Origin: an uncultured Eggerthellaceae bacterium
GTDB taxonomy: Bacteria; Actinomycetota; Coriobacteriia; Coriobacteriales; Eggerthellaceae
Direction: 5' to 3'
DNA: 64,000 bases
Assembly (NCBI GenBank): GCA_944320405.1
Contig: CALUHI010000007.1
Coordinates: 1 to 64,000 of the forward strand
Below, in pieces: positions 1 through 64,000 of the stretch. The stretch's first letter is position 1. Each line of letters begins with the position of its first letter. Position numbers and translations under genes: made by a program. Under the pieces are notes generated by a model, which was given only the letters and a program-made list of their open reading frames with translations, did not search any database and was not told where the DNA came from.

Positions 1-317
1 CGGGCGACTTCCTCGTCGTCGGCGTTGATGCCGGTTTTGCCGTCCACCAGAAGCACGATGACATCGGCTTCCTCAGCGGCAGCAAACGCCTGGTCGCGAA
101 TGGAGCCCTGGAAGGCGTCGTCGTCGTTCATCTCGATGCCGCCGGTGTCCACCAGGCGGAAATGGCAGCCGTTCCAGTCGGCCTCATGGTAAGAGCGGTC
201 ACGCGTGACGCCGCGCATCTCGTGCACGATGGCGTCTGCGGACCCTGCAATGCGGTTCACGAACGTGGACTTGCCCACGTTGGGGCGGCCCACCACCGCG
301 ACGAGCGGCAAACTCAT
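1..317 (-). CDS. der: Ribosome-assembly GTPase Der (EngA), N-terminal part
   Basis: Der is a double-GTPase needed for maturation of the 50S ribosomal subunit. Only the first 105 residues lie in the window and the gene runs off the left edge. The first G domain is clear: G1 GRPNVGKS at residues 10-17, a switch I threonine in RGVTRD, and G3 DTGG at 57-60. The ATG at 317 is preceded by AGAAGGA at good spacing. An ATG at 322 is in a frame that stops at once. The gene lies 25 bases after the DUF512 gene on the same strand, a pairing common in Gram-positive genomes, so the two are probably co-transcribed. Confidence 0.96.
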   Translation of the reverse strand, partial: MSLPLVAVVGRPNVGKSTFVNRIAGSADAIVHEMRGVTRDRSYHEADWNGCHFRLVDTGGIEMNDDDAFQGSIRDQAFAAAEEADVIVLLVDGKTGINADDEEVA

Positions 318-342
318 GGCATGTTCCTTCTAACGCATTTCC

Positions 343-1740
343 TTACAGGAAGGCGGTGGGAATGAGCTCCGCCGTTTCCTGCAGATATTCAGACGGGATA
401 CAGGATACCACGCTCATCGGGCATTTCGCGGCGCTTCGCATATCCTCCAACGTCCAGCCGTCCAACGTGAGCCCCTCGTCGTTGAACATGACCTCGGGCA
501 AAAGGAACAGCATTTGTTTGGAGGAATCGGCGCGTTCGGCCTCTTGACGGATGGCGGCAGCCACGTCTTCGCCGGTAAGGAGCCCCGTCACGTCAACGTT
601 GCCCCCGAAAAACGCGTTCTCTACGAACAGCGGCGAAAAGACGCCCTCAAGGGGGCTTTCCGCAATGAGCGCAGAAAACGATTCCTGCAGAGCGCAGCCA
701 GCGATGTAGCGGGCGCACACGCCCTGTTTGCGAAGAGCCTCCGCACAGATGTCAGCAATGCCATCCGCGCAAGCAGCGCGCCAGTCATCAGCGCACGAAC
801 GCAAGATGCCAATGCCGTCCTCGAACATGCTGAAAGCGCCGTAGTCGGATGCCGGCGGAAGGTTTTCCAGTAGCGCCGGCCCGAAGGCATTGCGGTAGAA
901 CTCGTCGGCCGCAAACACCCAGGGCGTCCCCCGTTCGGCGCGAGCGCGTTCCTGGTACGGCGCAATAGTGTCGAGAACCGCCTGCGCGGCAGCAGGATCG
1001 TTGAAGCTGTGGTCGAACATTTGCTGATGGCGCGTGTAGCCCAGCGGCACAATGCCCACATTGAGGATTCCGGGGCGCTCCCAAGCCCATCGCAGCGTGT
1101 CCTGCAAAATAGCGCCGTCGTTGACGCCCGGAACAAGCACAATCTGGGTATGGGCGCAGATGCCCGCCGACAGCAAACGATCAAGCGCATCCAACCCGTG
1201 CTGGGCATGCTTTCCCATCAGCTGACGGCGCGCTTCCGGGTTGGCGGCATGAAGCGACACGCGCAAAGGAGATATGCGCTGCTCCAAGATGCGCTGCTCG
1301 TCTTCGGCACGCAGGTTGGTAAGCGTTACGAACGTGCCGGAAAGGAAGCTCAGACGGTAATCGTCGTCACGCAGCGTGAGCGAAGGACGCATGCCCTTGG
1401 GCAGCTGGCGCATGAAGCAGAACGTGCAAGCGTTTCGGCACTGGCGGATGCCGTCGAACACCGCGCCCTCGAACGCGAACCCCCACGATTCGCCCTCGTC
1501 ACGTTCAAGCTCCACCGTACCGGAGTCTCCATCCAGATCGATGTAGCCCACCTCGATGACGTCGTCGGCAGAAAGCCAGCGCCAGTCGATGAGGTCGCGC
1601 AGAGGCTGCCCATCAACCGACGTGATGCGGCAACCCGGCTCGAACCCTGCGTCGTCAGCAGGGCTGCCCGGCTCGACCTGCGCGATAAGCGCGCCTTCGC
1701 CTGCGGGAAGCGTTGCGTCTTTCGTAGGGTAGATTGCCAT
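343..1740 (-). CDS. DUF512-family radical SAM protein
   Basis: This 465-residue protein has a PDZ-like N-terminal domain (about residues 10-60, with the pattern PGSPADDAG) and then a radical-SAM core whose cysteines are C101, C105 and C108 (CRNACTFC). The C-terminal region matches the DUF512 family. The cysteines should bind a 4Fe-4S cluster and cleave S-adenosylmethionine; the substrate is unknown for the family. It precedes der directly. The ATG at 1740 fits the family start (MAIYPTKDA) but has no clear Shine-Dalgarno. The frame stays open upstream to 2316, overlapping dprA, and that extension has no family similarity. Confidence 0.88.
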   Translation of the reverse strand: MAIYPTKDATLPAGEGALIAQVEPGSPADDAGFEPGCRITSVDGQPLRDLIDWRWLSADDVIEVGYIDLDGDSGTVELERDEGESWGFAFEGAVFDGIRQCRNACTFCFMRQLPKGMRPSLTLRDDDYRLSFLSGTFVTLTNLRAEDEQRILEQRISPLRVSLHAANPEARRQLMGKHAQHGLDALDRLLSAGICAHTQIVLVPGVNDGAILQDTLRWAWERPGILNVGIVPLGYTRHQQMFDHSFNDPAAAQAVLDTIAPYQERARAERGTPWVFAADEFYRNAFGPALLENLPPASDYGAFSMFEDGIGILRSCADDWRAACADGIADICAEALRKQGVCARYIAGCALQESFSALIAESPLEGVFSPLFVENAFFGGNVDVTGLLTGEDVAAAIRQEAERADSSKQMLFLLPEVMFNDEGLTLDGWTLEDMRSAAKCPMSVVSCIPSEYLQETAELIPTAFL

Positions 1741-1936
1741 GGATGCGCGAACCGCCTGTGCTTTCGAGGGCGGTGCCCGCACTCGGCCCAAAAGCCGCGC
1801 GGACGTCGCCCGATGTATCGTGACAGCGCGCAAAAGCGCGCAGGCAAGATGATAGCAAGACAGAGGCCCGGCGCGCCGGAAGCGACCGAACGAACACACC
1901 GGCAGAACCTTCGGAGGTATTCCATAGGGCGTCGTA

Positions 1937-2857
1937 CTATCCCAACGGACCCCACGTCCCATCGGGGTAGCGCGCTGCCGTGCCTGCTGCTTCCGCCTCG
2001 GCCAGACGAACCGCCAGCCACGTGCGTGGATCTTCATTTCCGCAATTGTGTGCGGCGATGCCCAAAAGCGACTCCATCGACAGCGGCTCCACTGCCAGCG
2101 CCGCTGCAATCGGGCACGTCGGTGCCTTCGCCCGCGCGGCGGCGCCCTTGCCCTTCCCCGCCGGCGCTTCCTGCTGTTTGAGACAGCCGAACAGCGAAAA
2201 CAACGCATCGGAGAACGAATCGTCGTCCACGACGGGCGTGGCGCCCTGATACAGAAGCCGGTTCGCGCCCCGTGAAGAAGCAGCGGTGATGGCACCCGGC
2301 ACCACCAGCACGTCACGGGAAGCCGTAAGAGCGTAATCTGCCGTGGAGAACGTGCCCGACGGCAGCCCCGCTTCCACTATGAGCGTTGTCCGCGCGAGCG
2401 CCGCGATCAAGCGGTTGCGGTTGCGAAACATCCAAGGCAGCGGCGCGGTGCCCCAAGGATGCTCGGAGACGAGCGCGCCTCCCCCGTCCACGATGCGCTG
2501 GAACAAGCCCGCATGTTCTGAAGGGTAGGCCACATCGGGTCCGCCTCCCAGAAACGCCACCGTGCGCCCACCAGCTGCAAGCGCCGCCTCGTGCGCAGCG
2601 CCATCGCAACCACGCGCGCCACCTGAAATGACAACGACGCCGCGCTCGGCTGCCATACGGGCGAACCTGCGTGCACACCCTGCGCCATAAGGTGTCGCCT
2701 TCCGGGCACCCACAATGGCGAGCCCTTCTTCCAGCGCCGCAGGGTCGCCGATGACATACAGACGCTCGGGTGGCTTGTCTGCCCGAAGCAGCGCCTCGGG
2801 ATACCCCGCGTCGCCTCGTGCGATCTCCCAGCGAGGGCCTCCCGTCGGAGCTTTCAT
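1937..2857 (-). CDS. dprA: DNA processing protein DprA
   Basis: DprA loads RecA onto incoming single-stranded DNA during natural transformation. The 306-residue protein has the Rossmann-like DprA fold with the signature runs GLAIVGARKATPYG, SGGARGCDGAAHEAAL and PSEHAGLFQ. The C-terminal tail after about residue 235 (TCPIAAALAVEPLSMESLLG) resembles the winged-helix domain found in many DprA proteins. The ATG at 2857 overlaps the comM stop (ATGA), indicating translational coupling. It ends in TAG. Together with comM and yraN it forms the usual yraN-comM-dprA group, which occurs in non-competent bacteria too, so it does not prove competence. Confidence 0.93.
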   Translation of the reverse strand: MKAPTGGPRWEIARGDAGYPEALLRADKPPERLYVIGDPAALEEGLAIVGARKATPYGAGCARRFARMAAERGVVVISGGARGCDGAAHEAALAAGGRTVAFLGGGPDVAYPSEHAGLFQRIVDGGGALVSEHPWGTAPLPWMFRNRNRLIAALARTTLIVEAGLPSGTFSTADYALTASRDVLVVPGAITAASSRGANRLLYQGATPVVDDDSFSDALFSLFGCLKQQEAPAGKGKGAAARAKAPTCPIAAALAVEPLSMESLLGIAAHNCGNEDPRTWLAVRLAEAEAAGTAARYPDGTWGPLG

Positions 2858-4353
2858 GATGGATCTGCCTCCCTCACGCGGAATGCCAGCGCCTCGCATA
2901 AATGGGCTCTGCCCACATGGGACGCTTCTTCCATATCGGCCGCCGTGCGCGCAACCGCCAGCGTCCGCATAATGGCGCGGCCGCTCATGCGCATGCGTTG
3001 TGCTGCCTGTTCGTAGAACTGCGCATCCGCCTCGGAAAGCCCGCATTCCTGCACGATCGACGCGGCGCTTCCGCCTTCGCTGTCCTGCCGCGCATGGCGC
3101 CACGATGCGTATTCGCGGGCGCGCATGACCGCCTCGCGCAGCTTCTCTGACGAGGTCCCGCTTCCGGTAGCGAGAACCTCACCTGGAGCGATGCGACGCA
3201 CATCGATATGCAGGTCGATGCGGTCCATCAACGGCCCTCCGATACGACCACGGTAAGCGCGCATTTGCGCAAGCCCGCATGTGCAAGTCCGTTCGTCATC
3301 GCCGTAGTAACCACAAGGACACGGGTTCGACGCGGCAACCAACATGAAGCGTGCGGGAAACGCCACGTTTCCATCCGCGCGGGTGATGACCACCCTCCCT
3401 GATTCCAATGGCTGCCGCAGCGCCTGGAGCGTTGACGGTTTGAACTCGGCCAGCTCGTCCAAGAACAGCACACCGTTGTGCGCAAGCGATATCTCACCAG
3501 GTCGCGGGGGCGATCCCCCTCCTACAAGCCCCGCTGCAGATGCCGTATGATGCGGGCTGCGGAACGGGCGGATTCCTGCGAACGCAGGAGCAGGGTCCTC
3601 GCCAGCGACCGAATGGATGAGCGCCGTCTGAAGCGCTTCATCGGGCGTCAGCGGCGGCAAGATGGAGGGCAGGCGCGACGCGAGCATCGTCTTGCCCGAA
3701 CCCGGCGGTCCCATCATCAGAACGCCATGCCCGCCTGCAGCAGCTATCTGAAGCGCCCGTTTGGCCATCTCGTGCCCCGCGATGTCGGCGAAATCGGCAG
3801 CAGCGTGCGCAGCCTCGGCCAGAACGAAACGCCCTTCCTCGAAATCGCCCCGTCGAAACGACGACAACGACGGTGCGGCGAGCTGCCGCGTTCCCTCCAC
3901 CTTCACAATGCCGCCGTCAGGAGCCCCGCATACGACGTCCATTCCCCTATCGCGCGCGCAGATCGCGTACGCCAAAGCGCCTGCTACCGGCCGCACAGCA
4001 CCCTCAAGGGAAAGCTCTCCGACCAGCAAGCGGCCCCGAGCATGACGTGCGTCAATCTGCTTCGTGGCGATGAGCAGCCCCACTGCGATGGGCAGGTCGA
4101 ACCCCGATCCCGTCTTCTTGAGGGAACCGGGCGCCAGATTCACCACCACACGCTCGTTGGGCATCGAGAACCCGCTCGCACGAATGGCCGCGCGCACGCG
4201 CTCGCGCGATTCCTGGATGGCGGCATCGGGCATTCCCACGATGAAAAATCCGGGCATGCCGTTGCCCACCACCACTTCCACTTCTACGGGCACAGCCTCC
4301 ACCCCGCGCAGGGTGGCAGCATGCACCACGCATTGCCCCGCCATGGCACTCAC
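2854..4353 (-). CDS. comM: YifB/ComM-type Mg-chelatase-like AAA+ ATPase
   Basis: This 499-residue protein has the ComM layout: an N-terminal Lon-protease-like fold (about 1-170), a Mg-chelatase-type AAA+ core with Walker A GPPGSGKT at about 214-221, and a C-terminal helical lid. The zinc-type cysteines CPCGYYGDDERTCTCG are typical of the family. ComM is a helicase that promotes branch migration of transformed DNA in competent species. A GTG at 4353 overlaps the yraN stop (GTGA). An ATG three codons later, at 4344, is an equally possible start. Confidence 0.93.
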   Translation of the reverse strand: MSAMAGQCVVHAATLRGVEAVPVEVEVVVGNGMPGFFIVGMPDAAIQESRERVRAAIRASGFSMPNERVVVNLAPGSLKKTGSGFDLPIAVGLLIATKQIDARHARGRLLVGELSLEGAVRPVAGALAYAICARDRGMDVVCGAPDGGIVKVEGTRQLAAPSLSSFRRGDFEEGRFVLAEAAHAAADFADIAGHEMAKRALQIAAAGGHGVLMMGPPGSGKTMLASRLPSILPPLTPDEALQTALIHSVAGEDPAPAFAGIRPFRSPHHTASAAGLVGGGSPPRPGEISLAHNGVLFLDELAEFKPSTLQALRQPLESGRVVITRADGNVAFPARFMLVAASNPCPCGYYGDDERTCTCGLAQMRAYRGRIGGPLMDRIDLHIDVRRIAPGEVLATGSGTSSEKLREAVMRAREYASWRHARQDSEGGSAASIVQECGLSEADAQFYEQAAQRMRMSGRAIMRTLAVARTAADMEEASHVGRAHLCEALAFRVREADPS

Positions 4354-4865
4354 CCTGCAGCGAACGCATTGATGTGATGGCGCAGCATGGCACGGTTTTC
4401 TGCCACCACCACAAGCGACACCACATCGAAGCGCACTGGCACGTCAACCACGTCGTATTGCGCGAGGAAAAGCGCCGCGATCTTTTCGTATTTGCTGCGT
4501 TTGCGCCTGTCCACCGCTTCAGAAGGGAACCCTTTGTCGATGCTCGTGCGCGTTTTGACTTCCACGAACACCACCCAGTCGCCATCGCGCGCGATGATGT
4601 CGGCTTCGCCCGCAGCGCAGGTCCAATTGCGTTCCAAGATCTCGTAGCCGTGGCGGTACAAAAACCGCGCGGCGGCGTCTTCGCCGCGTCGGCCAAGCTC
4701 GGCGTTGAGCTCCCCGCGCTTTTTCTCTTCGCAGGGCGCGGAAGGCTCAGGCTCCTCCACGCCAAGCGGAGGTGTTGCAGAAAGGGATTGGGATTGGGAT
4801 TGGGATTCGGTTTGGGCTGATGAGGAGTCGGGTAACTCCCGAGCAGCAGCGACGTCGTCCATCAT
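4350..4865 (-). CDS. yraN: UPF0102 (YraN) family nuclease-fold protein with N-terminal extension
   Basis: The last 115 residues are a YraN/UPF0102 domain: GRRGEDAAARFL, then the restriction-endonuclease-like core GEADIIARDGDWVVFVEVKTR with D, E and K in the usual order. The function is unknown; members are linked to recombination genes. The start ATG at 4865 (first of two ATGs) follows AAAGGAG at good spacing and gives 171 residues. About 50 residues precede the domain, which is longer than usual. They include a Ser-Gln repeat encoded by four copies of the hexamer GGGATT at 4784-4807. The extension looks disordered, and copy changes there would keep frame. Confidence 0.85.
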   Translation of the reverse strand: MMDDVAAARELPDSSSAQTESQSQSQSLSATPPLGVEEPEPSAPCEEKKRGELNAELGRRGEDAAARFLYRHGYEILERNWTCAAGEADIIARDGDWVVFVEVKTRTSIDKGFPSEAVDRRKRSKYEKIAALFLAQYDVVDVPVRFDVVSLVVVAENRAMLRHHINAFAAG

Positions 4866-5042
4866 GGCGACCACTCCTTTCGTGAGGGTGGCCGCATCGT
4901 AGCAACGTGCTCCAACGCGCAGAACGTCGCGGCGTCGTCGCATTTGCACCTGCTTCGTACGCAAGGTCAACGCGAAACTGGCCCGTTTCCAACGCAGATC
5001 CAGCGCGCATTGCTTACAAATGCCGCACGCAAAGGAAAATCT

Positions 5043-5831
5043 TTAGAAAAGGGACTGCTGGGCAAACGAGGTGCAGAAGCTCGCGCGATGCACGGGGGTC
5101 AAGCCACGCTGTTTGATGGCTTCGACATGATCGGCGCTCGCGTAGCCCTTGTTCGACGCGAACCCGTATCCGGGGTACTGCGCGTCCAAACGCTCCATCA
5201 GCGCATCTCGCTCAACCTTCGCCACGATGGAAGCTGCAGCGATGGAAGCGCAGCGGGCGTCTCCCTTCACCAGATTGCATTCGCGCTCGTCAAGATGCAA
5301 GGGATTGCCATCCAGAAGGATAAGCCCCGGGCGAACGCCCGCCTCCTCGATCTTGCGCACTGCCGCCGAAAACGCGCGCCGCAGACAAGCTGACATCCCC
5401 AGCGTGTCGATATCATGGGGGCTTGCGTACTCCACTGCCCAGGCCAGCGCCACCCGCTTCACTTCTGCGGCAATGCGCTCGCGTTCGGCAGGGGCCACCT
5501 GCTTGGAGTCGTTGAGACCCGCAATGCGCGGCTCGCGCGGCAGCACCACCGCGCCCACAGCAAGCGGCCCCGCCACCGGTCCGCGCCCCACTTCGTCAAG
5601 ACCCACGCACAAGGATGCCCCACGCTCTTCCATCAAGCGTTCTTCCAGCGCATAAAGCCCGTCGAGTCGCTCGCGCTCGGCGCGTTCAGCGGCAAGACGG
5701 CGGCGCGCAACCTCCACCGCGCTGCGCACGCCCTTGCGCGCATCTGCCACGAGCGAGCGCTCCAGTACGGCGAATTCCTGCTCGTCAGCCTCTTGCAGCC
5801 TGCGCTTGATCTCTGCGACGGTCGTACCCAC
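5043..5831 (-). CDS. rnhB: Ribonuclease HII
   Basis: RNase HII nicks at ribonucleotides misincorporated in DNA. The catalytic core is plain: DEVGRGPVAGPLAVGAVVLP carries the first acidic pair, and ILLDGNPL and KGDARCASIAAASIVAK carry later motifs. An N-terminal helical region of about 80 residues (TVAEIKRRLQ) precedes the core, as in Bacillus RnhB. The start is uncertain. A TTG at 5852 falls inside the T-tract of the rplS terminator. I prefer the GTG at 5831, which follows AGAGGGG; another GTG lies at 5840. Confidence 0.9.
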   Translation of the reverse strand: MGTTVAEIKRRLQEADEQEFAVLERSLVADARKGVRSAVEVARRRLAAERAERERLDGLYALEERLMEERGASLCVGLDEVGRGPVAGPLAVGAVVLPREPRIAGLNDSKQVAPAERERIAAEVKRVALAWAVEYASPHDIDTLGMSACLRRAFSAAVRKIEEAGVRPGLILLDGNPLHLDERECNLVKGDARCASIAAASIVAKVERDALMERLDAQYPGYGFASNKGYASADHVEAIKQRGLTPVHRASFCTSFAQQSLF

Positions 5832-5850
5832 GACTTGCACCCCTCTGCTC

Positions 5851-5890
5851 AAAACACGAAAACCCCTCGCCTGCCACGGCAGACGAGGGG
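5851..5890 (-). terminator. Rho-independent terminator of rplS
   Basis: On the minus strand a GC-rich stem (7 bp CCCCTCG/CGAGGGG, then a 5 bp inner stem, 5863-5890) is followed by TTTTCGTGTTTT. It lies 52 bases past the rplS stop and just before rnhB. Confidence 0.85.
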
Positions 5891-5941
5891 TGCTTCACGC
5901 TGCATCGGCACCTGATGCGGTGCCCGCATAGAAGGAAAGGC

Positions 5942-6289
5942 CTAGCGGAAGGACTTTTCCTTGATCTTGGCGGCCTTGCCCACCTTGTCGCGCAGGTAGT
6001 ACAGCTTGGCGCGACGGACATCGCCCTGGCGCACGACCTCGAGCTTGTCGATCTTGGGAGAGTGCACGGGGAACGTGCGCTCCACGCCCACGGAGAAGCT
6101 CACCTTGCGAACGGTGAAGGTCTCACGGGCACCCTCCCCGTGACGGCGGATGACGTCGCCCTGGAAGACCTGGATGCGCTCGCGGTTGCCCTCGGTGATG
6201 CGGTAGTGCACCTTCACGTTGTCGCCCACGTGAAACTCGGGGATGTCGCTCTTGATCTGCTGCTGCTCGATGGCGCGAATGATATCCAT
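5942..6289 (-). CDS. rplS: 50S ribosomal protein L19
   Basis: L19 sits at the interface between the 30S and 50S subunits. The 115-residue product has the normal length and family sequence: [13 protein letters not shown] at the start, [12 protein letters not shown], the FQGDVI and FTVRKVS stretches, and the C-terminal AKLYYLRD. The ATG at 6289 follows AGAAGGA. It is flanked by its own candidate promoter and terminator, so it is probably a single-gene unit. The usual trmD and rimM neighbours are absent. It ends in TAG. Confidence 0.98.
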
Positions 6290-6351
6290 TGTCCTGTTCC
6301 TTCTATCCTTACATCAACGCATTCGTTGTACGGTTAAAGACGCGATTGGAT

Positions 6352-6380
6352 AGTTTATCGCCTTTGTTCCTATTGCGCAA
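6352..6380 (-). promoter_or_regulatory. Candidate sigma-70 promoter of rplS
   Basis: On the minus strand TTGCGC and TAAACT are separated by 17 bases. The predicted transcript would have a leader of about 55 bases. The -35 match is weak, so this is inference from spacing and position. Confidence 0.4.
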
Positions 6381-6495
6381 GAAGATTCACGCGAGATATT
6401 CGGCAAATCCGGCGAAATCGGGCTGCCCTCCATGCAATGCCCAGAATTCACGCCTTCATGCGCAATCTGCACCCGCCGAAACGGCCGCAACACGC

Positions 6496-6819
6496 CTAGA
6501 TGAGCGTGAGAAGCGCGTACGCGGTAACGCCCGTGACGGCACTCCACAGAAGCGATTTCGACTTCCACGCCACCAGCACCACGGCAAGCGAGGCCACAAG
6601 CGGAGCCGCGGCAGGCCACAAACCCGCATCGAACATCCCCGGCGTTAGAAGGTCGTTTGCCACCAGCGCGGCGAACGCGGCAGGCGGAATGTAGCCCAAG
6701 GCGCGCTCGACGCCCTCAGGCAGGCTGCGGCCCTTCAGCGCGAACAGCGGAGCCACGCGGCAGATGAGCATGGTGATCGCGCAGCTGACGAACACGATAA
6801 GGAAGTCGCCCCAGCTCAT
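6496..6819 (-). CDS. azlD: AzlD-family branched-chain amino-acid exporter small subunit
   Basis: This 107-residue, very hydrophobic protein has about four membrane segments and matches the AzlD family (start MSWGDFLIVFVSCAITMLI, then CRVAPLFALKGRSLPEGVERALGYIPPA). AzlD works with AzlC to export branched-chain amino acids and analogues. The ATG at 6819 overlaps the azlC stop (ATGA), so the two subunits are translationally coupled. It ends in TAG. Confidence 0.92.
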   Translation of the reverse strand: MSWGDFLIVFVSCAITMLICRVAPLFALKGRSLPEGVERALGYIPPAAFAALVANDLLTPGMFDAGLWPAAAPLVASLAVVLVAWKSKSLLWSAVTGVTAYALLTLI

Positions 6820-7517
6820 GCGCAGTCGCCCCCTTTCGCCCTCAGCGCGCGGTTGGCGAGCATTGCCGCAACCACGCCAGCGATCGCGCCCGCCAAGATG
6901 GCCGGTCCAGTCAGGCCCGCAAGCTTGCACAAAAACACGCCCACCATGGCCACCACGGCGGCAACGACGTTTTCGATGGAGATCTTCTGAGTGACCAGAA
7001 GGCAGATGAAGATGGAGGTCATGGCGAACGACGCGATGGAAAGCGGAATACCCACGGCGCTTCCCACCAACACGCCCACAACGTTGGAAATGGTCCAGGA
7101 GCTGTTGGAGAAGATGTTCACCCACAGCGCGCGATCCACACTCCACCCGCCTTCTTCGAAACGGGCGGTGTTCACGCCGTAGCTCTCGTCGGTCACCGAA
7201 GCGGCGAACAAAAACGACAGGCGCTTGCTGACAGCCGCGCAACGCGGCGCAAACGAAGCGGCGTAAAGCATCTGACGCGTGTTCACCAGCGACACGCTGG
7301 CAATGATGGAGGCGATAGGCGCGCCGGCAAGCCACATGTTGGGAATCATGAACTGGCCCGCACCCGAGTAGAACAGCACGGACATGATGAGCACCTGCAA
7401 GGGCCCAAGCCCAATGGAATCGCACAGGATGCCGCACGGGATGCCAATAGCAACATAGCCCAGCATGATGGGCACCGCGGCATGGAAGGCTTCTTTTATG
7501 TGGCTTCTCGTAGGCAT
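6816..7517 (-). CDS. azlC: AzlC-family branched-chain amino-acid exporter large subunit
   Basis: This 233-residue membrane protein has the AzlC pattern: an N-terminal stretch AFHAAVPIMLGYVAIGIPCG, then GAGQFMI, NTRQMLYAASFAP and the ASVTDESYG motif. It should form the exporter with AzlD in the inner membrane. The ATG at 7517 has no good Shine-Dalgarno. A TATAAT lies only 10 bases upstream, so the mRNA may be leaderless or nearly so. Confidence 0.93.
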   Translation of the reverse strand: MPTRSHIKEAFHAAVPIMLGYVAIGIPCGILCDSIGLGPLQVLIMSVLFYSGAGQFMIPNMWLAGAPIASIIASVSLVNTRQMLYAASFAPRCAAVSKRLSFLFAASVTDESYGVNTARFEEGGWSVDRALWVNIFSNSSWTISNVVGVLVGSAVGIPLSIASFAMTSIFICLLVTQKISIENVVAAVVAMVGVFLCKLAGLTGPAILAGAIAGVVAAMLANRALRAKGGDCA

Positions 7518-7526
7518 AGCCTGACG

Positions 7527-7532
7527 ATTATA
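7527..7532 (-). promoter_or_regulatory. Candidate -10 box for a near-leaderless azlC mRNA
   Basis: On the minus strand a perfect TATAAT ends 9 bases before the azlC ATG. No convincing -35 hexamer is seen at 16-18 bases. If used, transcription would start within a few bases of the start codon. Confidence 0.35.
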
Positions 7533-7616
7533 GCCGTTCTCCCCCGCGTTCAGAGCAAAGATTCCCCGCGCCTACAACACCTGCGGAAGACGGTGGAAAG
7601 CCGCCATTATTCAAAC

Positions 7617-7642
7617 GTGACAAAGGGACCGCCCCCTGTCAC
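7617..7642. repeat. REP-like palindrome after dgt
   Basis: Inverted arms GTGACA...TGTCAC enclose a core with GGGACCGCCCCC. It lies 11 bases past the dgt stop codon. It resembles the larger palindromes at 26620 and 47436 in having a GGGAC-type core bounded by short A/T-rich or GTGAC arms, and in lying just after a stop codon. Confidence 0.6.
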
Positions 7643-7652
7643 CCTCTGCCAC

Positions 7653-8708
7653 CTAATAGTGGATTGCGGAGGGGACGAACAGAGCCTTGAAGCGGCTTTT
7701 TGCGTAGCGGTCAGTCATGCCGGCAATGTAGTCGCACACCGCCGTCAGCGGATCATCTTCCGACATAGCGCGGTATTCGTCGGGGATCTCGTCCAAATGC
7801 GCCACGTAGTAGTCGAACAGCACTTCAATGAGGCGCGCTGCCTTCGCCGTTTCGGCCAGCACCACCGGCGCGGTGTAGACGGTCTTGAACAGAAACGTGC
7901 GCAGCTCCATCATGGCGTCCCACACCGTCTGGCTCATGCGGATGTCGTCGCAGGCGGCAGAGGTTTGCACCATGTCGACCACGAGCGTCTCGATGCGAGC
8001 GGAATGGTCGGACCCCAGCACCCGATGCGTCGTGTCGGGCAAATCAGATTCGGAAAGGATGCCCGCACGGATGGCGTCGTCGATGTCGTGGTTCACATAC
8101 GCGATGCGGTCGGCCGTGGCCACCACGCGTCCCTCGAGCGTCTCGGCACGCACGGGGCCGGTGTGGCGCAGAATGCCGTCGCGCACCTCGGGCGTCAGGT
8201 TCAGCCCGCGCCCACCGTTTTCGATGCGCTCGACAACGCGCAGGCTTTGCTCGTTGTGGCGATACAGAAGCGCGCCGCGCGGATCGTCGGCATCAGCTTC
8301 GCGTGGAAGCCTGCCATGGCGCGCCAGGCAGTGCGAGAGCGCTTCTTCGCCCGCGTGGCCGAAGGGAGTGTGGCCCAGGTCGTGGCCCAGCGAAATGGCT
8401 TCGGTGAGGTCCTCGTTGAGCCCCAGGGCGCGCGCGATGGTTCGCGCGATCTGCGCGACTTCCAGCGTATGGGTCAAACGCGTGCGGTAGTGGTCGCCTT
8501 CCGCAGCCAAAAACACCTGCGTTTTGTGCGACAGGCGGCGGAACGATTTCGAGTGGAGGATCTTGTCGCGGTCGCGCTGGTAGTCGTTGCGCAAGACATC
8601 GGGCGCCGTGGAGCGGTCGCGCCCCTCGCCTTCCGATGCGAACGCTGCGTCGCTGGACAGCAGCGCACGTTCCCGCTGCTCTTGATCTTCGCGGTAGATG
8701 ATGCGCAT
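7653..8708 (-). CDS. dgt: Deoxyguanosinetriphosphate triphosphohydrolase-like HD protein
   Basis: This 351-residue protein is a dGTPase-family HD phosphohydrolase, which cuts dNTPs to deoxynucleoside and triphosphate. The metal-binding motif is visible: RTRLTHTLEVAQIARTIARAL then LGHDLGHTPFGHAGE. The N-terminal KILHSKSFRRLSHKTQVF is family-typical. The ATG at 8708 follows AAAGGGAGG and fits the usual start (MRIIYREDQ). An upstream in-frame ATG at 8768 lies next to tandem repeats and lacks a Shine-Dalgarno. It ends in TAG. Confidence 0.95.
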   Translation of the reverse strand: MRIIYREDQEQRERALLSSDAAFASEGEGRDRSTAPDVLRNDYQRDRDKILHSKSFRRLSHKTQVFLAAEGDHYRTRLTHTLEVAQIARTIARALGLNEDLTEAISLGHDLGHTPFGHAGEEALSHCLARHGRLPREADADDPRGALLYRHNEQSLRVVERIENGGRGLNLTPEVRDGILRHTGPVRAETLEGRVVATADRIAYVNHDIDDAIRAGILSESDLPDTTHRVLGSDHSARIETLVVDMVQTSAACDDIRMSQTVWDAMMELRTFLFKTVYTAPVVLAETAKAARLIEVLFDYYVAHLDEIPDEYRAMSEDDPLTAVCDYIAGMTDRYAKSRFKALFVPSAIHY

Positions 8709-8784
8709 GGAAGCCTCCCTTTCGCCGACGACGGCATAGCCCCAGTGTAGCAGACGCGCTTTGTTCATAGTGCATCGCGCCGCA

Positions 8785-8904
8785 CCTCATACGCATCCCC
8801 GCACCACGCCTCCTACGCATCCTCGCGCCGTGCCGCCCACGTACCCCCGCACCATATCGCCTACGCATCCTCGCGCCGTGCCGCCTATGCATTCTCTCAC
8901 CATG
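8785..8904. repeat. Five tandem copies of a 24-bp unit upstream of dgt
   Basis: Five consecutive 24-base units (8785, 8809, 8833, 8857, 8881) follow the pattern CCTCCTACGCATCCTCGCGC plus CGTG, with a few changes each. Units 2 and 4 differ at only two positions. The array starts about 77 bases upstream of the dgt start codon, in its likely promoter region. Confidence 0.85.
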
Positions 8905-8949
8905 CCGCTCCTCATCGAAGGTGCGCCTCTGCGTAACCGGATCAACCGG

Positions 8950-9172
8950 GTTCGTTGCCGTTTTTTCACCGAAGTACGCTGGCTTTCGCCAGCACCACCA
9001 CGAGAGGAAAGGTGAAGCAGGCGCGTTTTCCCTGGTCGTCAGCGTCTTTGAAACCCGAACCCACCTGCAACCCGCATATCTCGCATCACATGCAGCGGCG
9101 TATGCGAGTCCGTCTAGCGTACTTCGGTGATTTTTCGGCATCAACGCCCTTGAACCCAGACCCATCCAGCCC
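8950..9172. repeat. Structured intergenic repeat, copy A
   Basis: This is a block related to copy B at 10603-10825. A perfect 15-bp inverted pair, TCACCGAAGTACGCT (8966-8980) and its complement (9116-9130), bounds the core. Directly inside the left arm is a small hairpin (GCTGGC TTTC GCCAGC). Both copies also share GCGTTTTCCCTGG in the core and TTCGGCATC or TCCGGCATC after the right arm. Confidence 0.75.
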
Positions 9173-9461
9173 ATCACAAAGATCAGCACCCAGAAACAAC
9201 CAGACGGGTCGAATCCCGTACGTGTCTATATGCGAATGAAACCCATTGGCTTTAAGTAACATCTCTTAAACATGGCTTAACTTTTGGCGCACATTCTCAG
9301 TGTCCTTGAGATACCATGATTGCAATTAGCAACGAGCCAGTACAGGTGCATCTAGTCGGGCGCAGCCGCTCCGACAAGTTGTCCATTGCGAGACCGACCC
9401 CTGCTCTCCTCTACCATGCCTGTAAGATCCTCGAAAACCCAAGGGGATGTCGAGGTGCGCA

Positions 9462-10487
9462 ATGGATTCCAGCCCAAAACCTGGCAACACCCGTCCTCTC
9501 CCTTCTCTGCCGCGCGTCGTTTTTGGCTTCGACACCGCTTTACAGATCCATCGATCCATCAACAAAGTCAATTTGGGGCGCGCTAGTTCGCATGTGCCAT
9601 CTACTCGTCCCCCTAAACGCGAATTACGTGAATTGTTGCAGCAGCTCTGCACCGCAAACGGACAACCTCTCTTCGACCTTCCCGTCCATCTGTTAATGGG
9701 CAGCGCTCATTTCCACGCCAACGAAGTGTCAGTTCCCCATCTGTGTCGCACGCCGCTACCGCGCAAATCGATTCGAAAACTCTCGAACGACGCCCATGTT
9801 GCCTCGGCGAACCTTGCACTCTGCCAGATCGCATCGACCACCAGCGATCTGGTGCCGCTTCTTCTTTTGCTTTGGGAAGCATGCGGAACATATTGCACTC
9901 AGCGTACGGGGTTGCTCCGATCGCAAGGCACCATCTACAATTCCACACCGCTCACATCCGTACGCGCCCTTAAAGCCTTCTGCGCACGGTGCCCTTCTCT
10001 GCGCGGTTCGCGCAAGTTATCACGCACCTTACGCTACGTCGCAGACAACTCTGCTTCGCCACGCGAAACCTCGCTGGCGCTTTTGCTGGGGCTGCCCGAA
10101 CGGCTTGGTGGCTACAACTTAGGCATCCCCCACATGAATAAGAAAGTAATCGCGACGGAGCAGGCTTTTGCCGTTTCGGGGAAGCGTTTCTTTCGATGTG
10201 ATTTATGCTGGCCGGGGCAGAAGATCGACCTCGAGTACCAGAGTCGACATAGCCATGAAGGCGAGGCGAAACGCATCGAAGACTCTCGCCGTACGAACGC
10301 TCTCGCATCAATGGGTTGGAATGTGATCGAGATGACGAACGACGAGGCGTCCAGCATTTCAACGCTCAACATCATTGCAAATTCTTTGAGAAAGGCACTT
10401 GGAAAAAGAACGCGAGCGCAGGGATACGAATTGGGAGACAAACGATTAGAGCTCTGCAAGAAACTTGGACTGATTAGCTGGTGGTAG
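9462..10487 (+). CDS. DUF559/Vsr-like nuclease-fold protein
   Basis: The C-terminal third of this 341-residue protein resembles the DUF559/very-short-patch-repair endonuclease fold. A conserved Glu in ASPRETSLALLLGLP is followed by an Asp in FRCDLCWP and an acidic-x-polar motif in IDLEYQS, then a helix and NALASMGWNVIEMT. The N-terminal part is not recognised. Such proteins are frequent orphan accessory genes in actinobacteria and their substrate is unknown. The start is ATG 9462 or 9447; the former has GAGGTG upstream. It is one of few plus-strand genes in this third of the window and lies between two direct copies of a structured repeat, which suggests insertion. Confidence 0.65.
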   Translation: MDSSPKPGNTRPLPSLPRVVFGFDTALQIHRSINKVNLGRASSHVPSTRPPKRELRELLQQLCTANGQPLFDLPVHLLMGSAHFHANEVSVPHLCRTPLPRKSIRKLSNDAHVASANLALCQIASTTSDLVPLLLLLWEACGTYCTQRTGLLRSQGTIYNSTPLTSVRALKAFCARCPSLRGSRKLSRTLRYVADNSASPRETSLALLLGLPERLGGYNLGIPHMNKKVIATEQAFAVSGKRFFRCDLCWPGQKIDLEYQSRHSHEGEAKRIEDSRRTNALASMGWNVIEMTNDEASSISTLNIIANSLRKALGKRTRAQGYELGDKRLELCKKLGLISWW

Positions 10488-11160
10488 GTTTCCGTCTCGA
10501 ACAAGGAAACAGAGCAATCGCTTCTTTCTGGAACCGGGCCAGCAAGATCGATACCAGTTCAGACTCCAAGTAAAACGCGTCTTTTGGGAACCAGGTCGGC
10601 TGCGTTCGCTGCCATTATTTCACTGAAGTACGCTGGCTTCCGCCGGCGCTGTTGGGTGAACAATAGCGAAACGGAAGCGTTTTCCCTGGCCATTGGCTCC
10701 TTTGGGATCCTAACCCGCCGAAAAACACGCATCTTGCGTCAAGAGCAGCGCCGCGCGCGGATAGGTTCAGCGTACTTCGGTGATTTTCCGGCATCGAGCC
10801 GCTTGGACTCGGGCCATCCAGGGTGCGAAAGAGGTTAATCGGCCAAAACATAACGGGATGAACGTCGATATTATCACCTTGCAGAGCGTGATAGATAAGG
10901 ACCGAAGCGCACGCAGGGCTTTAGCAATTGCAAGTGTGACAGAAGAGCACAAACACACGGAGAATTAACAGCAAGGCGGCTTACGCGCGCCTTGAGCGAA
11001 AGCAACCCCTTGGCAACGGATGACCTGCGACCCCGTTGAACGCTGCCGAAAGGGCTACCATAGACCAAGTCCAACGTTTGCATGCGCAATCGCGACGGCG
11101 CGGCGCACTCGCCCACGCCCCATCCCCATGAAACAGCGGAACCCAGAAGGAGGGCGCACT
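10488..11160. other. Intergenic region upstream of the glutaredoxin gene
   Basis: This 673-base stretch carries repeat copy B (10603-10825). The remaining 335 bases before the glutaredoxin gene contain no supported gene. A TTGAAC at about 11037 could be a -35 box for the glutaredoxin gene, but no good -10 follows it at standard spacing. Confidence 0.6.
10603..10825. repeat. Structured intergenic repeat, copy B
   Basis: This is the second copy of the block at 8950-9172, in the same orientation. It has the arms TCACTGAAGTACGCT (10620-10634) and AGCGTACTTCGGTGA (10769-10783), the inner hairpin GCTGGC/GCCGGC and the shared GCGTTTTCCCTGG. It lies on the other side of the DUF559-like gene. Confidence 0.75.
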
Positions 11161-11409
11161 ATGGCTTATCTCGAGAACCATCAGCTGTACTACAAGAAAT
11201 CATGCCCGTTTTGCCAGAAGGTGCTGCGTTTCATGGACGAGCACAAGATCACGATGGACACCCGCGACACCCTCCAGCCCGGCTATCAGAACGATCTCGT
11301 GCGCATTGGCGGCAAAAAGCAAGTCCCCTGCCTGGTGATCAACGGCAAGGCCCTCTACGAATCCGACGACATCATCGCGTATCTGAAGGAGAATTTCGTA
11401 GAGGCGTAA
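11161..11409 (+). CDS. Glutaredoxin-like protein
   Basis: This 82-residue single-domain protein has a thioredoxin fold. The redox motif CPFC is at residues 16-19, the cis-proline in KQVPCLVING and the glutathione-site-like ESDDIIAYL near the end. It probably reduces disulfides or mixed disulfides in the cytoplasm. A strong AGGAGG precedes the ATG at 11161. It stands alone on the plus strand with a bidirectional terminator after it. Confidence 0.92.
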   Translation: MAYLENHQLYYKKSCPFCQKVLRFMDEHKITMDTRDTLQPGYQNDLVRIGGKKQVPCLVINGKALYESDDIIAYLKENFVEA

Positions 11410-11434
11410 AGCTGAGAAACGAAAACCTCGCAAT

Positions 11435-11475
11435 AAAACGAGCGCCCTGCGAATTGTCTGGAGGGCGCTCGTTTT
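11435..11475. terminator. Bidirectional terminator between grx and accDA
   Basis: A perfect 14-bp stem (AAAACGAGCGCCCT and its complement) with a 13-base loop ends in A and T runs on both sides. It sits between the convergent glutaredoxin and accDA genes. Confidence 0.88.
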
Positions 11476-11515
11476 CGTTGCGGGTCGATTCAGCCAGCGA
11501 AGCGCTGGCTGTACG

Positions 11516-14017
11516 CTAGAACTTGGCGAAGCGCTCGTGGCGCTTGGCGATGAGCTCCTCGGAGGTCGCATTCTCAAGCTCGTCGAGCGCCTGGCGCACG
11601 TAAGACGCCACGTTGGCAGCCGCTTGCTCGGGGTTCTCGTGAGCAGGGCCGTCGCCTTCGCTGAGCACATCGTCGATGATGCCCATGCGGGCCACGTCCT
11701 CGGCACCCATGCGCATGACGGCCGCCGCCTCACCAGCGCGCGTGCGGTCCTTCCACAGGATGGAGGCGAAACCCTCAGGCGAAAGCACCGAGTACACCGC
11801 GTGCTCCTGCATGGCCACCTTGTCGGCCAGCGCCATCGCCAGCGCGCCGCCAGATCCACCTTCGCCCAAAAGCACGCTCACCACGGGAACGCGCAAACCG
11901 GCAAGCTCGAACAGGTTGTCGGCGATGGCGTTGCCCTGGCCGCGTTCCTCGGCCTCGGTGCCGCAGAACGCGCCCTGGGTGTCCACCAAGCACACGACCG
12001 GACGATTGAACTTCTGCGCCTGGCGCATCAGGCGGATGGTCTTGCGGTAGCCCTCCGGCTGCGGGCAGCCGAAGTTGCGGCGGATGCGCTCCTTCAGGTC
12101 GGTGCCCTTCTCCTGCGCAAGGATGGTCACCGGACGGCCGGCTATCCAACCGATGCCGCCCACGATGGCGCCGTCATCGCCAAATGCACGGTCGCCGTGC
12201 AGCTCGATGAAGCCGTCCACCATGTGATTGATGTACGTGAGCGACGTGGGACGATGCGTGTTGCGTGCCAGCTGCACGTGGTTCCACGCCTCCTGCGCTG
12301 CATCGGCGGTAGGAACGTGGGACTGCTCGGCAGGGCTGGCCTCGCCCAGAAGCGATCCGTCCTCGGCGTTGAAGCCGCCGGCAGCCACCGCGCGCTCAAT
12401 GCGCTTGTCGGCCGACGAACCCCCGAACAACGGGAACGCGAAGCGGGGCTTTTCCGCGGGCTCGGCAGGAAGCTCCACCAGGAACAGGCCGTAGGTGATG
12501 GAGTTGTAAGTGCCGGTGCCTTCTTCCAGGTTCGCGCGCACCGAGTCGTAGTCCACGATAAGCGCACGGTCGCCCGGCTTGGGGTCGGCAGGCAAGCAGG
12601 CGGACGCGTGCAGCGCCAACAAATGCGCCAAACGCGCGCGAAGCTCCTCACGCGGCACAACGGCATCGATCAAGCCGTGCTGCAGCGCGAACTCTGCGGT
12701 CTGGAAGCCTTCGGGAAGCTCTTGCTTGATGGTGTCGCGGATGACGCGCTGGCCGGCGAAGCCGATGAGCGCCTTGGGCTCCGACAGAATGATGTCGCCC
12801 TGCATGGCAAACGATGCAGTCACACCACCCGTGGTGGGATCGGTGTGCACCACGATGTAGAGCAGCCCCGCCGCGCTGTGGCGTTCAACCGCGCACGACA
12901 CCTTCGCCATCTGCATGAGGGACATCAGGCCCTCCTGCATGCGGGCACCGCCCGACGCGGTAAAGATAACTACCGGCAGGCGCTCCTCGGTGGCACGGTC
13001 GAACAGACGCGAAACGCGCTCACCCACCACGGTGCCCATGGAGCCCATCAAGAACGTGGAGTCCATCACGCCGAGCGCCAGCTTCAGGCCCGCGATGGAG
13101 CCCGAACCCGTGCGAACCGCTTCCTCCAGGCACGTCTTTTCGCGCAGCGACTCGATCTTCTCGAGATAGCCCGGGAATTCCAGCGGATCGCGCTCCACCA
13201 GGCCCATGTCCCATTCTTCAAAGGTACCCGCATCCAGCAAGTCGGCGATGCGCTCGTCGGAAGTCATGCGGAAGTAGCCGCCGCACTGGGGGCACACGTA
13301 ATGGCCGGCCGCCAGGCCCGCGCCATCGAACGTCAGGCCGCAATGGCGGCAGACGCGCCAGTCCTCTTCGTCGGGAACCGTACGCTCGGTGGTGCACAGC
13401 ACCCACCCGAACCCGATGGGATCATCCGACATCGGCTTGAACACGCGCACGCCGCGCTTCTCGGCGCGGGCGAGGAAGATGTCCACGTCGGCCAAGGGAA
13501 GCGCCTCCCCCGCCAAAAGGATGGTGGTCGCGCCGCATTCGCGCGCAGCCTCAAGCACCGCGTATCCGTTGCAGAACAGGTCGTCGGAATAGCGCTCGCC
13601 CAGATTGACTGTACCATCGGCGTCGCGCAGGTTCAGGTCGAAGCGCTTCTCCTTGGTGAGCGGCGCCCAGACCGAAAAGCCCGACTCCTTCGCATCGACG
13701 ATGAGGTCGCGCGCCAGCTTGCCACGCGCCATCACCAGCACGCGGGGACGCAGGTCGGCCGCCTCCTCGGTGTCGTCGGGAACCGCCTTGGCAGCAACCT
13801 GCTTCTCGAGGTACTCCGACACGTTGGACGCATCCACCGCGTTGGGCGCGGCGGCCTTGCCGAACGCCTCCTGCGCCAAACGCGACAGGCGGTACGCCAC
13901 GCCGGAAGGCTCCATGGCCTCCTGAGCGGGCTCTGCCGCAACGGGCGCCGACTCTTCCTCGGAGACGAAGTGGCCCTCGGCCGAGAAGGTGATGTAGTCT
14001 TGCTTCTTGGGTTTCAT
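11516..14017 (-). CDS. accDA: Fused acetyl-CoA carboxylase carboxyltransferase (AccD-AccA) with biotin-carboxylase-like N-terminal remnant
   Basis: This 833-residue protein joins both carboxyltransferase subunits, which transfer CO2 from carboxybiotin to acetyl-CoA. Residues 223-245 form the AccD zinc ribbon (CRHC and CPQC). AccD follows to about 500, with the FTASGGARMQEG and HTDPTTGGVTASFA runs. AccA covers about 560-820 (FIELHGDRAFGDD, PEGYRKTIRLM, GEGGSGGALA). Residues 91-195 look like a degenerate biotin-carboxylase N-terminal domain (PRVLVMARGKLARDLI matches the ANRGEIA region) with no ATP-grasp after it. It is the last gene of the fab cluster; accB and accC are absent here. Confidence 0.93.
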   Translation of the reverse strand: MKPKKQDYITFSAEGHFVSEEESAPVAAEPAQEAMEPSGVAYRLSRLAQEAFGKAAAPNAVDASNVSEYLEKQVAAKAVPDDTEEAADLRPRVLVMARGKLARDLIVDAKESGFSVWAPLTKEKRFDLNLRDADGTVNLGERYSDDLFCNGYAVLEAARECGATTILLAGEALPLADVDIFLARAEKRGVRVFKPMSDDPIGFGWVLCTTERTVPDEEDWRVCRHCGLTFDGAGLAAGHYVCPQCGGYFRMTSDERIADLLDAGTFEEWDMGLVERDPLEFPGYLEKIESLREKTCLEEAVRTGSGSIAGLKLALGVMDSTFLMGSMGTVVGERVSRLFDRATEERLPVVIFTASGGARMQEGLMSLMQMAKVSCAVERHSAAGLLYIVVHTDPTTGGVTASFAMQGDIILSEPKALIGFAGQRVIRDTIKQELPEGFQTAEFALQHGLIDAVVPREELRARLAHLLALHASACLPADPKPGDRALIVDYDSVRANLEEGTGTYNSITYGLFLVELPAEPAEKPRFAFPLFGGSSADKRIERAVAAGGFNAEDGSLLGEASPAEQSHVPTADAAQEAWNHVQLARNTHRPTSLTYINHMVDGFIELHGDRAFGDDGAIVGGIGWIAGRPVTILAQEKGTDLKERIRRNFGCPQPEGYRKTIRLMRQAQKFNRPVVCLVDTQGAFCGTEAEERGQGNAIADNLFELAGLRVPVVSVLLGEGGSGGALAMALADKVAMQEHAVYSVLSPEGFASILWKDRTRAGEAAAVMRMGAEDVARMGIIDDVLSEGDGPAHENPEQAAANVASYVRQALDELENATSEELIAKRHERFAKF

Positions 14018-14055
14018 ACGAGGCTTCCTTTACTCCCCTCGCCCTTTGCCGGGCG

Positions 14056-14517
14056 CTAGGCGTTCTGCGTGTCCTTGGCGCTTGCCAAAACGTATTTTTG
14101 CGTGGCGGATGCGCACAGCTGGCCATCGACGCTAGCCTCGACCTCGGCCACGCACAGGCGCGAAGACGCCTTCACGATGGTCGCCTTGAGATCGAGCGTC
14201 TCGCCCGGGGCCACCTGGCGACGGAACTTCGCTTTGTCGATGCCCGTCAGAAAGCCAAGCGCGCCCTCGGCGCCGCGGTCCACCAGCAGGCAGAACGATG
14301 CGGCCTGCGCGAGCGCCTCCATGATGATAACGCCCGGCAGCACCGGATGCTCGGGGAAATGGCCCTTGAACAGCGAAAGCTCGGGGTCGACGTCAAGCTG
14401 GGCATGGATGGAAACGCCCGGCTCGCACGCAACAACGCGCGTGACCCACACGAACGGATCGCGATGCGGCAGAACCGCCTCCACCGCATCTTTCCCACAA
14501 GGATAGGTGAAATCCAT
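14056..14517 (-). CDS. fabZ: 3-hydroxyacyl-ACP dehydratase FabZ
   Basis: FabZ removes water from 3-hydroxyacyl-ACP in fatty-acid elongation. The 153-residue hot-dog-fold protein shows LPHRDPFVWVTRV near the start, GHFPEHPVLPGVIIMEALAQ with the catalytic His, and the Glu of the active-site helix. The ATG at 14517 lies 3 bases after the fabF stop. It ends in TAG, with 38 bases before accDA. Start and length are normal for the family. Confidence 0.96.
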   Translation of the reverse strand: MDFTYPCGKDAVEAVLPHRDPFVWVTRVVACEPGVSIHAQLDVDPELSLFKGHFPEHPVLPGVIIMEALAQAASFCLLVDRGAEGALGFLTGIDKAKFRRQVAPGETLDLKATIVKASSRLCVAEVEASVDGQLCASATQKYVLASAKDTQNA

Positions 14518-14520
14518 GAT

Positions 14521-15843
14521 CTACTCCTCGAACGGCGAAATTGCCAGACATGCATTGTGTCCGCCAAAGCCCAGGCTGTTGGACAGGGCGACCTTCTGCC
14601 TGTAGCCGGAGATCGGCTCGGTTGCCACCGCGACGGCGCAATCCGGGTCGGGTTCGGCGAAGCCGCAAGTGGGAGGCACGCAATCGTTGGCAACGGAAAG
14701 CGCCGTGATGATGGCCTCCAGCGCGCCGGCAGCACCCAGCGTGTGGCCGATGGAGCCCTTGACCGAGGTCACGGGAACCTTCGAGCCAGCCTCTTCGCCG
14801 CACAGGGCGATGAGCGCGTGAGATTCAGTGGAGTCATTGGCCGGGGTGCCAGTGCCATGGGCGTTCAGATGACCCAGGTCAGCAGGCGTGAACCCGCCTT
14901 CTGCCAGCGCCTGCTCCATGGCGCGGCGGATGCCTTCGCCATCGGGAGACGGCGCCGTCATGTGGTAGGCGTCGCCCGTCACGCCGTAGCCAGTGATCTC
15001 GGCCACGATGTTGGCACCGCGCGCCAACGCGTGCTCAAGCGACTCGAGCACAACCGCGCCCGCGCCCTCACCGGCAACGAAGCCCGCACGACGCGCGTCA
15101 AACGGCAGCGAGGCGCACTGCGGATCCTCGGCCTTGGTGAGCGCACTCAGGTTGGTGAAGCCCGCGATGCAAATGGGAGAAATGCTCTCCTCGGTGCCAC
15201 CTGCCAGCGCCACGTCGGTGTAGCCGTGGCGGATGTCACGCAGCGCGGTGCCGATGCTGTTGGCACCTGTGGCACACGCCGTCACGATGTCGAGGCACTC
15301 GCCCTTCATCCCGTAGCGGATGGCCAGCGTACCTGCAGCGATGTTGCCGATCATCGTGGGAACGAACAGCGGGTTCACGCGCTTGGGGCCTTTCTCCAAA
15401 AGCGTGGTGAAACCGCTTTGCAGCTCATCGATGCCGCCGATGCCCGAGCCGAACAGGATGGACACGCGGGTGGGGTCTTCATCCTCCATGTTCAGGCCCG
15501 CCATCTCGATTGCCTCGTCAGACGCAGCGATGGCGTACTGCACGAAGCGCTCGAAGCGACGCGCTTCCTTCTTGGTCATGCCGTGCTCAACAGGGTCGAA
15601 CCCGCGCACCTCGGCAGCATTGTGCACATCGTAGTCGGTCGTGTCGAAGCGCTCGATAGGGCCGATGCAGCACTTCTTGCCGTACACGGCGTCCCACAGC
15701 GCCGGAATGCCGACACCCGCCGGCGAAACCGCGCCCATGCCCGTGATGACCACGCGGTGCGTGCCATCGGGGCGGCGCGTCTGGATGCTGCTGGGATCCG
15801 CAGGCGCGGTGCCCGTCAGATTGAATGCGGTTTGCTCGCTCAT
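14521..15843 (-). CDS. fabF: 3-oxoacyl-ACP synthase II FabF
   Basis: FabF condenses malonyl-ACP with acyl-ACP. The 440-residue thiolase-fold protein has VVITGMGAVSPAG at about residue 30, the nucleophile region DIVTACATGANSIG, and the two catalytic histidines in NAHGTGTPAND and VKGSIGHTLGAAG. The ATG at 15843 overlaps the fabG stop (ATGA). About 25 residues precede the usual start, a slightly long N terminus. Confidence 0.96.
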   Translation of the reverse strand: MSEQTAFNLTGTAPADPSSIQTRRPDGTHRVVITGMGAVSPAGVGIPALWDAVYGKKCCIGPIERFDTTDYDVHNAAEVRGFDPVEHGMTKKEARRFERFVQYAIAASDEAIEMAGLNMEDEDPTRVSILFGSGIGGIDELQSGFTTLLEKGPKRVNPLFVPTMIGNIAAGTLAIRYGMKGECLDIVTACATGANSIGTALRDIRHGYTDVALAGGTEESISPICIAGFTNLSALTKAEDPQCASLPFDARRAGFVAGEGAGAVVLESLEHALARGANIVAEITGYGVTGDAYHMTAPSPDGEGIRRAMEQALAEGGFTPADLGHLNAHGTGTPANDSTESHALIALCGEEAGSKVPVTSVKGSIGHTLGAAGALEAIITALSVANDCVPPTCGFAEPDPDCAVAVATEPISGYRQKVALSNSLGFGGHNACLAISPFEE

Positions 15844-16610
15844 AGCGACATACCTCCGTCGATGCAGATGACCTGTCCAGTAATGTAGCCGGAACCTTCG
15901 CTTGCCAGGAAGCGGACCAGCGCCGCCACCTCTTCCGCCGTGCCGAAGCGCTTTGCGGCGATGCGCTCGCCGATGGCCGCGCGCTGCTTTTCAGAAAGCG
16001 CATCGGTCATGTCGGTTTCGATGAATCCGGGCGCAACGGCGTTGCAGGTGATGTTGCGGCCTGCCAGCTCACGCGCGATGGACTTCGTCAGGCCGATCAC
16101 GCCCGCCTTCGAGGCCGCGTAGTTCGCCTGACCAGCATTGCCGGACACGCCCACCACGCTGCTCATGTTGACGATGCGGCCGTAACGCTGCTTCATCATG
16201 CGCTGAGCGGCAGCGCGGCAGCAATTGAACGTGCCCTTCAGGTTCACGCCGATGACCGCGTCGAAGTCCTCGTCCTTCATGCGGGCAAGCAGCCCGTCAC
16301 GAGTGATGCCGGCGTTGTTCACCAGCACGTCGATGCGGCCGAACTCCTCAAACGCCGCCTCGATCAGGTCTTTCGCCTGATCCGGATCGGCCACGTTCGC
16401 CACGCGAGCGATGGCTTTCACGCCATGGGCGGCAGAAAGCTCCTCGGCCAGGGCGGTGACAGCCTCAAGGCCCGATTCACTGGAGCAGTTGACGCACACG
16501 TCGTAGCCGGCACCCGCCAGTTTCTCGGCGATGGCGCGGCCGATGCCGCGGCTCGAGCCGGTAACGACTGCCGCGCGACGCGGCTTTTGGGTTTCGGTGC
16601 TAGCAGCCAT
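15840..16610 (-). CDS. fabG: 3-oxoacyl-ACP reductase FabG
   Basis: FabG is an NADPH-dependent short-chain dehydrogenase that reduces 3-oxoacyl-ACP. The 256-residue protein has the cofactor motif TGSSRGIGRAIA at about 17-28, NNAGITRDGLL, the catalytic Ser in NMSSVVGVSG, and YAASKAG carrying Tyr and Lys. The TGA stop is shared with the fabF start. Only 3 bases separate it from fabD upstream. Confidence 0.97.
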   Translation of the reverse strand: MAASTETQKPRRAAVVTGSSRGIGRAIAEKLAGAGYDVCVNCSSESGLEAVTALAEELSAAHGVKAIARVANVADPDQAKDLIEAAFEEFGRIDVLVNNAGITRDGLLARMKDEDFDAVIGVNLKGTFNCCRAAAQRMMKQRYGRIVNMSSVVGVSGNAGQANYAASKAGVIGLTKSIARELAGRNITCNAVAPGFIETDMTDALSEKQRAAIGERIAAKRFGTAEEVAALVRFLASEGSGYITGQVICIDGGMSL

Positions 16611-16613
16611 CGG

Positions 16614-17591
16614 CTACTCCCTTCCCGCTGCGCCGTAGGTTTCGACGCAGGCGTTGAAGCTGGATTCGTTTTGGACGCATTCGCGCGGAAGCTCCTTGTC
16701 GATGCGCTTGACAAGGTTTGCCAGCACGCCGCCGAAGCCCACCTCGACAAATGCGCCAGCGCCGGCATCCGCCAGGTTGCGCACGCACTGCACGAAACGC
16801 ACCGGATGCGTCATCTGAAGCGCCAGGTGCTCGCGGGCAGCTGCCGCGCTCAGCGGTGCGGCGTCCACGTTGCAGATAAGCGGAATGCGCGGCTCGGAGA
16901 ACGACACGCCTTCCATATAAGCGGCCAGGCCCTCGGCGGCCTCGGCCATCAGCGGGCTGTGGAACGCGCCGGAGGTCTTCAAGCGCGATGCGCGCTTGCC
17001 CATGGCGGCCCACTCTTCCTCGGCGCGCGCGATGGCCTCGAGCTCGCCAGAGATGACCACCTGGCCAGGGCTGTTGTAGTTCGCCGGAACAAGCACCTGA
17101 CCCTGGGCGCAGCGCTCGCAGAGCTCCTCGACCTCTTCGTCGGTGCCCTTGAGCAGCGCGCTCATGGCGCCGGGGTGTGCATCGGCGGCCTCGGCCATAA
17201 GATCGGTGCGGCGGCGAACCAGGGCAAACGTCTCTTCGTCAGAAAGCATGCCTGCAACAGCAAGCGCACCGATCTGCCCCAGCGAAAAGCCCAGCACAGC
17301 AGCCGGGTTCACACCGCGCGCTTCAAGCGCATGCGCAATGCCCACCGAAAGCGCGCACAGCGCCGGCTGCGCGAAGCGCGTGTCGTTGATGCGCTCGGCA
17401 TCATCGGAGCACACGAGGTCGGCCACGTCGAAGCCAAACGCCTTGGAAGCGCACTCAAACGCCGCAGCGACCTCGGGAACGCCCAGAAGGTCGGCGCCCA
17501 TGCCTGGCTTCTGCGACCCCTGGCCCGACAGCATGAACACGATGCCGCCGGAAGGAAGCGAAAGGGAGGTGCCCATCGTGGAATCGGCCAT
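16614..17591 (-). CDS. fabD: Malonyl-CoA:ACP transacylase FabD
   Basis: FabD loads malonate onto ACP. The 325-residue protein shows FMLSGQGSQKPGMG near residue 20, the nucleophilic serine in LGFSLGQIGAL at about 100-110, the histidine in SGAFHSPLM, and NVDAAPLSAA near the C terminus. The ATG at 17591 lies 12 bases after fabK. It ends in TAG. Confidence 0.96.
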   Translation of the reverse strand: MADSTMGTSLSLPSGGIVFMLSGQGSQKPGMGADLLGVPEVAAAFECASKAFGFDVADLVCSDDAERINDTRFAQPALCALSVGIAHALEARGVNPAAVLGFSLGQIGALAVAGMLSDEETFALVRRRTDLMAEAADAHPGAMSALLKGTDEEVEELCERCAQGQVLVPANYNSPGQVVISGELEAIARAEEEWAAMGKRASRLKTSGAFHSPLMAEAAEGLAAYMEGVSFSEPRIPLICNVDAAPLSAAAAREHLALQMTHPVRFVQCVRNLADAGAGAFVEVGFGGVLANLVKRIDKELPRECVQNESSFNACVETYGAAGRE

Positions 17592-17603
17592 GGCGGCGCT
17601 CCC

Positions 17604-18590
17604 CTATTCCGCCGCGCCAGCGAGCATGCGCCCGCCGCGCGCGTTCAGCGCCGCGACCTCTTCGAGGTTCAGGCCGCACAGGGCCTCGGCCTCGGAGATG
17701 ATCTCGTCGATGACGTCTTTGGCCGTTTTGCGCTCGCGCACGAGTGCGGCGATCTGGCCAGCCATCATGGAGCCGTTGTCCACGTCGCCCTCGACCGCAC
17801 GGCGCAGGCTGCCCAGATACATCTGCTCGAGCTCATCGCCGTTCTTGGCCATGTCGGCCTCGAGCGAGCGAACCTTGCGCGAGAACTTGTTCTTCAGGCA
17901 GCGTGCCGGATGACCGCTGCCGCGACCGGTGACGATGGTGTCGGAGTCCTTGGCGGCCAGGACGCGCTCCTTGTACGCATCGGCCACGGTGCACTCCTCG
18001 ACCGTCAGGAAACGGGTGCCCATCTGCACACCCTCGGCGCCCAGCATGAACGTAGCGGCGAACCCGCGGCCGTCAGCCACACCGCCCGCGCCGATCACGG
18101 GAATGGAGACCGCTTCACGCACCGACGGCAAAAGCGCCATGGTGGTGAGCTCGCCCACATGACCGCCCGACTCGGTGCCCTCGGCAACGATGGCGTCGGC
18201 GCCCAGGCGCTCCATGCGCACGGCAAGCGCCGTGGAAGCGACAACCGGAATCACCTTGATGCCGGCTTCCTTCCACATCTCCATGTAGTTGGCGGGGCTG
18301 CCAGCGCCCGTGGTGACCACGTCCACCTTCAGCTCGCACAGAAGCTTTGCCAGCTCACCTGCGTTGGGGTCCATCAGCATCACGTTCGCGCCGATGGGCT
18401 TCTTCGTGATTTCGCGCGCCTGACGCACCTGGTTCTCCACCCAGTCGAGCGGGGCGCCACCGCAGGCAATGATGCCCAGACCGCCCGCTTCGCTGACCGC
18501 GCCGGCCAGGCTTGCGTTGGCGATGCGCGCCATTGCGCCCTGGATGATGGGCACCTCGATGCCCAGGAGCTCCGTGACCCTCGTCTTCAT
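17604..18590 (-). CDS. fabK: Enoyl-ACP reductase II FabK (FMN-dependent)
   Basis: FabK catalyses the last reduction of each elongation cycle and replaces FabI, so it usually confers triclosan resistance. The 328-residue TIM-barrel flavoprotein has VPIIQGAMARIANASLAGAVS at its start, the FMN-site run VAEGTESGGHVGE, and VIGAGGVADGRG. It has the size and position of FabK in the Streptococcus/Clostridium fab cluster, which is why I prefer it to a 2-nitropropane dioxygenase. Confidence 0.93.
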   Translation of the reverse strand: MKTRVTELLGIEVPIIQGAMARIANASLAGAVSEAGGLGIIACGGAPLDWVENQVRQAREITKKPIGANVMLMDPNAGELAKLLCELKVDVVTTGAGSPANYMEMWKEAGIKVIPVVASTALAVRMERLGADAIVAEGTESGGHVGELTTMALLPSVREAVSIPVIGAGGVADGRGFAATFMLGAEGVQMGTRFLTVEECTVADAYKERVLAAKDSDTIVTGRGSGHPARCLKNKFSRKVRSLEADMAKNGDELEQMYLGSLRRAVEGDVDNGSMMAGQIAALVRERKTAKDVIDEIISEAEALCGLNLEEVAALNARGGRMLAGAAE

Positions 18591-18678
18591 GCTGGTGAAT
18601 CCTTTCGCCGTCGTTCGCGCCCGCTGCTCACGCGCGCGTCAAATGTGTGTGATTCGGGAGCAAATGCCCGAAATGCTG

Positions 18679-18705
18679 AAAAGGGGGCCGCATGCGCGGC
18701 CCCCC
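18679..18705 (-). terminator. Rho-independent terminator after acpP
   Basis: A perfect 9-bp GGGGGCCGC stem with a 4-base loop (18683-18704) is followed on the minus strand by TTTTC. It separates acpP from fabK and may let acpP be made in excess, with readthrough supplying the rest of the operon. Confidence 0.85.
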
Positions 18706-18723
18706 GATTCGAATCGATTCGAT

Positions 18724-18945
18724 CTACTTGAGGGAGTCGATGTGGGCGACCAGCTGGCCGATGGTCTCGATGCCCTCGGGCTCGCCGAACTCGACGTCGC
18801 ACTTCTCCTCGAGGTCGCAGATCAGCTCCATCATGTCGAGGGAGTCGATGCCGAGGGCCTCCATGGTGGCCTCCTCGGTGATCTGATCGGCGTCGATGTC
18901 GAGGTTCTCGGACAGGACTTCCTTGACGGTATCGATCGTAGCCAT
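18724..18945 (-). CDS. acpP: Acyl carrier protein
   Basis: This 73-residue acidic helical protein carries the phosphopantetheine attachment site GIDSLDMMEL; the Ser is at about residue 35. It carries growing acyl chains for the fab enzymes. The ATG at 18945 follows GGAAAGGA. It is the first gene of the fab cluster, downstream of the FabT-like regulator and a palindrome at 18964-18979. It ends in TAG. Confidence 0.97.
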   Translation of the reverse strand: MATIDTVKEVLSENLDIDADQITEEATMEALGIDSLDMMELICDLEEKCDVEFGEPEGIETIGQLVAHIDSLK

Positions 18946-18963
18946 GTTCGTTCCTTTCCGACC

Positions 18964-18979
18964 ATCAAAATACTTTGAT
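18964..18979. promoter_or_regulatory. Candidate FabT/MarR operator upstream of acpP
   Basis: A perfect palindrome with arms ATCAAA and TTTGAT around a 4-base centre lies 19 bases before the acpP start, between the MarR-type regulator and the fab cluster. FabT operators in streptococci use related TTTGA/TCAAA arms in the opposite order. Binding is therefore inferred from context and symmetry. Confidence 0.5.
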
Positions 18980-19074
18980 AGTCTAAGTAATTACCATGGG
19001 GCACATTTTACCGGCTATGGGAACCCCTTTCAACACTTCCAGCCCGCCCTCCACGATATCTGCGGCGTGGAACC

Positions 19075-19512
19075 CTAGGCGCGTTCGTCGAAAAAAGTTT
19101 TTACCTTCACTAGGGCTTCGGTGAGGACGCGTTCTTCCTCTTCGGAGAGGCCTTCGAGGGCTTCTTCGATCATCTGCTTGTGGAACAGGCCGTGGGCGCG
19201 GTAGACCAGACGGCCTTTTTTCGTGAGCGCAACCATTACCTTGCGGCGGTCGTTCTCGTCGCGGGTGCGGCGGACGAACCCCTTGTCCACCAGCTTGCGA
19301 ATCGCAGCATTGAGCGTGGCCATGGTCACGCACAGGCGCGCAGCCACCACGTTCATCGGGTTCTGCTCGTACATGCCGATAGCCACGATGGTGTGCACCT
19401 CGGTAATGGTGAGGCCTTCGGTCAGGCGGTTGTCCAGCGAGCGCTCCTCGATGCGCAGGATGGAGTTGAACGTCCCGGAAAGCAGATCGTCTATGTCGGC
19501 GCGGGAGCTCAT
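19075..19512 (-). CDS. MarR-family regulator, FabT-like
   Basis: This 145-residue winged-helix protein of the MarR family carries LTITEVHTIVAIG in the dimer/first-helix region and a wing with RRTRDENDRRKVMVALT. In streptococci FabT sits in the same place, just before fabH-acpP-fabK-fabD-fabG-fabF, and represses them with acyl-ACP as corepressor. By position and type this is probably the local regulator of fatty-acid synthesis. The ATG at 19512 overlaps the rnr stop (ATGA). It ends in TAG. fabH is not present in this cluster. Confidence 0.85.
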   Translation of the reverse strand: MSSRADIDDLLSGTFNSILRIEERSLDNRLTEGLTITEVHTIVAIGMYEQNPMNVVAARLCVTMATLNAAIRKLVDKGFVRRTRDENDRRKVMVALTKKGRLVYRAHGLFHKQMIEEALEGLSEEEERVLTEALVKVKTFFDERA

Positions 19513-21593
19513 GCGCTCCTCCCTTCCCCTGCAAGCCTGAATTCCAATTGGCGACGTCGCGCATCTGCCGAAGTCAGAGTCACGGCAATGCGCTGCCCCA
19601 ACCGCCAGATGCGTCCACTGTCTTGTCCCACCAGGCGGTGCAGGTCCGCATCGTGGGAGAAGTATTCAGCACCCAGCTTGCGCACGGGCAGAATGCCTTC
19701 GGCGGTATTGTCCAGCCGCACGTACAGCCCGTATGGCGCCACGCCGGAAACCACAGCCGAGAACGACTCCCCCACCCTGGTTTCCAAAAGCTCGATCAGC
19801 TTGAGCTCCTGCGATTCGCGGGCAGCAGCGTCGGCTTCGCGCTCGCGTTTCGAGCAATGCCGGCCAAGCCAACGCAGCGCCGAAACCTCCTGATCGTGCA
19901 GCTCGGAGCGACCGAACATCATCGCTTTCAGCATATGATGAACCACAAGGTCGGGATAACGCCTGATGGGCGACGTGAAGTGAACATAGGCGTCGCTTGC
20001 CAAGCCGTAGTGGCCGTCGCAATCAGGACGGTAGTCGGCGCGCTTCATTGCGCGCAAGAGCAGCTGTCCCACAAGCTCGCCCTCGCTGCGGCCATGGCTG
20101 GCTTCAAGCACCGCCTGCAAGGCAAACGGGCTTCCCATCGCAAACCGCGTTGCGTCAATGCGCTCAAACCACGAGAACTCTTGCAACACGGGAACCAACC
20201 CAGCAAGACCATCGGCGTCCGGACGCTCGTGCACGCGGAACAGCGCCGGGGTTTCGCGCTCTATCAGGCAATGCGCAACTGCTTCGTTGGCAAGCACCAT
20301 GGCCTCTTCGACAAGCGACGTCGCATCGGTTTTCCGGCGCAGGTCCACCCCGACGGGAACGCCGTCGGCATCAAGGCGTACCTTCGCCTCGGTGGAAGGG
20401 AAATCGATCCCGCCTTTCGCCTGGCGCAGCCTGGTGCACATCTTCGCAATGCGGGAGAGCTGCTGCAAGCGCGGCAGAGCCTCTTCAGGCACAGCCGCTC
20501 CGCCACCAGACTCGAGTGCGTCCTGCACCTGGTCGTACGCAAGGCGGGCTCGCGAGCGGATGACGGCAGGATAGATACGGTAGCGCGCAATGCGTCCCGC
20601 GTTGTCCAAATACAGATCCGCCGTCATCGTCAGACGATCCTCTTCTGGACGAAGGGAGCACAGATCGTTCGACAAACGCTCGGGAAGCATGGGAATCACA
20701 CGATCGACCAGATAGACGCTGGTGGCGCGGTCGCGCGCATCCAGGTCGATGGAGCTTCCCCACGGTACGTAGGCGGACACGTCGGCGATATGCACGCCCA
20801 AACGCCACGCAGGCCTTTCGGCACCCTCCCATCCGGCGCCCTCGAGAAACACCCCGGCTTTGGAAGAGCCATCAATCTCGCACGCGTCCCCCCGTTCATC
20901 AGCGCGCTCAAGGGAAAGCGCATCGTCGAAATCGCGCGCATCTGCAGGGTCAACGGTAAGCGTGAACCTTCCGCGCAGGTCGGCATACCCTTGCGCTAGG
21001 GCGCCCTGAACGTCCAGCCTTAGCGTATCAGCCTCTTCCAAGCACGATTCCGAGAAGCGGGTGGGCAGCTTGTGTGCGGCAATGATGGTCTCGATGCCCA
21101 GTCGCGGCTCGTCAGCTACTCCCAGCACCTCTTCAATCACGCCAGTGGCTGCCGTCTTTCGCGACGGATACGTGGAAATGCGCACACGCACCAGCGCACC
21201 GTCAGGAATGTCGGGGTGGGCTGAGCGCTGCGTGAAAATGTCGTAGGGAATGCGCGGGTCTTCGGGAATCACCACGCCGAACGGATCGGCCACTTCGTAA
21301 CGGCCGATGACGGCTTCGTGCGCCCGCTCGATCACGCGCACAACGCGAGCTGAAGGGCGGCCGCCCGTGCGCGCAGAGCCGCGATCCGACGAACGGTACT
21401 GCTTGGAAGCCGAAGCAGGCAAAGGCGAAACTTCGACGACATCGCCGTCAAACGCGCCTCCCAATTTCGATTCGGGAACGTAGAACTCGCCTTCTGCCGT
21501 GCGCACGAACCCATAGCCCTGCGGGTGCATGGCAAGGGTTCCACGCGGCAGGCTGCGGGCGGCGCGGCGCGTATGGGAACGCGACCTCGCCAT
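19509..21593 (-). CDS. rnr: Ribonuclease R (RNB-family 3'-5' exoribonuclease)
   Basis: This 694-residue protein has N-terminal OB/cold-shock domains (HPQGYGFVRTAEGEFYVP), the RNB catalytic domain starting near TVDPADARDFDDALSLE with the metal-binding aspartates, HFTSPIRRYPDLVVHH, and a C-terminal S1 domain (GVAPYGLYVRLDNTAEG). It degrades structured RNA and takes part in rRNA and tmRNA processing. A positively charged N terminus (MARSRSHTRRAARS) precedes the OB folds. It lies 4 bases downstream of the S41 peptidase homologue and overlaps the FabT-like gene. Confidence 0.94.
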   Translation of the reverse strand: MARSRSHTRRAARSLPRGTLAMHPQGYGFVRTAEGEFYVPESKLGGAFDGDVVEVSPLPASASKQYRSSDRGSARTGGRPSARVVRVIERAHEAVIGRYEVADPFGVVIPEDPRIPYDIFTQRSAHPDIPDGALVRVRISTYPSRKTAATGVIEEVLGVADEPRLGIETIIAAHKLPTRFSESCLEEADTLRLDVQGALAQGYADLRGRFTLTVDPADARDFDDALSLERADERGDACEIDGSSKAGVFLEGAGWEGAERPAWRLGVHIADVSAYVPWGSSIDLDARDRATSVYLVDRVIPMLPERLSNDLCSLRPEEDRLTMTADLYLDNAGRIARYRIYPAVIRSRARLAYDQVQDALESGGGAAVPEEALPRLQQLSRIAKMCTRLRQAKGGIDFPSTEAKVRLDADGVPVGVDLRRKTDATSLVEEAMVLANEAVAHCLIERETPALFRVHERPDADGLAGLVPVLQEFSWFERIDATRFAMGSPFALQAVLEASHGRSEGELVGQLLLRAMKRADYRPDCDGHYGLASDAYVHFTSPIRRYPDLVVHHMLKAMMFGRSELHDQEVSALRWLGRHCSKREREADAAARESQELKLIELLETRVGESFSAVVSGVAPYGLYVRLDNTAEGILPVRKLGAEYFSHDADLHRLVGQDSGRIWRLGQRIAVTLTSADARRRQLEFRLAGEGRSA

Positions 21594-21597
21594 GCCG

Positions 21598-22878
21598 CTA
21601 CCCTGCTATGGAGGACTGGGCGGTTTCCACCGCCAGAGAAAGCTGGTTGTCGGCGGCGCCGCTTTGGCGCTCCACCAAGAAGTCGGGCGTCACACCCAAG
21701 CCGTCAATGCCGCGGCCCTGCGGGCTCAGGTAATAGGCGGCCGTGTAACGCAGCGCCCCGCCGAAGCTGAGCTCGCGGATGACCTGCACCGAGCCTTTGC
21801 CCAGCGTGGTTTGCCCCACCAGCGTGGCGCGCTGGTTGTCCTGCAGCGCAGCCGCAAGCACCTCGGCGGCAGCAGCGGTGTTTTCGTTCACCAGCACGAC
21901 CAGGGGCTTGTCGGTGACGACCTCGCCGCTTGCCTGACGGTTGGTAATACCGTCGGCGGTTTGAATCTGCACGATGATGCCGTTGCGGACAAACAGATTG
22001 GCAACCTCAACCGCCTGCGACAGGTAACCGCCGGGAACATCACGCAGGTCCAAAACGTACGCCCGGGCGCCTTGCGACTCCAGATTCTCGACAGCAGAGC
22101 GAATGAGATCGGCGGCGTTGCCGTTGATCTGGTGCAACGTGATCATGCCCACGCCCCCATCGCCAAGAACCGTCTCGACGTTGGTCTGCGAGGTTTCAGT
22201 GATGGTGAGAGCGGTGGAGAATTCGGTTCCGCCTTCGGCGCCCTGCGTTTCCGGACGGCGCCAGGTGATCATGACCTCGGAGCCCTCCTGTTTGTCAAGC
22301 GCAGCGACAACATCGGTCTGCGACCACTGGCGGCCACGCTCGCCGTCGATGGCGACCACGAAGTCACCCTGCTGCACGCCGGCGATCTGCGCAGGCGAGC
22401 CGTCAAACACGTCCACTACGTAAGCGTTGCCGTTGGATTCGCCGAAAAGCACCCCAATGCCCTCGTATCCGTCGCCGTCGTCCTGCTCGAGCTGGGCGTA
22501 CTGAGACGCATCGTAATAGCGCAGGTACGGGTCTTGGGTTGCCTCGGCCCACGAGGAAAGCACGCCCGCCGTCGTCTGGTCCAGATCGTAAGAATCGAGG
22601 CTCTCGTCCGCAAGCAGCTTCTCAACTTCCTCCACGCGCTCGGAAAGCGAGTTGAACACGTTCACCTGTTCTTCAGCGCCAGGAGCCGCTTCGTCACCCA
22701 CCAGCGCGGTAAAGCCCAGCGCAGAGAGCACGGTCTGTTCGCCGCGCACGAAAAAGCCCAGCGCAAACGCTGCAACCACCACGATGATGGAGCAAAACAC
22801 CCTGATAAGACGCAGGTTGCGTTCCCGCGCCTTACGCGCGGAAGCCGCAACCTGCTTGCTGTTGCTATGTAGAGCCAT
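21598..22878 (-). CDS. S41-family C-terminal-processing peptidase homologue, catalytic Ser replaced by Ala
   Basis: This 426-residue protein has an N-terminal membrane anchor (about residues 24-44), a short coiled coil (about 72-92), a PDZ domain (about 138-210) and an S41 domain (about 235-410). CtpB-type enzymes use a Ser, a Lys 25 residues later and a Gln 4 further on. Here K361 (TLGKGSVQ) and Q365 are kept but the Ser position is A336 in NENTAAAAEVL; the codon at 21871-21873 reads GCT. It should therefore lack normal peptidase activity. It follows ftsX, as ctpB does in Bacillus, and may act as a binding or scaffold partner at the divisome. Confidence 0.88.
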   Translation of the reverse strand: MALHSNSKQVAASARKARERNLRLIRVFCSIIVVVAAFALGFFVRGEQTVLSALGFTALVGDEAAPGAEEQVNVFNSLSERVEEVEKLLADESLDSYDLDQTTAGVLSSWAEATQDPYLRYYDASQYAQLEQDDGDGYEGIGVLFGESNGNAYVVDVFDGSPAQIAGVQQGDFVVAIDGERGRQWSQTDVVAALDKQEGSEVMITWRRPETQGAEGGTEFSTALTITETSQTNVETVLGDGGVGMITLHQINGNAADLIRSAVENLESQGARAYVLDLRDVPGGYLSQAVEVANLFVRNGIIVQIQTADGITNRQASGEVVTDKPLVVLVNENTAAAAEVLAAALQDNQRATLVGQTTLGKGSVQVIRELSFGGALRYTAAYYLSPQGRGIDGLGVTPDFLVERQSGAADNQLSLAVETAQSSIAG

Positions 22879-22898
22879 GGCCGGAGGCTAACGCCCGC

Positions 22899-23804
22899 CT
22901 ACACCTTGAGGTAGCGGCGCATCGCAAGCGCCGAACCGATCAGGCCGATAAGCAGGCCCGCCACGATAAGGATGATGTACACGTACAGGAACGCGCCCAG
23001 GCTCAGGTCGAACGGAAGGAACGCCAGCGCGCCCTGGACCTGCGGAAGCGCGAAGTTGCGCAGCAGTTCGAGGCTACCCACCGCCAGAAGCGAGCCGATG
23101 ATGGCGTGCAGCGCGCCTTCCATCAGGAAGGGCCCGCGGATAAAGCCGTTGCTCGCACCCACCAGGCGCATGATGGCGATCTCCTTGCGGCGCGCCAGAA
23201 TGGCCAGGCGGATGGTGTTGTTGATGAACACCATGGCGATGAAGATGAGCAAAACGATAAGCGCCACGCCGATGTAGCGGACGTAGTTGGTCAGCGAGAA
23301 CAAGCGCTCAACCGACTTTTCGCCGTAGCGGACGTCCTCGGAAGGATTGCCCTCGGTGTCGCAGATCTTCTGGTAGTCGGAATTCGCCACCAACTCGTTG
23401 GCAACCTGCTCGACCAGCTGCGGGTCGGAAAGCTCAACATCGATGGAAGCAGGCAGCGGGTTGGAGCCGTCGAGCGCATCCACGATGTCAGAGCTGGTGG
23501 ACTGGAAGTTCTCCAGCGCCTGCTCCTTGGTGGTGAACCCAACCGTCGCAACGCCTTCCTGCGAAGAAAGCCAGTTCATCACCGAATCGATGTCTTCCTG
23601 CGACGCCTCGTCGGCGACGTAGGCGGTGATGGAAACTTCGCTTTCTACCGAGGAGATGATGTTTTCGACCATGCGGCCGCCCACCAAGAAGATGCCGATG
23701 ATAAGCAGCGACAGGAAGATGGTGATGATGGAGCCCAGCGCCGTGGACAGATGTCGCGCGAAGCCCGTGAGCGATTCGCGCAGGAAATAAAACAGACTAG
23801 ACAT
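22899..23804 (-). CDS. ftsX: Cell-division ABC transporter permease FtsX
   Basis: FtsX with FtsE controls peptidoglycan hydrolases at the septum. The 301-residue protein has an N-terminal membrane segment (about 22-42), an extracellular domain of about 120 residues, and three further membrane segments near the C terminus, the FtsX layout. The ATG at 23804 overlaps the ftsE end by 8 bases. The next gene is the S41 homologue, 20 bases on. It ends in TAG. Confidence 0.94.
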
Positions 23805-24651
23805 CGAAACCGTACACCCCCCTGTCCTGGTCGCGCGTCAGCTGACCGCGGTCAAGCGCGATAACGCGACGACGCATGTTGTCGACCATCTCGCGGTCGT
23901 GCGTTGCCACCAGCACCGTGGTGCCCGTGCGGTTGATGCGCTCGAGCAGATCCATGATGCCGCGGGAGGTTTGTGGGTCCAGGTTGCCCGTGGGCTCGTC
24001 GCACACCAGCAAGGGCGGGCGGTTCACGATGGCGCGCGCAATGGACACGCGCTGCTGCTCGCCGCCGGAGAGCTGGTCGGGCATCTTGTTCAGCTTGTCC
24101 TGCAGGCCCACCAGACGCAGCACCTCGGGAACCTGGGTCTTGATGACGTGGCGGCTCTTGCCGATAACCTCAAGCGCGAACGCCACGTTCTCGAACACCG
24201 TCTTGTTAGGCAGGAGCTTGAAGTCCTGGAAGACGCAGCCGATGTTGCGGCGCAGGTAGGGAACGCGCCAGTTGCGCATGGCGCTGAGGTCCTCGCCTGC
24301 CACGTAGATGTGGCCCTGCGTGGGCTTGATCTCACGGATGAGCATGCGAATGAAGGTGGACTTGCCCGAGCCGGAATGACCCACCAGGAAGATGAACTCT
24401 CCAGCATAGATCTGCAGCGAGATATCCGCCAGGGCGGGACGGTTGGGCTGGGCGGGGTACACCTTCGTCACATGGTCAAACGTGATGACCGGAGTGCCCG
24501 TCTGCTGGGGAATGTTGTCGACTTCCAGCACGGGAAGCGACTGCGACAGCTGCGCGCTCATCTGAGCCTGGCGCGAATGCGCACCATGCGCGGCACGGCG
24601 CGGACGCGGCGCCTGCGGAGCGGCGGTCGCCTGATCGGTTTCGTTAGTCAC
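23797..24651 (-). CDS. ftsE: Cell-division ATPase FtsE with N-terminal extension
   Basis: This is an ABC ATPase with Walker [10 protein letters not shown], signature [14 protein letters not shown], Walker [14 protein letters not shown] and the H-loop in ATHDREMV. The typical FtsE start ([12 protein letters not shown]) is at about residue 55. The preceding residues, rich in Ala, Gln and Pro, form an unusual, probably disordered extension if translation starts at the GTG at 24651. An ATG at 24561 would shorten it by 30 residues. It ends in TAG. Confidence 0.93.
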
Positions 24652-24697
24652 AGAATGCTCCGTTCAAATTGCGATGTACTGAGACAACTAACACAGT

Positions 24698-25681
24698 CTA
24701 GCAGATGGATTTGCGGCCCTGCACCTTTTTCACAGCTTCGACAATCGCCTTCGCATCCAGGTTGAAGTAGTCCAGAAGCTCCTCGAACTCGCCGGACTTG
24801 CCGAAACGGTCCTGGACGCCGATGAACTCGATGGGCGCGGGGCAGCGGCGCGCAAGCGCCTCGGCCACGGCAGAGCCCAGGCCTCCCAGCACGCTGTGCT
24901 CCTCGGCGACAACGACGCAGCCCGTCTTGCTCGCGGATGCAGCGATGGTTTCTTCGTCGAGCGGCTTCACCGAGAACGCATCGATAACCTCGGCCTCAAT
25001 GCCTTCGGCTGCCAGAAGCTCGGCGGCGATCATCGCCTGCTCGACCTCTACGCCGCAGGCCACGATGGTGACGTCGGAACCCTCGCGCAGCGTGTAGGCG
25101 CGGCCGATCTCAAGCTCAACGCCGTCGGCATACACCGCAGGCACAGAGGCGCGGCCCATGCGCACGTACACCGGACCCTCGATCTGGGCGGCCGTGCGGA
25201 TGGCGGCACGGGCAGCCGCGTAGTCAGCAGGAACCAGAACGCGCATGCCGGGCAAACCGCGCATCAGCGAGATGTCCTCGAGCATCTGATGGCTGCCGCC
25301 GTCAGGGCCCACCGACACGCCAGCGTGGCTGGGGGCCACCTTCACGTTCAGCTTGCTGTAAGCAACCGTGTTGCGGATCTGGTCGTAGGCGCGCCCCGTG
25401 CCGAACACGGCAAACGAGCCCGTGAAGGCGATGTGACCCGTGATGGCCAGGCCAGCCGCCACATCAATCATATTCTGTTCGGCAATGCCGCAGTTGAACA
25501 GCCTATCGGCATAGGCCGGATCGGCGTCGGCGAACTTCTTGGTGGTGGTGGAACCGGAAAGGTCGGCGTCAACGGCAACGACAGGCAGACCCTCGCCCGC
25601 CAGCTCGGCGAGCGTCACGCCGTATGCGGCGCGCGTGGCGCGCTTGACCTGCTTCTCCTCTGCGCTTGCCAGCTTAACCAC
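24698..25681 (-). CDS. Transketolase, C-terminal subunit
   Basis: This 327-residue subunit has the pyrimidine-binding and C-terminal transketolase domains: [13 protein letters not shown], the catalytic region [33 protein letters not shown] and [15 protein letters not shown]. With the N-terminal subunit it should form a split transketolase that exchanges two-carbon units between sugar phosphates. The GTG at 25681 follows GGAGG at good spacing and overlaps the upstream subunit by 8 bases. It ends in TAG. Confidence 0.94.
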
Positions 25682-26519
25682 GGCAGGCCTCCTCTCCTTC
25701 GACGTATCCCAGATCAGACAGCGCCTGGGAAAGCTGCTCGGCGTTGGGAGCCTTGCCGTGCCAGCCTGCTTGGTCTTCCATGAACGAAACGCCCTTGCCC
25801 TTCACCGTGCGCGCAATAACGGCATGCGGCTTGCCAGAGCGGTCGGCCTTCGCCTGGGAAAGCGTCTCGATGAGCGCAGGGATATCGTGGCCGTCCACCT
25901 CGCATGCATCCCAACCGAACGCCGCGAACTTCGCGGCGATGTCGCCCGGATCGCACACGTCCTCGGTGGAACCGTCGATTTGCAGCCCGTTGCGGTCGAC
26001 GATGGCAACCAGGTTGTCGAGCTTGCGGTGCGCAGCGAACATGGCCGCCTCCCACACCTGGCCCTCCTGGCACTCGCCATCGCCCAGCAGGGCGAACACA
26101 GCCTGCGGCTTGCCGTCGAGCTTCAGCCCCGCGGCGGCACCGGCGGCAATGGAAAGGCCCTGGCCGAGGGATCCGGTGGACACCTCCACGCCGGGAACCT
26201 GGTTGGAATCGGGATGGCCCTGAAGCCTGCTGCCCAGCTTGCGCAGCGTAAGCAGCTCGTCTTCGGGAAGATAGCCCGCCAGCGCCAGCGCAGCGTACAG
26301 CGCGGGAGCGGCATGGCCCTTCGCCAAGATGAAGCGGTCGCGATCATCCCACGCGGGATCGTCCGGACGATGATCCATCACGCCGCCGAAATACAGCGCC
26401 GTGAGGATGTCGGCGCACGAAAGCGAGCCGCCGGGGTGCCCGCTGCCCGCCTCGGCGATCATGCGCACGATATCGATGCGCATGCGCCGTGCCTGCTCGG
26501 CAAGATGCTGTGCCTCCAT
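25674..26519 (-). CDS. Transketolase, N-terminal (thiamine-diphosphate) subunit
   Basis: This 281-residue subunit binds thiamine diphosphate: [49 protein letters not shown] and the [15 protein letters not shown] motif ending in a conserved Asn-equivalent region. It pairs with the downstream C-terminal subunit. The ATG at 26519 opens with [16 protein letters not shown], typical of these split enzymes. The 74-bp palindrome at 26620-26693 lies between it and prfB. Confidence 0.94.
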
Positions 26520-26619
26520 AGGCCTGCCACCCTTTCTCGATAAGCTGAATGCGCCCACATTCGCGGCGCTGATTTCACACCGAACTATTCTACACGCGAC
26601 CTGCCCGAATAGACATCAA

Positions 26620-26693
26620 AATGAGAAAAGGGGACGGAGGATTTTTCTCATTTTCGCGAAAATGAGAAAAATCCTCCGTCCCCTTTTCTCATT
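26620..26693. repeat. Perfect 74-bp palindrome after prfB
   Basis: Every base from 26620 to 26656 pairs with 26657 to 26693. The centre is TTTTCGCGAAAA. Each half is itself an imperfect palindrome with arms AATGAGAAAA and TTTTCTCATT around GGGGACGGAGGA. It starts 2 bases past the prfB stop. The unit matches the short element at 47436-47470. Confidence 0.95.
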
Positions 26694-26695
26694 CC

Positions 26696-27793
26696 CTACT
26701 GGGCAGCACGCCAGCGGTGGTAGCCTAGGACGAATTCTTCGATGTCGCCGCCGAGGACGGCGTCGACGTTGCCGGTCTCGATGCCGCTGCGAAGGTCCTT
26801 CACCATCTGGTAGGGATACAGCACGTAGTTGCGGATCTGGCTGCCGAAGGTGTTTTCCATGCGCTCGCCGCGAAGCTGGGCAAGCTCCTCCTCGCGCTTC
26901 TGACGTTCGATCTCGTAGAGCTTGGCGCGCAGCACCTTGAAGGCAGCTTCCTTGTTCTGCAGCTGGCTCTTCTCGTTTTGGCAGGTGACCACGATGCCCG
27001 TGGGAATGTGGGTCAGGCGCACGGCCGAGTCGGTGGTGTTCACGCACTGGCCGCCGGGGCCACTCGAGCGGTACACGTCCACACGCACGTCGGCAAGGTT
27101 CAGGTCGACCTCGATGTCGTCGGGGAGCACCGGCAGCACCTCTACGCCAGCGAACGTGGTATGGCGGCGCTTCTTGTCGTCGGTGGGGCTGATGCGCACC
27201 AGGCGATGCACGCCCGATTCGCTGGTCAGCATGCCGTAGGCGTTGCGGCCCTCGATCTGGATGGTCGCCTTGTCCAAGCCGACGGCGTCGGATCCGGGCA
27301 CGACGTCCAGATCGCGTACCTTCCACCCTTTGCCTTCGGCGTAGCGCGTGTACATGCGGTAGAGCATCTCGGTCCAGTCCTGGGCCTCGAGCCCACCCTG
27401 ACCAGGGTTGACGGTAAGAATCGCGTCACCGGAATCGAAACGCCCAGAGAACCAGGAAGACACTTCCAAGGCGTCAAGCTGCTGCTCAAGGCGCACTAGC
27501 CCCGCAGAGGCCTCCTCGGCAAACGCATCGTCTTCCCCTGCCAGCTCGTAGGCAGTGCGCACGTCGTCGAGCAACGCACGGGCATCTTCATATTCTTGGA
27601 TGGTGGCGCGCACGTTGCTAGCCTGCTTGGAGACCGCCTGCGCATGCGCCGTGTCATCCCAAAACCCCGGCTGTGCGATCTCTTCGTCAAGAGATGCCAG
27701 CTCGGCTTCTTTGTCGTCTATGTGCAGGTACGCCCGCGCATCGTCCACGCGCCGCGCTGCCTCCTGCAGTTCCTTAATGTCTTTATCAGCCAT
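26696..27793 (-). CDS. prfB: Peptide chain release factor 2 with SPT instead of SPF
   Basis: RF2 normally releases peptides at UGA and UAA. The 365-residue protein has the catalytic GGQ at 247-249 (GPGGQCVNTTDSAV). The tripeptide that reads the stop codon, Ser-Pro-Phe in other RF2 proteins, is Ser-Pro-Thr at 202-204 (RLVRISPTDDKKRRHT); the codons at 27182-27190 read AGC CCC ACC. The reading frame is continuous, so the programmed +1 frameshift of many RF2 genes is absent. The ATG is at 27793 and the gene itself stops with TAG. Confidence 0.95.
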   Translation of the reverse strand: MADKDIKELQEAARRVDDARAYLHIDDKEAELASLDEEIAQPGFWDDTAHAQAVSKQASNVRATIQEYEDARALLDDVRTAYELAGEDDAFAEEASAGLVRLEQQLDALEVSSWFSGRFDSGDAILTVNPGQGGLEAQDWTEMLYRMYTRYAEGKGWKVRDLDVVPGSDAVGLDKATIQIEGRNAYGMLTSESGVHRLVRISPTDDKKRRHTTFAGVEVLPVLPDDIEVDLNLADVRVDVYRSSGPGGQCVNTTDSAVRLTHIPTGIVVTCQNEKSQLQNKEAAFKVLRAKLYEIERQKREEELAQLRGERMENTFGSQIRNYVLYPYQMVKDLRSGIETGNVDAVLGGDIEEFVLGYHRWRAAQ

Positions 27794-27822
27794 TTTCTAA
27801 CTTACCTGTCGAATATAAGCAG

Positions 27823-27931
27823 CTGAGGGTTTCCGTGGTGCCGGAGATTCGTGGGATCGTGGGTGCGAAGCGTACTTCGGTACGCGAGCGCCCGGGATCG
27901 CGCGAAGATCCGGTGCCACGGGAAGCCTCAG
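27823..27931. repeat. Long imperfect palindrome between secA and prfB
   Basis: Arms of about 50 bases (CTGAGG...CTCAG) pair with many matches and G-U changes, capped by a perfect GCGTAC TTCG GTACGC hairpin at 27870-27885. It would form a long RNA hairpin in the prfB leader or at the secA 3' end. The cap shares AGCGTACTTCGGT with repeats A and B. Confidence 0.8.
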
Positions 27932-27941
27932 CGGGCGAGTA

Positions 27942-27969
27942 GTTCCGACGGCCGGCAGGCCGTCGGAAC
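27942..27969 (-). terminator. Hairpin just after secA
   Basis: A perfect 12-bp stem (GTTCCGACGGCC and complement) with a 4-base loop starts 3 bases past the secA stop. No T-run follows on the minus strand, so it may stabilise the 3' end rather than terminate. Confidence 0.6.
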
Positions 27970-27972
27970 CCC

Positions 27973-30819
<2,847 letters not shown>

Positions 30820-30924
30820 GGAAAGCTTCCCTTCGTAAACGATAGGCGCAATGCGCCCGGCGCGCCTGGAAGCAGGCGCGAGATTTGACTCGCATTACTC
30901 TAGCACAAGGTAAATCCACGCACC

Positions 30925-30944
30925 GGAACTACACGGAACTACAC
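30925..30944. repeat. Two tandem copies of GGAACTACAC upstream of secA
   Basis: Two perfect contiguous 10-bp direct repeats lie in the 148-base gap between the BTAD regulator and secA. SARP regulators bind direct repeats spaced about one helical turn, so this could be a site for the adjacent regulator. That is speculation from position and spacing. Confidence 0.5.
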
Positions 30945-30967
30945 AGATCAGACGGCATTTCGTAACG

Positions 30968-33574
30968 TTAGATGAGCCCTTCTTCGGTTTCGATGATGCC
31001 CCGATACACCGCCATCGTCTCAAGCGACGGATCGATGCCCAGCCCGTCGGCAAGATAGCGCCGGCAGGTGAAGTAGGTGTCAAGCGCCGCCGCCCGCTGC
31101 CCTGCCGCAACCTGCGCGCGCATCAACACGGTATAGGCGTCTTCGCGCGACTCGTCGCGCCGCAGCGCCGCGCGGGCGAACCAGAGGCTTTCCTGCACAT
31201 GCCCTGCTTCCCCCAGCCGCTTCGCCGCCGTCACCAGCGAATCAACCAACCGCATACGGCATTCCGCGCGCATGCGCTCAATGGCAGCCGTGCCTTGCTC
31301 GCCCGGCATCAAGTCGTCGGAGAAGCGCTCGTCCACTTGGGCGGCAAGGCGCGCCCAGCCGTCGGTGCCCAGATCGGCGAACATCAACGCGCGGCACACT
31401 TCGTCGAATTCGGCGACATCGCTGCGAAACAGGGTCGCATTGAGCCGGCACACGTTTTGCTGGCGGATCAGATACGGGCACGACCCGTCAGGCAGCGTGA
31501 GCGCTGCGCGAAGCAGCGACCATATGGTGTAGAAATTCTTGCGCGCCGATTCCGGATCGGAATCGGGCCACATCATGGCTAACAGGCGGTCGCGCGAAAG
31601 CTCCCTGCCGCGGTTCATCACCAGAAGCGCCAGCAGCGTTTTGACCTTTTGCCGCCTCAGCTTTTCGGGATCCACAGGCGTGTCACCCAGGCAAACCTCC
31701 ACGCCACCGAACAGCTTCACCGTCAAAAGCGGCTCGCGCGGCGCGGCGCGGACTGCGTCCAACCGGTAGCGCCCGTCCAAAAACGAATCGGGATGCGTGA
31801 GCGCGTACTCGCGGCGTTTGCGCTCAGACGCCCTCCGCCGACTTTCGAATTCACGGCGCTGTGAGAACAGGCGGTCCTCCGCTTCGCGTGCGGCGCGCGC
31901 TGCATCTGCGCTGTCCAGAGGGTCGTCGCCTTCCGGCAACGCTCCCGTCCCAAGCAGACGTCCCCATGCCGCGCAGGCGAACGCCGTGAAAGCATCGGGT
32001 GCGCCGTCGCCCGACGCCCTCAGCTGCGCCGCAACGTGCGTCGCCGCCTCCAGCAGCAGTTCGGAGAGCCCATCTTCAAGCGCAAACGCCCGGGCATCTT
32101 GCGCCGCGTCGTCTCCAAGTGCGCCCGGTTCCGCTTGCTGCACGCAAACGTCTTCGAACAGCCACATCGTCGCAATCGACAGAGCATCGCGATGCGCCCC
32201 GCTCGCAGCCCAATGCCTCCATATCGCGAGCGCTTCGCAAGGCGGCATTTCCGCCAAATCGTGCATTGCTGCCAACGGACGCGTCCAACGGGCAGCTTGC
32301 ACATCGCCGTCCCCTCCCCCGGACAACGGAGCCGCGCACCAACCGGCAAGCAGCGCGGCAGCCGAAGAGGACTCCTTCGCGGTGCCGTGCCGCGCAAGCA
32401 CGAGCAGCCCCATCACCTGGGCAAGCTCGTCGTTCAATCCCGCTGCGCGCCGCGCATGGCGGCATGCCTGCACCGCATCACCCAACATGGCAGCACGCCA
32501 CGCGTCGTCTGCCTCAAGCGAGGCGTCTACGCTGCGCGTGCCCTTTCCCTTCTTGAAAGAGAGGTCGTAGGCGGGAAGAATGCAACCTTGCTGCGCCAGG
32601 GGAAACCGCCTGAGCGCAAGCCAAGCGGCAATGTCGCGGTTCGAACATGCCGCACCCACGGTTTCGCAGGCGCGCTTGGCAAGGCCGCGCGCCAGCAGGG
32701 CATCGGAAACAGCGCACGCCAAAGCCGACGCACTCGAGAAATGCGAACGCGCCGCCGCGGCTTCAAGCTTGCGCGAGAACGCCGCCATGATGTCTGCCGG
32801 CTCAAACCATGGTGCAGAAAACATCCCGCTGCGATGATCAATGCCTAAAAACGGATAGCTTTCCGCCAAAAGGGAAATCGCATCCGCTCCATCGATGCCA
32901 AAGGCCTCCAGCTCTTCCAAAGAGCCCTCCCCCAGCGCCAGCATCACAAGCATCGGCAGCACGAGGTCGGCAGGAAGGTCTTCCCGCGCGATTCCGTCGA
33001 GGAACTCCCGTGCACTCAGGCTCGAGCCCTGCCGCAGTCCCGCAACGCGCGACCCGTCGTTGCATGCGCCGCCCAGGTGCGCATCACCCTCGCAGGACAA
33101 AAGCAAGTCGGAAGAATCCAGCTTCAGCCGATCGCGCTGCAGAAGTCCGTAGGCGTCGCTTGAGGGCGTACAGCACACCAACACCTCGCACCCGCCCGAA
33201 AGCAGCGCGTCGATCTCGCCCGAGAGCGCGCCCGCCCGTTCGGGAGAAAGCGCGGGGACGTCGTCCATCACCACCAACGATGCCTCTTCATCAACCCGGC
33301 GCACACCTGAGGCGATAACGCCCAAATCAAGGTCGCGAAGGAAACAGGGGCTTTTCGCGTTGATCCAGAGCACGTGCTGGAACGAAAACACAGTTTCGGC
33401 GTATCCGAACGCAAGGCTGCTCTTCCCAAACCCGTCGGGTGCCACCACGAAACGAGCCACCTGACGGTCATGCAGAAGGCGCGCGACAAGATCGGATCGG
33501 GGGAAGCATCGAAGAGATGCAAGATGGCGGGGCCTGCGTCCCTCGCAGGCGGCGGTTTCCATAAACGTGGGCAT
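30968..33574 (-). CDS. Large AAA-ATPase regulator with C-terminal BTAD (SARP-like) domain
   Basis: This 868-residue protein has an N-terminal P-loop region (VVAPDGFGKSSLAFGYA at about 43-59, Walker B-like LVVMDDVPAL), a long middle helical region, then a winged-helix DNA-binding domain (LFGGVEVCLGDTPVDPEKLR, about 635-725) and a bacterial transcriptional activation domain (AEFDEVCRALM to the end). This is the AfsR/SARP type of regulator. The target is unknown; neighbours are secA and a divergent peptidase. The ATG at 33574 follows AAAGGA; an ATG five codons upstream lacks one. It ends in TAA. Confidence 0.87.
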   Translation of the reverse strand: MPTFMETAACEGRRPRHLASLRCFPRSDLVARLLHDRQVARFVVAPDGFGKSSLAFGYAETVFSFQHVLWINAKSPCFLRDLDLGVIASGVRRVDEEASLVVMDDVPALSPERAGALSGEIDALLSGGCEVLVCCTPSSDAYGLLQRDRLKLDSSDLLLSCEGDAHLGGACNDGSRVAGLRQGSSLSAREFLDGIAREDLPADLVLPMLVMLALGEGSLEELEAFGIDGADAISLLAESYPFLGIDHRSGMFSAPWFEPADIMAAFSRKLEAAAARSHFSSASALACAVSDALLARGLAKRACETVGAACSNRDIAAWLALRRFPLAQQGCILPAYDLSFKKGKGTRSVDASLEADDAWRAAMLGDAVQACRHARRAAGLNDELAQVMGLLVLARHGTAKESSSAAALLAGWCAAPLSGGGDGDVQAARWTRPLAAMHDLAEMPPCEALAIWRHWAASGAHRDALSIATMWLFEDVCVQQAEPGALGDDAAQDARAFALEDGLSELLLEAATHVAAQLRASGDGAPDAFTAFACAAWGRLLGTGALPEGDDPLDSADAARAAREAEDRLFSQRREFESRRRASERKRREYALTHPDSFLDGRYRLDAVRAAPREPLLTVKLFGGVEVCLGDTPVDPEKLRRQKVKTLLALLVMNRGRELSRDRLLAMMWPDSDPESARKNFYTIWSLLRAALTLPDGSCPYLIRQQNVCRLNATLFRSDVAEFDEVCRALMFADLGTDGWARLAAQVDERFSDDLMPGEQGTAAIERMRAECRMRLVDSLVTAAKRLGEAGHVQESLWFARAALRRDESREDAYTVLMRAQVAAGQRAAALDTYFTCRRYLADGLGIDPSLETMAVYRGIIETEEGLI

Positions 33575-33618
33575 TGCGCGTCCTTTCATGAGGGCGCGCA
33601 GCTTTACCAGACGTTCCC

Positions 33619-33647
33619 AGTGTAACTTTAAGTGTTCCTTAATTCAA
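33619..33647 (-). promoter_or_regulatory. Candidate sigma-70 promoter of the BTAD regulator
   Basis: On the minus strand TTGAAT and TACACT are separated by exactly 17 bases, which would give a leader of about 38 bases. It lies in the divergent region shared with the peptidase gene. Confidence 0.5.
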
Positions 33648-33773
33648 GACGAAAGTGCCTGTTGGAGTAGAATGATTTCCAATGCAGCGCTCAGCGCCCG
33701 CGTGCCCAGGGAACGCTGACGCGCGGGAAACCAGAATCTTGCAGCTGCAACAAAGCCAACAGCAGGAGGAACC

Positions 33774-34760
33774 ATGCTCGAAAACGCAACACTTGCCGAC
33801 CTCCCCGCATTCCGCTGCGCCCACGCGCAAAACACGCAGGCCGGCACCGGCTGCACCGTGATCGTTGCGCCCGAGGGCGCCGTGTGCGGCGTTGACGTGC
33901 GCGGCGGCGGCCCCGCTACGCGCGAGACCGACCTGCTGAAGCCCGAGAACATGGTGCAGCTGGTGCACGCCGTGGTGCTTTCCGGCGGCAGCGCGTTCGG
34001 GCTGGAAGCGTCATGCGGCGTGATGGAAGCGCTCGCCGCGCGCGGAATCGGGTTCAAACTGGGTGACGCGCACGTGCCCATCGTCACGGGCGCCTGCCTG
34101 TTCGACCTGCTGGTGGGCGAAAACGCGCACCCCGACCTTGCCATGGGCAAAGCAGCTGCGCAAGCGGCTTTGTCGGATTCGTACGAGGGATTTCTCGCGG
34201 AAGGCAACGTGGGTGCCGGCACGGGCGCAAGCGTGGGAAAGATGCTGGGTGGAGAAGGCGCCATGAAGACCGGCTTCGGCATGGCGGGTTTGCGTTGGGG
34301 CGACCTTGCGTGCGTCGCCCTGGTAGCAGTGAACGCGCTGGGGCACGTGGTGAGCGCCGACGGACGCCAGATCGCCGGAACCCGCGACGGCAAAGGCGGC
34401 ATCGCCGACCCCATCGAAACGTTCGAGCGCGCAATGGCAGCACAGACGACTGAAGCGGCAGGCGGCCCCACGGCGAACACCACCATCGGCTGCGTGCTCA
34501 CCAACGCCCGCATCACGAAAGCGCAAGCCACCAAGACGGCTTCATGCGTCCACGACGCCTACGCCCGCGCCATCCACCCCGTCCACACCCTCAACGACGG
34601 CGACACCGTGTTCACTTTCGCATCCGGCGAAGTCGAAGCCACCCCCGACGCCGTTTCAGTCCTGGCAACAGAAGCCATGCAACGAGCCATAGAACGCGCC
34701 GCCACCCAAGCAGATTCCGCCTACAGCCTCCCCTCCGCCAAAGACTGCGGAACCTGCTAG
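33774..34760 (+). CDS. P1-family (DmpA-like) aminopeptidase/esterase
   Basis: This 328-residue protein has the DmpA/P1 Ntn-hydrolase fold. The family cuts itself to expose a Ser or Thr nucleophile; the matching motif is TANTTIGCVLTNA with NTT at 235-237. N-terminal family runs are GTGCTVIVAPEGAVCGVDVRGGGP and VLSGGSAFGLEA. It should act on small peptides or amides. AGGAGG precedes the ATG. It is divergent from the BTAD regulator and convergent with rsfS. It ends in TAG. A 12-bp inverted pair spans its last 50 bases and may help terminate. Confidence 0.9.
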   Translation: MLENATLADLPAFRCAHAQNTQAGTGCTVIVAPEGAVCGVDVRGGGPATRETDLLKPENMVQLVHAVVLSGGSAFGLEASCGVMEALAARGIGFKLGDAHVPIVTGACLFDLLVGENAHPDLAMGKAAAQAALSDSYEGFLAEGNVGAGTGASVGKMLGGEGAMKTGFGMAGLRWGDLACVALVAVNALGHVVSADGRQIAGTRDGKGGIADPIETFERAMAAQTTEAAGGPTANTTIGCVLTNARITKAQATKTASCVHDAYARAIHPVHTLNDGDTVFTFASGEVEATPDAVSVLATEAMQRAIERAATQADSAYSLPSAKDCGTC

Positions 34761-34770
34761 ATCAGAGTTC

Positions 34771-35223
34771 TTACCCCAGCATCTTCTGAATACGATCCGA
34801 ATACTGCACGTCAGTCAACCCAGCCTCAGCAGCCAGATCGATAGTCGGCGCATCGTTCCACAGCTCTTCCAAGCGGTAGTACTCGCGCGCCTCAGGCATG
34901 AACACATGCACCACCACGTCGCCGTAGTCCAGCAGCGACCACGAACCGTCGCGGCTGTCCTCGGTGTGGCTGGGCTTGATGTGCATCTGCTCGCGCAGCG
35001 CTTCTTCGATCTCGTCGATGATGGCTTCCACCTGGCGGGAGTTCGCGGCGGTCACGATGACGAAGTAGTCCGTGATGCTCACCAGTTCGCGCACGTCCTG
35101 CACCAGGATGTCGGTGGCCTTCTTCTCGTCGGCAGCGCGGGCGGCGCACAGCGCGCACTGGCGGGCGAGCGCCTGCTTGTCCTCGGAGGTCTGCTTCGGG
35201 GCGGTCTGATCGGTTTCGGTCAT
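34771..35223 (-). CDS. rsfS: Ribosomal silencing factor RsfS
   Basis: RsfS binds L14 and blocks joining of subunits when nutrients are low. The 150-residue product has VSITDYFVIVTAANSRQVEAI, HTEDSRDGSWSLLDYGDVVVHVF and the C-terminal REYYRLEELWNDAP. The ATG at 35223 follows GGAAGGA. An N-terminal stretch of about 25 residues is extra. It is last in the obgE-proB-proA-nadD-yqeK-rsfS operon, 11 bases after yqeK. Confidence 0.95.
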   Translation of the reverse strand: MTETDQTAPKQTSEDKQALARQCALCAARAADEKKATDILVQDVRELVSITDYFVIVTAANSRQVEAIIDEIEEALREQMHIKPSHTEDSRDGSWSLLDYGDVVVHVFMPEAREYYRLEELWNDAPTIDLAAEAGLTDVQYSDRIQKMLG

Positions 35224-35234
35224 GCTCTTCCTTC

Positions 35235-35858
35235 CTAATTGGAGCCCTTTTTGCGGGCGATGTAATGATTCCATACTTCAAGCGTGTGCGGGTGCACGAA
35301 ACGCCTGCGCTCCACAAGATTCATCAGAACGTGGGCGGAAACGTCGATGAACAGGTCTTCCAAGCCTTCCTTTTCGGGCAGCTTGCGCAGCTCGTCCACG
35401 CCGGGAAAATCGCGGTTGGGCTCGATGACGTCGGCGACGTAGACGATCATGTCCAAGTCGCTCATATCCGTCGCGCCCGCCGTGTGGCGCTCGATGGCGC
35501 TTAGCACGTCGGCCGGCAGCTGGGGAAAACGCTTCGCTAGAGCCGCAGCAGCGGTGGGGCCGTGCAGAAGCTGGGGCATGTGCTCAAACAGAAACGGATC
35601 CACCTCAAGCCCAAGCTCGGCGACGCGCGCGCGGATGCCCTCGTCGTCGTAGCCTTTGTCCCAATCGTGCAGCAAGCCCGCCAACCGCGCCTTGCGCACA
35701 TCAGCGCCGTAAAGCTTCGCGAGCCGCACGGATTCCTCCGCCACGCCCAGCGAATGGCGGTAACGGCTCTTCTTCGGCAAGCGCGCCTTCAGCTCTTTGC
35801 GGCGCGCTTCGAAGAACTCTTCGGACAGCACGTCGGCTTCGTTATCTGCAGCACCCAC
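35235..35858 (-). CDS. yqeK: YqeK-family HD hydrolase (Ap4A hydrolase type)
   Basis: YqeK enzymes split diadenosine tetraphosphate symmetrically. The HD motif is seen as RYRHSLGVAEES and LAGLLHDWDKG, with IVYVADVIEPNRDFPG and the C-terminal HVLMNLVERRRFVHPHTLEVWN. The start is uncertain because the gene overlaps nadD. I chose the GTG at 35858, preceded by AAGGAGG. An ATG at 35879 is possible. The usual nadD-yqeK-rsfS order supports the call. It ends in TAG. Confidence 0.9.
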   Translation of the reverse strand: MGAADNEADVLSEEFFEARRKELKARLPKKSRYRHSLGVAEESVRLAKLYGADVRKARLAGLLHDWDKGYDDEGIRARVAELGLEVDPFLFEHMPQLLHGPTAAAALAKRFPQLPADVLSAIERHTAGATDMSDLDMIVYVADVIEPNRDFPGVDELRKLPEKEGLEDLFIDVSAHVLMNLVERRRFVHPHTLEVWNHYIARKKGSN

Positions 35859-36603
35859 AGCGGGGCCCTCCTTCCGCATCACGGGAAACGTCTTCGGCAT
35901 CCTCTTTCCCGCCTTCCGCATACCCGTACAGGCCCTTCTCGCGGATGTAGTCGCACACGCCATCGGTCGTCAGATAGCGGATAGATTGGCCATGCTCTAG
36001 GCGCTCGCGCAGATCGCTCGACGACACCGAAAGCGCCGTGGCCTGAAGGTAGCGCACGTCGAAAGCACCCGCTTCGTCCACTTGGGCGCGTGTGGCACCG
36101 TCCAGCTGGAAGCCCGGGCGTGTGACGGCCGCAAGCTTGCACAGCTGCGCTATGGCGTCGCTCTCGCGCCACAGGGAGATGCTTGCCACCGCATCGGCGC
36201 CGATGATGAACCAGAACTCCACGTTGTCAGGGTAATGGGCGCGCATCTCACGCAGGGTGTCCACGGTGTAGGTGTCTCCCCCGCGGCGAATCTCGATGTC
36301 GCTCACGTCGAAAAACGGGTTGTCGGCCACAGCCAGCCGGCACATGGCAAGGCGGTCGGCCGCCGGCGCGATGCGGCGGGCGCGCTTGAACACCGGCACG
36401 CCTGCGGGAATGAACAGCACCGCATCGAGCCCCAGCGCTTCGCGCACCTGCTCGGCAACGGAGAGGTGCCCGATATGAATGGGGTCGAACGTGCCGCCCA
36501 TGATGCCCAAGCGCGCCGGACGCCCGTCGGCCCCCAGATCGTCAAAGCGCGCGCAGATGGCGCACGGGCGTGCAACGGCGGCTTCCGTCAACGGATGCGG
36601 CAT
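35842..36603 (-). CDS. nadD: Nicotinate-nucleotide adenylyltransferase NadD
   Basis: NadD makes deamido-NAD. The nucleotidyltransferase signature GIMGGTFDPIHIGHLSVAEQ and the later SVSSSDLRERL are present. The 253-residue product carries about 33 extra N-terminal residues with a CAIC pair before the core. The ATG at 36603 lies one base after the proA stop (TAGCATG). The C terminus overlaps yqeK and has several Cys residues (CGCCR). Confidence 0.93.
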   Translation of the reverse strand: MPHPLTEAAVARPCAICARFDDLGADGRPARLGIMGGTFDPIHIGHLSVAEQVREALGLDAVLFIPAGVPVFKRARRIAPAADRLAMCRLAVADNPFFDVSDIEIRRGGDTYTVDTLREMRAHYPDNVEFWFIIGADAVASISLWRESDAIAQLCKLAAVTRPGFQLDGATRAQVDEAGAFDVRYLQATALSVSSSDLRERLEHGQSIRYLTTDGVCDYIREKGLYGYAEGGKEDAEDVSRDAEGGPRCGCCR

Positions 36604-36604
36604 G

Positions 36605-37897
36605 CTACGCACGCACCTGCCCTTCACCGCGCAGGACGTACTTGTACGAGGTCAGCGCCTTGAGGGCGAACGGACCGCGCGCGTGCAGCTTTTGGGTAGA
36701 GATGCCGATCTCGGCGCCCATGCCGAACTGGCCGCCGTCGGTGAACGCAGTGGAGGCGTTCGCATAAACCGCCGCCGCATCCACGCGCGCCAGAAAACGC
36801 TCGATGGCCGCCTCGTCCCGCGCAACGATGGCCTCGGAATGGTGCGTGCCGTAGCGGTTGATGTGCGCGATGGCGTCGTCGACGCCCGACACGCACTTGA
36901 CGGCGATCTCGGGCGCAAGGTATTCGGTTTCCCAATCGGATTCATCGGCGTGGTCGAAGGCGACGTCGGCGCCGGACTCCGCAAGTTTTTCCGCGATGCC
37001 GTAGGCGATGCCGTCGCAGTGCAGCGCCACGCCGCGCTGCGCCAGCTCGGCAAGCGCGCCCGGAAGGAAATCGTCAGCGATGACGCGGTCGACCAGCAGC
37101 GTTTCGGCCGCATTGCACACGCCGTAGCGGCGGCACTTCGCGTTCAGAACGATGGAGACCGCCTTCGCGAGTTCAGCCGATTCGTGCACGTACACGTGGC
37201 AGTTGCCGGTGCCGGTCTCGATGACGGGCACCTTCGAGCACTCCACGCAATGGCGGATGAGACCCGCCCCGCCACGAGGGATGAGCACGTCAACCGTCCC
37301 ATGCAGCTGCATGAGCTCGTCGGTTGCGGCGCGGTCGGTGCTGGCGATGGAGCCGATGCATCCCTTCGGCATGCCGGCTTCCACGGCCGCATCGTGAAGG
37401 ACGCGCGAAATAGCCGCATTGGAAGCTGCCGCCATGCTGCCGCCACGCAGAACGCAGGCGTTGCCCGCTTTTAGGCAGATGCCCGCAGCATCGGCGGTAA
37501 CGTTCGGGCGCGCCTCGTACACCACGGCGACCACGCCCAACGGCACGCTCATACGCTTGAGCTGCATGCCGTTGTAGAGCTCGCGTTCCTCTTGCACTTC
37601 GCCCAGCGGATCGGGAAGCGCCACAAGGTCCTCAAGGGCACTTGCCATGGACTCCACGCGCGCATCGTCGAGCATCAGGCGGTCAAGCAGGCTTTCCTTG
37701 GTGCCCGCCTCGCGCGCGGCATCCATGTCTTGCACGTTCGCCGCAACAATTTCCGCCGTATGCGCACGCAAGGCCGCCGCCATCGCGAGGAGCGCGCGGT
37801 TGCGCTCATCCAAGCTCTTCTGCCCCAGTTCTGCGCTCGCATGCTTTGCCGCCTGCGCGATCTCCAAGACCTCAGCCCTGATCTGCTCGTTCGCCAT
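36605..37897 (-). CDS. proA: Gamma-glutamyl phosphate reductase ProA
   Basis: ProA reduces glutamyl-5-phosphate to the semialdehyde in proline synthesis. The 430-residue aldehyde-dehydrogenase-like protein has VVYEARPNVTADAAGICLKAGNAC, VLIPRGGAGLIRH and the catalytic Cys in NAKCRRYGVCNAAETLLV. The ATG at 37897 follows GGAAGGAG. ProB is 14 bases upstream on the same strand. It ends in TAG. Confidence 0.96.
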   Translation of the reverse strand: MANEQIRAEVLEIAQAAKHASAELGQKSLDERNRALLAMAAALRAHTAEIVAANVQDMDAAREAGTKESLLDRLMLDDARVESMASALEDLVALPDPLGEVQEERELYNGMQLKRMSVPLGVVAVVYEARPNVTADAAGICLKAGNACVLRGGSMAAASNAAISRVLHDAAVEAGMPKGCIGSIASTDRAATDELMQLHGTVDVLIPRGGAGLIRHCVECSKVPVIETGTGNCHVYVHESAELAKAVSIVLNAKCRRYGVCNAAETLLVDRVIADDFLPGALAELAQRGVALHCDGIAYGIAEKLAESGADVAFDHADESDWETEYLAPEIAVKCVSGVDDAIAHINRYGTHHSEAIVARDEAAIERFLARVDAAAVYANASTAFTDGGQFGMGAEIGISTQKLHARGPFALKALTSYKYVLRGEGQVRA

Positions 37898-37911
37898 GGC
37901 TGGCTCCTTCC

Positions 37912-40487
<2,576 letters not shown>

Positions 40488-40552
40488 TCAGGGAATGCAT
40501 GCGGCCAGCCCAGCTCGGGTACGCCGCCTGCTCCCATACTAAACAGCTTGAT

Positions 40553-40589
40553 AATATATGAAAATGCCCTCTGGGTTGCAGAGGGCATT
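40553..40589 (-). terminator. Rho-independent terminator after rpmA
   Basis: A near-perfect stem (AATGCCCTCTG and complement, 40563-40589) is followed on the minus strand by TTTTCATATATT. It separates rplU-rpmA from obgE. Confidence 0.8.
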
Positions 40590-40635
40590 ATCTTCTGGGA
40601 ATGGATTCCAGGTGCCGCTCATGCGGCATGCGGCG

Positions 40636-40887
40636 TTACGCCTGCGGGCGCACATGCACGCGACGCTTGACGCCGCGGGTGAACTCCAGGGTGCCGTCGC
40701 ACAGAGCGAACAGCGTGTCGTCCTTGCCACGGCCGACGTTCTCGCCGGGGTGGAACTTCGTGCCGCGCTGGCGCACGATCACGTTGCCGGTACGGACGGT
40801 CTGGCCGGCGAACATCTTCACGCCAAGGCGCTGAGCGCGGGAATCGCGGCCGTTACGGCTGGAACCGAGACCTTTCTTATGAGCCAT
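40636..40887 (-). CDS. rpmA: 50S ribosomal protein L27
   Basis: This is an 83-residue basic protein starting [20 protein letters not shown], with [16 protein letters not shown]. Its N terminus reaches the peptidyl-transferase centre. There is no N-terminal extension of the kind cleaved by Prp protease in Firmicutes, and no prp gene lies between rplU and rpmA, which agrees. It ends in TAA. Confidence 0.98.
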
Positions 40888-40913
40888 GAGACTACCTCCC
40901 TTGCTTGTCGGCC

Positions 40914-41219
40914 TTAGCCGATGGACTCGACCTGGATGCGGGTCAGATACTGACGATGGCCGCGCATCTTCTTGTAGTTCTTGCGCTTCTTGAACTTGAA
41001 CACGAGCTGCTTCTCGCCGCGGAACTGCTCGATGACCTTGGCGGTAACCTTGGTCTGGGCAGCCTTGGCCGGATCGGCCTCCACCTTGTCGCCATCAACG
41101 ATGCAGATGGCAGTCAGCTCCACTTCGGAACCAACCTCGGCGTCGAGCTTCTCGACGTTCAGCTTGTCGCCGGGGGCAACCTTGTACTGCTTGCCGCCGG
41201 TCTTCACGATTGCGTACAT
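40914..41219 (-). CDS. rplU: 50S ribosomal protein L21
   Basis: The 101-residue product begins [18 protein letters not shown] and ends with [22 protein letters not shown], the standard L21 pattern. The ATG at 41219 is the family start; the longer open frame to 41309 is not needed. rpmA follows after 26 bases. Confidence 0.98.
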
Positions 41220-41447
41220 TGAATGCTCCTTGTAAACTCGCAAGGCGATAACTTTCGACGCCGCCGTCGCAAGCCCTTTCGGGTCGGATGCACAGCCAGC
41301 GTGTATCATCGCACTCTACCTACGCCACGCCCCCTTCGGGCGCAACCTCATGCATGATAGCAGAATCGAAGAAAAGTTCAATCCCCGAAATGTGGAGATT
41401 CGCCATCCCCTTCTTCTCTTCTTTCGGAGAGCAGCAGCTAGCTGTCC

Positions 41448-41567
41448 GGCCCGGGAGGGCGGGAGGGGACTCCGTGCTCAAACAGTCCTGAGCTCGCACA
41501 AAAGCGCCACTGGCGCTTTTGGCTCGTGCGGAACTGCGCGCGGAGCCCCCTCCCGCCCTCCCGGGCC
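41448..41567. repeat. Long palindrome after polA
   Basis: Outer arms of 27 bases (GGCCCGGGAGGGCGGGAGGG...) pair with a single mismatch. Inside lies a second hairpin, CAAAAGCGCC/GGCGCTTTTG, at 41499-41521. The element starts 14 bases past the polA stop and would form a long RNA hairpin or a cruciform. It is unlike the GGGGACGG-type elements in sequence. Confidence 0.85.
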
Positions 41568-41580
41568 TGCGTTATCTAAG

Positions 41581-44208
41581 CTAGTGCGCTTCTGCCCAGT
41601 TCGCGCCTGACTGGACGTCCACTACCAGCGGTACGCGCAGGCTCGCTACGTTTTCCATTACGTCGCGAACGAGGACGGTCAGCTTCTCGACCTCGTCTTC
41701 CGGAACGCTGAAGTCAAGTTCGTCGTGCACCTGCAGCAGGAGGCGTGCCTTCATGCCTTCGGCCATCAAGCGATCCTGCACCTGGCGCATCGCCAGTTTG
41801 ATGATGTCGGCGGCGCTGCCCTGCATGGGGTGGTTCATGGCGGTGCGCTCGCCGAAGCCGCGTTGGCTGGCGTTGGACGACTTCAGTTCGGGAATGTGGC
41901 GCTTGCGGCCGAACATCGTTTCCGCATAGCCGTGTTCCTTCGCCTGCGCCACTGTGCTGTCCAGGTAGGAGCGGACGCCGGGGTATGCCTCGAAGTAGCG
42001 GTCGATCATGTCTTTGGCCTCGCCGAAGGGGATGCCCAGGCTTTGCGAGAGGCCGTAGGCCTGCTGGCCGTACACGATGCCGAAGTTCACTGCCTTCGCC
42101 CGGCTGCGCAGCTCGGGCGTCACCTGGTCGACTGGCAGCCCGAACACGCGCGCGGCCGTGGAGGCGTGGAAGTCGGCACCAGAGCAGAAGGCGTCCACCA
42201 GGTGCTCGTCGCCCGACAGGTGCGCCAGCAGGCGCAGCTCGATTTGCGAGTAGTCGGCAGAAAGGAACAGCTCGCCTTCTGCCAGCGGAATGAAGCAAGT
42301 GCGGATCTGCCGCCCGAACTCGGTGCGCACGGGGATGTTCTGCAGGTTCGGGTCGGAAGACGAAAGGCGCCCCGTGGTGGTGACGGTCTCGTTGAACGTG
42401 GTGTGCACGCGGCCGTCGCCGGCGCGCAGGCGCGGCAGCGTGTCGATGTAGGTGGACTTGATCTTCGCGAGCTCGCGGTAGCGCAGCACCAGGCCCGGCA
42501 CCTCGTGTTCGGACGAGAGCTCCTTCAGCACGCTGGCGTCGGTGGAGTAGCCGCGCTGGTTCTTCTTGCGGGGTTTGAGCCCCAGCACCTCGAACAGAAT
42601 GTGCGCCAGCTGCTTTGGGGAGTCAACGTTGAACTCCTCGCCCGCCAGCTCGTATATCTGCGCGCGCAGGCCGTCCAGCTCGCGCTGCGTGGTGTCGCCC
42701 AGCTCTTTCAGGCGCGCGGTGTCCACGGCGGCGCCGGTACGTTCCATGATGGCAAGCACGGCCACCAGCGGCATGTCGATGCCACGGAACGCGTCGAGCG
42801 ACCCATCGCGCTCGAGCGCATCCCGCAAAGGCTCGGCCAAACGACGCGCCGCGGCAGCACGCGAGGCCGCCTGCACTTCCTCGTCCTTCGCCTCGGGCAG
42901 CACGCCGCCAACGTATGAGTCCATCAGCGCGTCGTAGGAATACGACGCCACCGACGAGTTCAGCGCGTAGCCGGCGAGCCCCAGGTCGAACGCATCCATT
43001 TCCATGAGGTCGGCATCGCCCACCAGCGCGGGCAACGATGAGTCGGCCGGGTAGATGCGGTGCAGCTGGTCTTTCACGTCAAGCGCGGCGAAGGGGCACG
43101 AGCGCACGATGCTGGCGAACGCTTCCAAGCCCTCGTCGTCTGTCAGCAGCGCCGTGCCAGCCGACGTGTTCACGGCGAAACGGACGCCGGAGCTGAACAG
43201 CGATTCCTGCTCGGGTGCAACAAAGGCCACGCCCACGCGCTCCCCTGCCGCGCACGCGTCGTCGATAAGCTTGCACGCGTCGGCACCGGTGACCACCGGT
43301 TCCCACTCCAGCGGGGCCACGTGCTTGACAGGCTCGGCGCCCACCAGCTGCAGCACCTTGCGCAGATGCGCGTTGAAGCGCACCGCGTGGAAGGCGTCAG
43401 TGACCGTCTGCACGTCGAACGCCGGGAAGCTGGCATCTTCCAAGTTAAGCGGGAAGTCCAGGTCGCGCACGATGGTGGCAACGCGGCGACTGATGTAGGC
43501 GGCGTCTTTGTTCTCCTGCAGGTTCTGCAGCTGCTTGCCCTTCAGCTTGTCCAGGTTCTCGTAGATGCCGTCGATGCTGCCGTACGCCTGCAGCAGCTTC
43601 GCGGCGCCCTTGTCGCCGATGCCCGGCACGCCGGGGATGTTGTCGGAGCTGTCGCCCTTGAGCCCCAGGAAATCCGGGAACTGCGCAGGCGTCACGCCAT
43701 AGCGCTCCTCCACCTCGGCCGGGCCGTAGATGGCAACGTCGGTGATGCCTTTTTTGGTGGTGACGATGCGCGTGAGGTCGCTTGCCAGCTGGTAGGCGTC
43801 TTTGTCGCCGGTCACCAGCAGCGTCTCGTAGCCCAGCTCTTCGTCGCGCGCGGCGATGGTGCCCAGGATGTCGTCGCCTTCCCAGCCCTTCACGCGCACC
43901 ACCGGCACGTTCATGGACTCAAGCAGGCCCTCGATCACGGGGAACTGTGCCTTGAGGTCAGGATCCATGGGCGGGCGCTGCGCTTTGTACTGGTCGAGCG
44001 CCTCCATGCGAAAGGCCGGGCGGCCAGCATCGAACGCGCAGATGACGGCGTCGGGCTGGGCGACCTCGACGAACTTCAGGAACATGGAGATGAACCCGAA
44101 CACCGCATTGGTGGGCGTGCCATCAGGGGCGTTCATGGTGGGCGGCACCGCATGGAACGCGCGGTGCATGAGCGAATTGCCGTCGATGACGGCCACTTTC
44201 TTCGGCAT
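41581..44208 (-). CDS. polA: DNA polymerase I
   Basis: This 875-residue enzyme has an N-terminal 5' nuclease (VIDGNSLMHRAFHA, GWEGDDILGT, GDSSDNIPGVPGIG), a central exonuclease-like domain and a family A polymerase domain with motif A (SADYSQIELRLLAHLS) and motif C (LLQVHDELDFS). The central domain has lost the acidic DxE of motif I: the region is VGVAFVAPEQE near 325-335. Proofreading should therefore be absent, as in several actinobacterial and Bacillus Pol I enzymes. It ends in TAG. Confidence 0.97.
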   Translation of the reverse strand: MPKKVAVIDGNSLMHRAFHAVPPTMNAPDGTPTNAVFGFISMFLKFVEVAQPDAVICAFDAGRPAFRMEALDQYKAQRPPMDPDLKAQFPVIEGLLESMNVPVVRVKGWEGDDILGTIAARDEELGYETLLVTGDKDAYQLASDLTRIVTTKKGITDVAIYGPAEVEERYGVTPAQFPDFLGLKGDSSDNIPGVPGIGDKGAAKLLQAYGSIDGIYENLDKLKGKQLQNLQENKDAAYISRRVATIVRDLDFPLNLEDASFPAFDVQTVTDAFHAVRFNAHLRKVLQLVGAEPVKHVAPLEWEPVVTGADACKLIDDACAAGERVGVAFVAPEQESLFSSGVRFAVNTSAGTALLTDDEGLEAFASIVRSCPFAALDVKDQLHRIYPADSSLPALVGDADLMEMDAFDLGLAGYALNSSVASYSYDALMDSYVGGVLPEAKDEEVQAASRAAAARRLAEPLRDALERDGSLDAFRGIDMPLVAVLAIMERTGAAVDTARLKELGDTTQRELDGLRAQIYELAGEEFNVDSPKQLAHILFEVLGLKPRKKNQRGYSTDASVLKELSSEHEVPGLVLRYRELAKIKSTYIDTLPRLRAGDGRVHTTFNETVTTTGRLSSSDPNLQNIPVRTEFGRQIRTCFIPLAEGELFLSADYSQIELRLLAHLSGDEHLVDAFCSGADFHASTAARVFGLPVDQVTPELRSRAKAVNFGIVYGQQAYGLSQSLGIPFGEAKDMIDRYFEAYPGVRSYLDSTVAQAKEHGYAETMFGRKRHIPELKSSNASQRGFGERTAMNHPMQGSAADIIKLAMRQVQDRLMAEGMKARLLLQVHDELDFSVPEDEVEKLTVLVRDVMENVASLRVPLVVDVQSGANWAEAH

Positions 44209-44283
44209 GAAGGGCCTCGCTAACTAACGCTGCTAAACAGGTTTCGCAAGGCCCATTCTACCAATGCCGCGCGAGCGCGTCGG

Positions 44284-44952
44284 CTAGTTCCACAAATAGC
44301 CGACGCCACGCACAGTTTCCAGATGCTGCGAGAGCTCGGGCCCCAGCTTGGCGCGGATACGGCGAACGTGGACGTCAACGGTACGGGAGCCGCCGTAATA
44401 GTCGAAGCCCCACACATGGCGCAGCAGCGCGTCGCGCGAATAGGTGCGGCCGGGGTGCGTGGCCAGAAACGCCAGCAGCGCGTATTCCAGGTAGGTGAGG
44501 TCCAGCGGCTCGCCGGCCACTTCCACCTGATAGGTGGCCAGGTTGATGGTCATGGCGTCCACCGTCACGCACTGGGCGGCGGTTTCCTCGCTGCCGGGCC
44601 ACAACAGCTGGCGCACGCGCATGGTGCACTCGGCGGCCGAGGCGTTGCGCATGACGAAGTCGGAGCGCACGCGCGCCGGCGGCGTGAACGTGGCAAGCTG
44701 CTCTTCGGAAAGGATCACCAGCATCGTTCCGTTGCCGTCGGCCACCAGCATGTCTTCAGCGGCGGACACGCCGGCAGCAACGTCGCCGCGCACCTCGTAG
44801 ATGACCAGGTCGTAGCCGGGATGCTTCACCAGAAGGTTCTTGAACTGCAGCGACGAGCCTGCCGCAACCTCCACGTCAAGCGCCGAGAGCACCTGCTGGA
44901 ACTTGTGGGCGTTGTCCAAGCTGTCGGCCACGAATATGACGGATTTCTTCAT
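44284..44952 (-). CDS. Atypical OmpR-type response regulator, GlnR-like
   Basis: This 222-residue protein has an N-terminal receiver-like domain and a C-terminal winged helix (EYALLAFLATHPGRTYSRDALLRHVWGFDYYGGSRTVDVHVRRIRAKL). The receiver lacks the usual acidic cluster and phospho-Asp; the matching strand reads YDLVIYEVRG. Actinobacterial GlnR, the nitrogen regulator, is such an orphan OmpR-type protein. This gene lies 34 bases after glnA on the same strand, which supports a GlnR-like role. No partner kinase is nearby. GGGGAGGTG precedes the ATG at 44952. It ends in TAG. Confidence 0.82.
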   Translation of the reverse strand: MKKSVIFVADSLDNAHKFQQVLSALDVEVAAGSSLQFKNLLVKHPGYDLVIYEVRGDVAAGVSAAEDMLVADGNGTMLVILSEEQLATFTPPARVRSDFVMRNASAAECTMRVRQLLWPGSEETAAQCVTVDAMTINLATYQVEVAGEPLDLTYLEYALLAFLATHPGRTYSRDALLRHVWGFDYYGGSRTVDVHVRRIRAKLGPELSQHLETVRGVGYLWN

Positions 44953-44986
44953 CGCGGGCACCTCCCCGCTCTTCCGAGGGCACCCA

Positions 44987-46297
44987 TTAGAGCACCGCCA
45001 GATAATGGTCGAGTTCCCACTGGGATACGCAGCTTTGGTACTCGCGCCATTCCGCGCGCTTGGCCTGTACCAGGTAGTCGTGGATGTGCTCACCGAGCGT
45101 CTTGCGCATCAGCTGGGATTCCGCAAATAGCCCCACGGCCTCGCCGAGCGTCTGCGGCAACGCGCCTGCTTGCTGCTGTGCGTCGTCGGCAGCGGGCGGA
45201 AGCTCCAGGCCCTCCTCGATGCCCGCCAGACCGGCCGCCAGCATCACAGCGAACGCCAGGTAGGGGTTCGCCGCCGGGTCGGGGCTGCGCAGCTCGATGC
45301 GGCAGGTACGCTCCTGATTGGGACGGTAGCCGGGGATGCGCACCAGGCTGGTGCGGTCGGTGCGCGCCCACGACAGGCGCACGGGAGCCTTTTCGTCGCC
45401 CATCAGGCGCTTGTAGGAGTTCACCGTTTGGTTGGTTACCAGGCAGAACTCCGGCGCGTACTTCAGCAGGCCGGCAATGTAGCTTTTCGCCAGGGCGGAC
45501 AAACACAGCCCGTCGGGGTCCTTCGGGTCGAAGAACGCGTTGCGGCCGTCCAGGTCGAACAGGCTTTGGTGCACGTGCATGGCGCTGCCTGATTCGTTCG
45601 TCATGGGCTTGGGCATGAACGAGGCGTGCACGCCGTGCTTGATGGCGATCTCCTTCACCACCATCTTGTAGGTCATCACCGCGTCGGCCATGGAAAGCGC
45701 CTCGTCGTAGCGCAGGTCGATCTCGTGCTGCGAGGGGCCCAGCTCATGGTGCGAATACTCCACGGGAATGCCCATCTTCTCGAGCGTGAGCACGGTGTCG
45801 CGGCGAAGGTCGCTTGCGTAATCGAGCGTGGTCAGGTCGAAGTAGCCGCCGGTGTCGAGCACCTGGGTGCCCGCCGGGTCCTTGAAGTAGTAGTACTCAA
45901 GCTCCGGCCCCACGTTGAAGATGTAGCCCATGTCGGCCGCGCGCTCAAGCGTGCGCGCGAGCACGTGGCGCGGGTCGCCTTCGAAGGGCGTGCCGTCGGG
46001 GCGGCGGATGTCGCAGAACATGCGCGCCACCGCGTTCGATTCAGGGCGCCAGGGCAAAACCTGGAACGTGGAGGCGTCCGGGAACGCCAGCATGTCGGAT
46101 TCCTTTTCCAGGGCGAAGCCCTCGATGCAGCTGCCGTCGAAGCCCATACCCTCGGCGAAGGCGTTGTCAAGCTCGCTGGGAATGACGGCGAAGGACTTCA
46201 TGTTGCCCATCACGTCGGTGAACCAGAAGCGTACGAAATGCACGTCGCGGCTCTTGATGGTCTTCAGCACGAAATCCTGCTGCGGGTTGGGGGTCAT
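44987..46297 (-). CDS. glnA: Glutamine synthetase, type I
   Basis: GlnA joins ammonia to glutamate. The 436-residue protein has the beta-grasp N terminus (VRFWFTDVMGNMKSFAV), FDGSCIEGF, the metal-site run GPELEYYYFKD, HELGPSQHEIDLRYDEA, KHGVHASFMPKPM and the ATP-site RLMGDEKAP. Its length and the lack of the NLYDLP adenylylation motif put it with the I-alpha (Bacillus-like) type, which is controlled by feedback or protein partners. AAGGAAAGGA precedes the ATG. Confidence 0.96.
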   Translation of the reverse strand: MTPNPQQDFVLKTIKSRDVHFVRFWFTDVMGNMKSFAVIPSELDNAFAEGMGFDGSCIEGFALEKESDMLAFPDASTFQVLPWRPESNAVARMFCDIRRPDGTPFEGDPRHVLARTLERAADMGYIFNVGPELEYYYFKDPAGTQVLDTGGYFDLTTLDYASDLRRDTVLTLEKMGIPVEYSHHELGPSQHEIDLRYDEALSMADAVMTYKMVVKEIAIKHGVHASFMPKPMTNESGSAMHVHQSLFDLDGRNAFFDPKDPDGLCLSALAKSYIAGLLKYAPEFCLVTNQTVNSYKRLMGDEKAPVRLSWARTDRTSLVRIPGYRPNQERTCRIELRSPDPAANPYLAFAVMLAAGLAGIEEGLELPPAADDAQQQAGALPQTLGEAVGLFAESQLMRKTLGEHIHDYLVQAKRAEWREYQSCVSQWELDHYLAVL

Positions 46298-46408
46298 GGC
46301 CTTGTCCTTTCCTTGAACATCGCCCTGTACGGCCGTGGCAGCCTCGGCAACAACCGGGGCCGCCCGCCTATAACTTCGTCAGTATAGCGTGGAAAGTTTG
46401 CGAGCGCG

Positions 46409-46444
46409 TTAAAACGAAAACGGGCCCGGTTTCCCGAGCCCGTT
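46409..46444 (-). terminator. Rho-independent terminator after metQ
   Basis: On the minus strand an 11-bp stem (AACGGGCTCGG, with one mismatch) with a GAAA loop is followed by TTCGTTTTAA. It lies 22 bases past the metQ stop and isolates glnA from the metNIQ operon. Confidence 0.87.
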
Positions 46445-46466
46445 AGCACCTAGGTTGAGCGGCTGC

Positions 46467-47327
46467 CTACTGCAGGCCGTCCAGCGAAGTGGTCTTGCCG
46501 GGGTACAGTCCCAGCGGCTCGAAGTGGATGCCGCCGGCGTTCACCAGGTCGGTGCCGTTCTGGGCGTTGTAGTCGTCCAGGTAGGAGATGTGCTGGAAGT
46601 AGTTCGCGTCCAGCTCGCCGTCGGTAACGGCAACGTTGGGCTGGATGTAGTCGTTGAACTCGGTGACCTCAAGCGTCCAACCCTTGGCGGCCAGCAGGTC
46701 TTTGACCTGCGCGAGGATCTCGGCATGCGGGGCCGGGGAAGCACCCACCGTGATGGTGGTGTCGTCGCCAGTGGCCTGCGGGATGGCGTCGTCGGAGATG
46801 ACATCGGCGACCATCACGACGCTGCCGTTGTAGGTGGCGTCGATGTAGTCCTTGACGGTCTGGGTAGACAGCGCGGCCACGAGCGCCTGGATCTTCGGCG
46901 TGTCCTCGTCGCCCTCACGGCAGGCAACCACGTTCTGGTAGATCTCGGCGGCCTCGGAATCGGTGGCCTCAACAGCCAGCGTGGAAGCGGTGTCAAGCCC
47001 AGCGCCGATGGCGTAGTTGCCGTTGATGACGGCCATGTCCAGATCGGGCAGCGAGGTGGGCAGCGAAGCGGCCTCCATCTCGACGATCTCCACGTTGTGC
47101 GGGTTCTCGGCGATGTCGTTCTTGGTGGCCTGCAGGCCAGCGCCCTCTTCCAGCGTCAGGATGCCCTCATCCTGCAGCAGCAGCAGCGCGCGGGCTTCGT
47201 TGGTGGGGTCGGACGGCACGCCGATCTTGACGCTCTGCGCGTTTCCGCCGCAGCCGACCAGCGCCACCAGTGCAGCGCCCGTCAAAGCGACAGCCGCCAC
47301 CGCCTTGGCAAGCTTGGTGTTTTTCAT
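46467..47327 (-). CDS. metQ: Methionine-binding lipoprotein MetQ, circularly permuted
   Basis: MetQ captures methionine for the MetNI transporter. The 286-residue protein has a signal peptide and lipobox (ALVGC, Cys 26). After it, residues 32-173 match the C-terminal half of ordinary MetQ: VPSDPTNEARALLLLQ, GLITL-like GILTL, IAENPHNVEIVEMEA, YAIGAGL, YNGSVV. After a linker, residues 191-286 match the N-terminal half: ASPAPHAEILAQVKDLLAAK, DGELDANYFQHISYLDDY, LVNAGGIHFEPLGLY, SLDGLQ. The order is swapped with a break at the interdomain crossing. The frame is continuous and ends in TAG. It is third in metN-metI-metQ. Confidence 0.93.
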   Translation of the reverse strand: MKNTKLAKAVAAVALTGAALVALVGCGGNAQSVKIGVPSDPTNEARALLLLQDEGILTLEEGAGLQATKNDIAENPHNVEIVEMEAASLPTSLPDLDMAVINGNYAIGAGLDTASTLAVEATDSEAAEIYQNVVACREGDEDTPKIQALVAALSTQTVKDYIDATYNGSVVMVADVISDDAIPQATGDDTTITVGASPAPHAEILAQVKDLLAAKGWTLEVTEFNDYIQPNVAVTDGELDANYFQHISYLDDYNAQNGTDLVNAGGIHFEPLGLYPGKTTSLDGLQ

Positions 47328-47435
47328 AACTATCCCTTCCCTATTCGTAAAAACGGATGTTTACGCTTATACCATCAAAGCAAACCGAGGTTTCCGGCAT
47401 GTTACCGATACGGCGAAGAATGGCCCGGAAGCGGC

Positions 47436-47470
47436 AAATGAGAAAAGGGGACAGTCACTTCTTCTCATTT
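47436..47470. repeat. REP-like palindrome between metI and metQ
   Basis: Arms AAATGAGAA and TTCTCATTT enclose AAGGGGACAGTCACTTC. It matches one half of the 74-bp palindrome at 26620-26693 in arms and in the GAGAAAAGGGGAC core. It lies 29 bases past the metI stop. Confidence 0.8.
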
Positions 47471-47499
47471 CGCTGGAGGAAGCCTCAGCCGCCGAAACT

Positions 47500-48177
47500 C
47501 TAACGATTACGACGATCGATACGACGTGCCATGATGTCGCCCGCGCTCTGGAACACCTGAACCAGCACGATGCACAGGATGACGGCGGCGATCATGACGT
47601 CGTCTTGGTAGCGCTGGTAGCCGTAGCGGATGGCGATGTCGCCCAGGCCGCCGGCGCCGACGGTGCCCGCCATGGCGGAGTAGCCGAACAGCGTGATGAA
47701 CGTGATGGACACGCCGCGGATGAGCGAGGGCAGGCTCTCGCGCAAAAACACCTTCACGACGATCTGCCACACGCTGGCGCCGAAGCTCTGCGCGGCTTCG
47801 ACCAGGCCACCGTCAACCTCGGCCAAGCTCTGCTCGACCATGCGGCCCACGAAAGGCGCCGCCGCAACGATCAAAGGCACGATAGCACCGGGAACGCCCA
47901 GCGAGGTGCCCACAACCCAGCGGGTGAACGGGATGAGCGCCACCAGCAAGATGATGAACGGAATGGAACGGCCGATGTTGACGACCCAGCCCAGCACGGC
48001 GTTGAGCGCCTTGTGCGGGCGCAGGCCGCCCGGCGCGGTGACCACCAGCAGCACGCCCAGCGGGATGCCGATGATGTAGGCACCCAGCGTGGCGGCAACC
48101 GTCATGACGATGGTGTCCCACGTGCCCTGAGCCAGAAGCAGGCCGTATTCGTCGAAGAAGGAAGCCAGGAACTCCAT
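47500..48177 (-). CDS. metI: Methionine ABC transporter permease MetI
   Basis: This 225-residue permease has about five membrane segments and the ABC-permease EAA loop (EAAQSFGASVWQIVVKVFLRESLPSLIRG). It forms the channel of the methionine importer with MetN and MetQ. The ATG at 48177 lies 2 bases after the metN stop. It ends in TAG. A gap of 172 bases with a REP-like element separates it from metQ. Confidence 0.95.
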   Translation of the reverse strand: MEFLASFFDEYGLLLAQGTWDTIVMTVAATLGAYIIGIPLGVLLVVTAPGGLRPHKALNAVLGWVVNIGRSIPFIILLVALIPFTRWVVGTSLGVPGAIVPLIVAAAPFVGRMVEQSLAEVDGGLVEAAQSFGASVWQIVVKVFLRESLPSLIRGVSITFITLFGYSAMAGTVGAGGLGDIAIRYGYQRYQDDVMIAAVILCIVLVQVFQSAGDIMARRIDRRNR

Positions 48178-48179
48178 GG

Positions 48180-48947
48180 TTACTCAGCCTCCTCTTCGAT
48201 GCTGGAAAGCGAATCGTTCTTAATGAGCTCGCGCGTGACGGGGCTTTGCGGGTTGGAGAACACCTCGGACGTGGTCCCCTCCTCCACGATGCGGCCCGCG
48301 TCGATGACGGCAATGCGGTTGCAGATCTTTTTGGCAACGGCCAGCGAGTGCGTGATGACCACCATGGTCACGCCGAGTGAGGCGTTGATCTCCTTCAACA
48401 GCTTCAGGATGGAGACCGTCGTTCGCGTGTCGAGCGCGCTGGTGGCCTCGTCGCACAGCATGATCTTGGGGTTGTTGGCCAGGGCGCGAGCGATGGCCAC
48501 GCGCTGCTGCTGACCGCCGGAAAGCTGACTGGGGTAACGGTCGGCTTTATCAGAAAGCTCCACGACCTCAAGCAGCTCGCGCGCGCGGGCGGCGGCGTTG
48601 CCTTTGGCCTCGTGGCGAAGCTCCAGCGGGAACGTGACGTTGCGCAGCACGGTGCGCTGCTGGAACAAGCTGAAGTTCTGGAAGATCATGCCGATGGAAG
48701 CGCGCAGCTCCAGCAGCTGCTTGCCGGAAAAGTCAGTAACGTCGCGGCCGTCGATGAGGATCTTGCCCGACGTCGGGCGCTCAAGCAGGTTGATGCAGCG
48801 CACGAGCGTGGACTTGCCGGCGCCCGAAGCGCCGATGATGCCGAAGATGTCGCCGTCGTTGATGGTGAGGTTGACGTCGTCGAGCGCATGGTGCGCGGTT
48901 TCCGACGACGCGTTATACGTTTTGCACAGGTGTTGAATCTCTATCAT
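48180..48947 (-). CDS. metN: Methionine ABC transporter ATPase MetN, lacking the NIL domain
   Basis: This 255-residue ABC ATPase has Walker A GASGAGKST, signature LSGGQQQRVAIARA, Walker B IMLCDEATSALD and the H-loop THSLAVAK. The C-terminal NIL domain of about 90 residues, which lets methionine inhibit the E. coli transporter, is missing: the protein ends soon after TSEVFSNPQSPVTRELI. The ATG at 48947 is preferred to a TTG at 48959. No S-box or SAM-IV riboswitch pattern is recognisable upstream. Confidence 0.94.
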   Translation of the reverse strand: MIEIQHLCKTYNASSETAHHALDDVNLTINDGDIFGIIGASGAGKSTLVRCINLLERPTSGKILIDGRDVTDFSGKQLLELRASIGMIFQNFSLFQQRTVLRNVTFPLELRHEAKGNAAARARELLEVVELSDKADRYPSQLSGGQQQRVAIARALANNPKIMLCDEATSALDTRTTVSILKLLKEINASLGVTMVVITHSLAVAKKICNRIAVIDAGRIVEEGTTSEVFSNPQSPVTRELIKNDSLSSIEEEAE

Positions 48948-49253
48948 GGTGCATCCCAAATGTTTCTCGTACCGTCACAGAACATGCGGAGGAGCCGCGA
49001 GGATGCGGCATCCGCGCCGAAACTATGCCCGGGCCCCGGCTTTCATTCCGGAAGACCCAGGCTTGGGCATGCCCATGCTATGTCCGAGCCAAAATTCCAT
49101 ACCGGGTTATGGTACGGCAACATGCGAGATGTGTCGAGGGGACAATCTCCCATGCATGCTATGCAGACTAGTCAGATGCTTGCAAACGGAAACCAGAAAA
49201 CCCCTATCCGTATCAGCTAAAATGAAATGAAGCAACTGACCCGGGAGGCTGCC
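48948..49253. other. Divergent intergenic region metN / hipA-like
   Basis: This 306-base region between divergent genes must hold both promoters. A TAAAAT at about 49217 could be the -10 for the plus-strand gene. Around 49006-49026 there is a GC-rich hairpin on the metN side. I see no known riboswitch and no ORF. Confidence 0.5.
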
Positions 49254-50411
49254 ATGAGTTACATATTGAAGCTTTTCGACGAGCCACTGGCAGAATTCGA
49301 AATGGTCAGCAGCGGACGTGAGCTTACCGTTGAAGTAACGCGCATCCACGACGGCGCCTCCTCAAAACTCCCCCTGGATTGGTCGGATGGCGCGCGAAAG
49401 GGCAACCTTGAAGCTGCCGCCACGGATCTTGCAAGCTGGCTGAAGCATCGCTCTATTCCTTCGAACAGAGCTTATGTGGGCAACTTCCTTGCTAAGCTTG
49501 GAATGTCCGAACGAGATGTGGAAAGAATCATTTCCCTATGCAAAGGGCTTTCGCTAAACGACTGCTATTGGGTTGCAAAAGATGATGATAGGACGCCCTT
49601 CGACAAAGTGAACCTGTACCAGAATCGCTTCAGCAGAGTGATTGCGCAGCTGGCGTTCACCGGATCGGGATCGAGAGGAACTCGAGAATTCTACTCGACC
49701 CCCGAGCTCACAACGGATGGCACATTAGCAAAGTGCTGGCGGCGAGACAAAGGTGCCGTTTATCTGTATAAAGAAGGCTCCCTTGGTGCGCGGAATGCCG
49801 GAAACGAGCCCTATGCGGAGTTCTACGCCGCACAAATCGCAGACGCGATGGGCATCGCACACGTCCCTTACGCCCCGACGCAATGGAACGGGCACTTCTG
49901 CTCGCGCTGCCCTCTGTTTACAAACCTTGATCATGGGTTTATAAGCGCCAGTCGCCTGGTACGTACTGGCGGCATAGATGCCGTGGAGGGTTACTACCGA
50001 AACATGGGGGCGAGTTATCGCGACGCGTTTGCTGATATGCTGGCGTTCGATGCACTAACCTGCAATATCGACCGACATTTTGGCAACTTCGGATTTATGG
50101 TGGACAATCGGGAAAACCGCATCTGCTCCCCCGCCCCACTGTTCGACCACGGACTGTCACTGTTGCCCTTTGCGATGGAGGACGACTACGCGACTCCCGA
50201 GGATTTGGATGAATACGCCCGCACTCAGCTGCCAAAAACCTATGACGATTTCTTCGAACGGGCACGTGAATCCATGGGGAAAGCTCAGAAAGATAAGGTT
50301 CGGCGCATCCTGGAGTTCTCGTTCAAGAAGCACTCGCGCTACAACTGGCCAGATGAGCGGCTGAAGACGTTAGAGATGTTTGTTCGGGAGCGGGCCAGGA
50401 GGCTGCTATAG
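49254..50411 (+). CDS. HipA-like kinase-fold protein
   Basis: This 385-residue protein has a C-terminal HipA kinase domain. The catalytic-loop-like run NIDRHFGNFGF is at 271-281 and the metal-binding FDHG at 297-300. A nucleotide-loop-like GSLGARNAGNEPYAEF is at 176-191. HipA toxins phosphorylate glutamyl-tRNA synthetase or other proteins. The N-terminal 110 residues are unlike HipA and no HipB-type repressor lies next to it. GGGAGG precedes the ATG at 49254. It may work with the HEPN-like gene 53 bases downstream. It ends in TAG. Confidence 0.8.
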   Translation: MSYILKLFDEPLAEFEMVSSGRELTVEVTRIHDGASSKLPLDWSDGARKGNLEAAATDLASWLKHRSIPSNRAYVGNFLAKLGMSERDVERIISLCKGLSLNDCYWVAKDDDRTPFDKVNLYQNRFSRVIAQLAFTGSGSRGTREFYSTPELTTDGTLAKCWRRDKGAVYLYKEGSLGARNAGNEPYAEFYAAQIADAMGIAHVPYAPTQWNGHFCSRCPLFTNLDHGFISASRLVRTGGIDAVEGYYRNMGASYRDAFADMLAFDALTCNIDRHFGNFGFMVDNRENRICSPAPLFDHGLSLLPFAMEDDYATPEDLDEYARTQLPKTYDDFFERARESMGKAQKDKVRRILEFSFKKHSRYNWPDERLKTLEMFVRERARRLL

Positions 50412-50464
50412 AAGCGATGTCCTGTTTCTACAGCAGACAGTATTAGGCAAATTAGAAGACTATC

Positions 50465-50929
50465 GTGTACGAAACCTACATTAAACAGGCGTTACCTTCT
50501 CGACGTTATCGAGAACTGCTTGGAACGGCGCAAAGCGTATTTTCCTCGAACAATGCTTTCATCATTGAATCCATTTTGATGCTTGATTCCGTCAACCATT
50601 ACAGCTGGCATCATCTGATTGATCAAACCTCGGGTAGACTAATTGACCCCATCAGAAACACCATTTCCGCTGAAGCCGGCAATGAGATCGAAGGGCTCTT
50701 TTCCGAAACAGCTCGGATGAGAAACAGAATCGACCACGGATACCAAATCACCGATGAAGATGGAGAGCAGCGCCTGGCATCAAAAGACAGAGAAACCCCG
50801 GATCAATTCGTACTAACGGAAGATTGGCTCATGCCGTTCATAAAAAAGAACGAATTGCTGAGTGATATGCTTCACGATCCCAGAAGAAGCGCTGAACGGC
50901 AGCGCACGAGACACTGCATACCGATTTAG
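50465..50929 (+). CDS. Small HEPN-like protein
   Basis: This 154-residue protein is mostly helical. It carries ARMRNRIDHGYQ at about 88-99, which fits the Rx4-6H motif of HEPN-fold RNases and nucleotide-binding proteins. No other domain is recognised. It begins with GTG 50465 and has a weak AGAAGA upstream. It directly follows the HipA-like gene on the same strand. As a HEPN protein it could be a toxin or its partner; that is inference. It ends in TAG. Confidence 0.55.
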   Translation: MYETYIKQALPSRRYRELLGTAQSVFSSNNAFIIESILMLDSVNHYSWHHLIDQTSGRLIDPIRNTISAEAGNEIEGLFSETARMRNRIDHGYQITDEDGEQRLASKDRETPDQFVLTEDWLMPFIKKNELLSDMLHDPRRSAERQRTRHCIPI

Positions 50930-51214
50930 TTCGGAATAAGCCACCAGACACGTCTAGTATTGCCGAAACTGCAGTCGTCCCACCGTGTCCCACGTCCCCG
51001 TCCGAAACCATACCGTTATTCGAAAAACCATGCGCACTGTATCTAGCGGCAACCGGCGCTATGCAAAGATGAGCCGGCGTTCCGCACATGCGATACCGAA
51101 GAACGGCAACCAAGATCCACCCGCGCGGGCAACGCAGGCATACACGCGTCAGCATGGAATGGAGCACGCACAAACAATCCTTGGAGCGCTACTCTAGCAA
51201 AATGGAAGAGTCGA

Positions 51215-51886
51215 TTAGCGCGAACCGCGCGCAATTCTTCTGTTCAAAAAGTACAGTTCGGCTCCGACAAACGCGTCGTGCACCGTCTTGCGATTGATCT
51301 CCTCTTTCCTCTTCTTGCAGTAGTTGACTATCGCAGCTGAACCTCTTTTTTTGCCGATTGAGGCTAAGGTTTGGTCGAGCTCCTCAATGACGTCTCTACG
51401 ACCCTGAACGAGATACGCCTTCCTGCAATTCAGATTCAAGATGACATTGAGGTCATCGTTCGCGGAGCCATCGGCGACCACGCGACCGTCCTTGTAATAC
51501 CGTACGCCTTTCAGCGTCTCAGGCCGCCGAGGGTCAAGACACGCAAGCTCACTATCGCCTTTGGCTTTATCGCAAGTGAAGCACTCCCGAACCGACGCTT
51601 TCTCATTACCATTGCAAACAGCAAGCATATTTTTGTACTCGACGGATTTCGCTGGGTCGTTCCTGCTTTGAGCGTGATAGTGCTCGATATGCGCAGAATT
51701 TTCGTCAATCGTCCTCATGCAATAGGCACAGAGGTACCCTTGCTCGCGCAAGAGACTCTTCTTGATCGCTTTTTTTGTACGCCCGTCAAGATGGTCATAG
51801 CTCACTTCCGCGTCGGGCGTACCACGAAGCGATGCGAGAGCCTCGACCAGTTCTCGTGGAGGGCTTCCTTTTTTAATGGGAATCAC
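51215..51886 (-). CDS. ptuB: Septu system HNH nuclease PtuB
   Basis: This 223-residue HNH endonuclease is of the PtuB type. CAYCMRT supplies the first zinc cysteines, IEHYHAQS the catalytic His region, and NMLAVCNGN and CFTCDKAKGD the remaining metal ligands and Asn. In the Septu anti-phage system PtuB is held by the PtuA ATPase and degrades DNA on infection. The GTG at 51886 follows a GGAG; a GTG at 51895 overlaps the ptuA stop. It lies directly downstream of ptuA. Confidence 0.87.
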   Translation of the reverse strand: MIPIKKGSPPRELVEALASLRGTPDAEVSYDHLDGRTKKAIKKSLLREQGYLCAYCMRTIDENSAHIEHYHAQSRNDPAKSVEYKNMLAVCNGNEKASVRECFTCDKAKGDSELACLDPRRPETLKGVRYYKDGRVVADGSANDDLNVILNLNCRKAYLVQGRRDVIEELDQTLASIGKKRGSAAIVNYCKKRKEEINRKTVHDAFVGAELYFLNRRIARGSR

Positions 51887-51888
51887 CG

Positions 51889-53193
51889 CTACCACTCCAT
51901 TCTTTCGAGCGAGAGGGCGTTCCGCGCCGCAATGACCTTCGAATCGTCAGGGCCAACCAGCTGCTCCAACTGCGCCAGCAGCCCTTCAGCTCCGTCCAAA
52001 TCACCCTCGTCGAGCAGTTCGGCAAAACGGGAGTCCAAACAACGCACATCATCGGGACGATCCTCTGCCCCCATAACCCTCATGAGCACGCGAGAAATAT
52101 CGCCGCCGTATGTCTCGTCAGACATTTTCGTTGCTGACTCCCCGCCCGTCAAAATGCGCAATTTGCGTGACGGCACCGACGAAACCACTAGAGGGGCATG
52201 CGTCGTGGTAATAAACTGAAGATTGGGGAACAGTACCATAAGATCCTTTAGCACCCGCTGCTGCCAAATCGGATGCAGATGCAGATCGACTTCGTCGATC
52301 AAAACCACGCCAGAAGCGTTCAGAACCTCGTCTTGCAACGCAGGGTTCAGCACCGCCATACGATACGCGATGTCCGCAACCATGTTCATAGCGGTTCGAT
52401 AGCCGTCGCTCATATGGCGAATCCCCTGCTTGTGCGGTTGTCCGGTTTCATCGAAATACGCCACATCGAGGTCGTCGGTATCGAAGTTAAAAAGAACTTC
52501 GGGGGCATTGCACTCCCGCACCAAGCTGAAATAATGAGCGAGGGCTCTTTTTACAGCAGCGAAAGATCGACTTGGGTTTTGAAGATCGGCGGCGCGCATA
52601 CGCTGAACCTCCTGAATCTCCATCTTCTTGAACCACTTGAGAAGCTTCGTCTCGTCAAGACCCGAATCAAGACAGCTGTCATAACCAGAAAGCCTCGAGT
52701 AGATAGGGATATCGCCCATGTTCCTGCTCCCGCGCTTCCACAGCCTGCCCGTTCCGTAGTACGCGAGCAACGGAAGCTCAAGCGACTGGTCGCCCGACGC
52801 AACACGCGAGTTGACCCGGGAGGAGAGCTGAACAAGTTGCTTTGCCTGCTTACGTGTCGTTTTGCCCGTCGAGGAGTCCATTGAGCGTTCCCAAACAACA
52901 TCCTCGCCGAGCAAACTTCCCGAGGCACTTATCGCAATAGGAAACTGCTGCTGGACATCGATGACCCCATCGACATAATGACAGACAGCGTGCGCATCGC
53001 TTCTGGAAATCGAAAGACCGTCCACTCCGTCAAGCTGTATGAAAAACGAGCCGAGCGCCACTGCCGCAGCTTCCAAAATCGAAGTTTTGCCGGAACTGTT
53101 CTCACCTACAAGAACCGTAAGATCGTCTTCGAAGTCGATCTGATAGTTTTCGAACCCGCGATAATTCTTCAGATGCAAAGAATGCAGTTTCAT
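51889..53193 (-). CDS. ptuA: Septu system ATPase PtuA
   Basis: This 434-residue SMC/OLD-like ABC ATPase has Walker A GENSSGKTS at 30-38, a signature-like HMSDGYRTAMNMVADIA, Walker B VVLIDEVDLHLHP and TTTHAPLVV as the H-loop. It lacks a Toprim domain, so it is PtuA rather than OLD. It should sense infection and control PtuB. The ATG at 53193 follows GGGGGAG. No reverse transcriptase is near, so this is stand-alone Septu and not a retron-Ec78-type system. It ends in TAG. Confidence 0.87.
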   Translation of the reverse strand: MKLHSLHLKNYRGFENYQIDFEDDLTVLVGENSSGKTSILEAAAVALGSFFIQLDGVDGLSISRSDAHAVCHYVDGVIDVQQQFPIAISASGSLLGEDVVWERSMDSSTGKTTRKQAKQLVQLSSRVNSRVASGDQSLELPLLAYYGTGRLWKRGSRNMGDIPIYSRLSGYDSCLDSGLDETKLLKWFKKMEIQEVQRMRAADLQNPSRSFAAVKRALAHYFSLVRECNAPEVLFNFDTDDLDVAYFDETGQPHKQGIRHMSDGYRTAMNMVADIAYRMAVLNPALQDEVLNASGVVLIDEVDLHLHPIWQQRVLKDLMVLFPNLQFITTTHAPLVVSSVPSRKLRILTGGESATKMSDETYGGDISRVLMRVMGAEDRPDDVRCLDSRFAELLDEGDLDGAEGLLAQLEQLVGPDDSKVIAARNALSLERMEW

Positions 53194-53503
53194 ATCGAGC
53201 TCCCCCGAATCGCGTGTCTTTGGCGGCGAGACGAAGCACATAATCTCCACGCCGAATGCCTATTAGGACAGGCCTCATTATCGCACGAAAAGACGATAAG
53301 AATAGGCGTTTGATGCAGGAACGATGCAATCGTGAGCCGCTTGCCCGGAGGCCTCGACCATCGAAGCTCACCTTGAAAAACGTTGATGCAAAATAAATAG
53401 GTTGATGTAACGCCATACCGCAGCCAGCCCATGAGGCACTCACGGAAAACGGTGGAGCAGCTTGGTGTCGGCCCGAAAACTGCAAGCGCTAACAGAGTAA
53501 AAC

Positions 53504-53532
53504 TTAACCACAACGATCGCTACTGCGATATT
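53504..53532 (+). promoter_or_regulatory. Candidate promoter of the first polysaccharide gene
   Basis: TTAACC and GATATT are separated by 17 bases, each matching four of six consensus positions. The glycosyltransferase start is 87 bases downstream. Confidence 0.35.
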
Positions 53533-53571
53533 TTCCATGATGGTCATCCGGAAACGGAGCACGGTTTCCCC

Positions 53572-53595
53572 GTTTTCCCTTACCATAGGGAAAAC
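53572..53595. promoter_or_regulatory. 9-bp inverted repeat in the glycosyltransferase leader
   Basis: Perfect arms GTTTTCCCT and AGGGAAAAC flank 6 bases, 24 bases before the start codon. This could be an operator or a leader hairpin; its function is not known. Confidence 0.5.
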
Positions 53596-53618
53596 AACTC
53601 CTATCGTTAAGGATACAC

Positions 53619-54530
53619 ATGACCACAATCGCAGCTGTTGTAGTTACGTACAATCGAAAAGATTTGCTTTTGGAGTGCCTCAATTGCTTGCAATCGCAAG
53701 ACTATTCCAGCGCACCGCTCGCCGCCGACACGAGGCTTGACATTCTCGTAATTGACAACGCAAGCACTGACGGAACGGCTGAGGCCCTCTTGCCGCTCAT
53801 CAACAACAAGACAATTCTCTATTTCAATACTGGATCCAACCTGGGCGGTGCCGGCGGCTTCAATTACGGAATGCGGAAAGCGGTCGAGCTCGGTTACGAT
53901 TACGTGTGGGTGATGGACGACGACTGCATGCCGCACGAAGACACTTTGCGAGAATTCCTCAATGCAGATGCCAAGCTCGACGGAAAGTACGGCTATCTGA
54001 GCAGCGTGTGCCGATGGGTCGACGGCAGCATCTGCACCATGAACACCCAGCGCCATCCGCTCACCAAAAACATCACCGATTTCTCCCCTGAACTGCAACC
54101 GTGCACGCTAGCCTCGTTCGTTTCGCTGTTCGTTCCCGCCCGAGTCATCAGCGAACTGGGACTACCCATCAAAGACTTTTTCATTTGGTCAGACGACTGG
54201 GAATTCACGCGACGCATTTCCCGCACATACCCCTGCTACCTTGCTGGGAGAAGCGTGGTCACCCATAAATCAAAATCGAACGGCGTTGGCAACATCGCGC
54301 TTGATTCGGAAGAGAAGATCGGCCGTTACAAACTGGCGTACCGCAACGATGTCGTTTTCTACCGCCGCGAAGGAATCGAAGGTTACGGGTACATTTTCGT
54401 ACGCGGGCTCTACCATGCCTTCCTGGTGCTCACCAAAGCGAAAAGCAAAAAGGGAGAACGCCTGAAAACGATCGTTCAAGGCAACCTGGAAGGACTGAGA
54501 TTCCGCCCCGAAATCGAATACGTAAAATAA
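53619..54530 (+). CDS. Family 2 glycosyltransferase, GlfT2-like
   Basis: This 303-residue GT-A glycosyltransferase has the N-terminal AVVVTYNRKDLL, DILVIDNASTDGT, NTGSNLGGAGGFNYGM and WVMDDDCMP (the DxD-type metal motif), then FIWSDDWEFTRRI. The GSNLGGAGGF run and the DDD motif are typical of galactofuranosyl- and rhamnosyltransferase-type enzymes. It probably adds a sugar to a cell-surface glycan. AAGGA precedes the ATG. A hairpin follows the stop. Confidence 0.88.
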   Translation: MTTIAAVVVTYNRKDLLLECLNCLQSQDYSSAPLAADTRLDILVIDNASTDGTAEALLPLINNKTILYFNTGSNLGGAGGFNYGMRKAVELGYDYVWVMDDDCMPHEDTLREFLNADAKLDGKYGYLSSVCRWVDGSICTMNTQRHPLTKNITDFSPELQPCTLASFVSLFVPARVISELGLPIKDFFIWSDDWEFTRRISRTYPCYLAGRSVVTHKSKSNGVGNIALDSEEKIGRYKLAYRNDVVFYRREGIEGYGYIFVRGLYHAFLVLTKAKSKKGERLKTIVQGNLEGLRFRPEIEYVK

Positions 54531-54558
54531 GAGCCTCCAGCTGCCAATGGAGGCTCTT
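54529..54558. terminator. Hairpin between convergent genes
   Basis: A perfect 11-bp stem AAGAGCCTCCA and its complement with an 8-base loop begins within the stop codon of the upstream gene. On the minus strand it is followed by ATTTTAC, so it may end transcription of the remnant region. Confidence 0.65.
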
Positions 54559-54573
54559 AGAAGAGATGTTCCG

Positions 54574-54804
54574 TTATTCTGCCGGCTTCAAATCGATGCC
54601 GAGGTACTGGTTCCAGAAATCCCATGACGTCAACCACGGCTTCGCCGCTTTGTAGGCGGCACGCATCTCGGCTCCTCGCTCAGCGTGCTCTTTTTTGAGG
54701 CGAGCAAAGCGACCCACAAGCTCCTCGTAACGGTTGCGATCCATATGGCGAACAGCCGCATTCTTTCCGTCAAGATCAAACGCGACGAGCGTCTTGGTTG
54801 CCAT
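54574..54804 (-). pseudogene. C-terminal remnant of a GlfT2-like galactofuranosyltransferase
   Basis: This 76-codon frame begins MATKTLVAFDLDGKNAAVRH and ends KPWLTSWDFWNQYLGIDL. It matches the last 76 residues of the full-length GlfT2-like protein at 62421-64000 along its whole length. The catalytic part is missing, so it cannot be an active transferase. It could be translated as a small stand-alone protein, but no Shine-Dalgarno is present, and its upstream neighbour is itself a gene scrap. I read it as the tail of a deleted gene. Confidence 0.75.
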
Positions 54805-54817
54805 GGTACGCGGAGGC

Positions 54818-54853
54818 ACGTCCCTGACCCCCTGCTAGAACAATGCCCTTCAT
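54818..54853 (-). pseudogene. First 12 codons of a sugar-nucleotidylyltransferase (RfbA/RmlA type)
   Basis: Downstream of the DUF2304 gene, with GAGAAG as a ribosome site, the frame reads MKGIVLAGGQGR, the diagnostic start of glucose-1-phosphate thymidylyltransferases and relatives. The family sequence then stops; the frame ends 13 codons later at 54776 inside the transferase tail. It marks a recombination junction in the polysaccharide locus. Confidence 0.7.
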
Positions 54854-54884
54854 GATGGCTTCTTCTCGTCAAAGACCTCGTTAA

Positions 54885-55274
54885 CTAATCCGCAGAGTCC
54901 ATATCGCCAGCCTCCGCAGATACGTGCAGCCTGTCATTCTGATGGCGTTCGAATTTCTCAATTGCCAGTTGCTGGGTGAGTTCCTTGATCTTCGTATCAG
55001 CTTGAGAAATGCGCATACTCAAATTGAAGCTTTGGATGAGCAGCACGAAAATAAAGAACAGGAAAACGAAGTTCACCGGCGCATATGTGCCAACCAGGTT
55101 AGACAAGGCATAGAAGATTTGCGGGAAAAGACTGAAGATAAAGATAAGCGCAGCAAAGCAAATCCAGAAAATTGAATCTTCCAATTTCACCTTGGAGCTG
55201 CGTATTTTCCTGGAAATAAAAATCAGCGTTAAAAGAGAAACCGCAACAAGAGCCACGCGCAATTCGATGGTCAT
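54885..55274 (-). CDS. DUF2304 membrane protein
   Basis: This 129-residue protein has three predicted membrane segments (about 6-22, 33-52 and 60-82) and a hydrophilic coiled C-terminal tail (ISQADTKIKELTQQLAIEKFERH). It fits DUF2304, a family of unknown function almost always next to a polyprenyl-phosphate glycosyltransferase, as here. Its ATG lies 2 bases after that gene's stop, so the two are co-translated. The partner probably makes a lipid-linked sugar donor. It ends in TAG. Confidence 0.85.
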   Translation of the reverse strand: MTIELRVALVAVSLLTLIFISRKIRSSKVKLEDSIFWICFAALIFIFSLFPQIFYALSNLVGTYAPVNFVFLFFIFVLLIQSFNLSMRISQADTKIKELTQQLAIEKFERHQNDRLHVSAEAGDMDSAD

Positions 55275-55276
55275 TG

Positions 55277-55993
55277 CTAACAACCCCCTATGCGTTTCCT
55301 GATAAGCTGGATGAACAAAATCGATATGGTCATGCGAAGCATGTACATCGCAGACGTCCATGGGTTCAAGTAGCTTTCGCCCGCAGCTCGCTCTGCCATT
55401 TTCACGGGCACTTCCACGACCTTCGCATTCGCACGCTTGATCAAGTACGAAACGGTATCTGGCTCAGGGCCGAAGTTCAACCCCAACGCAAGCTGCCTGA
55501 TCATGCGCTTGTTAAATGCCCGCATACCTGATGTTGGGTCGGTAAGCCTCTTTCCCGTCGTCAGCTTGATGGCAAAAGAGATCATGTTGCTTCCAAGCAT
55601 TCGCATAGTCTTCGGCTTCTTCTCGTTGATGAAGCGCGATCCTATCGCAATATCATTTTCTTTTATTGTTTCAACCAAAGAATCTATGTATTCAGGCAAG
55701 TGCTGACCGTCCGCATCGAATTGAATGGCACAATCGTAATCATGCCGATACGCGTATTTCATCCCAGTCTGGAACGCGCCCGCCAATCCGAGATTCGTGG
55801 AGAGGTCGACAAACGGATAGTTGTTTTTGCGACAGACAGCGACAGTTCCGTCTTTCGACCCGTCGTTCACAATGAGAAAGTCGACATGCGGACATATAGC
55901 CTCAAGGCTTTCTATCGTAGCCCCAAGAGACTCCTCTTCATTGTACGCCGGAATTATTATTAAAGTCTTCAAAGCAACCTTCGTAACAACCAC
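55277..55993 (-). CDS. Dolichyl-phosphate-mannose-synthase-like glycosyltransferase
   Basis: This 238-residue family 2 transferase has LIIIPAYNEEESLGATIESL, FLIVNDGSKDGT, NLGLAGAFQTGMKYA and the metal-site run IQFDADGQHLPEYI. The DPM-like lineage moves a sugar from a nucleotide onto polyprenyl phosphate. It has no C-terminal membrane domain and is paired with DUF2304. The start is GTG 55993; a TTG at 55972 after GAAGG is an alternative. It ends in TAG. Confidence 0.88.
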   Translation of the reverse strand: MVVTKVALKTLIIIPAYNEEESLGATIESLEAICPHVDFLIVNDGSKDGTVAVCRKNNYPFVDLSTNLGLAGAFQTGMKYAYRHDYDCAIQFDADGQHLPEYIDSLVETIKENDIAIGSRFINEKKPKTMRMLGSNMISFAIKLTTGKRLTDPTSGMRAFNKRMIRQLALGLNFGPEPDTVSYLIKRANAKVVEVPVKMAERAAGESYLNPWTSAMYMLRMTISILFIQLIRKRIGGC

Positions 55994-56572
55994 GCCACAC
56001 CCACTTACCCTAGCAAGTATACTAGACGCGTAGGGTTTTTCCAGCCAACAATGAAGCCGCCCTTTCCCGAGACCGGATCACGCCTCGCATCCGCAACAAG
56101 AAGGGTTTGACAGTAACCGGAGCTACCCGCTAGGCAAACAGAGGCTGCAGCCCTTTGTCAACAAGCCTCCGAATTACTGACACTACCACACAATGAACAA
56201 TTTCGCTTCGGTCCAGAAGACGACGGCAGCAAAGAGTAAGGAGTTGTATCCGTGCGCTAAAACTATTTTGAAGCGCCCACGAAACTGCTACTCGCCCCCA
56301 CCAGCAACGGCACCGCCCGACAAGGCAGCCAAGCCAATTGCAAAGATACCACAACAAACCTTGTAGCGATGTGTCAGCATCCTGGTAATTATGTCAATAA
56401 TCCCAGATCATAAAGGACTTATGAGCATTAAATTATGATATTTTTATTGAAGTATAATGACTTGCGGCAAACAGCAAGCGCGAATGTAAAAGGCTACTCT
56501 ACGATAGGTATCGTTTTCACCAAAACGCCTCACAGGTTGCGCCTGTAAAGTATCTCAGGGATCGGAGAAGTC
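55994..56572. other. Intergenic region with possible decayed membrane-protein sequence
   Basis: This 579-base gap separates divergent polysaccharide genes. On the minus strand around 56150-56390 one frame gives hydrophobic runs (GIFAIGLAALSGGAVAGGG, then after a stop NSLLFAAVVFWTEAKLF), possibly a dead membrane protein; I cannot name a family. The part from 56390 is A/T-rich and contains a TATAAT at 56453-56458. Confidence 0.45.
56428..56458 (+). promoter_or_regulatory. Candidate promoter of the GT-D/flippase operon
   Basis: A perfect TATAAT (56453-56458) lies in A/T-rich sequence 115 bases before the next gene. TTAAAT at 56428 is 19 bases upstream, a long spacer, so the -35 is uncertain. 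Confidence 0.45.
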
Positions 56573-57460
56573 ATGCCTAGCATCACAAATGCGCTCATCA
56601 ACTCCGTGCGGTATGTCGCTTATAGCTGCGCGCTTGCCCTTTGCAAACGTCCCCACATCACCATCCTCCCCGACGAAGAAACAACGCGGCTTATTCGAGA
56701 GGAGGGCTACTCTCTCACCCGTTTCGGAGACGGGGAATTCCAGTGGATGGCAGGCAGAAGCAAGGTAAGCGGCTTCCAACAGTCGTCCGAACAGCTGTCC
56801 ATCGCTTTGCGAGAGGCTTATCGGACAAAGCTTGATAAACTGCTCGTCGGCGTTCCTCGCGCACTCGTCAACGACAAGGGATACACTCTACAAGCGAAAG
56901 CATTTTGGCGCGGATTCGTCAGCAGAAATCAAGATCTGCTTCGGGCACTATTCGATGGCACCCGAACAGAATACGCAAACGCAAGCATTACCAGACCATA
57001 TATAGATTATTCTTCAAAAGAAGACGCCACGCACCGCTTTGAACTCGTGAAATCCATCTGGGCCTCCCGCGATCTCCTCATTATAGAAGGAAGCTCTACG
57101 GGTTTTGGAGTTGGCAATGACCTTCTAGATAACGCAGCTAGTATCAAACGACTGGAATGCCCCCCCGTCAATGCATTTGCCTGTTATCACGAGATTCTTG
57201 CCACGGCACTAAAACACGCGCATTCCACGACTCTTGTTCTTCTCTGCTTAGGCCCTGCCGCAAGCGTGCTTGCTTATGACCTGGCGAAAGAAGGTCTTCA
57301 GGCCGTGGACATTGGGCATCTTGACCTAGAATATGAGTGGTTTTTGCGTGGATATAATACAAAGGATCCCGTTCCAGGCAAACACGTCAACGAAAACAAA
57401 GACAGCCACATTGAACGCACGACAGTACCTGAGCATGAGATAATCGCCATTATAGGTTGA
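56573..57460 (+). CDS. GT-D fold glycosyltransferase (DUF1792/SP_1767 family)
   Basis: This 295-residue protein carries LTRFGDGEFQW at about 48-58, whose D-G-E is the metal-binding motif of the GT-D fold first seen in streptococcal SP_1767. IIEGSSTGFGVGNDLLDNA and VLLCLGPAASVLAYDLA, then GHLDLEYEWFL, match the family. It should transfer a sugar in surface glycan or glycoprotein assembly. GGAGAAG precedes the ATG. The flippase gene follows. Confidence 0.85.
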   Translation: MPSITNALINSVRYVAYSCALALCKRPHITILPDEETTRLIREEGYSLTRFGDGEFQWMAGRSKVSGFQQSSEQLSIALREAYRTKLDKLLVGVPRALVNDKGYTLQAKAFWRGFVSRNQDLLRALFDGTRTEYANASITRPYIDYSSKEDATHRFELVKSIWASRDLLIIEGSSTGFGVGNDLLDNAASIKRLECPPVNAFACYHEILATALKHAHSTTLVLLCLGPAASVLAYDLAKEGLQAVDIGHLDLEYEWFLRGYNTKDPVPGKHVNENKDSHIERTTVPEHEIIAIIG

Positions 57461-57495
57461 TAACCAACGATATTACCACCTTCAAAGGAATTCAA

Positions 57496-58998
57496 TTGAG
57501 GAAGCCCCAGAAACAAGTCCGCCAATCCGCACTTTCCTCCTTCGTCTGGAGCTTTTTGGAAAAAGCAGGCAATCAGGTCGTTTCCCTTGTTGTGCAGATT
57601 GTCTTGGCACGTATTCTTGCTCCCAGCGATTTCGGCACCATGGCGGTAATGGTTGTGTTTTCCAACTTGGGCACTACATTCATGCTTTCCGGATTAAACA
57701 CAGCCATTATCCAAAAAAAGAATCTTGAGCAGTCCGACCCCTCGTCGGCGTTTTGGCTGTCATTCATCATCTCCCTTATTTTCTGTGTTTTGATATGGCT
57801 TGTTGCCCCAGCAATCGCCTCGTTCTATCAAACTGCGGCGCTTGTCGACCCCCTGCGCGCGCTCTCGTTGACGGTTGTAATTGGATCTCTGTCTTCAATG
57901 CAAACTGCACTGATTACCCGCGCTCTCAACTTTAAACTTATTTTTGTAGCGTCAAGCATTTCTCTGATTCTTTCGGCTGCAACTGGTATAGCGATTGCTT
58001 TAGCAGGCGGTGGGATCTGGAGCTTGGTGTGCCAGCAGCTTTGCATGAGCATCGTCAACTGCATAGCACTCACCGCTCAAACGAAATGGCTTCCCGGCTT
58101 CGTCTTTTCACCGACGAATGCAAAAAAACTATACGCTTTCGGATGGAAACTCATGGTGTCAGGCCTTTTAGAATCAATCTACCAATCGCTTTCTGACCTC
58201 ATTGTCGGCAAACTGTTCAACACATCTCAGCTTGGTTTTTTTAGCCAAGGCAGGAAGTATCCCCAAGCTATTGGCTGGGCTCTTGATGCCGCCATGCAAC
58301 CCGTCATTCTTTCCTCGGTTTCCAAACTCCAGGAAGATTTAAAGGGAGCACGTCAATTCGTTGCTGCTTCACTTCGATCCGCATGCTTCATCGTGATGCC
58401 TTCAATGTTCTTTTTGGCGGCATGTTCGCACACGCTTGTTCCCCTTTTGCTCGGTGAGCAGTGGCGTCCCATCATCCCTATTTTTCAACTATTTGCCGTA
58501 ACTTATGCTTTCATTTCTATCCAAAGCGTCAATCTGCAGACAATGAACGCTCTCGGGAGAAGCGATCTGTACCTGAAAATTGAAGTCATTAAGCGAAGCA
58601 TTGGCGTTGCGGTTCTGCTCTTTACTTCATTTGTTCTCCAAAACGTCATAGCCATAGCTGCAGGTTACTTGGCGGTCGAGCTGATATCCACCTTCATCAA
58701 TGCACGCCCCAACAGAAAGCTGATCAATTATTCGTATACTGAGCAGCTCAAAGACATTTTTCCCATATTTACAATTGCAGCAATATGCGCTGTGGGGGTT
58801 TTTCTCATCGGAATGCTCCCTCTGCCTGCTGCCGCTACGCTCGTTTTTCAAGCCATTACTATGATTGTTTTGTATCTTGGTGTTTGCAAGGTTTTCAATA
58901 TCAGAGAAATTACACTTGTCGGACGCCTGATTCAACCCCTCTTGAGAGGCAATCAACAAAACACGGCAAACGATAAAAGCTTTTCCGGAAAGAAATGA
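57496..58998 (+). CDS. Wzx-type polysaccharide flippase (MOP superfamily)
   Basis: This 500-residue protein has about 12-14 membrane segments. The N-terminal run LSSFVWSFLEKAGNQVVSLV and ARILAPSDFGTMAVMVVF are typical of the WzxC/TuaB-like branch, which flips lipid-linked oligosaccharides. The start is uncertain. A TTG at 57457 overlaps the previous stop (TTGA), but a TTG at 57496 has AAAGGA 6 bases upstream and fits the usual N terminus. It overlaps or abuts the genes on both sides. Confidence 0.9.
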   Translation: MRKPQKQVRQSALSSFVWSFLEKAGNQVVSLVVQIVLARILAPSDFGTMAVMVVFSNLGTTFMLSGLNTAIIQKKNLEQSDPSSAFWLSFIISLIFCVLIWLVAPAIASFYQTAALVDPLRALSLTVVIGSLSSMQTALITRALNFKLIFVASSISLILSAATGIAIALAGGGIWSLVCQQLCMSIVNCIALTAQTKWLPGFVFSPTNAKKLYAFGWKLMVSGLLESIYQSLSDLIVGKLFNTSQLGFFSQGRKYPQAIGWALDAAMQPVILSSVSKLQEDLKGARQFVAASLRSACFIVMPSMFFLAACSHTLVPLLLGEQWRPIIPIFQLFAVTYAFISIQSVNLQTMNALGRSDLYLKIEVIKRSIGVAVLLFTSFVLQNVIAIAAGYLAVELISTFINARPNRKLINYSYTEQLKDIFPIFTIAAICAVGVFLIGMLPLPAAATLVFQAITMIVLYLGVCKVFNIREITLVGRLIQPLLRGNQQNTANDKSFSGKK

Positions 58999-60012
58999 AT
59001 GGACGACTTGAACGACATGTTTTATTCCATTTTGGTACCCGTGTACAACTCATCAGCCCACCTTGCTGATTGCGTTCAGTCGGTGCTGGCCCAAACCGAT
59101 AAAAGGTTTGAGCTAATATTAGTGGACGATGGATCAACGGATGGCTCATCGGGAATCTGTGATCAATTCCGCCAGAAAGACCCCAGAGTCCGTGTCATTC
59201 ATAAATCTAACCAAGGATCGCTTCTTGCACGTCGTGACGCTTTAGATCACGCAAAAGGATCCTACATCGCCTTTCTCGACTCTGATGACATCCTGCTGCC
59301 GACATTCCTTGAAGAATCTACGCGCATTATCGAGTCCAACAATCCCGACATAGTCGCATTCGATTTTTTCTCGGATGAAGACGAAGATTCCCGCTTCCTC
59401 TACAAACCTCCCACCGGAATGTATGCAGGCCATGACTACCAAACCATCAGAGAATTAACCTGCACGGGGCTTTTTCACAATCTGTGGGGACGCGTCTTCA
59501 AGCGCTCGGTCATTGATTACGATGCCGATTACCGCCCTTTTACGGGAATGACCTATACCGAAGACTGGTTTTTGGTCCTTGCGTTCGTAAACAACGCATC
59601 ATCGTTTTTCTATTCCCCCCACAAACTGTATCACTATCGGGACAACGAAGGCTCTACGCAACATGCATACAAGCCTGCATATGTACAGTATCTATTCTTT
59701 ACCTTAGATCGCCTCAATCGTTTGGCAACCCAGTGGGGTGGAGCCTGCCCTGCGAACGCAAAACGTACCTTCCTCACCCATTGCGCGGCGCTTATTTCCC
59801 GGATCCAAGACTCTTGCAAAACCCCGGAAGAAGCGTTCGCTGAGCAGCAACGACTTGCCACATATATCTTTCCCGAACGCTCGCAGTTCGTTCATCCTTC
59901 AAACATGCTAGAGCGATACTACGCCTTTCCCTTAAAGTGTCTTGAAAGAAATCATACACGACCGCTTTCCCTGTGGCTTAAGCTGCATTCCTTGCTGAAA
60001 AGATTAATTTAA
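58999..60012 (+). CDS. Family 2 glycosyltransferase
   Basis: This 337-residue GT-A enzyme has YSILVPVYNSSAHLADCVQSV, LILVDDGSTDGSSGICD, KGSYIAFLDSDDILLP (metal motif DSDD) and TYTEDWFLVLAFV as a catalytic-base region. It resembles capsule and teichoic-acid side-chain transferases; the sugar is unknown. The ATG directly follows the flippase stop (TGAATGG) with GGAAAGAA upstream. It converges on the GT4 gene. Confidence 0.9.
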   Translation: MDDLNDMFYSILVPVYNSSAHLADCVQSVLAQTDKRFELILVDDGSTDGSSGICDQFRQKDPRVRVIHKSNQGSLLARRDALDHAKGSYIAFLDSDDILLPTFLEESTRIIESNNPDIVAFDFFSDEDEDSRFLYKPPTGMYAGHDYQTIRELTCTGLFHNLWGRVFKRSVIDYDADYRPFTGMTYTEDWFLVLAFVNNASSFFYSPHKLYHYRDNEGSTQHAYKPAYVQYLFFTLDRLNRLATQWGGACPANAKRTFLTHCAALISRIQDSCKTPEEAFAEQQRLATYIFPERSQFVHPSNMLERYYAFPLKCLERNHTRPLSLWLKLHSLLKRLI

Positions 60013-60017
60013 AGCAC

Positions 60018-61121
60018 TCAGTGGCCGTCCTCAGCAGGCTTTTCTAAAACAGAAAGATAATGCTGGATCTGCTGCTGAGCCACACGATCCCATGTATAAT
60101 TTGCTCGAACAAACTCCCTTGCGCGGGATCCCTGCTCCTTCGCCCTTTCAGGATGAGATGCAACTGATCTAAGCGCATCTGCCACACTCTCCGATGTCGA
60201 CTCGACCCCATACCCCAAGTCATTTTGCTCAACAACGTCCTTCATTGAGGTACCTTGCGTCACTATGACGGGAAGGCCATACGACATCGCCTCCAACACC
60301 GACGTGGGCAAAGCTTCCGTTCGCGACAGCTGGAGGTATGCCAGAGACTCTGAATATAGGCGGTTCTTCTCTTCCCCGCGAACCATTCCGGGGAAGGAAA
60401 TCAGGTCGTCTACCTTGAGTGAGCGTGCTGTTCTCCGCAATTTTTCAAGCGATCCGCCCTCACTAGGGCCAGCCACCATCACATTACATCCCGAGGCACG
60501 CAATATCGCCGCCGCCGCCGCAACGCCCCTCAGAAGTAAATCAAGCCCCTTTACGCGAATATCCAAACGACCCAAAAACAGGAACTGTTTCTTTTTCTCA
60601 CACGCGACCGGACACGCGTCATCAACGCCATTCCCCAGTATGAAATGCTGCTGATTTTGCACTGTAGTGCGAATCAATTCCCCTTCAGACAAGTAATGAA
60701 GGCACGCCGCGTGCCGAACAAACACGTTAAAATAAACTGCATTGAGAATTGATTTTGCCATTTTTCTCTCACATTGAGCTTCTTTGGTAAGCGATCCGTG
60801 GGGAACTATAATGTATGGGATACCTTGTTTTTCAAGCTGCTTTGAAAGCCCAATGAACTGTAAGCGATATATTTCGTGGAATACAACAAGATTGGGAGCG
60901 CTAAATGGGTGCGGAAGATCATCCAGACGCGATCCAATAAAAACAGGAAATCCCCCGTCGGTTGTATCGAAAGGATTCCTAGTGCACAGATTTAATAATG
61001 CGCAATGATAAACACCTGAGGCAGCTTGGTGAGCAAGATAGCAAGGAACGACAGCCGAAACGCCTGATGCCGCATTTTTTGTCACATGGGCAATGTGCAA
61101 AACAACAGGCGCACCTACCAT
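60018..61121 (-). CDS. Family 4 glycosyltransferase
   Basis: This 367-residue GT-B enzyme has VLHIAHVTKNAASGVSAVVP at its N terminus, HGSLTKEA, FLFLGRLDIRVKGLDLLLRG and the C-terminal nucleotide-sugar site TEALPTSVLEAMSYGLPVIVT with the Glu-x7-Glu pattern. It probably adds a sugar to the lipid-linked repeat. The ATG at 61121 follows GAGGTG; an ATG 12 codons upstream lacks one. It ends in TGA, 5 bases from the convergent GT2 stop. Confidence 0.9.
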   Translation of the reverse strand: MVGAPVVLHIAHVTKNAASGVSAVVPCYLAHQAASGVYHCALLNLCTRNPFDTTDGGFPVFIGSRLDDLPHPFSAPNLVVFHEIYRLQFIGLSKQLEKQGIPYIIVPHGSLTKEAQCERKMAKSILNAVYFNVFVRHAACLHYLSEGELIRTTVQNQQHFILGNGVDDACPVACEKKKQFLFLGRLDIRVKGLDLLLRGVAAAAAILRASGCNVMVAGPSEGGSLEKLRRTARSLKVDDLISFPGMVRGEEKNRLYSESLAYLQLSRTEALPTSVLEAMSYGLPVIVTQGTSMKDVVEQNDLGYGVESTSESVADALRSVASHPERAKEQGSRAREFVRANYTWDRVAQQQIQHYLSVLEKPAEDGH

Positions 61122-61290
61122 AATCTTCACCTCGTCATTTTTACTGAGATGTTGCACTATCCGCCAAAAAAGCCGACGCCATTGCTTTTCAATGGTTTAC
61201 TTCGCTATCATAGCAAATTGATTTCGCGTATGCCTGCGCCGACATGCAAAGACATATGCTGCCACAACATTTCGTACCAAGGTGGAAAAA

Positions 61291-62205
61291 ATGCCCCTAA
61301 TATCTGTGCTAATGTCAGTTTACAAAGAGCCAGCACCCATCCTCATCCAAGCAATTGACTCGGTTCTTGATCAGACGTTTCAAGACATCGAGTTCATCAT
61401 TGTTCTAGATAATCCCGAAGGGGAGCAACAAAAGAGCGTGTTGGAAAGCAAGCAACATGAAGACGGCAGGATCAGATTGATCATCAATGAGGAAAACTTG
61501 GGACTTGCGGCTTCGCTTAACAAGGCGGCAAATGCTGCTCAAGGATTATACTTTTGCCGCATGGACGCTGATGATATTTCTCTTCCCCGCCGATTGAGCG
61601 AGCAGCTCGAATATCTTAGAGAGCAAGATATGGATCTTGTAGGTGGGTTTATGAACGTAATCAACGACAATGGCGACTTTCTGTACCGGGTAGACTCTAT
61701 GCCCACCACCAGCGCTCAAATTGCCCATGCCTTGGCCCACAATAACTGCATTCCTCATCCCACCTGGTTTGGAAAACGAGATGTGCTGCTCCAAAAATAC
61801 CGCGATATTCCATTCTCCGAAGATTATGATTTCTTACTGCGTGCCCAGCTGGCAGGGAAGAAACTTGGCAACTGTCCTCATGTACTCGTTAATTACCGCA
61901 TGTCAAGCGAAAGCGTCTCTAGAACGCATCTGTACAGACAATTTCTTTACCAGAAGTTACTCGCCCGCAGCTATGTTAAAGGCATGGCGGTGGATATCGC
62001 TTCAGCAAAATCGTGGACAGAGCAAGAATGGAGTCTCAAGAAGGCCAATCGTTATAGCAAGGCAAACGCCCTGTTTAACCGAGGATATCAACTTTTATCG
62101 AACGGAAAGACAATCAACGGTCTAATCACCCTAGCGCAAATTCCCTTCACAAGCCTCCCATACTGCACGAAGATATTCAGGATGCTGCGCGCCAAAAATG
62201 CATGA
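61291..62205 (+). CDS. Family 2 glycosyltransferase
   Basis: This 304-residue GT-A enzyme has PLISVLMSVYKEPAPILIQA, FIIVLDNPEGEQ, ENLGLAASLNKAANAA, FCRMDADDISLPRRL (metal motif DADD) and FSEDYDFLLRAQLAG. It is similar to EpsE/AmsE-type exopolysaccharide transferases. The ATG at 61291 follows AAGGTGG; a GTG at 61282 is also open. It stands alone between two minus-strand genes. Confidence 0.9.
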   Translation: MPLISVLMSVYKEPAPILIQAIDSVLDQTFQDIEFIIVLDNPEGEQQKSVLESKQHEDGRIRLIINEENLGLAASLNKAANAAQGLYFCRMDADDISLPRRLSEQLEYLREQDMDLVGGFMNVINDNGDFLYRVDSMPTTSAQIAHALAHNNCIPHPTWFGKRDVLLQKYRDIPFSEDYDFLLRAQLAGKKLGNCPHVLVNYRMSSESVSRTHLYRQFLYQKLLARSYVKGMAVDIASAKSWTEQEWSLKKANRYSKANALFNRGYQLLSNGKTINGLITLAQIPFTSLPYCTKIFRMLRAKNA

Positions 62206-62351
62206 GAATAGGAAGCTGCAGCAACGAAGGAACCTTATACGATTTTGTTAACTGAGCGTGTGGATAGTACAGTGAGGAAAGCAGAGTATCAGTAACCCCC
62301 ACCGTTGATGTCTAGATGCTTGCAAGAACGCGCATCCCCTAGTCACTAGAG

Positions 62352-62378
62352 GAAGCGGCTCCGGATCGGAGCCGCTTC
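62352..62378. terminator. Hairpin between convergent glycosyltransferase genes
   Basis: A perfect 12-bp stem GAAGCGGCTCCG and complement with a 3-base loop lies between two converging genes. There is no T-run on either side. Confidence 0.6.
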
Positions 62379-62420
62379 ACGAAAGACAAGAATCTGCCAG
62401 CGCCCTCGCAAATTCGGAAG

Positions 62421-64000
62421 CTAATCTTTTAATTTCAGGTCAGTTCCCAGGTAACTGTTCCAGAAATCCCAAGAAGTAAGCCAAGGCTTTGCCTCTTTGT
62501 AGGCACGGCGAATTTCCCTGCCCTGTTCCCTGTGCTTGCGCATGAGCATCTTGAGCCGCTTGCGGACCTCAATCCAGCGCTCCTTATCGTAATGCCGAAC
62601 GGCACCATTTTCAGCTTCGCGGTCCAATGCTACAAGGGTCTTGGCACCCATTGTATAAATACCACAGCAGGTGAGACCGCTATAGAATATCGGCTTCGGA
62701 GAGCTCTTCAGCATGCCTTCAGGCAAAAAGTGCCTATCGTAAGGCAACATCCTCCAAAACCGCACTGAATTGTGACGGACAAAACCCCATACTCTCCGAA
62801 ATGGATGCGGGCGATGATCTCGCTTGTCTAAATCTGGGGATTCAGGCTCTATTCTTGGGCGGCCTATCATCTGAGGGCGTACGTTCAATTCGCTAACGTC
62901 AATTTCAAGTTGATCGATCGGAACCAGCTTGGTGTTTTTCAAGCCATTCTTCTTCATCAACATTTCGCCGTCAGCCTTGGCAAGATATTCAGGCCCCTTT
63001 AGGTAATCCTCAAACCCGTCCAAGAACAAATCGGCGGTATTGTAGTCCATTACACGAAGCTGCAAACGGATATTCCTACGCATACGTGCGAGAAACATGC
63101 TTTCAGAGGCGCAATCATCCATTGCGATCATTACAAGAAAATTGCGTACATATTGATAGCAATCCACAGATGCACGAAAACGTCCCTCAAACGCTTCATG
63201 CCAAACACAGATGCCATTCATCGTCATAAATTTAGGGGTCGAGCGCATCCCGTATTCGACGTCGTCGCATCGAACGAACAGAGGAAGAGGAAGCCCGTTT
63301 TTCTTAATCGCTGATACGGGAATGCAGCTAAACCACCAGGCACCATAAGCGTGGGGGACTTCGACGTCGATCGCTTCGTTCTCCGCAACATCCTCAACAT
63401 TATTGATAAAAAGATTCTCTTTTATTTTGCGATACGCGCCAGATTTGATCACATAAGAGACGTCCTCAAACTGCATATTTGGCTTTTCTATTGACAGCAT
63501 CGCGCCGTTGATGAAGGCATCTCTGTATTCAGCTTTTGCCAATGACAGCAGATTGTACGTTCTGCTCAAACTTTCTGTCGATATTTTTACGTCATCATCC
63601 ATGAGCAAGACATGGGTAAATTCCTGGTTAGATGCGATTGCCTCCATCATTCCACGAGCGAATCCGCCTGATCCGCCTACATTTTTATTTGGAATGACAG
63701 TGACTCCTGAATCGGACAGAACCGATGCGTCGAGCGTTCTACCGTTGTCTACAACAAACATATGAAAATTGCCCGCAATGGGATCATCGGAGGACAGGAT
63801 TTCGTTTTTCACAAGTTCGATATTAGGCTGTATGTACGCCTCTTTCTTGAAGGTCGTAGTAGACAAAGCCAGTTTAATGGGACGAATTAGATCGGAATCC
63901 ACTTCAGCAAAGTAATACGCCTCATGTATATAAGCGACCCCTTCCGTTCTCAGAAAAAACCCGATTACTTCATCTGGACCCTGAGGAAGCTCAAGGGTGA
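62421..64000 (-). CDS. GlfT2-like galactofuranosyltransferase, 5' end outside window
   Basis: At least 526 residues lie in the window. The frame stays open from 63902 to the edge (…VAYIHEAYYFAEVDSD), so the GTG at 63902 is not the start. The upstream residues fit the beta-sandwich N-terminal domain of GlfT2 enzymes. The catalytic part has STTTFKKEAYIQPNIEL, NKNVGGSGGFARGMMEA and LLMDDDVKI (DDD metal motif), then a catalytic-base His in VWHEAFE. GlfT2 polymerises galactofuranose in mycobacteria. The 76-residue tail matches the remnant at 54574-54804. It ends in TAA. Confidence 0.9.
   Translation of the reverse strand, partial: TLELPQGPDEVIGFFLRTEGVAYIHEAYYFAEVDSDLIRPIKLALSTTTFKKEAYIQPNIELVKNEILSSDDPIAGNFHMFVVDNGRTLDASVLSDSGVTVIPNKNVGGSGGFARGMMEAIASNQEFTHVLLMDDDVKISTESLSRTYNLLSLAKAEYRDAFINGAMLSIEKPNMQFEDVSYVIKSGAYRKIKENLFINNVEDVAENEAIDVEVPHAYGAWWFSCIPVSAIKKNGLPLPLFVRCDDVEYGMRSTPKFMTMNGICVWHEAFEGRFRASVDCYQYVRNFLVMIAMDDCASESMFLARMRRNIRLQLRVMDYNTADLFLDGFEDYLKGPEYLAKADGEMLMKKNGLKNTKLVPIDQLEIDVSELNVRPQMIGRPRIEPESPDLDKRDHRPHPFRRVWGFVRHNSVRFWRMLPYDRHFLPEGMLKSSPKPIFYSGLTCCGIYTMGAKTLVALDREAENGAVRHYDKERWIEVRKRLKMLMRKHREQGREIRRAYKEAKPWLTSWDFWNSYLGTDLKLKD

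Follow-up and report, generated by a model that had tools for sequence, protein, structure and literature searches.

A biotin-carboxylase N-terminal domain apparently lodged inside the AccD part of a fused acetyl-CoA carboxyltransferase in Eggerthellaceae

We found that the AccD-AccA fusion protein (AccDA) encoded in a 64,000-nucleotide stretch of DNA from an uncultured Eggerthellaceae bacterium (contig CALUHI010000007.1; hereafter the window) carries a genuine biotin-carboxylase (BC) N-terminal domain at residues ~89–197, as confirmed by profile and fold comparisons. The domain appears to lie inside AccD, between its N-terminal tail and its zinc ribbon, and is predicted to be non-catalytic. 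We regard it as an evenly balanced proposition that this dead BC domain has been kept as an assembly or docking module, serving a carboxyltransferase that is an orphan and takes its BC and its carrier from elsewhere. An earlier note on this DNA had pointed to positions 13433–13747, which indeed translate to residues 91–195 of the 833-residue ORF (14017..11516). The features of the ORF and of the surrounding gene cluster are:

11516..14017, minus strand: AccD-AccA fusion ORF, 833 aa, with the BC_N-like domain apparently inside the AccD part; relatives share the architecture
13976..14017, minus strand: AccD N-terminal tail motif MKPKKQDYITFSAE of the KxxYITI type, residues 1–14 (matches AccDs without the domain; shuffle test)
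13754..13975, minus strand: variable extension, predicted to be disordered, residues 15–88 (alignment; low pLDDT)
within 13754..13975, minus strand: conserved short helix VAYRLSRLAQEA, residues 40–51 (alignment)
13427..13753, minus strand: BC N-terminal-like domain, predicted to be non-catalytic, residues 89–197 (PF00289; PDB profile search; AF2; fold searches)
13394..13408, minus strand: conserved strand GWVLC, residues 204–208 (alignment; AF2 model)
13283..13360, minus strand: AccD zinc ribbon CxxC...CPxC, residues 220–245 (invariant columns)
12602..13390, minus strand: AccD (carboxyltransferase beta) region, residues 210–472 (TIGR00515)
11519..12292, minus strand: AccA (carboxyltransferase alpha) region, residues 576–833 (PRK05724/TIGR00513)
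14056–14517, minus strand: fabZ, directly upstream of accDA
14521–15843, minus strand: fabF, directly upstream of fabZ-accDA
15840..18590, minus strand: fabG, fabD and fabK, of the same fatty-acid synthesis cluster; order conserved in relatives

Both carboxyltransferase regions scored above the cut-offs of their models, namely the AccD equivalog TIGR00515 (332.1 bits vs 317.45) and, for the AccA region, PRK05724 (368.3 bits vs 357) and the equivalog TIGR00513 (344.7 vs 319.3 bits). The zinc-ribbon cysteines begin at residue 223, where the earlier note had set the start of the ribbon, and occupy invariant columns of the alignment. The GWVLC strand, with its invariant Trp205, links the BC_N-like domain to the ribbon. 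Residues 1–87 showed an AF2 pLDDT below 50, which we read as disorder. Two motifs, VAYRLxRxAxEA and APNAxDAxxxSEY, are conserved in the disordered N-terminal extension (window 13754–13900, residues 40–88) and are possible short linear binding motifs. The cluster runs fabK-fabD-fabG-fabF-fabZ-accDA on the minus strand from 18590 to 11516, with accDA last; as had been noted before, neither accB nor accC is found between fabF, fabZ and accDA in the window. A glutaredoxin-like ORF (11020–11409, plus strand) is convergent with accDA.

The earlier observation that residues 91–195 resemble the pre-ATP-grasp domain of AccC was borne out. The Pfam family PF00289 (Biotin_carb_N) matched residues 92–167, with 27.1 bits in the scan of the bacterium's own genome, 26.2 for the N-terminal piece of the protein and 27.9 for the isolated domain (gathering score 25.5), while the scan of the full-length protein gave 23.3 bits, below the gathering score. 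The match stops at profile position 79 of 110, and the C-terminal half of the domain diverges. Among 22 homologous domains aligned from relatives, 19 matched PF00289 and no other Pfam family. A profile built from this alignment and searched against PDB sequences returned biotin-dependent carboxylase chains as the first 48 listed (best E 1.5e-9), with the first unrelated chain at E 0.28. Furthermore, an AF2 model of residues 86–215, computed from three sequences only with no AccC among them (pLDDT 82.3, pTM 0.81), matched BC N-domains: all 50 matches listed by Foldseek and all 50 listed by VIA-align were biotin-dependent carboxylases, and the matches listed had E values of about 1e-7 to 1e-6 and Z scores of 13.7–14.5, respectively. 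The domain thus shares with the AccC N-domain the fold, the length of about 105 residues and the core motifs (RGxxA helix, VxxG turn, N-capped helix).

Unlike AccC, AccDA has neither the ATP-grasp nor the C-terminal domain; the profile scans of the protein reported no ATP-grasp family, in agreement with the earlier reading, and the AccD zinc ribbon follows the N-domain. The HPGYG motif (H79-P-G-Y82-G83), invariant in all 44 AccCs compared, was present in none of the 22 fusion domains. Since no ATP-grasp follows and this motif is gone, the domain is predicted not to be catalytic. Likewise, E12, invariant in AccC, is replaced by K or R in 20 of 22 fusion domains. The family keeps the residues of the fold core (G25, V49, G52, N62 and L85 in E. 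coli-like numbering) and conserves new family-specific residues (K12, D/E35, R/K37). Of the residues of the BC dimer interface, R19 is found in few or none, R16 in eight of the 22, and position 23 is acidic in 14. With R16, R19 and E23 only partly retained, we do not claim that the domain simply mimics an AccC protomer or dimer, and the same partial retention speaks against docking. Taken together, the surface changes (E12 to K/R, loss of R19, D35, R/K37) are as would be expected of a new interface, not of a catalytic remnant.

We also considered a regulatory ligand-binding domain, in which the pre-ATP-grasp fold would sense a nucleotide or acyl-CoA and tune the carboxyltransferase. In single-chain pyruvate carboxylases, the adenine of acetyl-CoA contacts the BC N-domain around residue 45–47 (PMC5059739), and the new basic patch of the fusion domains (K12, R/K37) would fit such a role; yet the domain holds no recognisable ligand motif and the fold match shows no ligand, and we judge this explanation improbable indeed.

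The N-termini of the fusion proteins bear on how the domain came to be there. In many of them a KxxYITI motif stands three to four residues after a start codon (MKPKKQDYITF here). AccDs that lack the domain usually start with such a tail, as in streptococci (MALFSKKDKYIRI) and in G049 (MFPRKKYIEISPAQ), a sister genome in whose AccD the canonical tail runs directly into the zinc ribbon with no domain in between. Against a matrix derived solely from AccDs that lack the domain, 17 of 32 fusion N-termini scored above their own shuffles (p < 0.05), although the sequences are related and the tests not independent. The tail motif precedes the domain, which places the latter, to all appearance, inside AccD, flanked by the tail and the zinc ribbon; such a position favours insertion or recombination as its origin.

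The earlier note had instead proposed an in-frame deletion that fused the 5' end of accC directly to accD in an ancestral accB-fabZ-accC-accD-accA cluster. The ancestral order that it cited is real: fabF-accB-fabZ-accC-accD-accA is intact in G044, and accB-fabZ-accC-accD-accA is present in G047 as far as the contig reaches. Moreover, the domain ends near an AccC domain boundary, fabZ lies directly upstream of accDA as it does of accC, and Asn62, invariant in the fusion domains, is shared with 23 of 44 AccCs, mostly fab-linked, pxp-linked and firmicute ones. Nevertheless, a direct fusion would have put the start of AccC first, whereas the fusions begin with the AccD tail, and it is the presence of this tail upstream of the domain that disfavours the deletion. 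In G049, furthermore, the cluster lacks accB and accC, yet the tail joins the ribbon directly. Nor could a donor class be singled out: HMMs of PycB-linked, pxp-linked, fab-linked and firmicute AccC N-domains scored the fusion domains alike (mean 17.7–19.9 bits). We consider a simple deletion unlikely. As most PycB-linked AccCs carry Val at position 62, Asn62 weakly suggests a donor of the ACC type rather than a PycB-linked AccC.

To map the spread of the domain, we searched 299 sampled genomes of the order with the domain profile and found it in 73 (E ≤ 1.2e-13), almost always in ORFs of 750–1000 aa, while the next matches (E ≥ 6e-11) were mostly ordinary AccCs of ~450 aa. Eggerthellaceae, the family of the window, account for most of the 73 (named loci include Enteroscipio rubneri L093 and Adlercreutzia L086); the remainder come from two further families of the order, with AccDAs that branch within the Eggerthellaceae sequences in the tree. 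When the architecture was sought outside the order in 396 genomes of the phylum (E ≤ 1e-8), it was found in Eggerthellaceae only; the matches in other families were BC-sized or larger ORFs, seemingly genuine BCs as judged by ORF length. In a tree of AccD plus AccA, all domain-bearing proteins formed one clade (support 83) with G049 as its sister (support 85), and the domain in AccDA has a single origin. It is under purifying selection, with dN/dS ratios of 0.11–0.36 in eight NG86 comparisons, rough values with dS near saturation in some pairs. L94, G113, L147, N150 and A157 were invariant among the 22 aligned domains. Because of this single origin, the occurrence in 73 of 299 genomes and a dN/dS well below 1, the term "relic", used in the earlier note, is misleading. 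A tolerated passenger, i.e. a functionless structured insertion kept only since its removal would destabilise the fused protein, would account for a domain dN roughly double the value of the catalytic parts (NG86), for the strong divergence of some members (L020, L021) and for G049, which does without the domain. Retention in 73 species or more is harder to reconcile with a passenger, as are the invariant core positions of the 22 aligned members, the low dN/dS and the family-specific conservation of K12, D35 and R/K37, and we hold this explanation to be fairly improbable.

We then turned to the partners that a carboxyltransferase without linked accB and accC would need. The earlier note had suggested that accB, accC and birA be sought elsewhere in the genome, and they were found there: one full AccC, one biotinyl domain and one match to the biotin-protein-ligase family. 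The only biotinyl domain is a full AccB (TIGR00531, 162.6 bits vs 115.2) that makes up the C-terminal part of a fusion with a PycB-type 5S carboxyltransferase (PRK09282, 733 bits vs 402), and AccC follows directly (TIGR00514, 677 vs 626.5). This genome is a draft (92.8% complete), so that the lack of a second accB or accC rests also on the more complete genomes G001 and G002 and the closed genome G030. The PycB-AccB fusion was intact in 65 of the 69 domain-bearing genomes searched, with fragments only in the other four. By coordinates, none of the 69 had an AccB match on the accDA contig at a distance of 20 kb or less, nor was an accC linked to accDA; about half of them, including the closed G030, had no other AccB above the family cut-off. 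Second accB-accC pairs in relatives followed PxpC in eleven of eleven loci tested, with D-glutamate cyclase or PxpA on the other side in nine within the stretch of DNA covered, and we rejected a free pair as a dedicated ACC operon, since the pairs examined sit in 5-oxoprolinase clusters. Conversely, the clusters that keep accC (G019, G044, G047 and G059, with accB-accC adjoining accD-accA in G059 and G019) showed no BC_N domain. Genomes without accDA (G004, G009, G012) retain PycB-AccB and AccC; the module therefore presumably has a job of its own, pyruvate carboxylation.

These findings suggest how the enzyme might be supplied. The accDA lineage would have lost its dedicated accB and accC, leaving an orphan acetyl-CoA carboxyltransferase that would borrow BC and carrier from other carboxylases; the BC-like domain would recruit it to the borrowed AccC/PycB-AccB module, where the carboxybiotin made could also be delivered to acetyl-CoA. 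Both the docking of AccDA through its BC-like domain and its sharing of the AccB and AccC in the cell are inferred. A docking module for AccC/AccB encoded elsewhere had been the second half of the earlier proposal and seems the better one, the more so since the genome's sole AccB turned out to be joined to a subunit of pyruvate carboxylase. More specifically, and tentatively, one BC and one PycB-tethered AccB may serve two carboxyltransferases, yielding oxaloacetate and malonyl-CoA, with the domain in AccD as a docking handle into the pyruvate-carboxylase complex. In G049 (L070), an orphan accDA without the BC domain ends a fabK-D-G-F-Z-accDA cluster and the only AccB is PycB-AccB, which means that borrowing does not strictly require the domain, unless G049 has lost it. 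This genome is the key comparison for deciding between a gain of the domain after G049 branched off and a loss in G049.

Fusions among ACC genes are well documented (PMC11077971, PMC3199775), and components combine in varied ways, as in the BC-BCCP fusion of Chloroflexus (PMC11077971) and, by its PDB title, the AccADCB chain of PDB 9kkm. However, Chloroflexus BC1 is a full, active BC, while AccDA keeps only what appears to be a dead N-domain, located within a carboxyltransferase. The own-genome PycB-AccB resembles two-subunit pyruvate carboxylase, in which a 5S-type carboxyltransferase with a C-terminal biotinyl domain adjoins a separate BC, but its biotinyl part is a full AccB equivalog (TIGR00531) instead of a PycB-type carrier and is the only AccB available to AccDA as well. 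A functional analogy that we infer is offered by BADC of plants, which is a paralogue of an ACC component but not itself catalytic, and is reported to act as assembly "glue" (PMC11926652); BADC is a separate, BCCP-derived protein, whereas in AccDA the carboxyltransferase itself incorporates a piece of BC. In the literature searched, we found no description of an AccD that contains a BC N-domain and none of a PycB-tethered AccB as the only carrier for AccDA. If true, the arrangement would represent a new ACC architecture, in which a dead piece of one subunit is built into another, and would link anaplerosis to lipid synthesis by way of a single carrier. Fatty-acid synthesis in this lineage seems to rely on pyruvate carboxylase for its biotin module, a reading that accounts for the seeming lack of accB and accC in accDA clusters. 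It would also provide a clear genetic and biochemical test of mutual recognition among heteromeric ACC subunits.

Some further loci deserve mention. At L078 (G000:C30), a full-length AccB (TIGR00531) sits on the C-terminus of a PycB/OadA-like 5S carboxyltransferase (5662–7566, minus strand), followed by AccC (4310–5665, minus strand) and an Asp23-like gene; the PycB-AccB/AccC locus is conserved across the order. In Eggerthellaceae, accB-accC was also seen inside a 5-oxoprolinase-type cluster of PxpB-PxpC, D-Glu cyclase and PxpA (L174:5098-12296, also L074 and L080). Finally, one relative (L172, G256:C1:574000-593000) displayed a partial tandem duplication of fabF-fabZ-accDA, one copy ending inside AccA and the other lacking most of AccD, which may be an assembly artefact.
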